This document shows positions 1 through 64,000 of a DNA stretch of 64,000 nt, one piece after another. The stretch's first letter is position 1. Every line of letters begins with the position of its first letter. The stretch spans positions 186,001 through 250,000 of the forward strand of contig NZ_CANMQQ010000003.1 in the NCBI RefSeq assembly GCF_947500045.1, written 5' to 3'. This DNA comes from an uncultured Ruegeria sp. GTDB lineage: Bacteria > Pseudomonadota > Alphaproteobacteria > Rhodobacterales > Rhodobacteraceae. A model generated the notes under the pieces. The model saw only the letters and a program-made list of their open reading frames with translations, had not been told where the DNA came from and ran no database searches. A program made the position numbers and the translations under genes.

Positions 1-1
1 G

Positions 2-301
2 GCCTCGCATCTGGGGCTAAAACGCTATGACCGGACCAAGGTGGACGGGCTGCGCATGACCAGCGATCAGATTGACAAGGTTATACGAGGCTATTTAGAA
101 CTCGGCCCTCGTGGGCGCCGCCGAGATCCTCGGATCGGAGATGATCGGCAGGCCCTGATCATGTCCGGTTCGGCCATATTGCAGGCATTGCTACGCTGCT
201 GGCCCACTGATCGCCTTTCTGTGGCGGATCGGGGGCTGCGCGAAGGTTTGCTTTATGCACAGATGAGCGCGGACGGTGTACTGGAAGACGGACCGTTCTG
301 A
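2..301 (+). CDS. Ppx/GppA family phosphatase, C-terminal fragment (cut by window edge)
   Basis: The frame is open from base 2, so the gene begins upstream of the window and only about 99 C-terminal residues are seen. The ending RVADRGLREGLL-like segment (here 'SVADRGLREGLLYAQMSADG') is typical of the C-terminus of exopolyphosphatase / pppGpp phosphatase proteins, which hydrolyse polyphosphate or guanosine pentaphosphate. The catalytic ASKHA region lies outside the window. It precedes rlmE, a neighbour pair common in alphaproteobacteria. The family call rests on this tail alone. Confidence 0.75.
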   Translation, partial: ASHLGLKRYDRTKVDGLRMTSDQIDKVIRGYLELGPRGRRRDPRIGDDRQALIMSGSAILQALLRCWPTDRLSVADRGLREGLLYAQMSADGVLEDGPF

Positions 302-307
302 TTTCTC

Positions 308-628
308 GTGAATAATTACACGACCATAGCACTTGCATATCGCTCCAGTACGGCTGCCACGACAATCTGTTCTCTGGAAGCCGCCGGGTTCGACGTATTC
401 TGCCCTGGATACAACATTGTTAACATGGTCCCTCATTGGGCTTTGGCGATTGGCGGCATTCAAATTGCTGTGCCAGAACAGCAGGCATCGGATGCACGGG
501 ATCTGTTGCATACTTTTGAAACCACGTCGCGGAAAAGGACGCCCTGCATCTCGCATGTAGTGAACGGCGTAGGTTATTGGATGTTTGGTGTTTCGTCTCC
601 GTGGCCGGACCTGATAGTAAGGGACTAG
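308..628 (+). CDS. DUF2007-like small protein
   Basis: A 106-residue product. Residues 1-70 fit the DUF2007 pattern: a short strand, a helix 'TTICSLEAAGFDVF', then 'GGIQIAVPEQQASDARDLL', which resembles the family's '(R/V)VLVPEEDAxxARxLL' ending. The family is often called putative signal-transducing protein but has no established role. The GTG start lies 6 bases after the ppx stop and has no clear ribosome binding site, so it may be translationally coupled. The start and the C-terminal 35 residues, which match nothing I know, are uncertain. Confidence 0.6.
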   Translation: MNNYTTIALAYRSSTAATTICSLEAAGFDVFCPGYNIVNMVPHWALAIGGIQIAVPEQQASDARDLLHTFETTSRKRTPCISHVVNGVGYWMFGVSSPWPDLIVRD

Positions 629-691
629 GCCCTTCTTGATACGCTTCGCGCAAGACGGTAGGGACCGATCAGCTTTCAGGAGATCAATTGC

Positions 692-1408
692 ATGGGCAAA
701 ACCCCGAGCGGCAAAAACAATTCAGGCCGCGGGCAGCGCGACCTGAAGGTCAAGGTCAAAACCGCACGCGGACGCAAGCTTAGTTCGACCCGTTGGTTAG
801 AGCGGCAATTGAACGATCCGTATGTAAAACGTGCCCAAGTCGAAGGGTATCGTGGTCGTGCTGCGTTCAAGATATTGGAACTGGACGAAAAGTACCGGTT
901 TTTGGTTCCGGGTGCGCGCGTCGTTGATCTGGGTTGTGCGCCCGGTGGTTGGTTGCAAGTGGCAGTGAAACGCGTCAACGCGCTGGGCGAACGGTCGGGA
1001 AAGCGGATCGGCACCGTTCTGGGGGTCGATTTGCAAGAGGTCGAGCCTGTTGCAGGGGCCACTGCACATGTGTTGGATTTCATGGAAGATGACGCCGACC
1101 AGCAGGTCAAGGATTGGCTGGGGGGTAAAGCAGATGTGGTGATGTCCGATATGGCCGCTTCGGCCTCGGGGCATAAGCAGACTGACCACCTGCGGATTAT
1201 GGCGCTGTGCGAGACGGCGGCTTATTTCGCATTCGATGTTCTTGAAGAAGGCGGCACCTTCGTCGCCAAGGTGCTGGCCGGCGGGGCCGAGGGGGACCTT
1301 CAAAAACTGCTTAAGCAGAAATTCGAGAAGGTCGCCAACGTGAAGCCACCCGCGTCGCGTTCGGACAGTTCTGAAAAATTTGTTGTCGCCACCGGCTTCC
1401 GAGGTTAG
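692..1408 (+). CDS. rlmE: 23S rRNA (uridine-2'-O)-methyltransferase RlmE (FtsJ/RrmJ)
   Basis: A 238-residue SAM-dependent methyltransferase that 2'-O-methylates a uridine in the peptidyl-transferase A loop of 23S rRNA (U2552 in E. coli). The SAM motif DLGCAPGGW is at about residues 79-87. The K-D-K-E catalytic tetrad of the family can be placed at about K60, D153 (in VMSDMAAS), K193 (in FVAKV) and E228. A basic N-terminal tail of about 35 residues is usual in alphaproteobacterial members. AGGAGA lies 8 bases before the ATG. Confidence 0.95.
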
Positions 1409-1414
1409 GCGGAA

Positions 1415-1606
1415 TTAGTCCAGATCGATCTTGGCCTGCGCAATACATTGTTTTCTTAGCGAGGCCGCTGCGGTGCCCTGCAACAAGATCGCCTCGCCGT
1501 GATTGATGTAAACAGGCCCGCGCATGCGCAGCTCTTCGATGCGCTGATCCAACGTCGATTTTCGGGTGGCCGATAGCGGCTTTGCGATTGTTGCGGTACG
1601 ATCCAT
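1415..1606 (-). CDS. small conserved-looking protein of unknown function
   Basis: A 63-residue product convergent with rlmE, its stop 6 bases beyond the rlmE stop. I recognise no family. It is fairly hydrophilic and lacks a signal peptide or membrane segment. It has a central 'RIEELRMRGPVYINHGEAILLQG' region and one Cys near the end. AGGTGA lies 3 bases before the ATG, which supports real translation. The central region suggests a folded mini-protein, but nothing in the neighbourhood points to a role. Confidence 0.55.
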   Translation of the reverse strand: MDRTATIAKPLSATRKSTLDQRIEELRMRGPVYINHGEAILLQGTAAASLRKQCIAQAKIDLD

Positions 1607-1699
1607 GCGTCACCTGTTGGCAATCTGAGTGCTTGCTTAGGTGAGTCTAGTCAGAAATTTTGCCGGGAACGTGGCAGAAATCTGCCGGATTGGTGCCAG

Positions 1700-3607
1700 T
1701 CAACGGCCGAGATCCCGCGCCATTTGCTTGAGGTTCGGGTCATTTGGAAGAACGGACAGGGCCTCGTCCAATGTTGCTACCGCTGCCTCTGGCCCGCGAT
1801 TGATATGGGCCAGTTGCACCAGCATCGGCCATGCCTCGGCCCGTTGCGGATCCAGTGTAACAACCTCGCGGAACGCCCCTTCTGCCGCTTCCGCGTTTCT
1901 AAGCGTCAGCGCCCAGCCCCCCAGCACCATGTGAGTTTCGGGAAAGTCCAATCGATGCGAGATGCTGCGCTGCCAGTCCGCCATACCTTGCTGAGCGCTT
2001 GCTCGTTGTTCCTGCGTCATGGCCTGCGCGGGAACCGCAAGAAACTCTTTAGCCGACGAAACACGAACATTACGTATTGGGTCTGCTAACAAAGGCTCAA
2101 GCCGTGCGACGCGTTCGGGCACGGGTGCCTGCCGTTGCAGAACCGGTCCATTGGCCCGTACAAGCGGGTCTGGATCGGACAAGAGCGGTGCCACCCGCTC
2201 TGCCAAATCCGCAGTGGCGAATGGCTGAAGCAAATACAAGGCGGTTGCGCGAACGATGCCGGGCTGCGCCTTGTCCAATGCGATCGCGGTCAGCGTTTCG
2301 GGATCGTCCAGCTGACCACTGCCTGCAGCTGCAAATGCTGTTCCGTAATGTGCGGTCCTGCGGGTGTCGTCCGGATACCAGCCTGCGATCTGCCGTGCAG
2401 CCCATGGCTGCCCCTCTTCCGCATGACAATCGGTGCAGGCATCTGTTCCAAGCCCGAGATCAGGGCGGGGAATGCGAAAGCTGTGATCGCGCCTGCCGTC
2501 AACACCCATATAAGTCCTCTCGATCATGTGGCAGTTCTTGCACTGCGCACCCTCGGAATTCTCGACATGGTGGTGATGTGTCGGCGTGTCATAACTGGCC
2601 TGCCGAAGCGTCGGAAAATCCGGGTTTCCTGCAGGGGAATGGCACTGCGTACACAGTCCATTACCTTCGGCCTTCACCTCGGCCCGGTGCGGATCATGGC
2701 AATCCATGCACCCAACCCCTGCGGCATACATGCGCGATTGCAGGAACGAGCCATAAACATATACCTCATCCAAAATCTGGCCATCGGGGTGGTAAAGGCC
2801 CGGCCGCAGAACGGCCAGATTATAGGCATCATGATAGGGTTTTCCGGGGATTGGGTTGCCATCTTCCAACGCCTCACGTCGGGAATGGCAGCCCGCGCAT
2901 TGCTGTATCTCTGCTTCGGTCTGGCCCCTGCCCCAATCGATTGGAAAACCAAACTCACCCAAACCATCGTCCAGTGCCGTCCCGGTCGTCCACTCCAGAT
3001 GTGCAGACCCCGGTCCGTGACACGCCTCGCATCCAACCCCAATTTCGGCCTGCGTCGAAGCATAGACTTTTGCCTCGGCGTCGTAGTTCTTTACGTAGCC
3101 GGTCGCATGACACTCGGCACAGCGCGCATTCCAGTTCTTGTATGGCCCTGTCCAGTGCAGCCCATCATTCGGCGGTAAATCCTGTTCGGGATACAGGTGA
3201 TACCAACGGTCTTTCTCAGTGTCCCAAACGACATCGAAACTCTGCAATCTGCCCGGCTCGGTTTCGAAAAGGTATTGCTGCAGCGGTGCAATGCCGACCA
3301 CCGAATGAACCGGGTAATCGGTGGTGACACCATCCTTTTCGGTGACCCTCGCCGACAGAATGCCGTTTTGGTCCGCGAAAGAAACGCTCATCCCATCATG
3401 CGAAAAACTGCTGCCGTCGAAATCGGCCTGTACGTGGCCGTCTGCCACCTCGGTCCAGGCAAGCGCGTGGTGAGAGTTCTGCCAGGCTTCGGTCTGTTCC
3501 TGATGACAATCGGAACATGTCTCAGACCCGACATACTCCTGCGCCCGACCCTCGTGGGCCACCACCCACAGCGTCGCAGTTAGCATCAACATTCGAAGAT
3601 ATGTCAT
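1700..3607 (-). CDS. octaheme c-type cytochrome with HEAT-like and TPR tail
   Basis: A 635-residue exported protein. A signal peptide ends near residues 21-23 (GRAQE). Eight CXXCH haem-binding motifs lie at about residues 31, 163, 193, 237, 300, 319, 356 and 391, some with extra His residues that could be axial ligands. After about residue 410 the haem motifs stop and two HEAT-like helical repeats (around 'DPDPLVRAN' and 'DPIRNVRVSS') and then TPR-like repeats follow. This fits a periplasmic multihaem electron carrier or oxidoreductase with a protein-interaction tail; the substrate cannot be told. The ATG overlaps the stop of the upstream YihY gene by 4 bases (ATGA). I chose this start because the longer open frame runs inside YihY and lacks a signal peptide. 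Confidence 0.85.
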   Translation of the reverse strand: MTYLRMLMLTATLWVVAHEGRAQEYVGSETCSDCHQEQTEAWQNSHHALAWTEVADGHVQADFDGSSFSHDGMSVSFADQNGILSARVTEKDGVTTDYPVHSVVGIAPLQQYLFETEPGRLQSFDVVWDTEKDRWYHLYPEQDLPPNDGLHWTGPYKNWNARCAECHATGYVKNYDAEAKVYASTQAEIGVGCEACHGPGSAHLEWTTGTALDDGLGEFGFPIDWGRGQTEAEIQQCAGCHSRREALEDGNPIPGKPYHDAYNLAVLRPGLYHPDGQILDEVYVYGSFLQSRMYAAGVGCMDCHDPHRAEVKAEGNGLCTQCHSPAGNPDFPTLRQASYDTPTHHHHVENSEGAQCKNCHMIERTYMGVDGRRDHSFRIPRPDLGLGTDACTDCHAEEGQPWAARQIAGWYPDDTRRTAHYGTAFAAAGSGQLDDPETLTAIALDKAQPGIVRATALYLLQPFATADLAERVAPLLSDPDPLVRANGPVLQRQAPVPERVARLEPLLADPIRNVRVSSAKEFLAVPAQAMTQEQRASAQQGMADWQRSISHRLDFPETHMVLGGWALTLRNAEAAEGAFREVVTLDPQRAEAWPMLVQLAHINRGPEAAVATLDEALSVLPNDPNLKQMARDLGR

Positions 3608-4461
3608 TTGTTTTCCGCGTTTTTCAGGTCGATCAAGGCGCCATTGTATTCTGCCCCGAGGATCAGCATCGCAGAGCACAGGTACAGGAAGATCAGAGCC
3701 GCCATCGCGCCGGCAAGTCCCGCATATGTCGCGCTGTATGTGGCAAATTGCGCGATGTAGATCGAGAACCCCCATCCGCCTGCAGCCCACAACGCCAGAG
3801 TCAAAATCACGCCCGGAAGGATCTGTATCAAGCGGTGCCGCCGGGTGGGCAGGATCAGGTGAGCGAGCAAGACAGTGCCAGCAGGCACCGCAACCGTAAA
3901 TGTCCACCGCAAGCGATCAACCGACAGCCAATTGTCGACATCCACGGCCGTCTTTTCTGAAACCAAACGAGTGTAAACCGGCAGAACCACCTCTACCGCG
4001 GCGATGGCCAGAATGGCCGCACCGCCAATGATAACCAACGCGAAACACAACAATCGGGTCTTCCAAAATGGCCAATTGTCCTTGTCATGATAAGCCTGCG
4101 TCATGGCGCGGCGCACGGCAGCAACTCCGTTTGAGGCAAAGTAGATGGCCAACAAACCGCCCAAAGTGATCACACCAGAACCTGCCCCGGCCAGTACAGA
4201 ACGCAGTTCTGAGACGATCGGATCAGCCACGTCTTTGGGCCATGCACCAAAAATCAGCTCGATCAGTTCATCTGTCACATATCCTTGCGACAACGCCCCT
4301 GCCAATGCCACCGTGAACAGAACAAACGGAAACAAAGCCATCATCAATGACATCGCCACGTGGCTGCTCATGACAAAACCGTCCTTGTCGTTGAACCGAC
4401 GTACGGCAAGCCAGAGGGCGCGCAGGAAATTATTGGAAAAGAGAATCGAAACGCGTGACAT
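3604..4461 (-). CDS. YihY/virulence factor BrkB family inner-membrane protein
   Basis: A 285-residue protein with about six hydrophobic membrane segments. The N-terminal 'HVAMSLMMALFPFVLFTVAL' block and C-terminal 'AGLAGAMAALIFLYLCSAMLILGAEYN' are hallmarks of the YihY/BrkB family. The family was once mislabelled RNase BN; its function is unsettled. The gene is first in a two-gene unit with the octaheme cytochrome (4-base ATGA overlap). The 168-base gap to the divergent AI-2E gene must hold both promoters. Confidence 0.9.
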   Translation of the reverse strand: MSRVSILFSNNFLRALWLAVRRFNDKDGFVMSSHVAMSLMMALFPFVLFTVALAGALSQGYVTDELIELIFGAWPKDVADPIVSELRSVLAGAGSGVITLGGLLAIYFASNGVAAVRRAMTQAYHDKDNWPFWKTRLLCFALVIIGGAAILAIAAVEVVLPVYTRLVSEKTAVDVDNWLSVDRLRWTFTVAVPAGTVLLAHLILPTRRHRLIQILPGVILTLALWAAGGWGFSIYIAQFATYSATYAGLAGAMAALIFLYLCSAMLILGAEYNGALIDLKNAENK

Positions 4462-4629
4462 TGCCCAAGCCTAACGCGCCTTTTACCCCTGCAGAACCGC
4501 CAATCGGTCGACGGTATGGAATTCCTGCGCATAACCTTCTGTATGGATTGCATAAACCCGTCAGCCTGTGCAGGATCAACCTGAACGTCCTCAAACGCTA
4601 TCAGTCTGCATCCACACCGAGGCCATCGC

Positions 4630-5721
4630 ATGACTTCTGACTCTCAAAACAACCAATCCGGGGCCCGCCTGCAACTGAGCGTGTTGCGAGACGTCGCGAT
4701 CGTGGCCACGTTGGTGGTACTCGGCCTTTATGCGGGTTCGAACTTTTTAGTGCCGCTGACAATGGCGCTGCTGGTCAATGTGCTGATTCTAGCCCTCAGC
4801 GATCGGGTTATCGCGGTGACGCGTGCGCCGATCTGGTTGGCAAATATTGCTGGAGTCACAGTGGTTTTGGCTGGTTTGTTCATGATTATGTACATCTTGG
4901 GCAGCCAAGCCACGCAATTTGCACGCTCGATCAACACCTATGAAAGCCAATTCGACGGAGCGGTCCACCGGATTACCGGATTGGTAGGTAACGACGTCAC
5001 CAGTTTTATCCGAGATAATCTGGTCAGCATCGACATGTCCTACGTTGCGCGGATTTTGCTGGGCAGCGCGACCTCGCTTCTGAACCAGTTTTTCCTAATC
5101 AGCCTGTATGTCGCTTTTCTGATGGCCGAGCGGTTGGCATTCCGCAAGAAAATCCAACTTGCCGCTGGTAATCCACAACTTGGGGCCGACCTTGCCTCGG
5201 TCTTGGATGCGATCTCTGACAGCCTGCAGCGCTATGTCGGAGTGAAGACATTGATCAGTTTGATCACCGCTCTTATCAGCTACTCAATTTTCAAACTCCT
5301 CGGGCTTGAATATGCCGAGACATGGGCCGTGCTGACATTTGCTCTGAATTTCATCCCGTCGATCGGTTCGATAATTGCGGTGATCTTTCCATCGATGATC
5401 GCTTTGGTTCAATTTGAAACCATTGGTCCATTTCTGATCATTGTTCTTGGCTGCGGCACCCTACAATTTATGATCGGCAATTTCCTGGACCCCGCCATGT
5501 TGGGCCGTTCTCTGAATATGTCGACCTTCCTTGTCATCTTGGCTCTGACTTTCTGGACCACTGTCTGGGGCCTGATCGGAGCGTTCCTCAGCGTTCCGTT
5601 GACCGTGTGTATTCTTATTATCTTCAGCCACATCCCCGCGCTGCGCCCGGTAGCGATCCTGATGTCATTGGACGGGCGATTGGGCGAGGATGACCAATCT
5701 GCAAGCACCCATTCCTCGTGA
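4630..5721 (+). CDS. AI-2E family transporter (PerM/YdiK-like)
   Basis: A 363-residue polytopic membrane protein. The family pattern is visible: N-terminal pair of membrane helices, a soluble stretch after about residue 95 ('TQFARSINTYESQFDGAVHRI'), then helices including 'AVLTFALNFIPSIGSIIAVIFPS', which contains the conserved N-(F/Y)-(I/V)-P-x-(I/V)-G motif. Members are proposed exporters of autoinducer-2 or small solutes; for this protein the substrate is unknown. GAGG lies 7 bases before the ATG. It converges with the Crp/Fnr gene. Confidence 0.9.
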   Translation: MTSDSQNNQSGARLQLSVLRDVAIVATLVVLGLYAGSNFLVPLTMALLVNVLILALSDRVIAVTRAPIWLANIAGVTVVLAGLFMIMYILGSQATQFARSINTYESQFDGAVHRITGLVGNDVTSFIRDNLVSIDMSYVARILLGSATSLLNQFFLISLYVAFLMAERLAFRKKIQLAAGNPQLGADLASVLDAISDSLQRYVGVKTLISLITALISYSIFKLLGLEYAETWAVLTFALNFIPSIGSIIAVIFPSMIALVQFETIGPFLIIVLGCGTLQFMIGNFLDPAMLGRSLNMSTFLVILALTFWTTVWGLIGAFLSVPLTVCILIIFSHIPALRPVAILMSLDGRLGEDDQSASTHSS

Positions 5722-5729
5722 TCTATGTG

Positions 5730-6410
5730 CTAGCTCTGGCAGCTTGAAATCAGCGCGCGGCGATCTTTCAGCCGCAGTCGACCATAACCGCCTTCTATCA
5801 AATTCAAGTCGATAAGCCGGTGCAATGCTCGGTGCAGAGACGGCGGAGAGACCGCGATCATGGCGGCCAGTTCTTCTTGTGAAACAGGTATCCAACCTGC
5901 AGCATCGGATGCGACCTCGTCCAAATGCAGCAATCGCAGAACCAGCCTCTTCTCGGTTCCCGTCACCGCAAGGTTGGCGACGATGCGCAAGGCTTTCTGC
6001 ATGTTCTCATGTGACAGCGCGTAGAAATCCCGAATGTAATCAGGTGTTTCTTGGACCATACGTTCCAACCTTGAGGCTGGAAAGAAAAGCGTGTCAGTTG
6101 ATCGGGTCGTCACCACGCTGACCAATCGGCGCGCCGTGGCGAATAATGCGAGATCACCGATCCAAAAGCCCCGCCCTTCCTGATGCATAACAAAATCCTG
6201 CCCGTCATCTGCCGGCACGGTTATCTTCACGCTGCCCTCCAAAACGGCGTGGATGCCATTCGCGGGATCCCCCTGTAGGTACAAAGCCTCATCAGTGCCA
6301 TATGTCCGGCGTATTGCGCAGCTCATCAGCGCATTCTGAAATGCGGAGGACCGGGCTTTGAACCAAGTACTTTCCCTTAACGCCTTCTGATCAGTCTCAA
6401 TTTTTGTCAT
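5730..6410 (-). CDS. Crp/Fnr family transcriptional regulator
   Basis: A 226-residue regulator. About residues 30-120 form a cyclic-nucleotide-binding-like beta-roll ('LQGDPANGIHAVLEGSVKI', 'GRGFWIGDLALF'). About residues 145-210 form a winged helix-turn-helix, with 'SQEELAAMIAVSPPSLHRALHRL' as the recognition part. No N-terminal Cys cluster like that of FNR is present, so an oxygen-sensing Fe-S cluster is unlikely. It is divergent from the sulfatase gene with a 191-base shared promoter region and may regulate it; this is inference from position. Confidence 0.88.
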   Translation of the reverse strand: MTKIETDQKALRESTWFKARSSAFQNALMSCAIRRTYGTDEALYLQGDPANGIHAVLEGSVKITVPADDGQDFVMHQEGRGFWIGDLALFATARRLVSVVTTRSTDTLFFPASRLERMVQETPDYIRDFYALSHENMQKALRIVANLAVTGTEKRLVLRLLHLDEVASDAAGWIPVSQEELAAMIAVSPPSLHRALHRLIDLNLIEGGYGRLRLKDRRALISSCQS

Positions 6411-6427
6411 CTATATATTTAAACTTC

Positions 6428-6437
6428 ATCATATGAT
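6428..6437. promoter_or_regulatory. perfect palindrome in the crp-like / sulfatase divergent promoter region
   Basis: ATCATATGAT is a perfect 10-base palindrome lying 18 bases upstream of the Crp/Fnr start codon in an AT-rich stretch. It does not match the CRP (TGTGA-N6-TCACA) or FNR (TTGAT-N4-ATCAA) consensus well, but its place is right for an autoregulatory operator. Confidence 0.35.
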
Positions 6438-6601
6438 AATTTTCAATTGGCTGCACTCGCCTACATTACCGGCAGAGGATTCCCAGTTCCCGTTTTTTTG
6501 GTCGGGATATCCGCAGTTTACAACCTGTAACTAACCCCTTTCTGTTCGCAGAATCCAGTTATTTCGTATGGGCAAATTGTCCGCAAGTTCAGGAGCAAAT
6601 C

Positions 6602-8209
6602 ATGTTACCAACCCGGTTCTTAGAAAGCTGGCGTATCGGATTGCGCCGAACAGCAACCGCATCGATTGCGGTTCTGTTGGCGCTTCCAGCGTTGGCGCAA
6701 GATCAGAAACCAAACATTCTGGTCATCTGGGGCGACGATATCGGTCAGTCCAACATTTCGGCCTATACGATGGGTCTGATGGGGTACCAAACCCCGAATA
6801 TCGACCGCGTCGCTGACGAAGGCATGATCTTCACCGATTATTACGGCGAACAGTCCTGCACCGCAGGGCGGTCGTCTTACATCATGGGGCAGTCGGTATT
6901 CCGTACCGGCCTGTCGAAAGTAGGTTTGCCTGGCGCCAAGGAAGGGATGCAGATCGAAGACCCTACGATCGCGGGCCTGCTTAAGGACCATGGTTATGCC
7001 ACCGGTCAGTTTGGCAAGAACCATCTGGGTGACCGAGATGAACATCTGCCAACAAACCACGGATTTGATAAGTTTTTTGGGAATCTTTACCACCTTAACG
7101 CTGAAGAAGAGCCCGAGCATGAGGATTATCCCGGGGACGCCATTCTGCCCGATGGGCGCACCTTCCGCGAGGCTTTCGGCCCCCGTGGCGTGATCAAATC
7201 CAGCGCAGGCGGTGAGATCGAAGACACCGGCCCACTGACCCGGAAACGCATGGAGACGGTTGATCAGGAAACGCTGGAAGCCGCCGTTGAGTTCATCCGT
7301 GAAGCCAATCAAAACGGAACGCCATTTTATGTTTGGTGGAACGGTACCCGAATGCACTTCCGCACCCATGTCGGGGACGAAATGCGCGAAACGGCCAATG
7401 AAATTGTCGGCAGCCCTGCCGATGAATACACCGCCGGGATGATCGAACATGACATTCAAGTTGGCCAACTGCTTGATCTGTTGGATGAATTGGGCATCGC
7501 CGACAATACCATCGTGCATTACTCAACCGATAACGGCCCGCATTACAATACCTGGCCGGATGCTGCCTCGACCCCGTTCTGGGGCGAGAAGAATACAAAC
7601 TGGGAAGGCGGCTGGCGCGTGCCATCCATGGTGCGCTGGCCCGGCAAGATCGAGGCGGGCTCGGTCACGAACGAGATCGTTCATCATATGGACTGGCTGC
7701 CGACCTATCTGGCAGTTGCCGGAGATACCGAGATCAAGGACAAGCTGAAAGCCGGATATTCCTCGCCCGCAATGGGCCGCGACTACAAGGTGCATCTGGA
7801 CGGTTACAACATCCTGCCATTGCTGACAGGTGAGGCCGCTGAAAGCCCACGTCGTGAAATCTTTTATTTCACCGATGATGGCGACCTGTCCGCACTGCGC
7901 TTTGATGATTGGAAGCTGATCTTTCTGGAGCAGAAAGCCTGGGCCACTTTCCGCGCCTGGATGGAGCCGTTCACGGAACTGCGCGTGCCAATCATCGTGA
8001 ACCTGCGTCGTGATCCGTATGAGCGGGGTTATCGCACTTCGAACACCTACTACGACTGGATACTGGACCGCGCATATTTCCTGGTGCCTGCCCAGCAATA
8101 CGTTGGCAACTTCCTGACAACGTTCCAGGAATTCCCTCCCCGGCAAGAGGCCGCAAGCTTTAGCCTGGATCAGGTGATGAAAAAGCTTTCGTCACCTACG
8201 TCGAACTAA
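6602..8209 (+). CDS. exported arylsulfatase, sulfatase family with CTAGR active site
   Basis: A 535-residue type I sulfatase expected to hydrolyse sulfate esters in the periplasm or outside the cell. An N-terminal signal peptide ends at about residue 32 (ALAQD). Metal ligands D45-D46 lie in 'IWGDDIG'. The modified Cys would be C86 in CTAGR; this differs from the classical C-x-P-x-R by Ala at the third place, a variant known in part of the family (C/S-x-A/P-x-R). 'FGKNHLGD' and 'YSTDNGPH' carry the conserved Lys/His and Asp/Asn of the metal site. AGGAG lies before the ATG. A strong terminator follows directly. No sulfatase-maturation enzyme gene is in the window. Confidence 0.93.
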   Translation: MLPTRFLESWRIGLRRTATASIAVLLALPALAQDQKPNILVIWGDDIGQSNISAYTMGLMGYQTPNIDRVADEGMIFTDYYGEQSCTAGRSSYIMGQSVFRTGLSKVGLPGAKEGMQIEDPTIAGLLKDHGYATGQFGKNHLGDRDEHLPTNHGFDKFFGNLYHLNAEEEPEHEDYPGDAILPDGRTFREAFGPRGVIKSSAGGEIEDTGPLTRKRMETVDQETLEAAVEFIREANQNGTPFYVWWNGTRMHFRTHVGDEMRETANEIVGSPADEYTAGMIEHDIQVGQLLDLLDELGIADNTIVHYSTDNGPHYNTWPDAASTPFWGEKNTNWEGGWRVPSMVRWPGKIEAGSVTNEIVHHMDWLPTYLAVAGDTEIKDKLKAGYSSPAMGRDYKVHLDGYNILPLLTGEAAESPRREIFYFTDDGDLSALRFDDWKLIFLEQKAWATFRAWMEPFTELRVPIIVNLRRDPYERGYRTSNTYYDWILDRAYFLVPAQQYVGNFLTTFQEFPPRQEAASFSLDQVMKKLSSPTSN

Positions 8210-8221
8210 AGCCAACCGCAG

Positions 8222-8248
8222 GGGCCGCATAAAGATGCGGCCCTTTTT
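8222..8248 (+). terminator. Rho-independent terminator after the sulfatase
   Basis: A 9-bp perfect stem GGGCCGCAT/ATGCGGCCC with a 4-base loop is followed by five T. It lies 12 bases after the sulfatase stop and 21 bases before the HAD gene, so the two genes are probably not simply cotranscribed. Confidence 0.9.
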
Positions 8249-8269
8249 CCCTAATGTTAGAGGCTTTTC

Positions 8270-9244
8270 ATGAATTTTCTCAGACTTGCCGCAATCATGG
8301 CCGCAACCCCCATCGTGGCATTTTCCGATCCCCTGCCCAGCTGGACAGACTCGGCCTCAAAACAGCAGATCATTGAATTTGTCGATGCCGTGACAAACCC
8401 GTCGGGAGAAAGCTATGTCACGCCTGCCGACCGGATTGCCGTGTTTGACAATGACGGCACTCTTTGGGCTGAACAGCCCGTCTATTTACAATTCATCTTC
8501 GCCATGGACCGGCTGGCCGAGCTTGCGGAACAAGACCCATCGATCCTTACATCTCCGGCGCTGAAAGCCGCGGCAGAGGGCGATTTGCAAACCATATTGC
8601 AGGGCGGGCATGAGGCACTGATTGAGGTGGTAAATGCGTCGCATTCAGGTAGCAGCGTCGAGGAATTCCAAGATGCAGTGGCCACGTGGCTGGAAACGTC
8701 GCGACATCCAGAAACCAATCTGCCCTACGACCAGATGACCTATCAACCGATGGTCGAACTGTTGCGCTATCTACGGGACGAGGATTTCAAAACCTATATC
8801 GTCTCAGGCGGGGGGCTGCATTTCATGCGTGTTTTTGCGGAAGACGCATATGGCATCCCACCTGAGCAAATCCTGGGCACCTATGGCGAGACGACCTATG
8901 ACCTCTCTGACGGCGTGCCTGTAATCAACAAGGCCCCCGGCATCGCCTTTATCGACGATAAGGAAGGCAAACCGATCAACATCGAACGCACTATCGGAAA
9001 GCGCCCCATTTTTGCCGGAGGAAACTCGGACGGGGATTTCGCGATGCTTGAATGGACCACAGCAGGCGACGGACCTCGGATGGGCATTCTGATCCATCAT
9101 ACAGATCCAGATCGCGAATGGGCGTATGATCGAGAAAGCCCGATAGGGCGGTTGGTCGATGGTCTGGACAAAGGACCCGATATGGGCTGGGTCATAGTTG
9201 ATATGGCCAACGACTGGTCACGCATCTACACTGGGGCAAACTAA
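8270..9244 (+). CDS. exported HAD-superfamily phosphatase
   Basis: A 324-residue protein with a likely signal peptide (cleavage near residue 19-20, AFSDP). Motif I, DNDGT (D60, D62 in 'VFDNDGTLW'), gives the nucleophile and acid of HAD phosphatases. 'YIVSGGGL' is motif II, and 'GGNSDGDFAML' holds the acidic motif IV. It belongs to the secreted, phosphoserine-phosphatase-like HAD group. The position beside a sulfatase suggests external organic phosphate and sulfate scavenging, which is inference. GAGG lies 7 bases before the ATG. Confidence 0.85.
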   Translation: MNFLRLAAIMAATPIVAFSDPLPSWTDSASKQQIIEFVDAVTNPSGESYVTPADRIAVFDNDGTLWAEQPVYLQFIFAMDRLAELAEQDPSILTSPALKAAAEGDLQTILQGGHEALIEVVNASHSGSSVEEFQDAVATWLETSRHPETNLPYDQMTYQPMVELLRYLRDEDFKTYIVSGGGLHFMRVFAEDAYGIPPEQILGTYGETTYDLSDGVPVINKAPGIAFIDDKEGKPINIERTIGKRPIFAGGNSDGDFAMLEWTTAGDGPRMGILIHHTDPDREWAYDRESPIGRLVDGLDKGPDMGWVIVDMANDWSRIYTGAN

Positions 9245-9267
9245 GCAACCCGGATCACTGCGCGCCC

Positions 9268-10680
9268 ATGTGGACATTGCTCGTCTCGTTTTTTCTGTTT
9301 GGTCTCTATTGCGTAGCGGTCTTCTTCTCTGTTCGCGCGGCGCAGACTGCGCGCACGCCACAAGGTGCGGTGGGTTGGGTCGTGTTCCTTTTGACCGCGC
9401 CAGTGTTTGGCGTACCGCTCTATCTGTTTCTTGGGCACCATCGCTTTAAGGGTTACCGCATTGCGCGGCAGGAAAGTGAACGCGTGGTCGAGGGGATCAA
9501 GACTTTTGCGGATTTCTCGAAACCTGATCCAAAGACGATGCGGATCAATCCCCGACCGTTCGAGGCACTGGCCCATTTGCCCGTGTCACGCGGGAACGGC
9601 GCCGAGTTGCTGATCGACGGGAATGCCACGTTCAATGCCATACTTGCCGCCATTGATGAGGCTAAAAACTATGTCCTGATCCAGTTTTACATCGTCAGAG
9701 ATGATGAGCTGGGCCGCAAAGTGCAGGAACGGCTGATTGCAGCTGTAAATCGTGGCGTACATGTTCGGTTCATGACCGATGCTGTGGGCAGCTATGGCCT
9801 GCCCTCAAGCTATCTGGAAACCCTGCGCGAGGCCGGTGTCGACGTGGCCGATCCGCGCGAACAGCGTGGGCCCAATTTTCGTTTTCAACTGAATTATCGC
9901 AATCACCGAAAGACCGTGATCATCGATGGCGAGACCGGTTTTATCGGTGGCCACAACATCGGGGTCGAGTATCTGGGGCAGAGCCCTCGTTTCGGCCGCT
10001 GGCGCGATACGCATATCAAAATGACCGGTCATGTCGTTCGACAATTACAACTGATTTTTTCCGAAGATTGGCACTGGGCCCGCAACGAAGACCTGATTGA
10101 TCAGCTCGATTGGGCTGGCAGTGAATCTGATCAGGATATGAACGCCTTGCTAGTGGCGACTGGTCCGGGCGACGACACTGAAACGGGCGCGATGATGTTC
10201 TTTTCAGCCATTGCCGAGGCCAAGGAACGGCTGTGGATCGCCTCACCCTATTTTGTGCCCGATATCGACATCATGACCGCGTTGCAGCACGCGGCATTGC
10301 GTGGTGTGGATGTGCGCATACTTGTGCCGGATATCATCGACCATCGTCTGCCTTGGTTGGCTGCCTTTGCATATTTCGATGAAATCCGCGACTGCGGCGC
10401 CCGCGTGTTTCGTTATACGGATGGCTTCATGCACCAAAAGGTGTTTGTCGTCGACGACACTCTGGCCGCGGTCGGCACCACAAATCTGGATAACCGATCC
10501 TTTCGCCTGAACTTTGAAGCGATGGCTCTGTTCTTTGATTCCCGCGCGGCGGAAGCGACAGCAACAATGCTAGAGACCGATTTCGCCGCAAGTTATGAGT
10601 TGACGCGCGCCCTGCCCCAGCAACCGTTCCATATCCGATTTGGCGCGCCGCTCGCACGACTGTTTGCACCAATCCTCTAG
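9268..10680 (+). CDS. cls: cardiolipin synthase, phospholipase D family
   Basis: A 470-residue membrane enzyme that condenses phosphatidylglycerol to cardiolipin. Two N-terminal transmembrane helices (about residues 3-25 and 33-55) are followed by two HKD catalytic motifs: H213-x-K215-x4-D220 in 'NHRKTVIID', and H389-x-K391-x4-D396 in 'MHQKVFVVDD'. It starts 23 bases after the HAD gene and may share its transcript. Its stop overlaps that of the convergent ion-channel gene by 4 bases. Confidence 0.92.
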   Translation: MWTLLVSFFLFGLYCVAVFFSVRAAQTARTPQGAVGWVVFLLTAPVFGVPLYLFLGHHRFKGYRIARQESERVVEGIKTFADFSKPDPKTMRINPRPFEALAHLPVSRGNGAELLIDGNATFNAILAAIDEAKNYVLIQFYIVRDDELGRKVQERLIAAVNRGVHVRFMTDAVGSYGLPSSYLETLREAGVDVADPREQRGPNFRFQLNYRNHRKTVIIDGETGFIGGHNIGVEYLGQSPRFGRWRDTHIKMTGHVVRQLQLIFSEDWHWARNEDLIDQLDWAGSESDQDMNALLVATGPGDDTETGAMMFFSAIAEAKERLWIASPYFVPDIDIMTALQHAALRGVDVRILVPDIIDHRLPWLAAFAYFDEIRDCGARVFRYTDGFMHQKVFVVDDTLAAVGTTNLDNRSFRLNFEAMALFFDSRAAEATATMLETDFAASYELTRALPQQPFHIRFGAPLARLFAPIL

Positions 10681-11111
10681 TTCAGAAACCGCTCTTCAAA
10701 CACTCGCGTCATGAGGGCCACCAAGAATGCAGTAGACAGCCCAAAGGACAACAGACCAGTTACCGACGCAAATGCACCAAATATGCGCAAACCTTCACCC
10801 AACACGATGTCGCCGTAGCCCAGCGTCGTGAAGGTCACCAACGAGAAGTAAAGGGCCGAGTTCCAATCTGGCAGCACATCCCCCCACACCCAGACGATCG
10901 CCCAGATCCAGACCTGAACCGTATGGGTCAGAACGATAAACATAAGCGCCACGCTGATCGGGCCCGCAGTCGCGAGGATAGTGCTGCGTGTCTCCCAATT
11001 CGCGACCAGCTTGCGAATGACCAGAACGCACCATGTCAGCAGCATGATTTCGATCAGAAAACAAATGCCAAGATAGAAGCTGCCCCAAATGATCTGTTGC
11101 GACAATGTCAT
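10677..11111 (-). CDS. small potassium-channel-like protein (ion channel domain)
   Basis: A 144-residue protein with three or four hydrophobic helices and a pore loop 'FTTLGYGD' that contains the K+ selectivity filter T-x-G-Y-G-D. It lacks a cytoplasmic RCK or nucleotide-binding domain. I chose the ATG at 11111. An in-frame ATG at 11144 and a longer frame to 11363 also exist, but the latter nears and overlaps the divergent ABC gene and its extra residues look non-coding. Confidence 0.78.
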   Translation of the reverse strand: MTLSQQIIWGSFYLGICFLIEIMLLTWCVLVIRKLVANWETRSTILATAGPISVALMFIVLTHTVQVWIWAIVWVWGDVLPDWNSALYFSLVTFTTLGYGDIVLGEGLRIFGAFASVTGLLSFGLSTAFLVALMTRVFEERFLN

Positions 11112-11269
11112 GTAAACGGCCTTTACTCTGATCACGGCCAGCATGGGGCTTTCGCGCGCTCTGGACAACCCCGCGCCCAAGTGGACGGCTGCGGCGAATA
11201 GAACCAATCTCTGCTCTGGACACTGGCGTGCTGCGTTGCACATTGTGACGGAGCCAGTTGAGAGGTCGC

Positions 11270-11917
11270 ATGCTGCTATCGATTGATCACGTTCGAAAAT
11301 CCTATCCCGGCGGGCGGCCTGTCCTGAATGACGTCTCGCTGGCTTTGGAACAGGGCGAGACATTGGCGCTGACCGGTGAAAGCGGCAGTGGCAAAAGCAC
11401 GCTGCTGCACCTTGTGGCAGCTTTGGACGGTTTCGACGGCGGCGAGATCACGCTGGACGGAAGCCCCATGTCCCGGTTGAACGATGTTGAGCAGGCAGCA
11501 TTGCGCCGCAGCACACTGTCGCTGGTCTTTCAGCAATTCAACTTGATCCCGTCGCTAACAGTTGATCAGAATCTTTCAATCCACGCTCGGCTTGCAGGGC
11601 GGGAAGATCCGGAATGGACCGCACACCTGACAGAGCGTCTAGGCCTGTCCGATCTAAAAGACCGCTACCCCGAAAGCCTTTCGGGCGGCCAGCAGCAGCG
11701 GGTCGCCATTGGGCGCGCCATGGCAATCCGGCCTCGATTATTGTTGGCGGATGAACCCACAGGCAATCTGGATGAAACGGCCAGCGCGGTGGTGCTGGAC
11801 CTGATGCTCTCTTTGGTTGCTGACACCGGTGCCGCGCTCTTGCTGGTCACCCACTCGATTGAAATTGCCGCCCGACTTGATCACCGGGCGCACCTGACGG
11901 GTGGGCGCATTGAATGA
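11270..11917 (+). CDS. ABC transporter ATP-binding protein (LolD/MacB-like)
   Basis: A 215-residue ATPase. Walker A GESGSGKST is at residues 36-44, then the Q-loop 'LVFQQFNL', the signature 'LSGGQQQR', and Walker B 'LLLADEPT'. The order and the partner permease are those of the LolD/MacB/FtsE group that works with FtsX-type membrane proteins. GAGAGG precedes the ATG; an upstream TTG at 11258 is less likely. The stop overlaps the permease start by 4 bases. With the next two genes it forms an operon. Confidence 0.92.
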   Translation: MLLSIDHVRKSYPGGRPVLNDVSLALEQGETLALTGESGSGKSTLLHLVAALDGFDGGEITLDGSPMSRLNDVEQAALRRSTLSLVFQQFNLIPSLTVDQNLSIHARLAGREDPEWTAHLTERLGLSDLKDRYPESLSGGQQQRVAIGRAMAIRPRLLLADEPTGNLDETASAVVLDLMLSLVADTGAALLLVTHSIEIAARLDHRAHLTGGRIE

Positions 11918-14328
11918 ACCGTCCTGCGGTCCATGCGCTACTGTCGCATTGGCGAGCGCACCCTTTGCAATTGATGACCCTTTTGACGGGTATCGCCTTG
12001 GCAACCTGTCTCTGGTCGGCCGTACAGGCCATCAACACCGAGGCCCGCGCCAGCTATGACCGCGCGAACGCCCAGCTTGCCATCGGACAATTCGACGAAC
12101 TTCGCGCATCAGGTTCGCTGATCCCGTTGTCGCGCTATTCAGAACTCAGGCGCGCGGGCTGGCAGGTGGCCGCCATCCTAGAAGGCAGGTTGCGTGCAGA
12201 TGGCCGTTCGGTGCGCCTGATGGGGGTGGACATGGTCGCCTATCCCGCCCTGCCCGCCATCTCACAGATCGAGCAAAGCGCGGATGCCCCAAACCCGGCT
12301 GATATGCTGACAGCGCCGGGGCGGTTACTGATGTCGCCCAAGCTTGCGCCGCTGTTTCAATCGGCAGACGGATTTCCACCGGTTATCACCAGCACAGCGC
12401 TGCCGCCTGATCTGGTGCTGACCGATATCGGCGTGGCCGAGAATCTGTTGAACCAACCCGGTCAGATTTCCCGGCTGGTCATCCTGCCGGATCAGCCCCG
12501 TGGCGTTCCGCCCCTTTCAGAAATCGCGTCAGACCTTCAACGCATCACACCGTCAACGCAGCTGGATACCGCGCAGCTCACCGATAGTTTTCACTTGAAC
12601 CTATCAGCCTTCGGCCTGCTCTCGTTCGCGGTTGGTCTGTTCATCGTTCACGGCACCGTAGGCCTCGCCTTTGCGCAAAGGCGCGGCACCATCCGCACGC
12701 TACGTGCGTTGGGTCTGCCCATGCGAAACCTGATCTGGATCGGCCTGAGTGAACTGCTGCTGTTGGCCCTGATCGGAGGTGTGTTCGGGCTTGTTCTGGG
12801 ATATTTCCTTGCGGGCGCATTAATACCAGATGTAGCCGCCACCTTACGCGGTCTCTACGGCGCGCCGATAGATGGCCAAATGTCGTTGCGCCCGCGATGG
12901 GTTGCTGCAGGTCTTGCGATGGCAACGGGCGGCACACTGGCGGCCAGCGGGCACGCGCTTTGGCGGCTTTCGCGCATGCCCATCCTTGCCGGACCGGGAT
13001 TACAAGCCTGGGGCGGAGGTAAAGCATCCGCTTTGATCACAGGCATGTGCGGCCTTGCCCTGCTTGCTGCAGGTGCCATCGCATATTTTACTTTCGGCGG
13101 GTTGATCGCGGGATTTGCACTGCTCGCCGGAGTGTTGACCGGGGCTGCATTGTTGCTGCCCCTTTTGCTGTCGGCTGTATTGGCGCTGTTTATTCAGCGG
13201 GCAAAAACTCCGGTTTCACAGTGGGTTCTGGCCGATATGCGCGCGCAATTGCCCGGTCTTTCGCTGGCGCTGATGGCCTTGCTGCTGGCACTAGCCGCAA
13301 ATATCGGAGTAGGAACAATGGTTTCAAGCTTCCGCCTAACCTTCACCGGCTGGCTGGATCAACGCCTGACTTCCGAGCTTTATGTGACCGCTGCGGATGA
13401 TACACAAGCGGCAGACATAACCGAATGGCTGGCGCCACGGGTGTCGGCGATCCTCCCCATACGAAGCACTGAGTTGGCCCATGAAACCGGGCCTTTGTTT
13501 CTGTACGGGATCGTTGATCACGAAAGCTATCGTCTCAATTGGCCCCTGATCGCTGAAGGACCAGACGTTTGGGATAACGTCCTGAACCACGGTGCAGTCC
13601 TGATCAACGAACAACTTGCCCGCCGCGCGGATTTGTGGCCCGGAGACACAGTGGCGATCACACCCGAGCATATTTTGCAAATCGCAGGCGTCTATTCCGA
13701 CTATGGAAACCCAACCGGTCAGGCGATCGTTTCTATGCCGCTGCTCAATCAGATTGCCCCGAATACAGAAACCCGGCGCTTTGGTGTCCGTGTTGCACCG
13801 GATCAGGCTTCGGATTTGGTGCAGAGTTTACGCGCCCAGTTTGACCTATCGCCCACGGCAGTGGTTCAACAAGCGGCCATGAAGGCACGATCGATGGCCA
13901 TCTTCGAGAAAACTTTCGTAATCACCTCGGCGCTGAACGTGCTGACCCTGGGCGTCGCGGGCTTTGCGATCCTGACCAGTCTGCTGACATTGTGGACTCA
14001 GCGCCTTCCCCAAGTCGCCCCGGTCTGGGCGTTGGGCCTGACCCGCGCGCAGCTCGCCCGGCTGGAGGTTTTGCGCAGCGTCCTGCTTGCAGCATTAACT
14101 GCCTGCCTGGCTTTGCCATTGGGATTGATCCTCGCCTGGGTATTGCTGACGATAATTAACGTGCAGGCATTCGGCTGGCGTCTGCCCATGCAGCTATTCC
14201 CCGGTGATTGGCTTGCTCTGTTCCTTTTGACTTTGGCCGCCGCTGTTTTGGCGGCAGCCTTGCCCGCTCTGCGATTGCTCCGGTTGCCGCCTGCCGCTTT
14301 GCTGAGGGTTTTCGCCAGTGAGCGTTAG
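11914..14328 (+). CDS. FtsX-like (MacB/LolC type) ABC transporter permease
   Basis: An 804-residue inner-membrane protein with a first transmembrane helix near residues 20-37, a large periplasmic part, then FtsX-type helix groups at about residues 230-320 and 655-795, and extra helices at about 370-470 between them. This is the doubled, 10-helix layout of lipoprotein- or lipid-related exporters of the AttF/AttG kind. It is translationally coupled to the ATPase gene (ATGA) and overlaps the next gene by 11 bases. Confidence 0.88.
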   Translation: MNRPAVHALLSHWRAHPLQLMTLLTGIALATCLWSAVQAINTEARASYDRANAQLAIGQFDELRASGSLIPLSRYSELRRAGWQVAAILEGRLRADGRSVRLMGVDMVAYPALPAISQIEQSADAPNPADMLTAPGRLLMSPKLAPLFQSADGFPPVITSTALPPDLVLTDIGVAENLLNQPGQISRLVILPDQPRGVPPLSEIASDLQRITPSTQLDTAQLTDSFHLNLSAFGLLSFAVGLFIVHGTVGLAFAQRRGTIRTLRALGLPMRNLIWIGLSELLLLALIGGVFGLVLGYFLAGALIPDVAATLRGLYGAPIDGQMSLRPRWVAAGLAMATGGTLAASGHALWRLSRMPILAGPGLQAWGGGKASALITGMCGLALLAAGAIAYFTFGGLIAGFALLAGVLTGAALLLPLLLSAVLALFIQRAKTPVSQWVLADMRAQLPGLSLALMALLLALAANIGVGTMVSSFRLTFTGWLDQRLTSELYVTAADDTQAADITEWLAPRVSAILPIRSTELAHETGPLFLYGIVDHESYRLNWPLIAEGPDVWDNVLNHGAVLINEQLARRADLWPGDTVAITPEHILQIAGVYSDYGNPTGQAIVSMPLLNQIAPNTETRRFGVRVAPDQASDLVQSLRAQFDLSPTAVVQQAAMKARSMAIFEKTFVITSALNVLTLGVAGFAILTSLLTLWTQRLPQVAPVWALGLTRAQLARLEVLRSVLLAALTACLALPLGLILAWVLLTIINVQAFGWRLPMQLFPGDWLALFLLTLAAAVLAAALPALRLLRLPPAALLRVFASER

Positions 14329-15352
14329 AGCATTCATCATATTTGTCCTGCTCCCGATAACCAGCTGGGCGCAGGGCTATGCAGGGCTTGGCGGCAGCGC
14401 AGAAGGATTCACGCGACCTGTTCCGGGCTACAGCTTTCAGTTCCCCATGGATCACGGCCCGCATCCATCATACCGAATCGAATGGTGGTATCTGACAGCA
14501 AACCTCAAAGATGCCGAGGGCCGCGACTATGGCATTCAGTGGACCTTGTTCCGATCCGCCCTGAAGCCATCTGAAGCGGAAGGTTGGCAAAGCCCCCAGA
14601 TTTGGATGGGGCACGCTGCGGTGACCACACCTGAAAACCACTATTTCGCGGAACGGTTATCCCGCGGCGGCATCGGGCAAGCCGGTGTCACAGCTGATCC
14701 GTTTGAGGCCTGGATCGACGAATGGCACATGCGCGGCGACGATTTGAATACCTTAAGCCTGACCGCCAATGGATCAGACTTTGGTTATGATCTCAAACTA
14801 GCGGCGCAGGGGCCCTTGGTGTTTCATGGCGATGCGGGATATTCGGTGAAATCGGCTGATGGTCAGGCCAGTTACTATTACTCACAGCCATTCTTTGCGG
14901 TCGAAGGCATCCTGCACTTGCCTGACCAAGACGTCGAAGTCACCGGCAAAGGCTGGTTGGATCGTGAGTGGTCGTCGCAACCGCTTGCCCAAGATCAAAG
15001 CGGCTGGGACTGGTTCTCGCTCAGCTTTGATAGCGGCGACAAACTGATGGCATTCCGGTTGCGCGGAGATCGTGGGGATTTCACCGCCGCGACGTGGATT
15101 GATTCGAACGGGCAAACCATGCCCCTGCCCGATGGTTCTGTTATGTTAGATCCACTTGAATCCACCCGGGTGGCACAACGTGATGTTCCAACCCGATGGC
15201 GTGTTTCATTGCTGGATCATAACGTCGATGTCGAAGTATCTGCCCTGACACCCAAGGCCTGGATGGGGACTCGATTCGAATACTGGGAAGGCCCAGTTAC
15301 CGTCTCAGGCAGCCATGCAGGACGCGGGTATCTTGAGATGACCGGATACTGA
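14318..15352 (+). CDS. AttH/CrtC-like lipocalin-type protein
   Basis: A 344-residue secreted protein. A signal peptide ends near residue 18-19 (SWAQG). The body shows the AttH / carotenoid 1,2-hydratase fold pattern: 'RIEWWYLTANL', 'GIQWTLFR', and the motif 'VTGKGWLDREWSSQPL'. Annotators often label such proteins CrtC or hydroxyneurosporene synthase, but with an ABC-FtsX pair upstream it matches the Agrobacterium AttEFGH arrangement rather than carotenoid synthesis. It probably handles a lipophilic ligand in the periplasm. The GTG start overlaps the permease end. Confidence 0.85.
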   Translation: MSVRAFIIFVLLPITSWAQGYAGLGGSAEGFTRPVPGYSFQFPMDHGPHPSYRIEWWYLTANLKDAEGRDYGIQWTLFRSALKPSEAEGWQSPQIWMGHAAVTTPENHYFAERLSRGGIGQAGVTADPFEAWIDEWHMRGDDLNTLSLTANGSDFGYDLKLAAQGPLVFHGDAGYSVKSADGQASYYYSQPFFAVEGILHLPDQDVEVTGKGWLDREWSSQPLAQDQSGWDWFSLSFDSGDKLMAFRLRGDRGDFTAATWIDSNGQTMPLPDGSVMLDPLESTRVAQRDVPTRWRVSLLDHNVDVEVSALTPKAWMGTRFEYWEGPVTVSGSHAGRGYLEMTGY

Positions 15353-15394
15353 ACCCAGCTAATTGGTGTGAGCAAACATAATTGTCAAAAAGAA

Positions 15395-15430
15395 AAAACA
15401 GAGAGCAGGTTCCCCTAACCCTCTGTTTTT
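15395..15430. terminator. bidirectional terminator between attH-like gene and tRNA-Leu
   Basis: Perfect 10-bp arms AAAAACAGAG/CTCTGTTTTT enclose a second small stem GGTT/AACC. It ends in T-rich sequence on both strands, so it can serve the AttH operon on + and the tRNA on -. Confidence 0.8.
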
Positions 15431-15434
15431 ACTT

Positions 15435-15520
15435 TGGTACCCAAGGCCGGACTCGAACCGGCACGTCCGTTAGGACGGGGGATTTTGAATCCCCTGCGTC
15501 TACCATTCCGCCACTTGGGC
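15435..15520 (-). tRNA. tRNA-Leu (anticodon CAA)
   Basis: On the minus strand an 86-base cloverleaf with acceptor GCCCAAG/CTTGGGT, encoded CCA end, a D arm, anticodon stem GGGGA/TCCCC around loop TTCAAAA (anticodon CAA), a long class II variable arm, and T arm GCCGG-TTCGAGT-CCGGC. The long variable arm and the 'GGCGGAAT' D-arm start support Leu. It reads UUG codons. Confidence 0.95.
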
Positions 15521-15665
15521 CACGACCACTGAATTACCGCCCTACCGCGGGAAGGTCCAGAGGCAAAAAACAACCACTGCATCGATTGTTTCATCACCGG
15601 AGGTTGACGGTCAGACAGGTGCATGGTTTGGCTTGCAGCAACTGTTACCGGGATAATTGTTCTTC

Positions 15666-16244
15666 ATGTTGCGATCACTTTATGACTGGACCCTTCGTCT
15701 GGCAGAACACCCTCATGCATTGTGGGCGCTGGCCATCGTGGCTTTTGTTGAGAGTTCATTCTTTCCGATTCCACCCGATGTCCTGATGATTCCCATGATC
15801 ATTGCGCGACCATCGCGCGCTTGGCTGATCGCCACTGTCGCCTTGGTGGCATCTGTATTGGGTGGAATGCTGGGCTACGCCATCGGAGCGTTCTTCTACG
15901 AAAGCCTCGGTCAGCCCATACTCGAAGCCATGGGCAAAGCCCACGCGATGGAAGAATTCAATGCACGTTTCAATGATTTCGGTTTCTGGGCCGTACTCGC
16001 GGCAGGGGTGACTCCGTTCCCATACAAGGTCATCACCATCATGTCCGGTTGGACTGGTATGCCACTGGGGACTTTCATCGCCACTTCGATTTTGGCACGC
16101 GCGTTGCGGTTCTTCCTTGTCGCCGGACTGCTGTGGAAATTTGGTGAGCCAATCCGCGATTTCATCGAAAAGCGGTTGGGTCTGATGTTCACCTTGTTCA
16201 TCGTCCTGCTGTTTGGTGGCTTCCTTATTGTGAAGTACCTATGA
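15666..16244 (+). CDS. yqaA: YqaA family DedA-like (VTT domain) membrane protein
   Basis: A 192-residue inner-membrane protein with about five hydrophobic segments. 'ESSFFPIPPDVLMIPMI' with the conserved E-x-x-x-x-P-(I/L)-P-x-(D/E) and a later 'GVTPFPYKVITIMSGW' are typical of YqaA/DedA proteins with the SNARE-associated (VTT) domain, thought to act in lipid or membrane-potential homeostasis. It is coupled to dsbB by a 4-base ATGA overlap. A TTG at 15657 is an alternative start. Confidence 0.9.
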   Translation: MLRSLYDWTLRLAEHPHALWALAIVAFVESSFFPIPPDVLMIPMIIARPSRAWLIATVALVASVLGGMLGYAIGAFFYESLGQPILEAMGKAHAMEEFNARFNDFGFWAVLAAGVTPFPYKVITIMSGWTGMPLGTFIATSILARALRFFLVAGLLWKFGEPIRDFIEKRLGLMFTLFIVLLFGGFLIVKYL

Positions 16245-16702
16245 CCAAGAAAACGCTCATCCTGATTGCGACCGCAGGTTCGGCCGCCCTATTGTTGGGC
16301 GCCTGGGGATTTCAATACATCGGCGGGTTGTCGCCCTGCAAAATGTGCATCTGGCAACGCTACCCGCACGGCGCTGCAGTCGTTCTGGGCGTGCTTGCGT
16401 TCGCCTTTCTGGGCATTCGTCCATTGCCCCTGCTGGGCGCCCTGGCTGCAGCCACGACCGCAGGGGTCGGTTTCTTCCATGCCGGGGTCGAGCAAGGCTG
16501 GTGGGAAGGTCCAGCGACCTGCACATCCGGCGATATCGGTGGCCTCAGCGCAGAAGAGCTGTTGAATCAGATCATGTCCGCACCATTGGTGCGGTGCGAT
16601 GAAATCCCGTGGGAGATGTTCGGCGTTTCAATGGCGGGCTGGAACGGGCTGATATCGGCTGGTCTGGTTCTTGTTTGGATCGCGGCCTGGCGGGCACGTT
16701 AG
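16241..16702 (+). CDS. dsbB: disulfide bond formation protein B
   Basis: A 153-residue four-helix membrane protein that passes electrons from DsbA to quinone. The first redox pair is C32-x-x-C35 in 'SPCKMCIWQR', after transmembrane helix 1. The second pair sits in the second periplasmic loop ('ATCTSGDIG' and 'LVRCDEIPW'), followed by 'FGVSMAGWN', which is typical of the short alphaproteobacterial DsbB. It is translationally coupled to yqaA. Confidence 0.92.
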   Translation: MTKKTLILIATAGSAALLLGAWGFQYIGGLSPCKMCIWQRYPHGAAVVLGVLAFAFLGIRPLPLLGALAAATTAGVGFFHAGVEQGWWEGPATCTSGDIGGLSAEELLNQIMSAPLVRCDEIPWEMFGVSMAGWNGLISAGLVLVWIAAWRAR

Positions 16703-16705
16703 GCG

Positions 16706-17293
16706 CTATAGCTGATCCAGTTCGGCATCCCAGTAAAGGAAATCGATCCAGCTGTCATGCAGATGGTTCGGTGGGAATTTGCGGCCGATATTCCTTAGGG
16801 CTTCTGCGTGGGGCTGCCGAGGAGGTTTGTTCAAAGACATTCTGGCTTGTCGAAGCGACTTTGATCCCTTGCGCAGGTTGCACGGGCTACAGGCCGCCAC
16901 GACGTTTTGCCAACTGGTGACACCCCCAGCAGCGCGCGGAACGACATGATCGAATGTTAAATCTCCGCGGCTACCGCAGTACTGACACTTGAATTCGTCC
17001 CGCAGAAATAAATTAAAGCGCGTGAAGGCCACGCGCTTTCTGGGTTTCACATAATCTTTCAGAACAACGACCGAGGGTATTCGGATCTCGGTACTCGGGC
17101 TTCGGACAACTTCGTCATATTCGGCCACAATATCCACACGATCCAGCCAGGCGGCTTTTATCGCCTCCTGCCAAGGCCACAAAGATAACGGATAATAGGA
17201 AAGCGGGCGATAATCGGCGTTCAGAACCAATGCCGGATGATGCCTGAGCGCACCGGGTTCCCTGACAAATTCGGTCCTGAAGTCTCCGTCCAT
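16706..17293 (-). CDS. HNH endonuclease family protein
   Basis: A 195-residue protein with a McrA-like HNH nuclease domain at about residues 95-150. It shows a zinc knuckle CQYC, then 'LTFDHVVPRAAGG' with the conserved D-H, the Asn in 'SWQNVVAAC', and a second C-x-x-C ('CSPCN'). Such free-standing HNH proteins are widespread in alphaproteobacteria with no proven role. I chose the ATG at 17293; the longer frame adds 19 residues without a better start. It converges with dsbB. Confidence 0.88.
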   Translation of the reverse strand: MDGDFRTEFVREPGALRHHPALVLNADYRPLSYYPLSLWPWQEAIKAAWLDRVDIVAEYDEVVRSPSTEIRIPSVVVLKDYVKPRKRVAFTRFNLFLRDEFKCQYCGSRGDLTFDHVVPRAAGGVTSWQNVVAACSPCNLRKGSKSLRQARMSLNKPPRQPHAEALRNIGRKFPPNHLHDSWIDFLYWDAELDQL

Positions 17294-17460
17294 AACAGAA
17301 TCGCTCCTCGCACTCAGCTGCCCGTTTTTTGACACCAGAGCGGGGAACACCCGCCCCGGCCTTTATTCAACTATATCTCGTGTTTAAACTCTTACAAGTG
17401 CCGAGTTCACACAACATCTCGAGTATTGCTTATGCTCAATCCGTAACAGATTGGTGACAG

Positions 17461-17469
17461 TTATCCACA
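17461..17469 (+). promoter_or_regulatory. perfect DnaA-box-like 9-mer
   Basis: TTATCCACA matches the DnaA box consensus exactly and lies 11 bases before the pseudouridine synthase start. It is a lone copy; about one chance match per window this size is not surprising. Confidence 0.3.
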
Positions 17470-17479
17470 GGTTGCACTG

Positions 17480-18112
17480 ATGTGGCCCGGACGCTATGGC
17501 GATGGCATGTCCTGGTTCATCCGTTTCAATAAACCTTATGATGTGTTGCCGCAGTTTACGGATCGCGCTAATGCCGACTCGCCCCGCAGCACGTTGTCGG
17601 ATTTCATCGATCTGCCGGACGTATATCCGGCAGGACGGCTGGACCGGGATAGCGAAGGTTTGATGCTGCTGACAGACAACGGGCGGCTGCAGGCACAAAT
17701 ATCCGATCCCAAACACAAGATGGCCAAGACTTATTGGGTTCAAGTCGAAGGTATCCCAGATGCAGCGGCAATGAAGGCGCTGCGAGATGGTATTGAGCTT
17801 AAGGATGGCCTGACACGCCCCGCCAAAGCGCGTCTGATTGCCGAGCCCACAGACCTATGGCCACGCACCCCGCCGATCCGTATCCGTCAGACCGTGCCAG
17901 ATTGCTGGATCGAACTGATACTCAGTGAAGGTCGCAACCGTCAGGTGCGCCGGATGACCGCTGCGGTCGGCCACCCGACCCTGCGCCTGATCCGCGCCCG
18001 GATCGGAGACTGGTCGTTGGACGGCCTCAATCCCGGTCAGTGGGAGAGCCTGCCGATCCCGGCAATTAGCGCCTCTCCATCGCGCAAACGGGACCGACGC
18101 CCCCGACAATGA
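17480..18112 (+). CDS. pseudouridine synthase, RsuA/RluE-like
   Basis: A 210-residue single-domain pseudouridine synthase of the RsuA/RluB/E/F family. It shows '[12 protein letters not shown]' near the N-terminus, the catalytic-Asp motif '[14 protein letters not shown]' (Asp in GRLDxxSEG), 'KTYWVQVEG', and '[18 protein letters not shown]'. There is no S4 domain, which is the RluE layout, so a 23S rRNA uridine is the likely target. I used ATG 17480 because AGG lies at a suitable distance; ATG 17507 is possible. Confidence 0.9.
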
Positions 18113-18143
18113 CAAAAACTGCGTGATGTGATACACTTACGGT

Positions 18144-18569
18144 ATGAAAGTCACACCAGACATTCCTTCCCCTTCGGCAATTCTGGAAGCCGCGCTTTAT
18201 GTCGACGATCTGGAGGCAGCCGAAGGGTTCTATGGAGAAGTACTGGGGCTTGAGAAAATTCAGCGCGCAGCCAATCGCCATGTCTTTTACCGGATCGGCG
18301 GGTCGGTCCTGTTGCTATTCAACGCCGAAGAGACCGAGCAACCACCAAGCAACCCAGACCTGCCTGTTCCGCCCCATGGCGCGCGCGGACCTGGTCACGT
18401 CTGCCTCGTCCTGACCCGCGATGAGATAGCCGTGATGCGCAAGCATCTGTTAGATTGGAATATTCCCGTCGATGCCGAATTCGATTGGCCTAATGGCGCC
18501 CGGTCACTTTATGTGCGCGACCCGGCAGGCAACTCGGTGGAGTTCTCCGAGGGCAGGCTTTGGGATTGA
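18144..18569 (+). CDS. VOC family (glyoxalase/bleomycin-resistance fold) protein
   Basis: A 141-residue vicinal-oxygen-chelate protein with the two beta-alpha-beta halves: 'EAALYVDDLEAAEGFYGEVLGLE' at about 15-37 and 'GHVCLVLTRDEI' with 'YVRDPAGNSVEFSEGRLW' at the end, where the Glu is a usual metal ligand. Substrate is unknown; it could be an enzyme or a binding protein. Confidence 0.88.
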   Translation: MKVTPDIPSPSAILEAALYVDDLEAAEGFYGEVLGLEKIQRAANRHVFYRIGGSVLLLFNAEETEQPPSNPDLPVPPHGARGPGHVCLVLTRDEIAVMRKHLLDWNIPVDAEFDWPNGARSLYVRDPAGNSVEFSEGRLWD

Positions 18570-18573
18570 TCCA

Positions 18574-18879
18574 TTAGCGCAGCGGCTGCTTCTCGCCCCC
18601 AATCACGCGGTAGATTTCGCTCGAGGTTACTCCGACCTCACCCAGAGCAGCCTGAAACGCTGCCATATGTGGCGTTGTGAAATGGGCTTCGAGCGCGGAC
18701 TGGTCCTGCCATTCCTCATAGACCCGAAAACGGTTTGATTGTCCCAGAATCTGGCTGAACTCATAGATCAGGCATCCGGGCTCCTTCAGGGTTTCCGCAA
18801 CCATTTCCTGTGCAGCGGTCGAGGCTTTCTCGACCCCCGCTGCAGATACTTCCACCACTCCTGTCACGATCAGCATCAC
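18574..18879 (-). CDS. antibiotic biosynthesis monooxygenase (ABM) domain protein
   Basis: A 101-residue dimeric ferredoxin-like-fold protein. 'EPGCLIYEFSQ' and 'FRVYEEWQDQSALEAHFTTPHMAAF' fit the ABM/YgiN family of quinol monooxygenases and unknown relatives. It lies 26 bases after the esterase gene on the same strand, so it is probably last in the glycosylase-esterase-monooxygenase unit. It converges with the VOC gene, 4 bases apart. Confidence 0.85.
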   Translation of the reverse strand: MMLIVTGVVEVSAAGVEKASTAAQEMVAETLKEPGCLIYEFSQILGQSNRFRVYEEWQDQSALEAHFTTPHMAAFQAALGEVGVTSSEIYRVIGGEKQPLR

Positions 18880-18905
18880 ATCCTCCTTATGTCAGTGCCC
18901 AGAGG

Positions 18906-19571
18906 TCAAAGGCTCAGTTTGTCCCGCATGAAAGCCAGCGCCACACTCAGGCCATCCGGTGCGATCCCGTGGCCGGTGCCTTTCATCACGTGGGCATAAA
19001 CCTCTTTGAAATCAGCGGCCTGCAGCGCCTCGGCTGCCTCAGGCAATGATTGCGGAGGCACCACATCATCAGCGTCGCCATGTACCAGCAGGATGGGCAT
19101 GCGGCTAACGGTTTCATCTGGCAGCAGGTCGGGTTCCAGCAATCGGCCCGAAAACGCGACGATACCGGCGACCGGGTCTTCACGACGCGGCGCGACATAC
19201 AGGCTCATCATGGTGCCTTGCGAGAAACCAAACAAGACGACCTGCTCGGGCAAAACATCCTCATCCACCATCAGCGCATCCAGGAAAGCGTTGAAATCCT
19301 CAACGGCCATTTCCATGCCACGGCGTGCTTCTTCCTCGGACGAGCCATCAATCCACGGGATAGGGAACCACTGAAAACCGTTGGGCATTCCGGGGATCTG
19401 CTCGGGCGCATCAGGGGCCACGAACAGAGTATCCGGCAAGTGTTCGCCCAGCGGATCAGCCAGCCCCAGAAGGTCAGCCCCGTTGGCGCCATAGCCGTGC
19501 ACAAACACCACGACCGAGCGTGTGTCCCCCGAAACCGGCTCTTTTCTCAGCGCATTCAAAACCCGTGTCAT
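18906..19571 (-). CDS. carboxylesterase/phospholipase family alpha/beta hydrolase
   Basis: A 221-residue serine hydrolase. The nucleophile is S117 in GFSQG; Asp and His of the triad fit 'HGDADDVVP' and 'GTGHGIAPDG'. The oxyanion-hole region is 'VFVHGYGANG'. Size and motifs match the Est/carboxylesterase 2 group acting on short acyl esters. Its ATG overlaps the stop of the DNA glycosylase gene by 4 bases, so the two are coupled. Confidence 0.9.
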   Translation of the reverse strand: MTRVLNALRKEPVSGDTRSVVVFVHGYGANGADLLGLADPLGEHLPDTLFVAPDAPEQIPGMPNGFQWFPIPWIDGSSEEEARRGMEMAVEDFNAFLDALMVDEDVLPEQVVLFGFSQGTMMSLYVAPRREDPVAGIVAFSGRLLEPDLLPDETVSRMPILLVHGDADDVVPPQSLPEAAEALQAADFKEVYAHVMKGTGHGIAPDGLSVALAFMRDKLSL

Positions 19572-20200
19572 CTGATCCCTTCTCTGTCTTTTGCGACCCG
19601 GTAATAGGCCCAGAGCACCCGCGCCGCAACCGATCGCCAAGGCGACCATGCTTCGGCCATCTTGCGCAACTCTTTGTCGGTTGGTCGTTCTGGCAGATCG
19701 TAAAGGACGCGAGCCGCCTCCTGCAGGGCCAGATCACCCGGCGCGATCACATCCGCACGACCCAGCGAGAACATGGCGTAGATCTCAGCGGTCCAGACAC
19801 CGATGCCGGGCACCTCGGTCAGGATCGCGACAACCTCATCATCCGAGGCGTCCTGTAGTGCTTTGTAATCGATCCGCGCCTCGGCCAAAGCGCGGGCATA
19901 GCGGATTTTCTGACGGCTGAGGCCAACGGCCCGCAGATCATCATCCGTGGCCCACATGATCTTGCGCGGGCCGGTCAATTTGGCATCCTGTAACCGCTTC
20001 CAAATCGCGTTGGCCGAGGCCACGCTGACCTGTTGGCTAACAATCGCGCTGAGCAGTTGTGCGAACCCATCCGGCTTGCGTCGCAATGGCAAAGGACCGG
20101 TTTGCTCCATCGCATAAGCCATCTTTGGACAAGCTCCGGCCAGCCATTCGGCCCCTTCGGTCACGCAGTCCAAGGTTTCGATGATGCGTCCGACGGACAT
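19568..20200 (-). CDS. DNA-3-methyladenine glycosylase II family (AlkA-like)
   Basis: A 210-residue HhH-GPD base-excision glycosylase that removes alkylated bases. 'LLSAIVSQQVSVASANAIWKRL' is the conserved helix pair, 'LTEVPGIGVWTAEIYAMF' is the helix-hairpin-helix, and the catalytic Asp follows in 'VIAPGDLALQ'. It lacks the N-terminal AlkA domain, as is usual for short bacterial members. I chose the ATG at 20200; the longer frame upstream has no family match. Confidence 0.9.
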   Translation of the reverse strand: MSVGRIIETLDCVTEGAEWLAGACPKMAYAMEQTGPLPLRRKPDGFAQLLSAIVSQQVSVASANAIWKRLQDAKLTGPRKIMWATDDDLRAVGLSRQKIRYARALAEARIDYKALQDASDDEVVAILTEVPGIGVWTAEIYAMFSLGRADVIAPGDLALQEAARVLYDLPERPTDKELRKMAEAWSPWRSVAARVLWAYYRVAKDREGIR

Positions 20201-20298
20201 GTGCTCTCCGATATGTGATCCTTGTCCGCACGTTAGGCGGATGTACCGCATATGCAACCCGCTTGTGCCTAGTCTCAATCGTAGATAACCATTCGCCC

Positions 20299-21528
20299 AT
20301 GACACTGACCGCAGCCACACCCGACGATAGTCAGGCCAAGCGCAATGTCGCCGTATTGGTGGCCGCGCAGGCGATCTTGGGCGCGCAGATGCCCATTATG
20401 TTTATTGTCGGCGGTTTGGCTGGGCAATCGCTGGCCAGCAACGCTTGCCTCGCGACATTGCCGATTTCACTGATCGTTCTGGGATCGATGCTGGCGGCCA
20501 CGCCGATCTCGGCAATCATGCAACGCTGGGGACGCCGCGCCGGGTTTCTTGTGGGGTCGACTGCGGGTGCTGCGGGCGGGGTTATCGGAGCCTATGGTCT
20601 CTATCTTGGCTCGTTCCCGATATTCCTGCTGGGCAGCTTCCTGACCGGCATCTACATGAGCGCACATGGATTCTATCGCTTTGCTGCCGCCGATACCGCG
20701 TCCGACGCATTCCGGCCCAAGGCCATCTCTTACGTCATGGCAGGGGGGCTTGCGGCGGCGATCATCGGCCCGCAGATCGTCAAACTGACCTCACAGGCCT
20801 ATGTAATCCCGTTTCTGGGTACTTACCTTGCCGTAATCGCGATCAACGTACTCGGCTCCGCCCTGTTCTTCTTTCTCGACATCCCAACGCCACCGAAGCC
20901 GACCAAGGACGAACCCAAAGGCCGTACACGGTTGGAGCTGCTAAAAACGCCACGCATTGCAGTCGCAATCATCTGTGCCATGGTCTCGTATGCTTTGATG
21001 AACCTTGTGATGACATCGACACCTCTGGCCGTTGTCGGGTGTGGATATACCGAAGGCGATGCAGCAGATATCGTCACCAGCCACGTGTTAGCGATGTACA
21101 TTCCCAGCTTCTTCACAGGCCACCTGATTGCACGGTTCGGTGTTGAGAAAATCGTGGCCCTTGGACTAGCCATCCTCGGCGGGGCGGGCATCGTCGCCCT
21201 GCAAGGCGTCGATCTGGGCAACTTCTTCATCGCCCTGATCCTGTTAGGCGTTGGCTGGAACTTTGGATTTATCGGCGCCACGAGCATGCTGGCCGCCTCG
21301 CATGAAGTGCATGAGCGTGGTCGGATGCAGGGCCTGAACGATCTGCTAGTCTTTGGCGGTGTAACATTCGCCTCGCTGGCGTCTGGTGGGTTGATGAACT
21401 GTTCGGGCGGCTCAGCGGTCGAGGGCTGGACGGCGGTAAACCTCGCTATGATCCCACTTCTGACCCTTGCAGGTGGTGCATTGCTGTGGCTGGTTCTGAG
21501 GCCGTCAGACGACCCGCAACCTGCCTGA
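20299..21528 (+). CDS. MFS transporter
   Basis: A 409-residue protein with about 12 hydrophobic helices, an 'IMQRWGRRAGFLVGST' loop between helices 2 and 3 (the MFS motif A region), and a central charged loop at about residues 195-215 ('PPKPTKDEPKGRTR'). It resembles the YajR-unlike, riboflavin- or drug-exporter-type MFS proteins of Rhodobacteraceae, but the substrate cannot be assigned. I chose the ATG that starts 'MTLTAATPDD'. The stop lies 2 bases before the end of the convergent synthase gene. Confidence 0.88.
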   Translation: MTLTAATPDDSQAKRNVAVLVAAQAILGAQMPIMFIVGGLAGQSLASNACLATLPISLIVLGSMLAATPISAIMQRWGRRAGFLVGSTAGAAGGVIGAYGLYLGSFPIFLLGSFLTGIYMSAHGFYRFAAADTASDAFRPKAISYVMAGGLAAAIIGPQIVKLTSQAYVIPFLGTYLAVIAINVLGSALFFFLDIPTPPKPTKDEPKGRTRLELLKTPRIAVAIICAMVSYALMNLVMTSTPLAVVGCGYTEGDAADIVTSHVLAMYIPSFFTGHLIARFGVEKIVALGLAILGGAGIVALQGVDLGNFFIALILLGVGWNFGFIGATSMLAASHEVHERGRMQGLNDLLVFGGVTFASLASGGLMNCSGGSAVEGWTAVNLAMIPLLTLAGGALLWLVLRPSDDPQPA

Positions 21529-21530
21529 CC

Positions 21531-22307
21531 TTACCAGCGTCCAGTCGCTGCTGTCTTCATCAAGGAAAACCGGCGACGGAGCTCACCCTGTGCCAGCGCG
21601 CCTGCAGCCACGCGTTCTGGCCGCGCCAAAGTGGTCCGCAGCACCCATTCCGTCTGCCACCCTGCATAAAGGGCAGGACGTGCCTGTGATGAAACCTCAG
21701 TACGCGTGGATCGTGCACGCGCCAATCGATCCAAAGCCTTCTGTGCCAGCACCCGGACCCCATCCTGTGTGCCATCGAGCAGAGGGATGCGACCCCGCGC
21801 CTCAAGATCGGGAATGGCCCGAAACCAGTTCGCGACCCCCATGGCATAGCCAAAATTGCGCAAGACTTCTTCATCCGCCGCGCCCAAAGCCTGCGCGGAC
21901 ACCGCCATCAGAGTTCCCGCGCTGTGGTTGATGTAGGCATCAAAATGCACTTCATCCTCGAACGGATCACGGTAAATATCCCAACGCCTTACGGCTACAT
22001 ATTCATCTAGCTGCGCCGCCAGATGTGGCGAGAGAACGCGCGACAATGGCGTGACAACTTCGTGACGCCGCACATTTGGACGTTCGGCAATTTCCTGCAG
22101 CGCATCGCGCCACCATTGCAGACGCATCTCGGCAATCATGCTTTCCTGTGTCACCCACGGGGCGCGCGCTACTTCGACGTTCAGCGCATAAATCGGAAAC
22201 AGGACTGCACGCGCTTCAACCGGTGCGGCCATGGCCGCCATAAACCGGTCCGGATCGGCCCGATGCACCAGTGCTGCGCAGGCTTTGATGTCGTCGTCGA
22301 ATTCCAC
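21531..22307 (-). CDS. squalene/phytoene synthase family protein
   Basis: A 258-residue member of the trans-isoprenyl-diphosphate synthase head-to-head family. It shows 'LFPIYALNVEVARAPW', 'MRLQWWRDAL', 'FDAYINHSAGTLMAVSAQALGA' and 'GYAMGVANWFRAIPDL'. The Asp-rich DxxxD metal motifs of true phytoene synthases are poorly kept, which is usual for the NDUFAF6-like subgroup in non-carotenoid loci; function is then uncertain. The GTG start is 1 base after the cimA stop, suggesting coupling. The open frame reaching 22394 overlaps cimA and is unlikely. Confidence 0.82.
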   Translation of the reverse strand: MEFDDDIKACAALVHRADPDRFMAAMAAPVEARAVLFPIYALNVEVARAPWVTQESMIAEMRLQWWRDALQEIAERPNVRRHEVVTPLSRVLSPHLAAQLDEYVAVRRWDIYRDPFEDEVHFDAYINHSAGTLMAVSAQALGAADEEVLRNFGYAMGVANWFRAIPDLEARGRIPLLDGTQDGVRVLAQKALDRLARARSTRTEVSSQARPALYAGWQTEWVLRTTLARPERVAAGALAQGELRRRFSLMKTAATGRW

Positions 22308-22308
22308 G

Positions 22309-23946
22309 CTATTCAGCGGCAGCTGAGCGGGGGATACAATCGTTGACCAGTTTCCACTGGATCGCATCCAACAGAGCCTCGAACGATGCATCAATTATGT
22401 TCGCACTTACACCTACGGTCGACCAACGCCGCCCCTGCCCGTCTTCGCTGTCGATGATCACGCGCGTCACCGCCTCGGTCCCACCTTGGGTGATGCGCAC
22501 CTTGAAATCGACAAGCCGCATATCCGAAAGTATCTGCGAATACTGCCCCAGGTCCTTGGCCAGAGCCTTGGCAAGCGCATTCACCGGGCCCCGGTCACTG
22601 CCGCTTTCATCGAGAGATTCACTGACAGACAGCTTCTTCTCACCATCAACTTTCACAACAACAACCGCCTCGGACAAGCTGACCATCTTGTTGTATTTGT
22701 TCTTCCGGCGCTCAACGGTCACCTTATAGCGTTTGACCTCAAAGAATTCGGGCAATTGCCCCAGCTCATCGCGCGCCAACAGCTCAAAGCTGGCCTGCGC
22801 CGTGTCATAGGAATAACCTTCGGCCTCACGCAGTTTGATCCGCTCAAGAATACGCCCCAGCGCCGGATCACCCGCTTCGACGGATAATCCCGCATCGGTC
22901 AGACGTTTGCGCAGGTTCGATTGCCCGGCCTGATTCGACATCGGAATGATGCGCGCGTTCCCCACACGCGCCGGATCGATATGCTCATAGGTTGTCGGGT
23001 CTTTGAGGATCGCGCTGGCGTGCAACCCCGCCTTATGCGCAAAAGCCGACGCACCAACGTAGGCGCTCTGCTTGCTTGGCACCCGGTTCAGGATATCATC
23101 CAGCATCCGGCTGATCCGCGTCAGCCCGGCCAAGGCCTCGGGCTTCACGCCAATCTCATAGCGCGAGGCATAGGGTTCTTTCAGCATCAGCGTCGGGATC
23201 AGAGCGGTCAGGTTGGCGTTGCCGCAACGCTCTCCCAATCCGTTCAAAGTACCCTGAATCTGCCGCGCACCCGCGTCGACGGCTGCCAACGAACTGGCCA
23301 CAGCATTTTCCGTATCGTTATGCGTATGAATGCCCAGCCGATCACCCGGCAGACCGGCGGCAATCACCTCGGACACGATCCGCCCGACCTCGGCTGGCAA
23401 GGCACCGCCGTTGGTGTCACACAACACCACCCACCGCGCACCCGCGTCCAGCGCAGCACGGCACACTTCAACCGCGTAACCCGGGTTGTCCTTGTAGCCA
23501 TCAAAGAAATGCTCGGCATCGAACAGAGCCTCGCGCCCTTGCGCCACGATATGCGCGACCGAGGCGCGCACGTTCTCAGTGTTCTCCTCCAACGCGATAC
23601 CAAGTGCTTGGGTCACATGGTAATCATGCGATTTACCAACCAGACAAACAGCTGGAGTTCCGGCATTCATCACAGCGGCCAGCACATCATCATTCTCTGC
23701 CGAGCGACCCGCGCGTTTGGTCATCCCAAACGCGGTCATGCACGCCGAAGTCTTTGGCGCATCTTCGAAAAATGCACTATCCGTGGGGTTCGCCCCGGGC
23801 CAACCGCCTTCAATGTAGTCGAGGCCCAACGCATCCAATGCCTGTGCGATCTGCACCTTCTCGGCGGTCGAGAACTGCACACCCTGCGTCTGCTGCCCAT
23901 CGCGCAAAGTGGTGTCGTAGAGGTAGAGGCGTTCTTTTATCATCAT
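22309..23946 (-). CDS. cimA: (R)-citramalate synthase
   Basis: A 545-residue enzyme of the LeuA/HMGL family joining pyruvate and acetyl-CoA to citramalate, the entry to 2-oxobutyrate and isoleucine without threonine deaminase. 'LYDTTLRDGQQTQGVQF' is the N-terminal catalytic motif, 'GIHTHND' supplies metal-binding His, and 'GLGERCGNANL' is the family signature. About residues 400-530 form the allosteric C-terminal domain. Length and 'LDYIEGGWPGANP' favour CimA over 2-isopropylmalate synthase. ATG 23943 is an alternative start. Confidence 0.93.
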   Translation of the reverse strand: MMIKERLYLYDTTLRDGQQTQGVQFSTAEKVQIAQALDALGLDYIEGGWPGANPTDSAFFEDAPKTSACMTAFGMTKRAGRSAENDDVLAAVMNAGTPAVCLVGKSHDYHVTQALGIALEENTENVRASVAHIVAQGREALFDAEHFFDGYKDNPGYAVEVCRAALDAGARWVVLCDTNGGALPAEVGRIVSEVIAAGLPGDRLGIHTHNDTENAVASSLAAVDAGARQIQGTLNGLGERCGNANLTALIPTLMLKEPYASRYEIGVKPEALAGLTRISRMLDDILNRVPSKQSAYVGASAFAHKAGLHASAILKDPTTYEHIDPARVGNARIIPMSNQAGQSNLRKRLTDAGLSVEAGDPALGRILERIKLREAEGYSYDTAQASFELLARDELGQLPEFFEVKRYKVTVERRKNKYNKMVSLSEAVVVVKVDGEKKLSVSESLDESGSDRGPVNALAKALAKDLGQYSQILSDMRLVDFKVRITQGGTEAVTRVIIDSEDGQGRRWSTVGVSANIIDASFEALLDAIQWKLVNDCIPRSAAAE

Positions 23947-24006
23947 TCTGGCTCTTAGGCTTGATGGAGATTACATTTGAAAGCACTTAAACAGTCGTCA
24001 AAGAAC

Positions 24007-25626
24007 TCAGACTTCCATTTCATCGCACTGGCTTTGCAAACGGAGTCTGTAGTTCTTCAGCCTGCCCAGCGTATCATCCCAACGATCTTGTTGTGTTTTA
24101 GTCGAACTAGTTTCGCCCGCGGATGTAGTCACATCTCCTGTTCCTTTAAGTACCGGTTTCAGCTCCCAATCATAACCATCTGCGGTATCGTTTACGATGA
24201 AACCGAAACTTGGGAGGGCTTCATCCCGAATTTGATCTGCCCATTCGAAAAACCATTTGCCGTTTTCACGGTCGCCCACTTTCATTAGTGCTTTTGCTCG
24301 CGACTTAAGCCGTTCCCTCAGAGTCATAAGTGCAGATATTTCATCTGAGAAAAATGACTTATCCATCGTTTCTTGATCGTCCGCCCAGTATCCATTTTTT
24401 TTCGCGAGCAGACCAAGAGTTCTTGCTGAGGCAAGAAGTAGAGCACCCTCTCCCTTCGAGGCCAAACGATGGAGTTCAGTGATGGCACCTGCAGTGTTCA
24501 GATCATCTGCCAGCGCATCGATAACCGCAGGTGCAGCGGTGTCGGCGGGCTCGATGCCCGTCGTCAGCGCTCGCCACTTGCGCAGCGTCGCCTCGGCCTC
24601 ATGCGCCTTTTTCTCGGTCCAGTCCATCGGCTTGCGATAGTGGGTCTGCAGGAAGACAAACCGGATCACCTCACCCGGCACGCCTTGCTCCAGCAGATCA
24701 CGCACGGTGAAGAAATTGCCAAGCGATTTGGACATCTTCTTACCTTCGACCTGCAGCATCTCATTATGCAGCCAGTAATTGGCAAAGACGTCTTGTTCAT
24801 TTGCACAGCAGCTTTGGGCGATCTCGTTCTCATGGTGTGGGAACATCAAATCGTTGCCACCACCATGAATATCAATGACGTGAGGATGCTGCAGCGCTTG
24901 TTCAGACAAAGCGCCCACAGCCAGCGGTTGCTTCCACAACAAATCATCCGCCATTGCCGAGCATTCAATATGCCAACCCGGTCGCCCCCGACCCCACGGG
25001 CTGTCCCAACCCGGAAGTTCATCGGTCGAGGGTTTCCACAGAACAAAGTCCATCGGATTTTTCTTATAGGGAGCAACCTCAACCCGGGCCCCAGCGATCA
25101 TGTCATCCACCGAGCGCCCGGACAACGCGCCGTAGTGTTCCTTCCAACTGTCCACCGCGAACAGCACATGCCCCTCGGCGGCATATGCATGCCCCTTGGC
25201 AATCAAGTCCTCGATCATCGCAACCATCTGTGCAATGTACTGTGTGGCGCGCGGCATCGCGTCGGGCTCCATCGCGCCAAGCGCGCCCATGTCGTGCAAG
25301 TACCAGCCAATAGTCTCGTCCGAGCGTTCCTGTACCAACTGCTCAAGCGATCCCTCGGCCCCGGCCTGCTTGCGCGCCAACGCGGTTGCGTTGATCTTGT
25401 CATCCACGTCGGTGAAATTGCGCACATAGGTCACGTGATCCGCGCCGTAGACATAACGCAACAAACGGTAGAGCACGTCGAACACAACCACAGGCCGCGC
25501 GTTCCCAAGATGGGCGCGGTCATAGACCGTCGGGCCACAGACATACATCCGCACATTCATTGGATCGATCGGCACGAAATCCTCTTTCGTCCGTGTCCTC
25601 GTGTTGTGCAGTTTGATTGTCGTCAT
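24007..25626 (-). CDS. cysS: cysteinyl-tRNA synthetase with unusual C-terminal extension
   Basis: A 539-residue class I synthetase, longer than the usual 460-480. The HIGH-type motif is 'AHLGNAR', zinc ligands are Cys in 'YVCGPTVYD' and 'WHIECSAM' and the following 'HENEIAQS', and KMSKS is '[10 protein letters not shown]'. The DALR-like end ('[14 protein letters not shown]...DWEL') is recognisable but is followed by about 55 extra residues ('[20 protein letters not shown]...'). The DNA from about 24007 to 24460 is clearly richer in A and T than the rest of the gene, suggesting that the 3' end has a different history. I chose the ATG of 'MTTIKLHNT'. Confidence 0.95.
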
Positions 25627-25844
25627 CGGGTCGTGCTCCTGAAACAGCGTATACGTCACGCGTTGGCGCGGGCTTAGCAACTTGTCTCAGAGATGAAAAC
25701 GAAAGAAACCGGCCCGCTTGAGATATCAGCAGGTAATGCAGCAAGTAATGATGCAAATATTCCGGTTCATGTGCTTTGCCTAGCACGGGTTCGACCCTGA
25801 GCCAAGTCTTGAGTTTTGTCCCCCTCAACGGCACTCTGCCCAAC

Positions 25845-26189
25845 ATGACCCGAGAATACGTCAATACCGTTTGCGCCACCCTGCCCGGCGCCGAGCTTTC
25901 CGATCCCTGGGGCGGAGGCCACGACGCTTGGAAAGTTGGAGGCAAGATGTTTGCCTGCGTGGGCACCGCAGGTGACGGAGTTTCCGTCAAAACCCCCGAC
26001 ATCGAAACCGCCCAGATGTTGATCGACGCCGGTGTAGGCGCCAAGGCCCCCTATTTCCATCGCAGTTGGGTTCGCCTGCCCTGGTCCGCGGATCCGGAAG
26101 AAATACAGCACCGACTACTTTCGTCTTATGACATCATAAGAACAACGCTCACCAAGAAAGTTCAGGCAACATTGCCACCGCGTGGCTAA
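25845..26189 (+). CDS. MmcQ/YjbR family protein
   Basis: A 114-residue protein of the MmcQ/YjbR (DUF419) family, a double-wing DNA-binding-like fold. 'TLPGAELSDPWGGGHDAWKVGGKMFACVG' and 'WVRLPW' fit; the family usually has 'W-K-V-G-x-K-(M/I)-F'. Role is unproven. I start at the ATG of 'MTREYVNTVC'; the frame is open upstream to 25776 but the extra residues are not family-like. Confidence 0.85.
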   Translation: MTREYVNTVCATLPGAELSDPWGGGHDAWKVGGKMFACVGTAGDGVSVKTPDIETAQMLIDAGVGAKAPYFHRSWVRLPWSADPEEIQHRLLSSYDIIRTTLTKKVQATLPPRG

Positions 26190-26260
26190 TGCGCAGCCTT
26201 ATTGAGTAAATCGAGATGGAGTGACGTCGAACAAGCGATTCAACTAAGAATGGGCGTTTT

Positions 26261-26779
26261 CTAGAAACGAAAGGTCGTGCGCAGGTTAAAGACGTTTGCG
26301 TCAAGGGCGCCACCTGACTGCGGAATGTTGTCAAAATCCTGTCTCAGCGCCTCACCACTTATCACGAATCGATCACCCAAAGGATAAGCGACGCCAATGC
26401 CGTAAACAGCTGCCGTATCGCTGTCGCCCGACGTGCTGGCACGCGCGGCTCCTACGATGACATATCCAAGCGCCGGGCCAAAATCATACCCGCCGCGTAA
26501 TTTCAGTCGGGACATGCTATCCAAGCTGCCTTCCGATTGGCCGAGATCAAGGTTCAACCAATTGTATTCCAGCTCACCGCCCAAGACGAAGTTGCCAAAA
26601 TCATAGTCATACCCGACGACCGGGCCGAATCCGGCATTACTGCCGCCCGCCCCATCAGACCCGTCGACATCCGCATATCCGAAACTGAATCCGGCATAAG
26701 CTCCGGTCCAGTCCTCAGCCAAAGCCGGCCCGGCACCTGCTAGCAGCGCGATGACGAGTGCGGTCTTTGTCAACTTCAT
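26261..26779 (-). CDS. outer-membrane beta-barrel protein (Omp25/OmpA-like porin family)
   Basis: A 172-residue protein with a signal peptide (cleavage after GPALA, about residue 21) and a body of alternating beta-strands with Gly/aromatic pattern ('WTGAYAGFSFGYADVDG', 'LKLRGGYDFGPALGYVIVGAA'), ending in the terminal-Phe motif 'RTTFRF'. This is the outer-membrane protein beta-barrel family common in alphaproteobacteria. GAGGA lies before the ATG. Confidence 0.88.
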   Translation of the reverse strand: MKLTKTALVIALLAGAGPALAEDWTGAYAGFSFGYADVDGSDGAGGSNAGFGPVVGYDYDFGNFVLGGELEYNWLNLDLGQSEGSLDSMSRLKLRGGYDFGPALGYVIVGAARASTSGDSDTAAVYGIGVAYPLGDRFVISGEALRQDFDNIPQSGGALDANVFNLRTTFRF

Positions 26780-27199
26780 ACAGTCCTCCAAATAACTGGA
26801 ACTGGTCCTAGTACAGTTGCGGACGCGCCAATCTCATGGACAATCCGCCCCAATCTTCAATTCAAATCAACAGTTCTTCTAATATTAACTATGTGTAGGT
26901 TAACAGAATTCTAACGTAACGGAAAAAAACATTTGCGTATATGAATTTGCCCTCGTCCATGCGCGAATGAAAAATCGGCACTGAAATTCATGCGCAAGTC
27001 GCAAATAGAATAGATTATGACGCTAGGCGTTGAAATTATGGTTTCAGTAAGCTTGGAAGGCCGATGCAAAACGAGGTCTGGAAAATTCGTCTGGTCAGCC
27101 GCACAATTGGTGCGGATCGCGGACGTGCGGCGCGTGGACAGCCTGTTGTGACCTGAGAACACTCACTCCAACACGTCCTTTTTTTACCGGATCCAAACT
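26780..27199. other. 420-base intergenic region upstream of the MttB-family gene
   Basis: No convincing gene. It is the divergent promoter region of the barrel gene and the methyltransferase gene, AT-rich at 26860-27040. Visible items are two copies of CATGCGC 31 bases apart (26958-26964, 26989-26995), and a 6-bp inverted repeat CCGCAC/GTGCGG at 27099-27115. Either could be an operator; neither matches a known site. Confidence 0.4.
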
Positions 27200-28744
27200 A
27201 TGAACCAACAAACCCGAAATTCGTCGCGCAGCGGCGGGCGCGCGGCACGACGTGCGGCACGCGCCTCAGCGTTACCCGAACATCTGCGGCCCGTGCGCGC
27301 CGGCATGGAAGGCGGAACCCTCAAAGTTCTGACCGAAGCGCAGATTGAACGCATCCATGAGGCCGCATTGACCGCGCTAGAGACCATTGGGCTGGCTGAT
27401 GCACCCCAAAGCGGGATCGACTATCTTGTCGCCGCGGGCTGCATCTTGGGCGACGATGGCCGCATCCGCTTCCCCCGCGCGCTGGTCGAGGACACGATTG
27501 CAAAAGCAAATCGCACCGTCACGTTATATAGCCGTGATGGGAAAACTGACCTGGAGCTGAGGGGCAATCGCGTCCATTACGGAACTGCCGGTGCCGCCGT
27601 CAGCATGGTCGATGTACACGGGCAAGAATATCGCGATTCAACAGTACAGGATCTGCACGACGCCGCGCGCATCTGTGAACAGCTTGATAACATTCACTTT
27701 GTTCAGCGCCCGATGGTTTGCCGTGATATCCCCGACAACCTTGAGATGGACCTGAACACGATTTACGCTGCGTGTTCGGGGACGTTCAAGCATATCGGGA
27801 CATCCTTCACCGAACCCAGCCATGTCGCACCCGCGATTGAGATGCTGCACATGATTGCTGGTGGCGAAGACAAGTATCGCGCGCGGCCATTCGTATCGAA
27901 CTCGAACTGTTTCGTCGTGCCACCTATGAAGTTCGCAACCGAAAGCTGCGAAGTGATGGAGGAATGCATCAAGGCCGGAATGCCTGTTTTGCTGCTGTCT
28001 GCGGGCATGGCCGGGGCAACGGCACCCTCAACCATCGCAGGTGCGATCACGCAGGCAACCGCCGAATGCCTGGCCGGATTGGTTTATGTTAACGCCGTAA
28101 GCCCAGGTGCGCCCGCTATTTTTGGCACTTGGCCCTTCGGTCTTGATTTGCGCACTGGTGCCATGTCTATCGGATCGGGCGAGCAAGCGCTGCTTACCGC
28201 TGGTTGCGCCCAGATGCATCACTTCTACGATCTGCCGGGAGGTGCCGCAGCGGGCGCTTCAGATTCGAAACTGCCTGATATGCAGGCCGGGTGGGAGCAG
28301 ATGTGCTCGAACGTCATGGCGGGCTTGTCGGGCCTGAACATGGTCTACGAGGCCGCAGGGATGCATGCGTCACTGTTGGGTTTTTGCCATGAAAGCCTCA
28401 TCCTCAGCGATGATCTGATCGGTCAGGCACAGCGCTGCGTGCGCGGTATCGAGGTCAGCGACGAAACGCTGGCACTGGATCAGATCGCCGAGGTCTGCAT
28501 GGGTGGACCCGGGCACTATCTGGGCACGGATGCCACTCTCAGCCGGATGCAGGCGGATTATGTGTATCCAACTTTCGGGGACCGTACTTCGCCCAAGGAA
28601 TGGGTGGAGTTGGGAAAACCGGATTTGATTGCCAAGGCCATCGCGCGGAAAGAAGAAATTCTGTCTGCACCTTCCAACGCCCGGTTCGATCCACTTCTTG
28701 ATACGGAACTGCGCAGCAAGTTCAACATTCACTTGCCCATGTAA
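27200..28744 (+). CDS. trimethylamine methyltransferase (MttB) family protein, non-pyrrolysine type
   Basis: A 514-residue cobalamin-dependent methyltransferase-superfamily (COG5598) protein, which moves a methyl group from a quaternary or tertiary amine to a corrinoid protein. 'EGGTLKVLTEAQIERIHEAALTALE' and the central TIM-barrel segments ('GMAGATAPSTIAGAITQATAE', 'GTWPFGLDLRTGAMSIGSGE') fit. No in-frame TAG interrupts the gene, so it lacks the pyrrolysine of archaeal MttB; relatives of this kind act on glycine betaine or other methylated compounds. The substrate here is unknown. A basic 'GGRAARRAAR' N-terminal patch is typical of the Roseobacter branch. Its corrinoid partner is not adjacent; one candidate is at 56121. 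Confidence 0.92.
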   Translation: MNQQTRNSSRSGGRAARRAARASALPEHLRPVRAGMEGGTLKVLTEAQIERIHEAALTALETIGLADAPQSGIDYLVAAGCILGDDGRIRFPRALVEDTIAKANRTVTLYSRDGKTDLELRGNRVHYGTAGAAVSMVDVHGQEYRDSTVQDLHDAARICEQLDNIHFVQRPMVCRDIPDNLEMDLNTIYAACSGTFKHIGTSFTEPSHVAPAIEMLHMIAGGEDKYRARPFVSNSNCFVVPPMKFATESCEVMEECIKAGMPVLLLSAGMAGATAPSTIAGAITQATAECLAGLVYVNAVSPGAPAIFGTWPFGLDLRTGAMSIGSGEQALLTAGCAQMHHFYDLPGGAAAGASDSKLPDMQAGWEQMCSNVMAGLSGLNMVYEAAGMHASLLGFCHESLILSDDLIGQAQRCVRGIEVSDETLALDQIAEVCMGGPGHYLGTDATLSRMQADYVYPTFGDRTSPKEWVELGKPDLIAKAIARKEEILSAPSNARFDPLLDTELRSKFNIHLPM

Positions 28745-28757
28745 GATATTGAAAACA

Positions 28758-28789
28758 GGCGGCCCGAACGATACCGGACCGCCCCTTTT
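28758..28789 (+). terminator. probable terminator after the MttB-family gene
   Basis: A 9-bp stem with one mismatch (GGCGGCCCG/CGGACCGCC), 8-base loop, then CCTTTT. It lies 13 bases after the stop codon. Confidence 0.65.
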
Positions 28790-28798
28790 CAAGCTAGA

Positions 28799-29044
28799 TC
28801 AGCCGTTAGAGGGTGGCAGCAATCCTGCCTCCTGTGCGACCGCGATCTCATCGGGGTCCAGTGCTCCGTCTCCATTGGCATCCATCAGTGCAAAGCCGTC
28901 GGCATCGACATCAGGTACAACTGCCTGCACTTCATCGATGGTCAGAACTCCATCACCATTGGTGTCTGCAGTACCCTGAGCAAGCGCCATGGCGGGCAGT
29001 CCAAAAGCCAGAGCAGAGAGAATTGCCAGTTTCTTCGGTTTCAT
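28799..29044 (-). CDS. small secreted EF-hand protein
   Basis: An 81-residue protein with a signal peptide (cleavage near ALAQG, residue 22-24) and two EF-hand loops: D-T-N-G-D-G-V-L-T-I-D-E at about residues 27-38 and D-A-N-G-D-G-A-L-D-P-D-E at about 55-66. Both keep the calcium-ligand positions 1, 3, 5 and 12. It should bind Ca2+ in the periplasm. It converges with the MttB-family gene. A good ribosome binding site (GGAGG) lies before the ATG. Confidence 0.85.
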   Translation of the reverse strand: MKPKKLAILSALAFGLPAMALAQGTADTNGDGVLTIDEVQAVVPDVDADGFALMDANGDGALDPDEIAVAQEAGLLPPSNG

Positions 29045-29290
29045 TTTGTGCCTCCTGAGTGTGTTGTCTGTGTTGTTGCGTCCGGACAGGCGTCAGATAA
29101 CCGCCCCTACTTCAGCGCGTCACCCGTTTTGCACGAGTCAAAGCTGTTCGCGCCAATCTTTGCGTGTTTGCCCGAGTCGCATCCGCAAAGCCCCGCCGGG
29201 CAAAATGGCCAGACGCCGTCTCGGCAACCTTTGCCCGACAAGACGCGGCTGATCCGGCAAAGCTCTGCTGATAAAGCCGATTCTGAGTGC

Positions 29291-29317
29291 AAAAAAAGAA
29301 AGGGGGCCGAAGCCCCC
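29291..29317 (-). terminator. strong Rho-independent terminator, minus strand
   Basis: On the minus strand GGGGGC-TTCG-GCCCCC is followed by a run of mostly T (11 of 29291-29301 are A on + apart from one G). It ends transcription about 270 bases after the nrdJ stop, or ends a separate small RNA. Confidence 0.92.
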
Positions 29318-29460
29318 TGTTAGTTTCGCCTTCCAGGCTCATTTCGTTGACCGCCCGGTATTTTTTTGCCTGCGGCCTGGACTGCGCATGGGGCGAGCGC
29401 ACCCGCCCCGTGAGAGAGTGGGAAAGAGCAAATATTCCGCCCCACCCTGTTCCCGGCCAA
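29291..29460 (-). ncRNA. candidate structured small RNA or long nrdJ 3' UTR
   Basis: Read on the minus strand, the segment before the terminator can fold as follows: a hairpin GGGGCGGG-TGCG-CTCGCCCC (29390-29409), and a 7-bp long-range stem TCCAGGC/GCCTGGA (29375-29381 with 29332-29338), then the terminator stem. No convincing promoter was found, so the 5' end at 29460 is a guess. I cannot assign it to 6S, SRP or tmRNA. Confidence 0.35.
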
Positions 29461-29587
29461 CACGGGCATGTCGACCGAGTGGAGCAAGGCATCGAAGGTA
29501 AGTCTCAGCGCCTTGTTCCGTATTCGTCGGGGCCGGTTACTTTGGCAGCATCCGACCCCTGCACCCCGGGTTGCCGGGGCGCTAAAT

Positions 29588-32500
29588 TCAGCTACACCCG
29601 CTTGTAGAACCACAAGTGTTGCATTTCATGCAGGTGCCGTTGCGCACCAGCGTGTAATTGCCGCATTCGCCGCATGGGTCACCCTCATAGCCTTGCATCT
29701 TGGCTTTGGTGCGCGCGTCCATTCCGGTTGCGACCGCCGCTTCAACGGACGCTTCGAATGTGGCTGCGGTTTCTGCCATGCCGGTCGTGTCAGCCTGACC
29801 ACCGTTGAACACCATCAGATCCTGTGGCAGACGCTTGCGCAGATAGCCGGTCGAGCTGATTTGTTTCAGCACTTCCAAAGACTTGGTGGCTGCGCTGTCA
29901 CTGATTTCTGACACGTTTGGCAACCCATCCTCTTCACCGCGACCCAGATCATCAAAGCTGGCGCCTTCGGGTTTCACATGGGCCAGATCAGTACGATCAA
30001 GATAAGACACGGCCAGTTCGCGGAAGATGTAATCCAGGATCGACGTTGCATTCTTGATCGAGTCGTTGCCCTGTACCATTCCCGCCGGTTCGAACTTGGT
30101 GAAGGTGAAGGCATCCACGAATTCTTCCAGCGGTACGCCATATTGCAGGCCGACCGACACGGCGATGGCGAAATTGTTCATCATTGCCCGGAAGCCAGCG
30201 CCTTCCTTGTGCATGTCGATAAAGATCTCACCCAATTGGCCGTCTTCGAACTCACCCGTGCGCAGGTATACCTTGTGGCCGCCCACGATTGCCTTTTGAG
30301 TGTAACCCTTGCGGCGATGCGGCAGTTTCTCACGATGGCTGCGGATGATTTCCTTGACGACGACCTTCTCGATGACCTTTTCGGCAAGAACGACTGCTTT
30401 TTCATGGGCCGAGCCGCTTTCCAGCACCTCTGCTGCCTCGTCATCGTCCTCGACCAGTGCGGCAGCCAGAGGCTGCGACAGTTTTGAACCATCACGATAC
30501 AGCGCGTTGGCCTTCACACCCAGAGACCAGCTAAGTTCATAGGCTTTCTGACAGTCCTCAATGGTCGCGTCATTCGGCATATTAATCGTTTTCGAGATCG
30601 CGCCCGAGATAAAGCTTTGCGCCGCGGCCATCATGGTGATGTGGCTGTTAACCCCAAGGAAACGCTTGCCTTTTTTACCGCACGGGTTGGCGCAGTCGAA
30701 GATCGAATAATGCTCTTCCTTCAGGTGCGGCGCACCTTCCAGCGTCATCGTTCCACAGACATGGTCATTGGCCGCGTCGATATCCGCCTTGGTAAAGCCC
30801 AGATGGCGCAGCAAGTCGAAGGTCGGGTCATTCAGCTTGGTCGCCGGAATGCCCAGAACGCCGGTGCAGAAATCCTCGCCCAGTGTCCATTGGTTGAACA
30901 CGAACCGGATATCAAAAGCGCTTTCCAGCGCGGCATCCACTTTGGCCAGCTCATTCGGGCCAAAACCATGACCTGTCAGCGAGGTATGGTTAATCCCCGG
31001 CGCGTTGCCGATGGTTCCGTGACCGACGGCGTAGCCCACAATCTCTTCGATCTGAGACGAGGAATAGCCCAGTTTTTCAAGCGCCGACGGCACAGAGCGG
31101 TTGATGATCTTAAAGTAACCGCCACCGGCCAGCTTTTTGAACTTCACCAGTGCAAAGTCGGGCTCGATCCCGGTGGTGTCGCAATCCATCACCAGACCGA
31201 TGGTGCCGGTTGGCGCGATCACAGTGGCTTGCGCGTTGCGGTAGCCATTCTTTTCACCAAGGCTCAGCGCTTCGTCCCAGGCCGACATGGCCAGATCGAC
31301 CAGACGCTTGTCCGGGCAGTTGCCATGATCCAGAGGCACCGGCTTCACAGCCAACTTCTCGTATCCGTCGGTCACGCCCTGCGACGCACGGCGGTGATTG
31401 CGAATAACGCGCAACATGTGGTCGGCATTGCGTTCGTACCCTTTGAACGGACCAAGCTCACCGGCGATCTCAGCCGAGGTTGCATAAGCCACACCGGTCA
31501 TGATCGCGGTCAGCGCTCCACAGATCGCTCGACCCTCGTCCGAGTCATAGCTGTAGCCCATGTTCATCAGCAGGCCGCCGATATTGGCGTAACCCAGACC
31601 CAAGGTGCGGAAGTCGTAAGACAACTGCGCGATTTCCTTCGACGGAAACTGCGCCATCGTCACTGAAATTTCCAGTGTCAGAGTCCACAGGCGCGAGGCG
31701 TGCATATAATCCGCCGCCTGGAATTCATCATCCTTCAGGAATGTCAGCAGGTTCATCGACGCCAGATTACAGGCCGTGTCATCAAGGAACATGTATTCCG
31801 AGCATGGGTTCGAGCCGCGAATCTCGCCGTCTTTGGGGCACGTATGCCATTCGTTGACGGTGTCGTGGAACTGGATACCCGGATCGGCACAGGCCCATGC
31901 CGCGTGGCCGACCTTTTCCCACAGATCCCGCGCCTTTATGGTCCGGGCAACCTTGCCATCCTTACGATTGATCAACTCCCAATCGGCGTCTTTTTCAACA
32001 GCCGTCAGGAACGCATTCGTCACACGGATCGAGTTGTTCGAATTCTGACCCGAAACCGAGCTGTAGGCTTCCGAATCCCAGTCCGTATCATAGGTCGGGA
32101 ATTCGATGCTGTCGTGGCCCTGCTTAGCATAATCCAGCACACGCTTGATGTAAGTCTCGGGGATCGCAACCTTTTTCGCTTCGCGTATCGCTGTTTTCAA
32201 CGCGTCATTCTTGGCAGGATCATAGGCGTCATCAGTGGTGCCGTCCCATGTGCGGATGGCCTCGAAAATGCCGTTCAGCATTTTCTCGTGCATCTTCGAT
32301 CCAGCAACGATCGAGGCCACTTTCTGTTCTTCAATCACCTTCCATTCGATGAATTTCTCGATGTCGGGGTGATCGGCATCGACGATTACCATCTTCGCTG
32401 CCCGACGGGTTGTGCCGCCTGATTTGATCGCGCCAGCGGCGCGGTCGCCGATCTTGAGAAAGCCCATCAGGCCCGAGGATTTGCCACCGCCCGACAGCGC

Positions 32501-33205
32501 CTCGCCTTCTGCACGCAGATGGCTGAAGTTGGTCCCGGTGCCCGAGCCGTATTTGAACAGGCGCGCCTCACGCACCCACAGATCCATGATACCGCCTTCG
32601 TTCACCAGATCATCATCGACGGACTGAATGAAGCACGCATGCGGCTGCGGATGTTCGTAAGCGGATTTCGATTTGGTCAGCTTGCCGGTTTTATAATCGA
32701 CATAGTGATGACCCTGCGCGGGACCGTCGATTCCATAAGCCCAGTGTAGACCAGTGTTAAACCACTGCGGCGAGTTCGGCGCGGCGCGCTGGGTTGCCAG
32801 CATATAGCGCATCTCGTCAAAATAGGCGCGCGCGTCTTCCTCGGTCGAGAAATAACCGCCCTTCCAACCCCAATACGCCCAGGCACCGGCCAGACGGTCG
32901 AACACTTGCTTTGACGACACTTCACCATCAAATTCTGCATCTTCCGCCGGAACCGAGCGCCAAAGAAATTCCGGAACGTCCTTTTCCTTGACCCTTTTCA
33001 ACTTGGAGGGCACACCGGCTTTGCGGAAATACTTCTGGGCGATGACATCGCTGGCCACCTGGCTCCACTTCGCGGGAACCTCGATCTCATCCAGGCGGAA
33101 CACGATGGTGCCATCAGGATTGCGGATTTCAGACGTCGCAGAAACGAAATCCAAATCGGCATATGCATCCTGTCCCGGCTTGGTGAATTTTCTTTCAATC
33201 TTCAT
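29588..33205 (-). CDS. nrdJ: adenosylcobalamin-dependent (class II) ribonucleotide reductase
   Basis: A 1205-residue enzyme reducing ribonucleotides to deoxyribonucleotides with B12. '[23 protein letters not shown]' is the conserved active-site segment with the redox Cys and N-x-C/E radical residues, '[12 protein letters not shown]' the specificity region, and '[21 protein letters not shown]' another family block. The C-terminus ends in a Cys-rich tail ('CGECGNY', '[13 protein letters not shown]') that carries the reducing cysteines or a zinc ribbon. The start ATG is that of 'MKIERKFTK'; the frame is open for 33 codons more but they are not conserved-looking. Confidence 0.95.
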
Positions 33206-33745
33206 GTCCGCTGCCCCAGCTTCGATCTGTCCAAATTTCAGTCCTCGGCACAAAATTTTGATATCGCGGTGTGCCGCCCGCGTTGCCGTAAATTTGAGAC
33301 GCAAGGGACCGGGCGCTGCCGATAACAGCGCAAAACCGCAATTACGGCTTCACGTCACGTTGGTTTGCTTTCAATCCCTCGCCCCGGCCTTTTCTGGTCA
33401 TTGCCTACCAGATTTAGTGGCTCGTCTTTCGGCCTATACAATCTGGCGTATATCACCCTAGTTGGTCAACGGACTTTTCAATCATTTTTGGAATCTTTTG
33501 ACTTGACCTGTTTCGACTGATTGGCGGCTTTTCGCCAATTCTCGATTCCTCCACAGGACAGCGGCGGAAACAGGTACCCCAACAGCGGAATGCATAGAGA
33601 TGAATTCCCGTTTTTTACGCCACAGTTAGGGACCGTTTATCACCTACCCTTCCGTAGGTGATCGCCTCAGAGAATCATCGTTTCGCAAACGCGGTCCATG
33701 TCATAGTGAGGCAATGTAACAAATTTGATCGGGGATCGGTTCAAC
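33206..33745. other. 540-base nrdJ / lipoprotein divergent intergenic region with three inverted repeats
   Basis: No gene recognised. Inverted repeats: CGGCACA/TGTGCCG (33246-33252, 33270-33276), 40-70 bases upstream of nrdJ; ATTGGCG/CGCCAAT (33520-33526, 33533-33539); and ATCACCTA/TAGGTGAT (33639-33646, 33655-33662), about 85 bases before the lipoprotein gene. No NrdR box pair or cobalamin riboswitch core was evident. Confidence 0.5.
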
Positions 33746-34180
33746 ATGCGTCTGTTTTTTCTTGTGCCCCTCGCGTTGCTGATTGTGTCCTGCACATCAC
33801 AAGAGACGCCGCCTGCCTCCCGAAGTGCCCAGTTTTCGGGATATCCACAAAATCTGTTTAATTCATTCAAAACAGATTGCGCCGGGCCAGGTGACCAATA
33901 CGTCAAGATCGGAACAGGTAGCTTCGAATGTCGGGAAACCCTATCGCCCGAAGCAACCGCATATCTGATTCTCAGCTTTGACGGGTATCCTCAGGATCTG
34001 CCCGAGATCGTCACCCGCCTAAGTTCATCGCGAAATCAAAATGGGTATCGGGTGGATGCCGAGTTGTTTTTCATGGTTCCGCAAAAGGGCGGAAGCACCC
34101 TTAGGATTCCTATAGAAAGCGAAGAGTTGGACAGGGATTTTTCCAGACTTTACACCAATTTCGGTGGAACACCGGTGTAA
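33746..34180 (+). CDS. predicted lipoprotein of unknown function
   Basis: A 144-residue protein starting with a lipoprotein signal peptide: hydrophobic core 'LFFLVPLALLIV' and lipobox ending S-C at about residue 16. The mature part has a further Cys pair ('DCAGPGD', 'FECRET') that may form a disulfide. I recognise no domain. The in-frame GTG-like upstream start at 33725 would bury the signal peptide, so I use ATG 33746. Confidence 0.7.
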   Translation: MRLFFLVPLALLIVSCTSQETPPASRSAQFSGYPQNLFNSFKTDCAGPGDQYVKIGTGSFECRETLSPEATAYLILSFDGYPQDLPEIVTRLSSSRNQNGYRVDAELFFMVPQKGGSTLRIPIESEELDRDFSRLYTNFGGTPV

Positions 34181-34189
34181 GAAAAGAAA

Positions 34190-34266
34190 TGGTCGGGGCG
34201 GCAGGATTCGAACCTACGACCCCCTGTACCCAAAACAGGTGCGCTACCAGACTGCGCCACGCCCCG
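34190..34266 (-). tRNA. tRNA-Pro (anticodon UGG)
   Basis: On the minus strand a 77-base tRNA with acceptor CGGGGCG/CGCCCCG, encoded CCA, anticodon stem CCTGT/ACAGG around loop TTTGGGT (anticodon TGG), and T arm with TTCGAAT. It reads CCN codons, mainly CCA/CCG. Confidence 0.96.
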
Positions 34267-34309
34267 GACCGTGCGCCTTCCTAAACGCGCCAATCTGATT
34301 TGAAAAGCC

Positions 34310-34774
34310 CTAACAGGGCCAAATTGCAGGACCTTGTAAAAAAACTTCGTGCCGCATCTGCGTTCCGGGTCGAATAGCATACCGCTTGGCCAGCCCTGAG
34401 TTGATTTCCAGCACGGCATAAACCGAATCGCCCCCTTCAATTGGGGTTAGATCGCCCGGTATCGCCCCTTCGTGTACACGGGTTACGACGCCTGTTTGAT
34501 CCAAAAAGATCATGTCGAGTGGAATCAGAGTATTTTTCATCCAGAATGCCACCGGCTGCGGCGGATCAAATATGAACATCATACCGGATCGGCTCGGCAT
34601 ACTCTCGCGGAACATCAATCCGCGCGACCGTTCCTGAGGGGTTACAGCCAGTTCGATATCAAAGCGAACCTGAGCCAGATCGTTTCGCAATTCAACGCGG
34701 TCGGGACGGCATTCAGCCCACGCAACCCCGCAAAACATAAAGGTCAGGATCGCCAGTGCGAAAGCTGTCTTCAT
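34310..34774 (-). CDS. DUF192 family secreted protein
   Basis: A 154-residue protein with a signal peptide (cleavage near VAWAE, residue 20-21). The DUF192 pattern is clear: 'TPQERSRGLMFRESMPSRSGMMFIFD' and 'FWMKNTLIPLDMIFLD'. Function is unknown. It lies 10 bases after the cold-shock gene on the same strand and is likely cotranscribed, a pairing seen widely in Rhodobacteraceae. Confidence 0.9.
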   Translation of the reverse strand: MKTAFALAILTFMFCGVAWAECRPDRVELRNDLAQVRFDIELAVTPQERSRGLMFRESMPSRSGMMFIFDPPQPVAFWMKNTLIPLDMIFLDQTGVVTRVHEGAIPGDLTPIEGGDSVYAVLEINSGLAKRYAIRPGTQMRHEVFLQGPAIWPC

Positions 34775-34784
34775 AGTTCAGAAC

Positions 34785-35312
34785 CTAATCGCTCAGCGCC
34801 GCTTCCCAGGCCATGACCTGCGCGGCCATCCGTCCACGCTTGCCGTCAATGACCCGCATAGCCAGGGCCTCACCCGGCTGTAGATCAGCCAACCCCGAGC
34901 GCCGCAGGACTTCGATATGAAGGAACACGTCTTCGCTGCTGCCAAAGACGTTGGCAAATCCAAAGCCCTTGCCCTTGTCAAACCATTTGACGCGCGCAGC
35001 CTCCAGTGGGGCGTTCCCGATCACAGTCGGATCGAGCTCTGCGAAATCAGCCAGCATCATCGCCTCAGCGCGCACCGGCGGGTCAACGCTGACCACCTCG
35101 ACCGCCTGAACACCGCGGTCGGTTTTGTGGGTCATGATCTCAATGCCCGCCCCATCCGCGACCGAGCTTTGACCGAAATTCCGCAAAACGTTGACATGCA
35201 ACAGAATATCCGGACCGCCTTCGTCAGAGACAACAAATCCGTATCCCTTTGCGGGATCGAACCATTTAACGTGTCCACGGACGCGATACATGCTGTTCAG
35301 ATCTTCTGGCAC
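34785..35312 (-). CDS. cold-shock protein with two CSD domains
   Basis: A 175-residue RNA/ssDNA-binding protein with two cold-shock domains: residues about 10-75 ('VRGHVKWFDPAKGYGFVV', RNP1-like KGYGFV) and about 105-170 ('ARVKWFDKGKGFGFANVF', RNP1 KGFGFA, and RNP2-like 'DVFLHIEVL'). The start may be GTG 35312 or ATG 35291; neither has a strong ribosome binding site. It precedes the DUF192 gene. Confidence 0.9.
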   Translation of the reverse strand: MPEDLNSMYRVRGHVKWFDPAKGYGFVVSDEGGPDILLHVNVLRNFGQSSVADGAGIEIMTHKTDRGVQAVEVVSVDPPVRAEAMMLADFAELDPTVIGNAPLEAARVKWFDKGKGFGFANVFGSSEDVFLHIEVLRRSGLADLQPGEALAMRVIDGKRGRMAAQVMAWEAALSD

Positions 35313-35433
35313 TGTGTTCCCATTACGATGATAGGCAAGTCGTTAAAGGTCTGTTGTTTATGGCATTGGCGTGCAAATTCAAGCCGAAAAAATCCATTAT
35401 TTGCAATCAGTTGCATTTCACGATACGCGAACA

Positions 35434-36045
35434 TCATGGATTCAGCCTCTGCACTTGCCAGTCGGAATCAGCATCCTGCCGTTTCCACTGAAACCTGTCA
35501 TGCAGCCTGAAGGCACCGTCAGCCCAGAATTCAACCTCGACAGGCGTTACTCGATACCCCCCCCAGAACTCAGGGCGAGGCGGATTAGGACCCAGCTTTG
35601 CTGTCACCTTGGCCACCTCGGCCATCAGAGACGTCCGGCTCTCCAAAGGTTGTGACTGCCGCGAGGCCCAGGCCCCCAGGCGGCTTTTGAGCGAACGCGA
35701 AGCATAATACTCGTCCGCCTGTGGCCCATCTTCTTTTGTGACTATACCACGAACACGAATTTGACGCCGCAAAGATTTCCAATGCATCACGAAAGCGGCC
35801 TTATGAGAGCTGTCCAGCTCCTGCGCCTTGGCACTGTGGTAATTCGTATAAAAGACAAACGCGCCTTTTTCGATATCCTTCAGCAAAACCATGCGGGCGT
35901 TCGGTAAACCATCTGAGTCCACGGTTGCCAAAGCAATCGCGTTAGGATCATTCGGTTCGGTCTTTTCCGCCTCAGCCAGCCACCGACCCGCAATTTCAAA
36001 CGGATCAGCCCCGGCAAAGATGCCATTATGCTCGTTCATTTCCAT
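35434..36045 (-). CDS. pdxH: pyridoxamine 5'-phosphate oxidase
   Basis: A 203-residue FMN enzyme making pyridoxal 5'-phosphate from the pyridoxine or pyridoxamine phosphates. '[32 protein letters not shown]' is the FMN-binding segment, '[16 protein letters not shown]' and the C-terminal signature '[20 protein letters not shown]' are diagnostic. It ends 'RFQWKRQ...WQVQRLNP', the usual PdxH terminus. Divergent from fabI. Confidence 0.95.
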
Positions 36046-36173
36046 CCCCTGGAAATAATTAACCCGACCCTAAGGCGAGAACCCGCTGCGAGCAAGAGCG
36101 CATGGCCTTGAAGCAGGACAATCAATGGCATAAACCAACCGGATACAACGCGACGACAGGCGGAGAACCGAAG

Positions 36174-36980
36174 ATGTCAAATCAGTTGATGGCCGGAAAA
36201 CGCGGCCTCATCATGGGACTGGCCAATGACAAATCAATCGCATGGGGAATAGCCCGCGCCTTGTCCGATGCCGGGGCCGAATTGGCCTTTTCCTATCAGG
36301 GGGATGCCCTGAAAAAACGCGTCGATCCACTGGCCGCACAATTGGACAGCGAAATTGTATTGCCCTGTGACGTCAGCGACGAAGATTCGGTTGATGGTCT
36401 GTTCAACGCGCTTGAACAGAAATGGGGCAAATTGGATTTCGTCGTCCACGCGATAGGGTTTTCTGACAAGAATGAGCTGCGAGGGCGCTATGTCGATACA
36501 TCGCGCGCGAATTTCAAACTGACAATGGACGTCTCGGTCTATTCGTTTACCGCCGTTATGCAGCGTGCCGAAAAGATGATGAACGAAGGTGGTAGCGCAG
36601 TCACCCTGACCTACTACGGTGCCGAACAGGTCATGCCCCACTATAATGTGATGGGTGTTGCCAAGGCAGCGCTTGAAGCCTCTGTTAAATATCTGGCCGA
36701 AGATCTGGGCAAAGACGGCATCCGCGTCAACTCGATCTCGGCGGGGCCAATCAAGACGCTCGCCGCCAGCGGCATTGGCGATTTCCGCTATATCATGAAG
36801 TGGAACGAGTATAACTCGCCCCTGCGCAGGAACGTGACAATCGACGATGTCGGGAAATCGGCATTGTATCTGCTGTCCGACCTCAGCAGCGGCGTGACAG
36901 GTGAAAACCTGCACGTGGATTCGGGCTATCACATTGTCGGCATGAAAGCAGTCGACGCGCCGGACGTTGAAAAAGGGTAA
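36174..36980 (+). CDS. fabI: enoyl-[acyl-carrier-protein] reductase (NADH)
   Basis: A 268-residue SDR enzyme for the last step of fatty acid elongation. The FabI-type cofactor motif 'GLANDKSIAWGIA' (G-x5-S-x-A) is near the N-terminus. The catalytic pair Y-x6-K is in 'YNVMGVAK', preceded by 'TYYGAEQVMPHYN'. It starts with 'MSNQLMAGKRG' after GGCGGAG. It is 6 bases before gpt and likely cotranscribed. Confidence 0.95.
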   Translation: MSNQLMAGKRGLIMGLANDKSIAWGIARALSDAGAELAFSYQGDALKKRVDPLAAQLDSEIVLPCDVSDEDSVDGLFNALEQKWGKLDFVVHAIGFSDKNELRGRYVDTSRANFKLTMDVSVYSFTAVMQRAEKMMNEGGSAVTLTYYGAEQVMPHYNVMGVAKAALEASVKYLAEDLGKDGIRVNSISAGPIKTLAASGIGDFRYIMKWNEYNSPLRRNVTIDDVGKSALYLLSDLSSGVTGENLHVDSGYHIVGMKAVDAPDVEKG

Positions 36981-36986
36981 AAGACC

Positions 36987-37496
36987 ATGAGCGCCAAGGA
37001 CCGTCTGCCGCACGAAAAAGGCTTCCACATTAGCTGGGATCAGATTCATCGCGATTCGCGCGCACTGGCCTGGCGTCTGGATGGGCAAGGGCCCGACGAT
37101 GGCGCTTGGCGTGCGGTGGTGGCGATCACCCGTGGCGGCATGGCCCCAGCAATGATCGTCAGCCGCGAACTGGATATTCGCAAGGTCGATACCGTCAGCG
37201 TGAAATCCTATCATCATCAATCGCAGGGAGAGGCAGAGGTTCTCAAGGCCCCCAATGCCGATCTAATGGGCGATGGAACCGGCATCCTGATCATCGACGA
37301 TCTGGTCGACAGCGGCAAAACGCTGGAACTTGTCCGCGAGATGTATCCCAATGCCCATTTCGCCACCGTCTACGCCAAACCCAAGGGTCGCCCGTTAGTG
37401 GATACCTTCATCACCGAGGTCAGCCAGGACACCTGGATCTTCTTCCCATGGGACATGGCGTTGCAGTATGTCGAGCCCTACAGAGGCACTGACTGA
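36987..37496 (+). CDS. gpt: xanthine(-guanine) phosphoribosyltransferase
   Basis: A 169-residue purine-salvage enzyme adding ribose phosphate from PRPP to xanthine or guanine. The PRPP loop '[13 protein letters not shown]' is the family's central motif, and '[10 protein letters not shown]' the N-terminal loop. Length equals the typical Gpt. Confidence 0.93.
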
Positions 37497-37525
37497 CCCT
37501 TATCCTGTTCAAAAATACCTCGGAG

Positions 37526-37544
37526 CGCGAGGCGGAGCCTCGCG
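37526..37544. repeat. REP-like palindrome after gpt
   Basis: A perfect 8-bp inverted repeat CGCGAGGC/GCCTCGCG with a 3-base loop, preceded by 'CAAAAATACCTCGG'. This layout ('aaatac-ctcgg' plus a GC-rich palindrome after a gene) is common in Roseobacter genomes as a short dispersed repeat. No second full copy was seen here. Confidence 0.5.
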
Positions 37545-37561
37545 GTAAAAACGGTTCTGCC

Positions 37562-38737
37562 ATGGCTCAGACACGCACCAGCACCACTTTCCCCCCTCCG
37601 GTGATGGAGGCACGGCGTTGGCTCGAAGGGGTAGAATTCCCGGCAGACCGCCCGCTGATCAATGTCAGTCAGGCGGCCCCGGTCGATCCGCCCCCGTTAG
37701 CGCTGCGGCAAGCTCTGGCCGAATTCACGGTAGAACAGGACAACGCGCATCTTTACGGCCCGGTTCTGGGCAATGACGATCTGCGCACCGAACTCGCAGC
37801 TCAAATCAGCGAACATTACGAAGCAACGGTTTCCGCAGAACAGGTCGCTATCACTTCTGGCTGCAATCAAGCATTTGCCGCCGTGATCTCGGCGATCACC
37901 AACCAGGGGGCCGAAGTGATCTTGCCAACTCCTTGGTATTTCAATCACAAAATGTGGCTGGATATGGCCGGGGTCAAAACCATCGACCTGCCCACAGGTG
38001 ATGATTTGCTGCCCGACCCCGACAAAGCCCGCGCCCTTATAACGGACAACACCCGGGCTATTGCTTTGGTTACGCCAAACAACCCCGGCGGAGTTGAATA
38101 CCCCTCGAATCTGGTGCGCCGCTTCTATGACCTTGCGCGGGAAACGGGGGTTCGTTTGTTGGTTGACGAAACCTATCGCGATTTTGACAGCCGCACCGCT
38201 GCACCGCATGACTTATTCCAGCAGCCGGGCTGGGAAGATACATTTGTCCATCTCTATTCCTTCTCGAAAGCCTACCGTCTGACCGGGCACCGGGTGGGTG
38301 CGATTGCCACCGGGACCCTGCTGTTGGCTGAGATTGAGAAATTTCTGGACACAGTTGCGATTTGCCCCGGCCAAATCGGTCAGTTTGCTGCGCATTGGGG
38401 GATGCAGAACCTGTCCCAATGGGTTGCAGGCGAGAGGGATGAGATTCTTGACCGGAGGGCCGCCATTGCCGAAGGAATGCCTCGGCTCGAGGCGAAGGGC
38501 TGGCGTCTTCTGGGGTTGGGCGCATACTTTGCTTATCTTGAACACCCCTTTGACATCCCGTCCGATGAATTGGCCCGGCAACTGGTCATCGAGTCGGGCA
38601 TCCTGCTGTTACCCGGCACCATGTTCATGCCTGCGCACGACACCGCCGGAAAGCGGCAGGTTCGCATTGCATTCGCCAATCTCGACCGCGCGGGAATCAC
38701 GCAGTTGTTCGACCGATTGCAGGCCCTGTCCTTCTAA
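37562..38737 (+). CDS. PLP-dependent aminotransferase, class I/II
   Basis: A 391-residue fold-type I aminotransferase. 'TSGCNQAFAAVISAITNQGAEVILPTPWYFNH' is the cofactor phosphate/ring region, 'LVTPNNPGG' binds, 'LLVDETYRDF' supplies the Asp to the pyridine N, and the PLP Lys is in 'SFSKAYRLTGHRVG'. The acceptor/donor amino acid is unknown. It is 65 bases after gpt with a palindrome between, so it may be transcribed separately. Confidence 0.9.
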   Translation: MAQTRTSTTFPPPVMEARRWLEGVEFPADRPLINVSQAAPVDPPPLALRQALAEFTVEQDNAHLYGPVLGNDDLRTELAAQISEHYEATVSAEQVAITSGCNQAFAAVISAITNQGAEVILPTPWYFNHKMWLDMAGVKTIDLPTGDDLLPDPDKARALITDNTRAIALVTPNNPGGVEYPSNLVRRFYDLARETGVRLLVDETYRDFDSRTAAPHDLFQQPGWEDTFVHLYSFSKAYRLTGHRVGAIATGTLLLAEIEKFLDTVAICPGQIGQFAAHWGMQNLSQWVAGERDEILDRRAAIAEGMPRLEAKGWRLLGLGAYFAYLEHPFDIPSDELARQLVIESGILLLPGTMFMPAHDTAGKRQVRIAFANLDRAGITQLFDRLQALSF

Positions 38738-38818
38738 GCTTGCCCCTCGGCTGCACGCATCGTATTCAGGGCCGCAACCGACAGGGCACACACTTGCCCA
38801 CACAATCAAGAGGGCACC

Positions 38819-40660
38819 ATGGCCGCAGGCATGAAAAACCTTTCCAAAACCTTTGTCTGGATTCTCATGGGTCTTCTGATGCTGGGTCTTGCCGGCTTTG
38901 GGGCCACCAGCCTGACCGGAACCGTACGCACCGTTGCGCAGGTCGGAGACGAAAGCGTCTCGGTAGACACGTATTTCCGTGAACTTCAGCGCGAAATCCG
39001 CGCAATCGAGGCGCAAACCGGGCAATCAATGCAGATTTCGCAGGCGCATGATCTTGGTCTCGACCAACTTGCCCTGTCCCGCTTGATTGCTTTGGCAGCG
39101 CTTGACAACGAAGTTGGGCAGCTTGGCATCTCAATCGGTGACGAAAACCTTCAGAACGAGATCGTGCAGATTCCGGCGTTTCAAGGCGTGAATGGCACAT
39201 TCGACCGCGAAGCCTATCGCTTTCAGCTTGAGCAGGTCGGCATGACCGATTCCGAGTTCGAATCGGACCTGCGCAAAGAATCCGCTCGCACCATCGTTCA
39301 GGGCGCTGTCATGAGTGGCGTTGAGATGCCCCGCACCCTGACCGAGGCACTGTCGAACTATGTGCTGGCCCGCCGCAGCTTTACCGTAGCGACCCTGTCC
39401 GCCGACGCATTAGAGACACCTGTCACAGAACCGACAGACGCGCAGATTCAAGCCTTCTACGACGAGAACGGCGATCTTTTCACCCTGCCCCGGACCAAAC
39501 AACTGACCTACGCCATTTTGTCGCCTGAGATGCTGTTGGATACGGTGGAAATCGATGAGGAATCATTGCGCCGCCTCTATGATCAACACGCCGAGCAGTA
39601 CTCCCAACCCGAACGCCGTCTGGTTGAACGCCTGCCTTATCCCAGCGAAGAAGCCGCGACCGAAGCGCTGGCGCAACTAGAGGTCGGCGGGGCTGATTTC
39701 GAACAGTTGGTGCGCGCGCGCCAGCTAGAGCTAAGCGATGTCGATCTGGGTGACGTCACCCGCGAAGACCTGGGCGATGCTGCTGATGCCGTATTCGCGG
39801 CTGAAATTGACGACGTAGTCGGCCCGCTTCCAACAGTGTTCGGCCCTGCCCTGTTCCGGATCAATGGATCGTTGGCCGAAAACAATGTCAGCTTCGAAGA
39901 TGCCGAACCAGAGCTGCGAGATGAGCTCGCCTCAGACCGCGCGCGCCGTCAGATCGAAGCACAGGCCGAAGACATCAATGACCTGCTTGCAGGTGGTGCG
40001 ACACTCGAAGAACTGGTCGATGAAACCGAATTGGAACTGGGCCAGATCGACTGGACCCAGCAAAGCGATGATGGTGTCGCAGCATACGATGGCTTTCGCG
40101 CAGCCGCTGAAGCTGTACAAGACGGTGATTTCCCCGAGGTGGCATTCCTTGAAGACGGTTCAATCTTTGCCATGCGCTTGAATGAAGTATTGCCACCGCG
40201 CCCTGAACCGCTGGATAGCGCCCGCGCGCGTGTAGTGGCAGCCTGGGTTCAGGCCGAAACCGGTAAAGCGTTGCAAAATAAAGCCAATACTGTTCTGACA
40301 CAACTGGCAACAGATGGTGATTTCGCAACCACTGGTCTGCCCTTCCGCGTTGAAAACGCACTGACACGAACCGCTTTCCTAGAGGACGTGCCAGTGGGTT
40401 TCATGACGCAGGTTTTTGAGATGGAACCGGGCGAGTTGCGCGTCATTCCCGGTGAAGGAGCCGTCCAGATCGTGCGCATGGATGAAGAGTTACCGCCAGC
40501 GGATACTGACGAACAGCGTCAGATGCAGGACGCGCTGGCCGCGCAGCTTGATCAGGCATTGGCACAGAACATCTTCGACATCTATGTGCGGAACGCCCAG
40601 ACACGCGCGCGCCCGGTGCTGGATCAGCAAGCGCTGAACGCTGTACGGGCAAGTTACTAA
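38819..40660 (+). CDS. peptidyl-prolyl isomerase / periplasmic chaperone (PpiD/SurA-like)
   Basis: A 613-residue inner-membrane-anchored parvulin-type protein that helps outer-membrane proteins fold. One transmembrane helix at about residues 13-35 ('FVWILMGLLMLGLAGFG'), N-terminal SurA-like helices, a parvulin domain at about residues 240-350 (ending 'VFGPALFRINGS'), and a second partial parvulin-like C-terminal region. It lies 12 bases before trpE, a conserved pairing in Rhodobacteraceae. Confidence 0.88.
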   Translation: MAAGMKNLSKTFVWILMGLLMLGLAGFGATSLTGTVRTVAQVGDESVSVDTYFRELQREIRAIEAQTGQSMQISQAHDLGLDQLALSRLIALAALDNEVGQLGISIGDENLQNEIVQIPAFQGVNGTFDREAYRFQLEQVGMTDSEFESDLRKESARTIVQGAVMSGVEMPRTLTEALSNYVLARRSFTVATLSADALETPVTEPTDAQIQAFYDENGDLFTLPRTKQLTYAILSPEMLLDTVEIDEESLRRLYDQHAEQYSQPERRLVERLPYPSEEAATEALAQLEVGGADFEQLVRARQLELSDVDLGDVTREDLGDAADAVFAAEIDDVVGPLPTVFGPALFRINGSLAENNVSFEDAEPELRDELASDRARRQIEAQAEDINDLLAGGATLEELVDETELELGQIDWTQQSDDGVAAYDGFRAAAEAVQDGDFPEVAFLEDGSIFAMRLNEVLPPRPEPLDSARARVVAAWVQAETGKALQNKANTVLTQLATDGDFATTGLPFRVENALTRTAFLEDVPVGFMTQVFEMEPGELRVIPGEGAVQIVRMDEELPPADTDEQRQMQDALAAQLDQALAQNIFDIYVRNAQTRARPVLDQQALNAVRASY

Positions 40661-40672
40661 AAGAGACCGCAC

Positions 40673-42184
40673 ATGGCCCTGACCCCGGATTTCGACAGTT
40701 TCGCGCGCGCCTATGACGCGGGTGAAAATCAGGTTGTCTATACCCGCCTTGCCGCTGATCTGGACACGCCGGTTTCGCTGATGCTGAAACTGACGGCCAC
40801 CCAGAAAGATGCCTTTATGCTCGAGTCGGTGACCGGTGGGGAAGTGCGCGGGCGCTACTCGATCATCGGCATGAAGCCCGATCTGGTCTGGCGCTGCCAT
40901 GGTGAGGTCTCGGCCCTGAACCGGTCGGCCCGGTTCGATGCCGAAGCGTTCCAGCCGCAAGATGGCAACCCGATGGACAATCTGCGCGCCCTGCTGGCCG
41001 AAAGTCGCATCGCGCTGCCGGATGATCTGCCTCAGGCGGCCGCCGGGCTGTTTGGGTATCTGGGATATGACATGGTGCGGCTGGTGGAATACCTGCCCGA
41101 CGTAAACCCCGATCCGCTGGGCCTGCCAGATGCCATCATGCTGCGCCCTTCGGTGATCGCCGTGCTGGATGGCGTTAAGGGTGAGGTCACGGTTGTATCT
41201 CCTGCATGGGTCAGCGAGGGCCAATCCGCCAAAGCTGCTTATGCGCAAGCCGCCGAACGCGTGATGGATGCTGTGCGTGATCTTGAACGCGCCATGCCTG
41301 CTGAAACGCGCGATCTGGGCGACGCGATTGAGGTTGGTCCGCCGGTATCCAACTTTACCAAGTCGGGCTATATGGAGGCCGTTGATAAGGCCAAGGAATA
41401 TATCCGCGCGGGCGACATCTTTCAGGTGGTTCCGGCACAACGCTGGACGCAGGACTTCCCGCAGCCGCCCTTTGCGCTCTACCGCTCATTGCGGCGTACA
41501 AACCCGTCGCCCTTCATGTTCTACTTCAACTTCGGCGGCTTTCAGGTCGTGGGCGCGAGCCCCGAGATCCTTGTGAGGGTCTTCGGTGACGAGGTTACCA
41601 TCAGACCCATTGCGGGCACTCGTCCACGCGGGGCCACGCCTGAGGAAGACAAAGCGAATGAGGTCGATCTTCTGGCCGACAAAAAAGAGCTGGCCGAGCA
41701 CCTCATGCTGCTCGATCTTGGTCGTAACGATACTGGTCGGGTCGCAAAGATCGGGACTGTGCGCCCGACCGAAGAATTCATCATCGAACGCTACAGCCAC
41801 GTGATGCATATCGTGTCGAACGTGGTTGGTGAACTGTCTGAGGACAAAGATGCGCTCGATGCCTTCTTTGCAGGGATGCCTGCCGGGACGGTCTCGGGCG
41901 CGCCCAAAGTGCGCGCGATGGAGATCATCGACGAGTTGGAACCCGAAAAGCGGGGCATCTATGGCGGTGGTGTCGGATATTTCAGCGCAGGTGGCGATAT
42001 GGATATGTGTATCGCCCTACGCACGGCCATCGTGAAGGATCATAAGCTTTATATTCAGGCAGGCGGTGGCGTGGTCTATGACAGCGACCCCGAGGCGGAA
42101 TATATGGAAACGGTCCACAAATCGAATGCCATCCGGCGCGCAGCGGCTGATGCGGCGCGATTTGCGGGCAGCGGGAACAGCTGA
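40673..42184 (+). CDS. trpE: anthranilate synthase component I
   Basis: A 503-residue chorismate-using enzyme; with TrpG it makes anthranilate. 'LLESVTGGEVRGRYSIIG'-like residues (here 'FMLESV...GRYSIIG') form the tryptophan feedback site, and 'PIAGTRPRG', 'FFAGMPAGTVSGAPKVRAMEII' and 'IQAGGGVVYDSDPEAEY' are the chorismate-binding motifs. It is 12 bases after the PpiD-like gene; trpG lies 1.7 kb away beyond a gene on the other strand. Confidence 0.97.
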   Translation: MALTPDFDSFARAYDAGENQVVYTRLAADLDTPVSLMLKLTATQKDAFMLESVTGGEVRGRYSIIGMKPDLVWRCHGEVSALNRSARFDAEAFQPQDGNPMDNLRALLAESRIALPDDLPQAAAGLFGYLGYDMVRLVEYLPDVNPDPLGLPDAIMLRPSVIAVLDGVKGEVTVVSPAWVSEGQSAKAAYAQAAERVMDAVRDLERAMPAETRDLGDAIEVGPPVSNFTKSGYMEAVDKAKEYIRAGDIFQVVPAQRWTQDFPQPPFALYRSLRRTNPSPFMFYFNFGGFQVVGASPEILVRVFGDEVTIRPIAGTRPRGATPEEDKANEVDLLADKKELAEHLMLLDLGRNDTGRVAKIGTVRPTEEFIIERYSHVMHIVSNVVGELSEDKDALDAFFAGMPAGTVSGAPKVRAMEIIDELEPEKRGIYGGGVGYFSAGGDMDMCIALRTAIVKDHKLYIQAGGGVVYDSDPEAEYMETVHKSNAIRRAAADAARFAGSGNS

Positions 42185-42190
42185 TTGAGC

Positions 42191-42210
42191 GGCGGCGTCT
42201 CCAGGCCGCC
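42191..42210. terminator. hairpin between trpE and the YibQ-like gene
   Basis: A 6-bp inverted repeat GGCGGC/GCCGCC separated by 8 bases lies between two convergent genes. There is no T run, so it is only a weak terminator candidate. Confidence 0.35.
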
Positions 42211-42216
42211 TATCCG

Positions 42217-43686
42217 TCAGGATCCTGAATCGTCCTTCTGAACTTCGCTCAGCATCACTGCTGAGACCGGTGCCATCGCAACCCGGCTGCCACGATCCTC
42301 CAGCCCCCACAGCAACAGGGCCGAGATCGTCTCGGGGCGCAGGCGGCCCAGCATCACAACTGCGCCTTCCTGCCCGGCGCGGAATGCGGCCTGATCCAGA
42401 AACCGCCGCATGATCTTGGGATCTTGCTTGGCGCTGTCGAAATCCCGAAATACGACGCTTGATGGAACACCATTGCGGGCGGCAAGCTTTTGCACGGTGT
42501 TCAGGCCATTGTCCTGTACTATCAGGCCACGCCCCGTATCACCGGCAATGGCGGCAACCTGATCGGCCAGCTTTCGATTGCCCTGAATACCAGTTCCAAC
42601 ACCTTCCAGAATGCCAACGGTATGAGGCAACTCATCCAGCCAAACAGACAAGGACACTTCTGCATCCTGAGCACTGGCAGCTTCGTGCATATCGATCAGG
42701 GCCAGCACCTCAAATCCTGCTTCGCGATGGCGCGCCATCTTTTCGGCCGCATCTGGGTCTGAGGGGCTGACAGCAAAGCTCAGCGGGTACGGGAAATCCT
42801 GAAGGGCTTCAGCCCCAAAAGCCCCCTCATCGTCAATCAGGATAATCGACATCAAAGGCTTGGCTTCGGGGTTCTCAAAAGCCGCTGCATGGGTTTCGAT
42901 TGGCCTTGCGACCACTTCGGGTGTTACCTCGGCTTGCTCCACCGGTGCGTCATCCCTGTCGGTCAACGGCACGACACGTTTGCCGATCAACGAACCTGAA
43001 CTTGTTGACCCATCCCCGCCGATCTGAGGCAATGCCAGAACGCGCGGCTGACGGACAGGTCGGGTATCTTCTTCGCCCTCAACTGCAATCGGGTTATCCA
43101 CGGGCACGTTTTCAGCTTCCGGTGTGTCGGCTGCGACTTCCGGCACCTCTTGGGTCTCGGGCTGCACCGCTGCAATCTGGGGCGATTGTTCGATCGGTGC
43201 TTCTGCTACCACTTCCGGTTCTGGCGTCTTTTTGGGCTCCGGCGGTGGTGGTGCGGCGGCAGTGATCGCCGGTTCGGCTTCGGGTTGCGGCGCTTCCGGT
43301 TCGGCAAGTGGGACTGGCGGCGCTGCAGGTGCATCTGTTTGAACAGTCACCGCCTGCGACGAAATCCCTGCAGGAGCCGCAGCCCCGGAAGGGGTCTCAC
43401 CCGCTTCGGGCCGTGCGCCAGGATCAAGTTCAATACCGGCCAAGCCATCCAGAGAATCGGACGATACATCAGGGCTTTCAGGTCCCGATAGCGGCAATTC
43501 CACTAGATCGGCATCAGCACCGGCTTCATCAGCTTGCGCCTCCACCGGCGCAGGCGCCGCTGCCACCTCGGGCGCGGTTTCCACCACTTCAGGTTTGCGT
43601 GACAAAGGCGTGCTCAGTGACAGGACCGCACCAAGAGCCAAAACCGAGACCGCCCCGGCGATCAATCCACCGTAAAATCCGCCCAT
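42217..43686 (-). CDS. divergent polysaccharide deacetylase family protein (YibQ-like)
   Basis: A 489-residue protein. One N-terminal transmembrane helix ('GGLIAGAVSVLALGAVLSL'), then a long low-complexity linker rich in Pro, Ala and Glu (about residues 30-270) that could span the periplasm, and a divergent deacetylase domain at about 275-480 ('LMSIILIDDEGAF', 'FPYPLSFAVSPSDPDA', 'GLIVQDNGLNTVQ'). The family often neighbours cell-wall hydrolases; catalytic competence is doubtful. The Ala/Pro/Glu linker is unusually long. I chose the ATG before the membrane helix. Confidence 0.85.
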   Translation of the reverse strand: MGGFYGGLIAGAVSVLALGAVLSLSTPLSRKPEVVETAPEVAAAPAPVEAQADEAGADADLVELPLSGPESPDVSSDSLDGLAGIELDPGARPEAGETPSGAAAPAGISSQAVTVQTDAPAAPPVPLAEPEAPQPEAEPAITAAAPPPPEPKKTPEPEVVAEAPIEQSPQIAAVQPETQEVPEVAADTPEAENVPVDNPIAVEGEEDTRPVRQPRVLALPQIGGDGSTSSGSLIGKRVVPLTDRDDAPVEQAEVTPEVVARPIETHAAAFENPEAKPLMSIILIDDEGAFGAEALQDFPYPLSFAVSPSDPDAAEKMARHREAGFEVLALIDMHEAASAQDAEVSLSVWLDELPHTVGILEGVGTGIQGNRKLADQVAAIAGDTGRGLIVQDNGLNTVQKLAARNGVPSSVVFRDFDSAKQDPKIMRRFLDQAAFRAGQEGAVVMLGRLRPETISALLLWGLEDRGSRVAMAPVSAVMLSEVQKDDSGS

Positions 43687-43883
43687 CGAATTCTCGCCTT
43701 TCGCGTTGTTTCGTGCCTCATCCACCCATACGCCATCTTCCGCGGCGCTCACCTGCGCTGCGCCAAGTTGGGTATGTCCTCTTGACGCTGCCGCACAAGC
43801 CTGAGCATGTATGTCCCGACATTATACCGCGCTCAAGGGCTGCATCGCCAGCCTGAAATGCCTATAAGAAGATAAGTACTCAA

Positions 43884-44465
43884 ATGCTGCTGCTGATCGA
43901 CAACTATGACTCGTTTACCTACAACCTCGTTCATTATCTGGGTGAGCTTGGTGCAGAGATGGTCGTGCGCCGGAATGACGCGCTGGATGTGCAGGAAGCA
44001 ATGGCCATGAACCCCGCTGGTATACTGCTAAGCCCCGGCCCTTGCGACCCGGATCAGGCGGGCATCTGCCTGGCCTTGACGGAAGCTGCTGCCGAGACAC
44101 AGACGCCGTTGATGGGCGTCTGCCTTGGCCATCAAACCATCGGTCAGGTCTTTGGCGGTAAGGTCGTGCGGTGCCATGAGATCGTGCATGGCAAGATGGG
44201 CACAATGAACCATACCGGCAAAGGCGTGTTCGCTGGTCTGCCTTCACCGTTCGAGGCCACCCGGTACCACTCGCTGGTTGTCGAACGCGAAACCCTTCCC
44301 GATTGCCTTGAGATCACCGCAGAGCTCGAAGATGGCACAATCATGGGTCTGCAGCACAAGGCGCTTCCGATCCACGGCGTTCAGTTCCACCCGGAATCCA
44401 TCGCCTCCGAACACGGTCATGCCCTGCTCAAAAACTTCCTGAATGAGATGAAAGTCCCCGCATGA
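43884..44465 (+). CDS. trpG: anthranilate synthase component II (glutamine amidotransferase)
   Basis: A 193-residue class I amidotransferase giving ammonia to TrpE. The nucleophile is C80 in '[13 protein letters not shown]'; His-Glu of the triad are in 'GVQFHPESI'. '[10 protein letters not shown]' at the N-terminus is diagnostic. It may also serve aminodeoxychorismate synthase. First of the trpG-trpD-trpC-moaC-moeA run; overlaps trpD by 4 bases. Confidence 0.95.
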
Positions 44466-45481
44466 GCGACGCCCTCAAACCGCTGATCGGTGCTGCGGCC
44501 GATCGACCTCTGACCCGTGCCGAGGCCGAACAGGCCTTTGGCATCCTGTTTGACGGTGCCGCGACACCCAGCCAGATCGGCGGATTGCTGATGGCGATGC
44601 GCACACGCGGTGAAACCGTGGACGAATACGCCGCTGCCGCTGCCGTGATGCGTGCAAAATGCAATGCGGTAAAGGCCCCAGCCGGTGCGATGGATATCGT
44701 CGGCACAGGCGGCGACGGCAAGGGTACACTGAACATCTCAACCGCGACAGCCTTTGTGACGGCAGGTGCCGGGGTCACGGTAGCGAAGCACGGCAATCGG
44801 AATCTGAGTTCGAAATCCGGCGCTGCGGATGCTCTGGGTCAGCTTGGAATCAACGTGATGGTCGGGCCAGAAGTTGTTGAAAAAGCACTACAAGAAGTCG
44901 GGATCGGCTTTATGATGGCCCCGATGCACCACCCGGCGATTGCCCATGTCATGCCCTCACGGCAAGAGCTTGGGACACGCACGATCTTCAACATTCTGGG
45001 TCCGCTGACCAATCCCGCTGGTGTGAAACGACAATTGACCGGTGCCTTCAGTCGCGACCTGATCCGCCCGATGGCCGAAACACTTGGCCTGTTGGGCGCA
45101 GAGCATGCCTGGCTGGTGCATGGATCAGATGGCACCGATGAGCTGACAATCACAGGTGTAAGCTGGGTCGCATCCGTCGAAAATAGTGTTGTCAAAGAGA
45201 TCGAGCTTCACCCGGAAGACGCAGGTCTGCCGGTGCACCCGTTCGAAGATATCATCGGTGGCACACCGGAAGAAAACGCCATCGCGTTCCGCGCTTTGCT
45301 GGACGGGCAGCCATCAGCCTATCGCGATGCGGTGCTGCTGAACTCTGCCGCAGCCCTTGTCGTCGCTGACGCCGCCAGCGATCTGCGCGAAGGCGTCGCG
45401 ATGGCGCGCGACAGCATCGACAGCGGCAAGGCGCGGGAAAAGATCAACGCGCTGGCACGCATAACACAGGAAGCCGCATGA
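44462..45481 (+). CDS. trpD: anthranilate phosphoribosyltransferase
   Basis: A 339-residue enzyme using PRPP. 'VGTGGDG' with '[10 protein letters not shown]' forms the PRPP/metal site, '[17 protein letters not shown]' the anthranilate region. Overlaps trpG and trpC by 4 bases each (ATGA), so the block is coupled in translation. Confidence 0.96.
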
Positions 45482-46290
45482 CCGAGACCGTTCTGGACAG
45501 GATCAAAGCCTACAAGCTGGAAGAAGTCGCCTCAGACAAAGCACACAAGTCTCTGGAAACATTGGAATCCGAGGCCCGCAACGCGCCAGAAGTACGCGGG
45601 TTCGCCGATGCTCTGCACAGCGCCGCGCGTGATGGCTATGGTTTGATTGCCGAGATCAAGAAGGCCAGCCCCTCGAAAGGTTTGATCCGCGAAGATTTCA
45701 ACCCACCCGCGCTGGCTCGGGCCTATGAAGCAGGTGGTGCTGCGTGCCTGTCTGTGCTGACCGACACACCCAGCTTTCAGGGCGCTAAGGAATTTCTAAC
45801 CGAGGCGCGCGCGGCCTGTTCCTTGCCTGCACTGCGCAAGGATTTCATGTATGACCCCTATCAGGTGGTTGAGGCGCGCGCATTGGGTGCGGACTGTATC
45901 CTGATCATCATGGCGTCGGTCGAAAATGCACAGGCCGCCGAGCTTGAACAGACCGCCTTTGACTGGGGTATGGATGTTTTGATCGAAGTTCATGACGCCG
46001 AAGAACTGGAACGCGCAACGCATCTAAAAAGCCCATTGATCGGAATAAATAACCGTAATCTCAAGACCTTCGAGACAACTCTTGATACAACGCGCCACCT
46101 GTCGAAGCTTGTTCCAGCGGATCGCACCATTGTGTGCGAAAGCGGGTTGAGCAATCCGGCCGATCTGGCCGATATCGCCCGCTATGGGGCGCGTTGTTTT
46201 TTGATTGGCGAAAGCCTGATGCGGCAAGATGACGTGGCCTCGGCTACCCGAACGCTGTTGACCAATCCGCTTATTCCCGGAGTGATGTAG
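45478..46290 (+). CDS. trpC: indole-3-glycerol phosphate synthase
   Basis: A 270-residue TIM barrel. '[12 protein letters not shown]' carries the catalytic Lys, '[12 protein letters not shown]' another Lys, '[12 protein letters not shown]' and 'CESGL' are further family motifs. The stop is immediately followed by the moaC ATG. Confidence 0.96.
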
Positions 46291-46764
46291 ATGCCACTGA
46301 CCCATTTCGACGCCCAAGGTCAGGCGCATATGGTCGACGTCTCGGACAAATCAGTGACCGACCGCGTTGCAATCGCTGCAGGTCACATCAAGATGGCACA
46401 GGAAACCTTTGATCTGATTTCAGAAGGTCGCGCCAAGAAAGGCGATGTTCTTGGCGTCGCGCGGCTTGCTGGGATCATGGGTGCGAAGAAGACGCCCGAT
46501 TTGATTCCGTTATGCCACCCCTTACCGATCACCAAAGTCGCGGTGGAACTGACGTTGGACCCGGATCTGCCCGGCGTACGGATCGAGGCGACCGTCAAGA
46601 CCTCGGGCCAGACCGGGGTCGAGATGGAGGCTTTGACCGCCGTATCCACCGCTGCTCTGACGGTGTATGACATGACCAAGGCTGTCGATAAGGCCATGGA
46701 GATTGGTGGTATTCGCGTCCTTCTGAAAGACGGTGGTAAATCAGGGCGTTACGAAGCGACATGA
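46291..46764 (+). CDS. moaC: cyclic pyranopterin monophosphate synthase
   Basis: A 157-residue molybdenum-cofactor enzyme acting after MoaA. '[14 protein letters not shown]' and '[29 protein letters not shown]' are the family signatures, and the protein ends in 'LKDGGKSG', typical of MoaC. Directly abuts trpC and overlaps moeA by 4 bases. Confidence 0.96.
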
Positions 46765-47933
46765 TTTCTGTCGAAGACGCCCGCGCCCTCTTGTTCGACC
46801 TTGTTTCTCCGCTGCCTGCCGAGACCATTCCATTGATCAAGGCCCCCGCCCGGGTGCTGGCGCACGATGTTGCGGCCACGCGCGATCAACCACCCTTTGC
46901 GGCCTCTTCGATGGATGGCTACGCGGTCAATGCGACCGAAGTCGAACTGCACGCCATGTTCAAAGTGGTTGGCGAGGCCGCGGCAGGCCAGCGGTTTGAA
47001 GGCACTATTGGGCCCGGTCAGGCAGTCCGTATCTTCACCGGCGCGCCGGTACCCGAGGGCGCAGATTTTATTGTCATTCAGGAAGATGTCGACCGGCGCG
47101 GAGACCTGATCACCATCACGGATGCGCCCGGCCAAAAGCCCAATATTCGCCCCGCCGGAGTTGATTTTGCCGTGGGCGCTCAGATTACTGCACCACGACG
47201 GCTGCGCCCCGAAGATATTGCGTTGATGGCAGCGATGAACATAGCCTCGGTCCCGGTAACGCGGCAACCTGTGGTGGCGTTGATCTCAACCGGAAATGAA
47301 CTGGTGATGCCCGGTGAGACACCCGGGCCCGATCAGATCATCGCCTCGAACACCTTTGGCCTCAAGGCGTTACTGGAAGAAGCTGGTGCGCATGTGCGTG
47401 TGCTACCAATCGCGCAGGACACCGTCACCTCCCTGGAAACGGCCTTCGGTCTGGCACAAGGCGCTGATCTGGTTGTCACCATCGGCGGGGCCTCGGTAGG
47501 TGAATACGATCTGGTCGCCGATGTGTCAGAATCGCTTGGAATGGAACGGTCGTTTTATAAAATCCGCATGCGCCCCGGCAAACCGCTGATGGCTGGTCGC
47601 TTGGGTGATACGGCGATGGTCGGCCTGCCCGGAAACCCGGTCAGTGCCATGGTCTGTGGCTACCTTTTCCTAATCCCGATGGTCCATCGAATGTTGGGGA
47701 TTGAACAGGTTCTCAACCCGTTCCGGCGCGCGCTGCTATCGGCCCCGCTTACAGAAAATGGCCCACGAGAGCATTATATGCGAGCCGTTCTGGACGACGA
47801 TGGTATTCGCGCTTGTAACGATCAAGACAGCTCGCTTCTCAGCGTTCTGGCGCAGTCCAATGCACTGTTGGTGCGCCAGCCACATGATCCGGCACGCGAC
47901 GCGGGGGACGAGGTCCTTTACCTGCCCATTTAG
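46761..47933 (+). CDS. moeA: molybdopterin molybdenumtransferase
   Basis: A 390-residue enzyme inserting molybdenum into molybdopterin. '[12 protein letters not shown]' near the N-terminus, '[11 protein letters not shown]', '[13 protein letters not shown]' and '[16 protein letters not shown]' are the MoeA motifs. It is last of the coupled trp-moa run; lexA follows after its own promoter. Confidence 0.96.
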
Positions 47934-47941
47934 CAAATCCG

Positions 47942-47970
47942 TTGACACAAAACGTGAACATGCGTAGAAC
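47942..47970 (+). promoter_or_regulatory. lexA promoter with overlapping SOS box
   Basis: GAAC-N7-GAAC, the LexA-binding motif of alphaproteobacteria, is at 47956-47970. A TTGACA -35-like hexamer (47942-47947) with 17-base spacing puts a weak -10 (TAGAAC, 47965-47970) on the right half of the box. LexA binding would block RNA polymerase, the expected autorepression. Confidence 0.85.
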
Positions 47971-48003
47971 AAAAGAAAACGCATGAGCGATGAGGTACGA
48001 GCG

Positions 48004-48702
48004 ATGCTGACCAAGAAGCAATTGGATTTGCTGGAATTCATCCATAAACGCGTGCAAGCGGACGGTGTTCCGCCCAGTTTTGATGAAATGAAGGCAGCAC
48101 TGGATCTGCGGTCAAAATCTGGGATCCATCGACTGATCACCGCACTGGAAGAGCGCGGCTTTATCCGACGCCTCGCCCATCGTGCGCGCGCCATCGAAAT
48201 CGTCAAACTGCCAGAAAGTCTTGGTGGTGAACCTACGGTGGGTTTCAAACCTCGTGTGATCGAAGGTGACCGGCCCAAAGGTCCGCGCCCTGCGAATTTC
48301 GAACCTGTGACGGTTGATGCGATGGAACTGCCCGTCATGGGCCGGATCGCCGCCGGTGTGCCGATCGAAGCGATCAGCCATGTCTCACACAGGGTTGCGG
48401 TTCCGGGATCAATGGTATCGGGTCGTGGTGAACATTATGCGCTTGAGGTGCGTGGTGACTCGATGATTGACGCCGGAATCAATGACGGCGATGTTGTCGT
48501 GATCCGTGAGACCTCAGCCGCTGACAACGGTGATATCGTGGTCGCATTGGTCGAGGATCAAGAGGCCACATTGAAACGGTTTTTCCGCCGTGGACAGGCC
48601 ATTGCGCTTGAAGCCGCAAATCCGGCCTATGAAACCCGTGTGCTTCCTGAGGACAAGGTGAAGGTTCAGGGCCGTCTGGTCGGTCTAATTCGAAGCTACT
48701 GA
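48004..48702 (+). CDS. lexA: LexA repressor
   Basis: A 232-residue SOS repressor. Residues 1-65 form the winged helix ('[16 protein letters not shown]', '[20 protein letters not shown]'). The RecA-triggered self-cleavage site is A117-G118 in '[10 protein letters not shown]', Ser is S153 in 'GDSMIDAG' and Lys K191 in 'ATLKRF'. I chose ATG 48004 because GAGG lies 8 bases before it and alphaproteobacterial LexA starts MLT; an in-frame ATG at 47983 lacks this support. The SOS box lies 34 bases upstream. Confidence 0.96.
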
Positions 48703-50723
48703 CGCGTGCTGGGCGACCACAAGCGACGGCCAGAAACCTGAGAACTGGTTAGGATACGCCCTTTCGAAAGGGCCAGGCTTCCTGTTTTCTGAAGAATTTC
48801 AGGGTCGTATACGCTGCACTCACCGCTCAGCGCCAGCGATACCGGTGCTACAACAATCTGTTCTGGCCCGCATTCGTCAAAGGCACGCGCCGCCCGTTTT
48901 CCGGTCAGGTGGATCAGTTCTTTGTCGCCAAGCAGATAGCGTTGGATTCCCTTAGATGCCTTTGGCCAACGCTCGGCAGCCTTTGGTTGATCGGCACCGT
49001 CCCCGTCATTCTCTAACCAGACAGATGCGACGAATCCACTGCCCTTGTTCTTGCTCAACGCGCGGCCCTGATCGGTCATAATACCAACCAGACCTCCGGA
49101 TTCGGCAATCAGCACATCGGGGCGGTGTCCCTGCCCCCACATCATGAAAGCCACAAGCGCCGGGGCCAAACCAACCCACCTTGCCCGCCCTTGCCACAGG
49201 ATCAACCAAAGAAGGGACAGCGCAAGAACGGGTAAGACGAATTCGGCAGGGCTAACCACATATCCGCGCGCTCCATCCAAATCAGAAACCCAACGCGCAA
49301 CTGCCAATATCCATCTCAGGCCCAAACCCATCACTTGCAGCGCCGGTGCTTCTAATCCAAACGGAGCCAGCAACGCAGCAACGACCGCCGCCGGAACAAC
49401 CAGCATCCCCATCACCGGTACGGAGACAAGATTTGCCAACAACCCGAAATGCGACACGGTGTTGAAATGCGCCGCCCCGATCGGCGCTGTTGCAATCCCG
49501 GCTATTGCGGATGACATTACTAAGGCTAGTACGGGACGCAGCCACTTTGGACCAGGCATCGGACCGTAGTCGCGCAACGCACCAAACACGGCGACAAGCG
49601 CAGTCGTTGCTGCAAAAGACATCTGGAATCCTGGGCTTAATAAGGATTCGGGACGCAATATCAATACAATCAGAGCAGCAACCGCCACCGCACGCATTGA
49701 AATCGCGCGGCGATCCAGCAGCACTGCCCCCAGCATGACACACACCATGACGAAGGCGCGCTCGGTCGCGACATTTCCACCGGATAGAAACAGATAGATG
49801 GTTGCGGCAATCAATGCAAAGATTGCCGCCAGCTTTCGAACCGGAATGCGTAAAGCCAAGGCAGGAACCATCGATAACCCGATACGGCAAGCCACAAATA
49901 CAAAGCCTGTCAACAATCCCATATGCAGGCCCGAGATCGCGAGAAGATGCGCCAAGTTTGATGCACGCAACGCGTCGAGTGAGGCCTGACCCATTCCGCT
50001 GCGATCACCAGTGGTAACGGCGGCGGCGAACCCACCGACCTCACCGGGCAATATCGTTCTCACCCGGTTTGAAATTGCCATACGCCAGGCGGTAATCCGC
50101 ACGCCCTCCAGCCCATCGTGAACTGGCGCGGCAGTCAGAATCGGAACCCGTGTGTACCCAACGGCACCAAGCTGCTGGAACCAGGCATGGCGGCGAAAAT
50201 CAAAGCCGCCGGGCTCGACCGGTCCCTGTGGCGGCGACAGGTGGGCGGTGGTCATGATCCTTTGTCCGGGTGAGAGTTCGACGGTATCACCATGCACGGA
50301 CAACCGGACGTGCCGAGGTCTCAGATCAGGTGGAACGCTCGCAATCTTTACCTGATCCAATGTGACCCGCAGAGCATCCGATGCAGATCGGTCCAGCGCC
50401 ACGACCCTACCTTCGACCGGGCCGTAGTAGCGCCATTGCAAAACCGGCTCGGCCACCATATGCGCCCGCGCACCCGCCAACAGGAAACCAAAGGCAATCA
50501 GTGCGATCCCAGCGGCCAGCGGAGACCAGGCAGCACCCAACCAACGGGTGGCGGCAACCGCAATCAGCGCAAGCGCCAGCACCCCTACGAACAGATCAAC
50601 TTTGGGCTCGAACCTCAGGCTGAAATACCAACCGATCCCGATTGCCAGTAAAACCGGAGACCAGGCAAACAGATGCCCCCTTTGGGTAAGCAATGCGACC
50701 TTGACCCGTGTCAGAACACGCAT
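48696..50723 (-). CDS. ComEC/Rec2 family DNA-uptake channel protein
   Basis: A 675-residue polytopic membrane protein. '[19 protein letters not shown]' and '[23 protein letters not shown]' are ComEC family markers, followed by the competence membrane domain (about residues 220-490). The C-terminal part has no clear metallo-beta-lactamase motif set. It would move single-stranded DNA across the inner membrane. Its end overlaps lexA by 7 bases. I chose the ATG at 50723; a longer frame to 50762 is possible. Confidence 0.9.
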
Positions 50724-50801
50724 GGTTGCCCCCGTCCTTCCGGCTGGGTAGATAGTCGCCAAGCTATGCCCGCCAAGGTTACCAAAAGGTTAATCCACAC
50801 A

Positions 50802-52208
50802 ATGTCCGATCAGGTCGTCACCCGCTTTGCCCCCTCTCCCACCGGATTTCTACATATCGGTGGCGCGCGTACTGCGCTGTTCAACTGGCTCTATGCCCGG
50901 GGTCGCGGAGGCAAATTCCTTCTGCGGATCGAGGACACGGATCAGGAACGTTCGACACCAGAGGCAACCGCAGCGATTCTGCAGGGCATGGAATGGCTTG
51001 GTCTGGATCACGACGGTGACGTCATCAGCCAGTTCGAAGGCGCGGACCGCCATGCCGAAGTCGCCCGTCAGTTGCTGGCTGAGGGCAAGGCCTACAAATG
51101 CTTCTCAACACAGGATGAAATCGCCGCGTTCCGTGAACAAGCGCGGGCCGACGGAAAATCAACCCTGTTCCGCAGCCCATGGCGAGACGTTGATCCGGCA
51201 TCCCACCCTGACGGCCCTTATGCGATCCGTATTAAGGCACCGCAGGACGGTACCACTGTGATCCGCGATCAGGTCCAAGGTGATGTGACCATTCGCAACG
51301 ACCAGCTAGATGATATGATCCTGCTGCGCTCGGACGGTACACCGGTTTATATGCTCGCCGTTGTTGTTGACGATCACGATATGGGCGTGACCCATGTGAT
51401 ACGGGGCGATGATCACCTGAACAACGCAGCGCGCCAGATGATGATCTATGAGGCGATGGGATGGGATGTGCCGGTTTGGGCGCATATCCCGCTAATCCAC
51501 GGCCCGGACGGCAAAAAACTCAGCAAACGCCACGGCGCCTTGGGCGCGCAGGAATATCAGGCGATGGGATACCCTGCCGCGGGGATGCGCAACTATCTGG
51601 CGCGATTGGGTTGGAGCCACGCCGATGACGAATTCTTTACCGACGCACAAGCCAAAGAATGGTTTGATCTGGACGGCATCGGCAAAAGCCCGGCGCGGTT
51701 CGATCTGAAGAAACTGGAAAACCTGTGCGGACAACATATTGCCGTTGGGGAAGATGCTGCATTGCAGCAGGAAATCGAAGGTTATCTGGCCGCCGCAGAC
51801 TTGACACCTTTGACCGCAACACAATCAGGTGATCTGACCCGTGCGATGTATTGCCTCAAAGACCGTGCGCGTATGTTCCCGGAACTGCTTGATAAAGCAC
51901 ATTTTGTGTTGGCTTCCCGGCCAATCGAACCTGATGAGAAGGCCGCAAAAGCTCTGGCATCTGTATCCGACGGTATACTGAAAGAATTGACGCCGCAGTT
52001 GCAAAATGCTAGCTGGTCCCGGAACGAACTGGAGGTGGCCCTGAATTCGTACGCAGAGGCGATTGGGGTTAAGTTCGGCAAATTGGCCGGCCCACTGCGG
52101 GCGGCGCTGGCAGGCCGTGCAGTCACACCTTCGGTATTTGACATGATGCTTGTGCTTGGGCGGGATGAAACCCTGGCGCGGCTTTCTGATGCAGCGAACC
52201 CTGACTGA
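50802..52208 (+). CDS. gltX: glutamyl-tRNA synthetase
   Basis: A 468-residue class I synthetase. '[26 protein letters not shown]' holds the HIGH-type motif, and 'KKLSKRHGA' is KMSKS. '[13 protein letters not shown]' is the usual third marker. Start ATG is that of '[15 protein letters not shown]'; upstream codons in frame are not conserved. Roseobacters often have a second gltX copy elsewhere. Confidence 0.97.
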
Positions 52209-52322
52209 TTTCACATTCGGGTAATGCTGCTCCGCTAAGAACGGACTGCGCGACACCACGCAGTCGTTGCCTGCTTTGCCGGACAGCGATCTGGCATCAG
52301 TACGAATGAGGAAGGGATAAAT

Positions 52323-53618
52323 ATGACCGAGAGCGCAAAAACAGCCAAACTGACTGTCCACGGCGAAAGCTATGATCTGCCCATGTTTTCTCCGACTGCG
52401 GGGCCCGATGTGATCGATATTCGCAAACTCTATGGTCAGGCTGGTGTGTTTACATATGATCCCGGCTTCACCTCGACCGCGAGTTGTGACAGCACCATCA
52501 CGTTTATTGATGGCGACAAGGGCGAACTGTTGCATCGTGGTTATCCGATCGAGCAGGTCGCGTCGAAATCACACTTCCTCGAACTCAGCTATCTGCTTCT
52601 TTACGGCGAGTTGCCGTCGGCCAAGGATCTCGAGAACTTCGAGACCACAATCACCCGGCATACGATGCTGCACGAACAGATGCAGTATTTCTATCGCGGT
52701 TTCCGCCGCGATGCGCATCCCATGGCGATCATGGTGGGTGTAGTCGGCGCGATGTCGGCATTTTATCACGATTCAACCGACGTCTCGGACCCGCATCAGC
52801 GCGAGATTGCATCTCACCGCTTGATTGCGAAGATGCCAACCATCGCGGCTTGGGCATATAAATACCACATCGGTCAGCCTTTCGTGTATCCGCGCAACGA
52901 TCTGGACTATGCGTCGAACTTCTTGCAAATGTGTTTCGCAGTTCCTGCGGAAGACTACGAGGTAAACCCGATTCTGGCACGTGCCATGGATCGTATCTTC
53001 ATGCTGCAGGCCGATCATGAACAGAACGCCTCGACATCGACGGTTCGATTGGCGTCTTCGTCGGGTGCGAATCCGTTTGCCTGTATTGCAGCCGGTATCG
53101 CCTGCCTGTGGGGTCCGGCGCATGGCGGCGCAAATCAGGCCTGCCTGGAAATGCTGGAAGAGATCGGCAGCGTGGACCGCATCCCCGAATTCATCGACCG
53201 CGCCAAGGACAAGGACGATCCGTTCCGCCTGATGGGCTTTGGCCACCGCGTATACAAAAACTTTGATCCGCGCGCGACTGTCATGAAACAGTCGGCGGAC
53301 GAAGTGCTTGATCTGCTGGGCGTCGAAAACAACCCAAAACTGCAGGTCGCGAAAGCACTGGAAAAGCAGGCGTTGGAAGATCCGTATTTCATCGAAAAGA
53401 AACTGTTCCCGAATGTCGACTTCTACTCGGGCATCGTAATGGAAGCGATGGGTTTCCCAACCTCGATGTTCACCCCGATCTTTGCGTTGTCGCGCACGGT
53501 CGGCTGGGTCAGCCAGTGGAAAGAAATGATCGCCGATCCACAGAACAAGATTGGACGTCCGCGCCAGCTGTATCTGGGTGCGACGAGCCGAGACTATGTG
53601 GATATTGAAAACCGCTGA
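52323..53618 (+). CDS. gltA: citrate synthase
   Basis: A 431-residue type II (hexameric, NADH-sensitive kind) citrate synthase. It has '[28 protein letters not shown]' near the N-terminus, the oxaloacetate/His region '[15 protein letters not shown]', '[14 protein letters not shown]' and the C-terminal catalytic Asp in '[14 protein letters not shown]'. Ends '[15 protein letters not shown]'. A strong terminator follows. Confidence 0.97.
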
Positions 53619-53642
53619 TCTTCTATCACAAATCTACGCAAA

Positions 53643-53669
53643 GGCCCTGGTTTTCCGGGGTCTTTTTTT
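53643..53669 (+). terminator. Rho-independent terminator after gltA
   Basis: An 8-bp stem GGCCCTGG/CCGGGGTC (with two G-U pairs) with a TTTT loop is followed by seven T, 24 bases after the gltA stop. Confidence 0.92.
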
Positions 53670-53793
53670 GTTCCGCGACGTTACTAAAATGAAACCGTTC
53701 TGAGGCAATCACAGGCCATCGCGTTGTTCGTTCTTTTCGCAAAGACGTCTTCAACCTAGTGTTGCGGCGTCTTGCAAATAGTTTTTGGTCATC

Positions 53794-54735
53794 ATGCGTT
53801 TCGCCATATTGTTTTTAGTGCTGCTGCTCGCTCAGACAGCATCCGCGCAAACCCTGCTTGAAAGGGCTTTTGAAAAGCAGCAACAGGAAAACGCTGCGGG
53901 TTCGCTTGCGATCTTGGGGTTGGCGGGAATACCGGACGATTCTGCGAGCGCTATTTCGTTACAATCGAATACGGATAATCGCGATTACGATTTCAAATCC
54001 GCTCAACTGGGCGGCGGCTTTCGCCTGGCCGAAGGCGTTCCGATCTATCTTGAAGGATACATTGGCTACGCACGCTATGATCCCGTTTTGACCTTCAGCG
54101 GCACCGGAGACACCACTCGTATTCCTCTGAAATGGACCAGTCTCGCCCTCACCGGCGGGGTCGGCTATCAGTTCGATATCGGCGAGTACTGGAAGGTGAC
54201 CCCGATGGCCCACATCTCGGTCGGGCGCACGCAATCTGATGCGTCGGTCGGGGCACAGGCGATTGCCAATCGCGTGGGGCTTGATCGGGACTTCCTTGAA
54301 AGCGGTGGCATCTGGGCTGGCGGCGCGGGCGGCTCGATGACTGTTTCGTACGACCAACCCCTATCCAATGATCGTGAATTCGAGGCAAGCCTGCGCTACA
54401 CGCATATTGAATATTGGCCCATTGGTGACAACAAAGACCTGCTGGTCGAGTCTACGGCTGCAAATGCAGTCCTGTGGTCGCGTTACCGTTTTCCAACCGG
54501 CAGGCGCATGTTTGGGCGTCCGGTTCGATGGGTTGGCGATCTGTCCGTATCCTACCTGCTCGGGGATCAGGCGCTTGTGCTTGGCACCGACTGGCTGGCT
54601 CGTGTTGGTGGCGGGATCGAGGTTGATCTGTCCGATACCTGGGTGCCATGGGTTTCAACGACAAGGTTCATGGTCCGTTATTATGGAAGTGATACGGTAA
54701 ACGGATTCTCGGCCGGGATAGGTATCAGCTTCTGA
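53794..54735 (+). CDS. outer-membrane beta-barrel protein, possibly solitary autotransporter-like
   Basis: A 313-residue protein with a signal peptide (cleavage near TASAQT, residue 17-19), a short helical segment 'LLERAFEKQQQENAAG', then a long region of amphipathic beta-strands ('GYARYDPVLTF', 'LTGGVGYQFDIGEYWKVTPMAH') ending 'AGIGISF', with terminal Phe as in outer-membrane barrels. It resembles the solitary outer-membrane autotransporter-type barrels of marine bacteria; I am not sure. A TTG at 53785 is a less likely start. Confidence 0.75.
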   Translation: MRFAILFLVLLLAQTASAQTLLERAFEKQQQENAAGSLAILGLAGIPDDSASAISLQSNTDNRDYDFKSAQLGGGFRLAEGVPIYLEGYIGYARYDPVLTFSGTGDTTRIPLKWTSLALTGGVGYQFDIGEYWKVTPMAHISVGRTQSDASVGAQAIANRVGLDRDFLESGGIWAGGAGGSMTVSYDQPLSNDREFEASLRYTHIEYWPIGDNKDLLVESTAANAVLWSRYRFPTGRRMFGRPVRWVGDLSVSYLLGDQALVLGTDWLARVGGGIEVDLSDTWVPWVSTTRFMVRYYGSDTVNGFSAGIGISF

Positions 54736-54744
54736 ACGGTTGTA

Positions 54745-55812
54745 TCAAAACAAAGTCAGTTGATCGCCGGGCTGAGGCGGCGGCGCAAAATCAGCACAGT
54801 TCAGCGGGGGCAGATCCACTGACAATCCTAACCGTTTCACTGCGGCGTTAAACCTTTGTGCAACCATCTCGGCATAAGTCCCCTCGCCCCGCATTCGGTG
54901 CCCCCAGCGGGGGTCGTATTCTTTACCACCATGCATTTCACGTAGCCGTGCCATGATCTTCTCTGCCCTGTACGGCTGATTCTCAAACACCCATTCCCGC
55001 CACAGTTCAGAAACTTCTCGTGGCAGTCGGAGCATAATCCAGCTTGCCGCTTCAGCGCCGGCCTGTTTCCCTGCCTCCAGCAGGTTCTCAATCTCATGAT
55101 CAGTCAGCCCAGGTACGATTGGAGAGGTCATGACACGCACAGGAACCCCTGCCTGGGTCAGGTTTTGGATCATACGTAGCCTGCGTTGAGGCGATGGAGC
55201 GCGTGGCTCCATCCGTCGTGAAAGATCGGGGTCCAGTGTGGTCAGCGAAATGCCAACCCGGACAAGACCTTTCCGGGCCATAGGTGCCAGAACATCAAGG
55301 TCACGCTCGATCAATGCACCCTTTGTCACGATGGCGACCGGGTGTTGAAACGCACTTAGCACGCGAAGGCAGTCCCTTGTTATTTCGCGGTTTTTTTCGA
55401 TCGGTTGATAGGGATCGGTATTGGTGCCCAATGCAATCGTCGCCACTTTGTACGATCGCGCAGAAAGCTCGCGTCGTAAAACCTCAGCAGCATTGGGACG
55501 TGCGATAAGGCGTGTTTCAAAATCCAGGCCCGGAGATAGACCCAGATAGGCATGGGTTGGTCGGGCAAAGCAATAAACGCACCCATGCTCGCACCCCCGA
55601 TACGGATTGATCGAACGATCAAAGGGCAAATCCGGAGATTTATTGTAAGTGATCAGGCTGCGGGCAACCTCATCACTAACATCAGTCCGAAGAACCGGTA
55701 AATCTTCGGGCAAACACCAGCTATCTTCGGTCATTTCGGTTGAAAACCGTTCGAACCGGCCTGCAGTGTTCGACGCTGCGCCACGACCCGGATGCTTTAG
55801 GTCAGCACGCAT
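54745..55812 (-). CDS. PA0069 family radical SAM protein
   Basis: A 355-residue radical SAM protein. The three Cys of the Fe-S cluster are in 'CEHGCVYC' (C-x3-C-x2-C). 'NPYRGCEHGCVYCFARP' and 'ALGTNTDPYQPIEK' are the PA0069 family signatures; the family resembles the SPL (spore photoproduct lyase-like) group and its substrate is unknown. It ends 'QLTLF'. It converges with the barrel gene. Confidence 0.93.
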   Translation of the reverse strand: MRADLKHPGRGAASNTAGRFERFSTEMTEDSWCLPEDLPVLRTDVSDEVARSLITYNKSPDLPFDRSINPYRGCEHGCVYCFARPTHAYLGLSPGLDFETRLIARPNAAEVLRRELSARSYKVATIALGTNTDPYQPIEKNREITRDCLRVLSAFQHPVAIVTKGALIERDLDVLAPMARKGLVRVGISLTTLDPDLSRRMEPRAPSPQRRLRMIQNLTQAGVPVRVMTSPIVPGLTDHEIENLLEAGKQAGAEAASWIMLRLPREVSELWREWVFENQPYRAEKIMARLREMHGGKEYDPRWGHRMRGEGTYAEMVAQRFNAAVKRLGLSVDLPPLNCADFAPPPQPGDQLTLF

Positions 55813-56120
55813 TTGTTCACCTTACGTTCCATTATTCAGATCTAATGTAGACCCATTGCGCTGACAAGTTCTGCAATCCGGTTTTAACAAACCAGCAAAT
55901 CAGGGCCCTGCATTCCGATTGATTGGTTGGACACGGGTAAAATGAAACAAATGCACGATGATCTTGCATATTTCGATGTCGCTGGGTGCAATATTTCAGC
56001 CTATAGGTCGGTCTCGGAGCCACCTAGGTCGCAATCGTCACAGTAGACCTGCGACGAAATGGCCAAAACGGAAAAAATGCCACCAAGGGCCGACGGCCCG
56101 CACAGCTCAGGGAAATACCC
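55813..56120. other. 308-base divergent intergenic region before the corrinoid gene
   Basis: No gene seen. 56010-56060 contains repeated AGGTC/GACC words, including GTCGCA/TGCGAC (about 56027-56055), and GGGCC-GAC-GGCCC (56087-56099) forms a small hairpin just before the ribosome binding site 'CAGGGAAA'. These could shape the corrinoid gene leader; I cannot match a known riboswitch. Confidence 0.45.
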
Positions 56121-56819
56121 ATGTCTGACGAAGACGACATCGTCCTGTCCGAACTAAATGACGACGAGCTCGTCGAGCAGATGTTCGACGACCTCTATGA
56201 CGGCTTGAGGGAAGAGATCGAAGAAGGCGTAAACATCCTGCTGGAACGCGGATGGATGCCCTACGACATTCTCACCAAAGCGTTGGTCGGTGGTATGACT
56301 ATTGTTGGCCACGACTTCCGTGACGGCATCCTGTTCGTGCCCGAGGTTCTGCTGGCCGCCAACGCCATGAAGGGCGGCATGGCGATCTTGAAGCCATTGC
56401 TGGCCGAAACCGGCGCCCCGCGCGTTGGCAAGATGGTGATCGGCACCGTCAAAGGCGACATCCATGACATTGGCAAGAACCTTGTAGCGATGATGATGGA
56501 AGGCGCAGGGTTCGAGGTTGTCGATCTCGGCATCAACAACCCGGTCGAAAACTACCTTGAAGCGTTGGAGAATGAGGCGCCAGACATTCTGGGCATGTCC
56601 GCCCTACTCACGACGACCATGCCATATATGAAGGTTGTGATTGACACGCTGGTCGAACAGGGCCTGCGCGAGGAGTATGTTGTTCTGGTTGGCGGCGCGC
56701 CGCTGAACGAAGAATTCGGCAAAGCAATCGGTGCTGATGGCTATTGCCGTGATGCTGCGGTCGCCGTGGAAATGGCCAAGGATTTCATGTCGCGCAAGCA
56801 CAACCAACTGGCCGGCTAA
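56121..56819 (+). CDS. corrinoid (B12-binding) methyl-carrier protein, MtbC/MtgC-like
   Basis: A 232-residue corrinoid protein that carries the methyl group between a methyltransferase and a tetrahydrofolate-side enzyme. About residues 10-95 are the helical cap domain ('GVNILLERGWMPYDILTKALVGGMTIVG'). About 100-225 form the B12 domain: the lower-axial His is in D-x-H-x-x-G ('GDIHDIGKN'), with 'GMSALLTTTMPYM' and 'LVGGAPLNEEFG' closing the pocket. It is followed by a strong terminator and then the DUF1638 gene. A likely partner of the MttB-family protein at 27200. Confidence 0.93.
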   Translation: MSDEDDIVLSELNDDELVEQMFDDLYDGLREEIEEGVNILLERGWMPYDILTKALVGGMTIVGHDFRDGILFVPEVLLAANAMKGGMAILKPLLAETGAPRVGKMVIGTVKGDIHDIGKNLVAMMMEGAGFEVVDLGINNPVENYLEALENEAPDILGMSALLTTTMPYMKVVIDTLVEQGLREEYVVLVGGAPLNEEFGKAIGADGYCRDAAVAVEMAKDFMSRKHNQLAG

Positions 56820-56842
56820 AGCACGAGACCATACCGTGAGAC

Positions 56843-56871
56843 AGGCCGTCCTTTTCGGGGCGGCCTTTTTT
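56843..56871 (+). terminator. Rho-independent terminator after the corrinoid gene
   Basis: A 9-bp stem AGGCCGTCC/GGGCGGCCT with one G-U pair and a 6-base loop is followed by a run of six T. It separates the corrinoid gene from the DUF1638 gene 49 bases downstream. Confidence 0.92.
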
Positions 56872-56919
56872 GTACCAAGCACGCGATCCTATATAAGTGT
56901 AGCCAGCCTGAGAGTTCAC

Positions 56920-57576
56920 ATGACCGATGCACAAATGCCAGATGATGACGGCCTGACCCGTCAGGGTTACACCGCACCGCGCACAGTAGAATCAATTCTT
57001 CTGATCGCCTGCGGTGCGCTGGCGCGCGAAATACTGGACCTCAAGGAACGGAATGGCTGGGACCATATGGCATTGACATGCCTTCCCGCCATTCTGCACG
57101 TACACCCGGAAAAGATCACTCAGGCAGTGGAGGACGCAGTTACCAAGCATCAGGACGCATATGATCGGATTTACGTTGTCTATGCCGATTGCGGAACCGG
57201 AGGTCTGTTGCAAGCTGCGTGCGAACGGCTGGGGGTCGAAATGATCAAAGGCCCCCATTGCTACTCATTCTTCGAGGGGAACTTGGCCTTTGCCGCGCAT
57301 GGCGACGATGAGACCACCGCGTTTTATCTGACAGACTTCCTCGCAAGGCAGTTCGACGCGTTTGTCTGGAAACCGCTTGGCCTGGATCGACATCCTGAAT
57401 TGCGTGAGATGTACTTTGGGAACTACACCAAGCTCGTCTACCAAGCACAGACCGACAATCCCGAACTTACCCGTCGCGCGCAGGAGTGTGCGAAACGGAT
57501 GGGGTTGGAATTCGAGCGTCGGCAGACTGGATATGGCGATCTGGAAACGACACTTTCAGATTGGGCAGCACGCTAG
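56920..57576 (+). CDS. DUF1638 protein, neighbour of corrinoid methyl carrier
   Basis: A 218-residue protein of DUF1638, often found beside MtbC-like corrinoid genes and MttB relatives. Conserved-looking Cys and His occur in 'LIACGALAREI', 'LPAILHVHPEKI', 'YADCGTGGLL' and 'GPHCYSFFEG', suggesting metal or cofactor handling. Function is unknown. I chose the ATG of 'MTDAQMPDDDG', which lies 48 bases after the terminator of the corrinoid gene; a longer frame upstream runs across that terminator and is unlikely. Confidence 0.85.
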   Translation: MTDAQMPDDDGLTRQGYTAPRTVESILLIACGALAREILDLKERNGWDHMALTCLPAILHVHPEKITQAVEDAVTKHQDAYDRIYVVYADCGTGGLLQAACERLGVEMIKGPHCYSFFEGNLAFAAHGDDETTAFYLTDFLARQFDAFVWKPLGLDRHPELREMYFGNYTKLVYQAQTDNPELTRRAQECAKRMGLEFERRQTGYGDLETTLSDWAAR

Positions 57577-57588
57577 CAAGAGTGACGA

Positions 57589-57999
57589 TCAGGCGTTGGC
57601 CAGCGCAACCTCACGAATTCGTTCAATCATGGCGCGTAGGCCGTTCGATCGTTGCGCTGATAAATGATCTTGCAGCCCCAGGCGCGCCAGTTCACCACCG
57701 GCATCTACCTTCGGAACGTCGGCCACGGGCAAATCATTGTAAAGCGTGCGTAAAACCGCGATCAGCCCCCGCACAATCAGCGCATCGCTATCGCCATCAA
57801 ATCGAAACTGACCATTCTCGATATTCGGATGCAGCCAGACCTGACTGGCGCAACCATTCACTTTGGTCGCAGGCACCTTGAACGCATCATCCAGCGGCTC
57901 CATCGCTTTGCCCTGCTCGATGACATGGCGATAGCGGTCTTCCCAGTCTTCCAGAAACTCGAAATCTTCGACTATCTCTTCAAAGGCCGGCGTTGCCAT
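57589..57999 (-). CDS. sufE: SufE family cysteine-desulfuration protein
   Basis: A 136-residue sulfur acceptor that takes persulfide from SufS for Fe-S cluster assembly. The acceptor Cys is in 'VNGCASQVWLHP', and 'FEFLEDWEDRYRHVIEQGKAMEPL' is the usual N-terminal region. Convergent with the DUF1638 gene. Confidence 0.93.
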   Translation of the reverse strand: MATPAFEEIVEDFEFLEDWEDRYRHVIEQGKAMEPLDDAFKVPATKVNGCASQVWLHPNIENGQFRFDGDSDALIVRGLIAVLRTLYNDLPVADVPKVDAGGELARLGLQDHLSAQRSNGLRAMIERIREVALANA

Positions 58000-58140
58000 G
58001 GCGGGTCTGTCCTTGCGTTAAGCGATCACAATTGTGACCTATGCTCAGCTTTACCTACTGTCCAGCCCCCTGCATGGCTTTTCAAGATGTCGAAATTGCG
58101 ATAACCCAATGCGGGTAATGTTGCGCAAAGCGTTGGGTCC

Positions 58141-58665
58141 ATGCACAAAACTCTGACTGTTCTTCTGCTCTCTGCCACGGTTCTTTCGGCCTGTAACAGC
58201 TGGAGCAACTCTCGGGCAAATCCATCGAACTGGTTTGGCAGCAGCACCCCTGCCCCTACAGAGGTTTCGGCTAACGACGCGGACGCGTTGGTTCCACGCC
58301 AAAATAACGGCAAAGGCTTGCTGGCGCGACCAGAAGTCATCGATAACAGCGTTCCGATCGCCGTCATTAACGAATTGCGGGTCGACCCGACCGCCTCGGG
58401 CGCGATTGTGTATGCGGCTGGCACTGCAATCCGCCAGGGTGCCTACAATGCACAGCTTGCGCGGGTAAGATCCGAAGAGCTTACCAAGAATGGAATTATG
58501 GAATTCACCTTCCGCGTGGACTATCCGAACTATGCGACCGTTCAGGGCAACGAGAGATCAAGAATGGTATCCGAGGCTGTCAACGTGTCCAAACAGGATC
58601 TGGAAGGAATTCGTCTGGTTCGTGTCAAAGGCCAGCAAAACGCGTTGGAATCCCGTCGCCGTTAA
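58141..58665 (+). CDS. predicted lipoprotein of unknown function
   Basis: A 174-residue protein with a lipoprotein signal peptide 'MHKTLTVLLLSATVLSAC' (lipobox LSAC, Cys at residue 18). The mature part starts with a Ser/Asn-rich linker, then a compact region 'GKGLLARPEVIDNSVPIAVINELRVDPTASGAIVYAAGTA'. I recognise no named domain, but similar short lipoproteins next to rnd are frequent in Rhodobacteraceae. Its stop overlaps rnd by 4 bases (convergent). Confidence 0.75.
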   Translation: MHKTLTVLLLSATVLSACNSWSNSRANPSNWFGSSTPAPTEVSANDADALVPRQNNGKGLLARPEVIDNSVPIAVINELRVDPTASGAIVYAAGTAIRQGAYNAQLARVRSEELTKNGIMEFTFRVDYPNYATVQGNERSRMVSEAVNVSKQDLEGIRLVRVKGQQNALESRRR

Positions 58666-59819
58666 AGCGAGACAACCTCGACCGCCTGCCCTTTGGCAGC
58701 TAACGCGATCTTGCCTTCGCACAGCTTCAGCGCGTCCTCACCAAAAACCTCGAACCGCCAACCGGACATGGCGGGTAGATCGCGTTCACCAGCGGCGATT
58801 TGATCCAGATCCGCGCTTGAGGCGATCAGTTTCGCAGCAACGCCTGCACTCTCAGTCTTTGATTTCAACAGAACGCGCAGCAAATCCGCAAGGGCGGGAT
58901 TTACCTTCAGCTTGTCACGGCTGTTATCGACCTTTGGCAACTGATCCGGCGGGCAGTTCACGCCTCGTTTCACTGCTGCCAAAATGCCGTCCGCAATCGC
59001 ACCTCTGCGCGCCTCGCGCAGCAACAAACGTGATCCTCCCAAATCCGAAGTGGTCTTGGGTTTTGTCGAAGCCATCTCGATCAGTGCGTCGTCTTTGAAA
59101 ACCCGGCTGCGTGGCACGTTGTTACCTTGTGCGTGGGCTTCGCGAAACTGCGCCAGTTCTTTGACCACGGCTAGAAACTTGGCAGAGTTCGTCCGCGTCT
59201 TGACTCGGCGCCATGCCTCTTCGGGACGAATATCGTAGGTCTCGGGCCGGGTGAGGATACGAATCTCTTCCGCGACCCAGTGATCTCGCTGCGTCTTTTT
59301 TAGCGCTGCAGCCAGATGTTCATAAATATTCCTCAGATGGGTCACATCAGCCAGCGCATAGGTCTTCTGCGCGTCCGTCAAAGGACGTCGCGACCAGTCG
59401 GTAAAGCGTGAGGTTTTATCCACGCCTTCCTTACATATCTTTCGAACCAAGGTCTCATACCCGACCTGTTCGCCAAAGCCACAGACCATCGCAGCGACCT
59501 GAGTGTCAAACAGCGGCGTTGGAAAAACGCCAGCATCGACCCAGAATATCTCCAGATCCTGCCGCGCTGCGTGGAAAACCTTGACCACGCTTTCGTCCCG
59601 AAACAACTCATACAGAGGCTCCAGCGACAGGCCATCGGCCAAAGGGTCTACCAGAACCGCGCTGTCTTCATCCTCGGATGGGAACGCAAGTTGCACGAGA
59701 CAGAGTTTCGAATAATAAGTCCGTTCGCGCAGAAACTCTGTATCTACAGTGACATAAGGGTATTGAGAGGCAGCCGAACAGAATGCGGCCAGCTCTTGCG
59801 TCGTTGTCAGGGTTTTCAT
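58662..59819 (-). CDS. rnd: ribonuclease D
   Basis: A 385-residue 3'-5' exoribonuclease for tRNA 3' maturation. The DEDDy exonuclease motifs are visible: D-x-E in 'VDTEFLRER', Asp in 'FDTQVAAMV', and Y-x-x-x-D in 'YALADVTHL'. A helical HRDC region follows at about residues 200-290. The ATG is that of 'MKTLTTTQEL'; upstream codons in frame are not conserved. Confidence 0.93.
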   Translation of the reverse strand: MKTLTTTQELAAFCSAASQYPYVTVDTEFLRERTYYSKLCLVQLAFPSEDEDSAVLVDPLADGLSLEPLYELFRDESVVKVFHAARQDLEIFWVDAGVFPTPLFDTQVAAMVCGFGEQVGYETLVRKICKEGVDKTSRFTDWSRRPLTDAQKTYALADVTHLRNIYEHLAAALKKTQRDHWVAEEIRILTRPETYDIRPEEAWRRVKTRTNSAKFLAVVKELAQFREAHAQGNNVPRSRVFKDDALIEMASTKPKTTSDLGGSRLLLREARRGAIADGILAAVKRGVNCPPDQLPKVDNSRDKLKVNPALADLLRVLLKSKTESAGVAAKLIASSADLDQIAAGERDLPAMSGWRFEVFGEDALKLCEGKIALAAKGQAVEVVSL

Positions 59820-59929
59820 GCGCGGTGCTGTTCTTGCTTTTGGTTTTTGTAACTGCCCGTGCCGTCCTCGTCCCGAGCGATATTGGACCATAGGACGAAT
59901 AACCTTCGCGTGTAAATCACCCCACGGTG

Positions 59930-60526
59930 TTAGGGCAGCAGAACTGGGTCTTTGTTGCCCATACAATAGCGACGAAGGACCGCAGGATACAGTTTATGCT
60001 CTTGTATCAACACGCGGGCTGCAAGGTCTTCTGGCGTGTCTCCAACCCGGATGTCCACGCGCGCCTGCCCCAGTATTGGCCCGTCATCCAAGGCGGCGGT
60101 GACTTCGTGAACGGTGCAGCCATGCTCAGCATCGCCTGCTTCGATCGCACGGGCGTGCGTATTCAAACCCTTGTATTTCGGCAAAAGCGAGGGGTGGATG
60201 TTCAGCATCCGACCTTGAAAATGCGAAACAAACTCAGCAGTCAGAACGCGCATGAAACCGGCTAGACACACGATATCCGGCTGCGCTGCCAACAAGGGCT
60301 TCAGCAATTCTGCCTCGAACGCGGCACGGTCATTACCATGGGGCTTGTGGTCAACGGCGGCGATCATAATCCCGCGATCTGCTGCTTTTTTCAACCCTCC
60401 GGCATTTGCGTCATTCGACAAAACCAGACAAGGCCGGCCCGAATGATCCCCGGTCATGCTATCGACCAGCGACAACATGTTTGATCCGCCACCGGAAATC
60501 AGAATCGCAACGCGTTTATGGCTCAC
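59930..60526 (-). CDS. purN: phosphoribosylglycinamide formyltransferase
   Basis: A 198-residue folate enzyme of purine synthesis. '[12 protein letters not shown]' at the N-terminus, the catalytic region '[34 protein letters not shown]' with the conserved His and Asp, are typical. The GTG start overlaps the purM stop by 4 bases (GTGA); the track's longer frame lies inside purM. Second gene of purM-purN. Confidence 0.95.
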
Positions 60527-61569
60527 AGCAATTTGCCTGAATATTCCACACCGGGCGCGGCTGTAACGGTCCCGATCCGGGCAACGGATTCTCCGGCCTC
60601 GGACAACAATGTCGTCAGTTCGCCCGCATCTTCTGCCGCACAGACGACAATCATGCCGATACCGCAATTGAAGGTCTTGAGCATCTCGGATTCAGCGATC
60701 CCACCGGTTGCGGCCATCCATTTGAACACAGGCGGCAGGTCCCAAGCGTTCAAATCGATCTCGGCCCCCAGCTCTTCGGGCAGAACGCGGGGCAGGTTTT
60801 CAGTAAGGCCGCCGCCGGTGATGTGGGCCAGTGCATGGACCCCCCCTGCCCTGATCGCTTGCAGCGCCGGTTTTACATATAGCCGCGTCGGGGTCAGCAG
60901 CGCCTCACCCAAAGTACCGCCACCAAAAGGTGAATCCGCATCCCAGCCAAGCCCAGACATCTCGACCAGTTTGCGCACCAGCGAATAGCCATTCGAGTGC
61001 ACGCCATTCGAGGCCAGCCCCAGCAGAACATCCCCTCGCTGAACGCCCTCAGGCAGCGTTTTGCCTCGTTCCATCGCGCCCACCGAAAAACCCGCAAGAT
61101 CAAAATCGCCATCGGGGTACATGCCCGGCATCTCAGCCGTTTCCCCGCCGATCAACGCGCAGCCAGATTGCACACAGCCTTCGGCAATGCCTTCGATAAT
61201 CCGCGCGGCAGTATCCGTGTCCAGTTTACCGGTGGCAAAATAATCAAGGAAAAACAAGGGCTCGGCGCCCTGGCAGATCAGGTCATTGACGCACATCGCC
61301 ACGAGGTCGATCCCAACGCCATCGACAACACCGGTATCAATCGCAATTCGCAGCTTGGTGCCCACACCATCGGTTGCGCCAACCAGAATCGGGTCTTCGT
61401 AACCTGCCGCTTTAAGGTCAAACAGAGCGCCAAAGCCACCCAGCCCGCTCATCACTCCTGAGCGATTTGTGCGCTTGGCCGCGGGCTTGATCCGGTCAAC
61501 CAGAGCGTTCCCCGCATCGATATCCACACCTGCGTCGGCATAGGTGATTCCATTCTTGCCCGCTGTCAT
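60523..61569 (-). CDS. purM: phosphoribosylformylglycinamidine cyclo-ligase
   Basis: A 348-residue AIR synthetase of the purine pathway. '[12 protein letters not shown]', '[14 protein letters not shown]', '[15 protein letters not shown]', and '[14 protein letters not shown]' are the PurM motifs. The ATG is that of '[14 protein letters not shown]'. Its stop overlaps the purN GTG. Confidence 0.96.
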
Positions 61570-61676
61570 GGCCAATCCCTCATGAGTGCTTTGCGCGCGG
61601 GTTATTCGATTGTGGGCGATGTTGCAACGGTCAGGCTTGACGCGGGCTGCCATCGTGATACGCAAGGCGCATCGGC

Positions 61677-61753
61677 GGGCCTGTAGCTCAATTGGTTAGA
61701 GCAGAGCGCTCATAACGCTTTGGTTGGGGGTTCGAGTCCCTCCGGGCCTACCA
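61677..61753 (+). tRNA. tRNA-Ile2 (anticodon CAU, probably lysidine-modified); target of an integration event
   Basis: A 77-base cloverleaf with acceptor GGGCCTG/CGGGCCT, encoded CCA, and anticodon loop CTCATAA (CAU). The body 'GAGCAGAGCGCTCATAACGC' resembles the AUA-reading tRNA-Ile2 of bacteria more than initiator or elongator tRNA-Met; TilS modification is needed for Ile identity and is not seen in sequence. Its last 16 bases are repeated exactly at 62252-62267. Confidence 0.9.
61738..61753 (+). repeat. attL-like direct repeat (inside tRNA 3' end)
   Basis: First copy of the 16-base repeat; forms part of the T arm and acceptor of tRNA-Ile, which stays intact. Confidence 0.85.
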
Positions 61754-61943
61754 TAATTTAACATATTCAATTGCTTACACGGCGACTTTAATGTTAAATT
61801 TTGGCTAACCGCCTAAGTAGTATGGGTTAAGCAAGTCGAGCTACATTGATGAGCTTAGTCCAATTCCAATTTCGTTGTCATTCTTCCATGACGATCTCCG
61901 AGCTATTTTCTATCTAAGATGGATAATTAGCGTGACGTTTATT

Positions 61944-62064
61944 CTTGAGGTTGCATCTCAAGACTTATGGTGGTTACTGAGACTGTCAGCCGTGTTTCCA
62001 AGGTGTGAACCTTGAACTACACGCAGAGGCCCCCGTGGTATGCTTCTCAGGCCGACTACGGGGG
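61944..62064 (+). ncRNA. candidate structured RNA with three consecutive hairpins in the insert
   Basis: Three stems follow each other: CTTGAG/CTCAAG (61944-61962), CAAGG/CCTTG (61999-62014), and a 10-bp stem CCCCCGTGGT/ACTACGGGGG with one G-U pair (62030-62064). The last is not followed by T, so it is not a plain terminator. Strand of transcription is unknown; I give + because a small reading frame follows on that strand. No known RNA family was recognised. Confidence 0.35.
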
Positions 62065-62111
62065 TTCATTCCAACAAATGACCTACGCACACTCCACATA
62101 GGGGTGCTAAT

Positions 62112-62399
62112 ATGACAAGCGGTAACGCCGTCAAATCGAAACACAATCGTGAATTTGTGCAATTGGGGTTAGCCAGACTAAAGCCGCATTTACTGACATT
62201 TAAAGCAAAGTTAGCCAAGTTATCGCGTTGTAATAAAACACATTTTTTTGCCCCTCCGGGCCTACCAAATCACCGCCCGATGACGATATCCGCACAAAGT
62301 CCGCCCATCTTTTCGCTGCTGCCCAGCCGAAGGATGCCGCCGTGCACGCGCGCAATGTCGGCGACAATCGCAAGACCCAGACCAACTCCGCTGCCCTGA
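62112..62399 (+). CDS. possible small insert-borne reading frame, fused to host sequence
   Basis: A 95-codon frame with a good ribosome binding site (AGGGG, 7 bases before the ATG). Codons 1-46 lie in the insert and encode a basic peptide ('MTSGNAVKSKHNREFVQLG'); the rest crosses the right repeat and runs antisense over the kinase gene, so the natural end is probably lost. The ribosome binding site can pair with upstream GCAC-CTC (62087-62107), which would hide it. No family recognised. Confidence 0.3.
   Translation: MTSGNAVKSKHNREFVQLGLARLKPHLLTFKAKLAKLSRCNKTHFFAPPGLPNHRPMTISAQSPPIFSLLPSRRMPPCTRAMSATIARPRPTPLP
62252..62267 (+). repeat. attR-like direct repeat
   Basis: Second exact copy of the tRNA-Ile 3' end. 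It ends 2 bases before the kinase stop codon. Confidence 0.85.
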
Positions 62400-63589
62400 T
62401 TCTGGTTTCGAGCCGGGTCAAGGCGCGTGAAGGGTTTGACCGCTTCGGTGCGCTGTTCGGCGGGGATACCTGGGCCGTCATCTTCGACCCGAATGCGGAG
62501 TGATTTTGGTGTCAATGACAGGCTGACCTCAGCCCGCGAACCATAGCGAATCGCGTTGCCGATTAGGTTCTCGACCGCCCTGCGTATCGCCGTCGGACGC
62601 AGCATCGCGGTTCCTTGTCCTTCGACCGAAACCAGTTCGACCTTCTGACCTGCACGCTGTGCATCATCGATAATCTGGCTTAGCCATATTTCAGGCTCTA
62701 CCACCTCGGGTGAGCTTTCCGCCGTTCCCCGCGCAAAGTCCAAAAACGCATCCAGCAGCGATTGCATCTCGTCCACATCCTGCAACAGCGGGGCTGCCTC
62801 TTCTTCCGGTAGCAAAGCAAGACCCAATTTAAGCCGTGTCAAAGGCGTCCTCAGGTCGTGGCTGACACCTGACAACATCAAAGTGCGCTGTTCGATCTGC
62901 CGCTCGATTCGGGAGCGCATGTCGACAAAAGCATTGCCCGCTGCGCGCACCTCAATAGCGCCGCCAGGTGAGTATGGCACCACGCGTCCACGACCAAACG
63001 CCTGCGCCGCATCCGCAAGGCGCGTAATCGGTCGTAGTTGATTGCGCATATAAAGAAACGAGATCGTGGTAATCAGAGCCGCAAAGAAAACCATCGTTAC
63101 GATAAGCTGATGTGGCGCAGTCGGCGACAGGCGTCGCCGATCGAAACTCAGCTCCAGCGTGCCTAGATCGGTTGCCAAATACAGCCGCACCTCCTGCCCA
63201 TTCGGCAGCGCAATGTCCTCCATTTGGGGCAGCAGCGTGCGCATTTCGGCGTCAACTTGCGGGGCGATAAAATCATACCACCGGCGCTTGCCAACCTGCG
63301 GCTCTTGATTCACAGGTAAAAATCGAGCTGTCATATTCAGCGCCGCAAGGTCTGACCGTGCAGCCGCCAACGCCTGTTGCTGTGTCTCGGTCCCTTCCAT
63401 TACACCTAGCACCAGCGTCACCTCGCGTGCGGCTGTGCGGGTCATCTGGGCGGTAACCTCTTCAAGGTGCTTTTGCAGAAATGCAATCGCAACAACCAAA
63501 AGCACTACGATAACCGGCAATGCCAGAATAAGTGCGGCACGCGCATAAAGGCTGCGCGGCATATAGAGTTTGAGCCATCGGGTCGACAT
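62270..63589 (-). CDS. EnvZ-like sensor histidine kinase
   Basis: A 439-residue two-component kinase. Transmembrane helix 1 at about 16-38 and helix 2 at about 162-181 enclose a periplasmic sensor of about 120 residues. HAMP at about 182-235 ('NQLRPITRLADAAQAFGRG'). The phospho-accepting His is H244 in 'GVSHDLRTPLTRLKL'; the ATPase has N-box 'ENLIGNAIRYG', G1 'DDGPGIP' and G2 'GVGLGLAIV'. Organisation matches EnvZ. No response regulator lies in the window; the stop codon sits 2 bases from the att-like repeat. Confidence 0.93.
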   Translation of the reverse strand: MSTRWLKLYMPRSLYARAALILALPVIVVLLVVAIAFLQKHLEEVTAQMTRTAAREVTLVLGVMEGTETQQQALAAARSDLAALNMTARFLPVNQEPQVGKRRWYDFIAPQVDAEMRTLLPQMEDIALPNGQEVRLYLATDLGTLELSFDRRRLSPTAPHQLIVTMVFFAALITTISFLYMRNQLRPITRLADAAQAFGRGRVVPYSPGGAIEVRAAGNAFVDMRSRIERQIEQRTLMLSGVSHDLRTPLTRLKLGLALLPEEEAAPLLQDVDEMQSLLDAFLDFARGTAESSPEVVEPEIWLSQIIDDAQRAGQKVELVSVEGQGTAMLRPTAIRRAVENLIGNAIRYGSRAEVSLSLTPKSLRIRVEDDGPGIPAEQRTEAVKPFTRLDPARNQNQGSGVGLGLAIVADIARVHGGILRLGSSEKMGGLCADIVIGR

Positions 63590-63633
63590 GCGCTAAACCT
63601 AGCGGGCTGCCCGGGCAAGAGGAAGAGGTCAGA

Positions 63634-64000
63634 ATGCAAGCGCCAGACGATTTCGACCCAGCGCCCGGACGCGCCTATCAACTCGCCCCCGGCCTCAGAC
63701 GCCTACTTGCGCCCAATCCTTCGCCCATGACCTATCGCGGCACCAACACCTATCTTTTGGGAGAGAAAGATATTGCCGTTATTGACCCGGGACCGCTGAG
63801 CGATGTGCATTTGCAGGCCATTCTTGATGCACTGCAACCCGGTCAACGGATAAGCCACATATTTGTCACCCATACTCATCTGGATCATTCCCCCCTTGCC
63901 GCCCCGCTTGCAAAATGTACCGGCGCGCCTGTGCTGGCCTTTGGGGGTCCGCAGGCGGGGCGTAGCGACGTGATGAACGAACTCGCACAGAACGGCCTTG
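63634..64000 (+). CDS. metallo-beta-lactamase-fold hydrolase (LACTB2-like), N-terminal part
   Basis: The frame runs off the window end; about 122 residues are seen. 'MTYRGTNTYLLGEKDIAVIDPGPL' and the metal motif H-x-H-x-D-H (H80, H82, D84, H85 in 'FVTHTHLDHSPLA') place it in the LACTB2-like/glyoxalase II-like branch. AGGAAGAGG precedes the ATG. Divergent from the kinase gene. Confidence 0.9.
   Translation, partial: MQAPDDFDPAPGRAYQLAPGLRRLLAPNPSPMTYRGTNTYLLGEKDIAVIDPGPLSDVHLQAILDALQPGQRISHIFVTHTHLDHSPLAAPLAKCTGAPVLAFGGPQAGRSDVMNELAQNGL

Follow-up and report, generated by a model that had tools for sequence, protein, structure and literature searches.

The window, a 64,000-bp stretch of a contig from an uncultured Ruegeria sp., contains a CAT-anticodon tRNA gene, reported by ARAGORN as tRNA-Met(CAT), which we take, from features of its sequence, to be tRNA-Ile2 of the lysidine type. 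The last 16 nucleotides of this gene, CCCTCCGGGCCTACCA, recur exactly 514 nucleotides downstream (start to start), and the segment enclosed by the two copies would have a circular form of 514 bp. The outline of the locus is as follows:

61677..61753, plus strand: CAT-anticodon tRNA gene, its 3' end being the integration target
61738..61753, plus strand: attL core, first copy of the 16-bp direct repeat, equal to the tRNA 3' end and single-copy in the empty sites of relatives
61754..62251, no strand assigned: 498-bp insert (putative mini-element) between the att cores
62252..62267, plus strand: attR core, second, exact copy of the 16-bp direct repeat

The initial annotation of this DNA had described an exactly duplicated tRNA end, repeated beyond chance, around 498 AT-rich bases without an integrase, and all of this holds: the copies at 61738-61753 and 62252-62267 are identical, an exact 16-base match within about 1 kb has a chance expectation of about 2e-7 (by arithmetic, with equal base frequencies), GC content is 42% at 61750-62249 versus 53-60% in the segments of the window that do not overlap the insert, and tblastn with three integrases finds nothing in the insert at E 1. 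The GTTAGCC repeats that it had proposed as arm-type sites are also present, as TTGGCTAAC at 61801 and GTTAGCCAA at 62210, together with an additional, previously unlisted copy, GGTTAGCCA, at 62167. The inverted repeat at the left end of the insert, given there as 10 bp, is actually 14 nt long at 93% (61751-61764 and 61791-61804).

The open reading frames of at least 30 aa that lie wholly inside the insert are 36-58 aa long, and the whole insert, treated as RNA, folds better than its shuffles (z -4.7). Rfam has no match in 61600-62400 beyond the tRNA itself at E up to 10 (two sub-threshold matches lie over the tRNA), and blastn finds no match of the insert DNA among 50,697 phage records or among 72,556 plasmid records.

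Distribution of the insert and related elements

Each of the 54 genus genomes searched, that of the window included, matches the tRNA, the neighbouring kinase gene, or both. The tRNA-kinase gap was measured in 49 of the 53 other genomes (the four left out are G397; G409 and G430, which have the two on separate contigs; and G438, which is interrupted by a contig end; the tRNA of G421 aligned in part only). The gap is at most 60 bp at 18 of these 49 sites and at most 12 bp at 11 of them, and in the empty junctions of G408, G424, G423, G437, G399 and G439 the tRNA runs directly into the sequence that follows the second copy in the window. The 498-bp segment is an insertion into an otherwise contiguous site, and the empty, single-copy sites in relatives which the initial annotation had named as support for this are indeed found in the genus. 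The site is a variable one (L035-L088), with gaps of more than 60 bp in 31 of 49 genomes, up to 16.9 kb, mostly without an exact second att core.

An exact second 16-bp copy is present at three of the 49 sites. The nearest relative, G412, has a 499-bp insert between exact repeats at the same tRNA. Its insert and that of the window are identical at 288 of 459 aligned positions (63%; shuffle mean 60%), with an alignment score of 257 versus a maximum of 169 among 200 shuffles, and the flanks of the two loci are identical at 86/88 (intergenic), 633/740 and 491/558 positions, and the tRNA at 77/77. The two inserts are thus related yet far more diverged than their flanks, which fits separate arrivals or replacement; judged by these identities, the insert is not simply inherited. 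What had been named as evidence against insertion, equal spacing and a conserved insert throughout the close relatives, was not observed.

The other two exact repeats enclose larger segments. In G436 (L038, G436:C1:1246900-1250400) the insert is 2239 bp long, with a 368-aa ORF and no intact integrase found; a possible decayed integrase C-terminus is weakly indicated (best tblastn E 0.044), and this insert may be a true remnant, in contrast to the element of the window. The element of G415 (L043) measures 10.3 kb, its ORFs look phage-like, and its integrase is 47% identical to that of the viral record L367 (see below). In place of GGTTAGCCA-type arms it has GGTTCGTCA repeats, including an inverted pair on the left; the combination of a different integrase with different arm repeats suggests that arms change with the integrase.

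Similar elements recur at other sites, as the initial annotation had suggested might be seen for a mobile family. A pattern built from TGTCAGCCGTG and GCTTCTCAGGCC, two motifs common to the inserts of the window and G412, and blind to att features, matches three of the 54 genus genomes (window, G412 and G423), in each case inside an element flanked by tRNA-end repeats; the backward control matches none. In G423 the element lies at a tRNA-Glu gene, and the tRNA corresponding to that of the window has an empty site. Applied to genome contigs, the same pattern gave at least 119 stretches; filtering by stem and reading kept, among the matches listed, L210 (which is G412) and L235, a contig of a Mangrovicoccus MAG, that is, of another genus, with the element again at tRNA-Glu. 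With both att core copies included, the elements measure 530 bp (window), 531 bp (G412), 435 bp (G423) and 525 bp (L235).

Three sister elements at tRNA-Glu carry one gene each. That of G436 (1426 bp) encodes a Pfam DUF2806 protein, which reaches TIGR03899 only below the cut-off of that model and has no match in PADLOC; that of G429 (1092 bp) encodes a Trypsin_2 domain; and that of G420 (1081 bp) encodes a 287-aa protein with no Pfam family at E 0.01. The protease-like cargo has a best PADLOC E of 9e-5, and a defence annotation of the sister cargo was set aside. The second att core copy is imperfect in G420 and G429, and tblastn with the three integrases reveals no integrase trace in any of the seven elements. 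An arm-pair pattern gives five matches in the 54 genomes, all of them in elements (window, G423, G420, G429 and G436); with 19 matches in the backward control the count is not enriched, and the weight rests on all five lying in elements.

The tRNA-Glu sites outside the eight genomes with long spacers were covered by the arm-pair pattern and, where fetched, by the covariance model of the structured core (described below), which within the genus was run over fetched loci only. Eight of the ten genus loci whose spacer was inspected (L242-L251) have 70-72 nt between tandem tRNA-Glu genes, with GGTTAGCC-type sites, some of them degenerate; the other two spacers are 56 and 24 nt, and the spacer of L235 is similar to the long ones. 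The 70-72-nt spacer is possibly the left end of an even smaller element.

The family-level samples contain mostly one genome per genus, and the other known carriers are therefore absent from them. There the insert DNA matches one of 394 genomes, its own; the core model, under stricter filters, matches three of 394, namely its own, G373 (24.5 bits) and G103 (19.3 bits), the last two as scores alone; and a pattern of arm plus tRNA-Glu att core matches none of 394. An arm pair followed by TACCA matched two of 388, its own and G065, and the latter, when read, was not judged an element. L235:287-800 has no match in phage records; L235:1-800 matches 34 plasmid records, and the 20 of 34 rows listed all fall within query positions 39-302, which are tRNA-Glu copies, no place covering 80% of the query. 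Among viral contigs, the core pattern matched 28 and a less strict version matched 15, with some overlap. Model scores were obtained for the 15 and for 26 of the 28, the highest being 14.5 bits, which was taken as chance; the remaining two, L094 and L102, were judged by their weak stem only. The best reading of these sequences would be an integrase-less family of 0.4-1.4 kb, found at two tRNA genes, with the same kind of ends and with either this core or a single protein gene inside, in a cassette-like manner.

Attachment sites and candidate helper phages

The ends of the insert carry the following sites:

61765..61777, plus strand: IHF-like site ATTCAATTGCTTA, 8 of 9 consensus positions, 11 bp inside the left att core
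61802..61810, minus strand: left arm-type site TGGCTAACC, a perfect GGTTAGCCA on the minus strand, 49 bp from the att core
62167..62175, plus strand: distal right arm-type site GGTTAGCCA, 85 bp from the att core (95 and 95 bp in the phages, 75-98 bp in the other elements)
62209..62217, plus strand: proximal right arm-type site AGTTAGCCA, 43 bp from the att core (43 and 44 bp in the phages, 44-45 bp in five other elements)

IHF-like sites were scored against a nine-position consensus. On the left, all seven elements have such a site, with 8 or 9 of the 9 positions, 11-13 bp inside the att core; on the right, in reverse orientation, five of the seven have 8 or 9 positions, L235 has 7, and the window has 6, which is weak. 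The scores sum to 57 on the left and 54 on the right, versus means of 44.1 and 43.5 after Markov resampling, and none of 1000 resamplings reaches either sum. A right arm lies 75-98 bp from the att core in all seven elements and a proximal one at 43-45 bp in six; the single right arm of G412 is at the 75-98 bp range. Two same-strand right arms with at most one mismatch are found in six of seven elements, versus 33 of 20000 random windows, a figure that is an overestimate because the pool included three of the elements and arm-bearing spacers. Left arms are present in three of the seven (window, G412 and L235), the other four having none within 110 bp of the att core. The distances of the distal right arms increase in steps of roughly a helical turn (75/76, 85 and 95-98 bp), which suggests selection on working sites; the weak right IHF-like site of the window and the single right arm of G412 may mean that individual copies are decaying. 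The layout is that of the att sites of heterobivalent tyrosine integrases, with a core repeat at a tRNA 3' end and arm-type and IHF-like sites on both sides, the right IHF-like site of the window being weak, and the ends of the insert, as read from these sites, have the anatomy of a phage attP.

Viral records were scanned for two arms followed by CTACCA. Seven records matched, and two of these have an element-like arrangement: L367 (IMGVR_UViG_3300036046_000010, a 45.2-kb record) and L370 (IMGVR_UViG_2772190751_000003, a 44.2-kb record); L364, L365, L366, L368 and L369 were rejected on reading, and arm-plus-core patterns gave no match in viral records. In L367, arms lie on both sides of the att core CCCTCCGGACCTACCA, which has one mismatch to that of the window, and an integrase gene (578-1684, PF00589) has its 3' end about 90 bp from this core. 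In L370, the right arms are 95 and 44 bp from the att core CCTGCCGGGCCTACCA, which is the other genus allele of this tRNA end, and an integrase 55% identical to that of L367 is found near the other end of the record, at its start. An IHF-like sequence can be seen by eye beside the att core in both. Both records encode a phage RNA polymerase (phrog_414), a DNA polymerase, a helicase and a head-tail adaptor, and a terminase was seen in L370. The temperate phages behind these two records, of ~44 kb, are candidates for the helper.

Relatives of these integrases were sought in hosts and viruses. Homologues of the L370 integrase (E 1e-20) occur in seven of the 54 genus genomes and in none of the six Ruegeria carriers, the L235 MAG lying outside this search; in these six, present mobility would need an incoming phage. 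No resident helper was seen in the seven carrier genomes, in that no exact GTTAGCC cluster is found at loci covering 70 of 71 integrase-family matches (G423:C3:121097 excluded). There are 42 viral relatives of the L370 integrase, and in six of the 19 scanned for arms, the integrase gene is directly followed by GGCTAAC and GTTAGCC as a pair with a distance of 18 bp (L393, the record of L367, and L397, L402, L404, L406 and L407); no such pair follows the gene at the 11 homologue loci of the genus, where gene ends are approximate. Going by the five records other than L393, the arm motif may extend more widely than the host genus. The contigs L402 and L406 contain a tRNA-Arg gene. A protein search with the L367 integrase found 2831 relatives, and several of the 120 listed are on 43-45-kb contigs.

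The structured core

The middle of the insert contains a segment conserved in the elements of the window, G412, G423 and L235:

61980..62072, plus strand as listed, both strands folding: conserved structured core, probably a non-coding RNA (covariance model; fold z -3.5)
61984..61994, plus strand: invariant motif TGTCAGCCGTG, in 4 of 4 core sequences
62028..62067, plus strand: hairpin with apical GCTTCTCAGGCC (CTTCTCAGGCC invariant in 4 of 4) and a covarying outer stem

The four sequences align over 105 columns, 37 of which are invariant. A leave-one-out covariance model made from the other three finds the core of the window with 40 bits (E 2.8e-9), as the sole match in the 64 kb at E up to 1. 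In the stem around the apical motif, four pairs are changed on both sides, a number reached by 98 of 500 shuffles; the covariation score is 0.382, against at most 0.137 when the partners are slid, and is reached by 4 of 500 shuffles, in an alignment of four sequences that was fitted to the model and so leans towards it. Fold z-scores of the four cores are -3.5, -4.2, -2.2 and -2.7 on the plus strand and -2.0, -4.6, -3.0 and -4.5 on the minus strand, so that folding leaves the RNA strand undecided. There is no reading frame common to the four, with only short matches among 53 frames, and the idea of a conserved ORF was dropped, as the long open frame of L235 (133 codons from stop to stop) is absent from the other three. 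G423 has one terminator-like site, which is on the strand of the plus core; that of the window lies on the minus strand. On this evidence the core is probably a non-coding RNA of ~95 nt, which would be transcribed from one strand or the other.

An alternative that is compatible with mobility of the element takes the core to be a DNA site for proteins of the helper phage, such as a packaging site, a replication origin or a single-strand hairpin, by which a circle would be replicated or packaged. Stable folding of both strands would agree with this, as would promoter-like matches at the level of shuffles (0, 2, 1 and 0 in the four elements); moreover, a gene-less element would need such a site, and a packaging motif is said, in the sections of PMC11389934 available to us, to be required for the mobilisation of PICMI. 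Helpers and sister elements alike would, however, be expected to contain a site for packaging or for replication, and the core model finds nothing above chance in either helper-phage record (14.2 bits and E 0.37 at best) and no match in the protein-carrying sisters L272-L274 at E up to 1. The core, being absent from both, behaves as cargo and not as a packaging or replication site, and we consider the DNA-site explanation improbable, preferring the RNA.

What such an RNA might do is a matter of analogy with satellites, and our favoured guess is interference with phages. An antisense action was considered and set aside: neither of the conserved motifs is matched by an exact complement in the phage records, and one of them has two sites with one mismatch. 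The two phage records (L375-L380) contain the word TGTCAGCCG, which belongs to the core's invariant motif, seven times on one strand and not at all on the other, versus an order-2 expectation of 1.2; this enrichment was dropped, as 35 of 1939 words of the same composition occur at least five times.

Nature of the element and comparison with known systems

In our judgement the 498-bp insert is likely to be a non-autonomous integrative mini-element, made of an attP and one small structured cargo, most likely the ~95-nt RNA, and served by a phage integrase in trans; we found no gene in it. Site-specific recombination would have placed such an element in the 3' end of the CAT-anticodon tRNA gene and rebuilt the tRNA end; the tyrosine integrase would be supplied in trans by a temperate phage with matching arm sites; and spread between cells would proceed by transduction, gene transfer agent or transformation. 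We infer that an integrase of the L367/L370 type acts on the elements, and that these are excised and transferred from cell to cell. In the sequences compared, the att anatomy is common to the elements and the integrase-encoding phage records, the elements recur at other tRNA sites and in another genus, and the structured core is conserved.

The initial annotation had left the choice between a deletion remnant and a non-autonomous element moved in trans. Two observations favour the second: one minimal layout with one core is shared between two tRNA genes and between two genera, and there are phage records that combine an integrase with a matching arrangement of attP. A live rival, if an unlikely one, is still the first, in which prophages of the L367/L370 kind or related islands lost their interior and left attL, attR and a scrap of DNA as an immobile, CIME-like ghost. 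The ends of the elements do match phage ends, and larger elements sit at the same tRNA, one with an integrase (G415) and one with a possible decayed integrase end (G436, 2.2 kb). Yet this would require independent deletions to spare one and the same ~95-nt core, along with the ends, at two tRNA genes and in two genera, and that core is not found in the two helper-phage records; the lack of any integrase trace in seven elements and the helical stepping of the distal arms likewise speak against mere remnants. Partial copies of tRNA 3' ends are common debris at tRNA genes, but the view that ordinary intergenic DNA here has a copy of the tRNA end that arose by chance or gene conversion is contradicted by the contiguous single-copy sites of relatives, and by the larger inserts between the same repeats, the phage-type att anatomy and the recurrence elsewhere, and is highly improbable.

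The proposed mini-element can be compared with several known systems. The cis-mobilizable elements (CIMEs), as presented in the accessible part of PMC5704250, arise by decay of an ICE or IME and keep attL and attR while integration and transfer genes are lost. The att part of that definition describes the element of the window, in which attL and attR are retained, but this element is 0.5 kb long, with one tiny cargo and with ends of phage type rather than ICE type. Since its minimal unit is found again at a second tRNA gene and in a second genus, it has the look of a unit of its own and not of a local ghost. Neither in the window nor in G412 does it have an integrase-bearing element as neighbour; in both, the second copy is directly followed by the next gene.

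Phage satellites, as portrayed in the portions of PMC10803314 and PMC11389934 at hand, are likewise small integrated elements of marine bacteria, and dependence on a helper phage is what is proposed here. PICMI keeps genes for an integrase, an AlpA regulator and a primase (PMC10803314, in the same portion). Satellites of the PICI, PICMI and P4-like kinds are expected to have their own integrase, whereas tblastn finds none in the element of the window, and no PICMI-type gene was found in it. The temperate phages of L367 and L370 have the same GGTTAGCCA right arms at the same spacing, but are 44-45-kb records with an integrase and phage genes.

MITEs, of ~300 nt and without protein genes, and CALIN cassettes, without an integrase, are both moved in trans according to the accessible text of PMC11389934, and so would be the element of the window, by the enzyme of another element. 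MITEs rely on transposases and CALIN cassettes on attC (same text), whereas here a phage-type attP is found in tRNA genes; moreover, the direct repeats are tRNA 3' ends, and the inverted repeats found are either arm sites inside the element or confined to one end, unlike in MITEs. In the satellite and hitcher accounts of PMC11389934 and PMC10803314, in their accessible portions, we found neither an integrated satellite that lacks an integrase nor a mini-element of the integrase type; tycheposons and VEIMEs are mentioned there by name. A description of this element family was not noticed among the open-licence papers searched either, including the portions of PMC11389934, PMC10803314, PMC5704250 and PMC8528129 to which we had access.

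More tentatively, we put forward as a possibility, though not a probable one, that the mini-element represents the smallest kind of phage satellite yet: a phage-type attP with one structured RNA gene, ~0.5 kb in all, which would use the integrase of a temperate phage in trans and provide an RNA-based host trait, for example phage interference. It might then be one cargo type of a wider system of 'attP cassettes', in which phage integrases swap single genes (serine protease-like, DUF2806 or membrane protein) or an RNA at tRNA genes.

If the mini-element reading is true, phage integrases would sustain a population of mini-elements with one gene or none, the integrase-based equivalent of MITEs and integron cassettes, and much smaller than the islands and satellites that searches usually target. 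They would also offer a mechanism for the turnover of single genes at the tRNA genes of marine bacteria, and the conserved, uncharacterised RNA-like core would be placed in the context of phage-dependent mobility, where its function would be directly testable.
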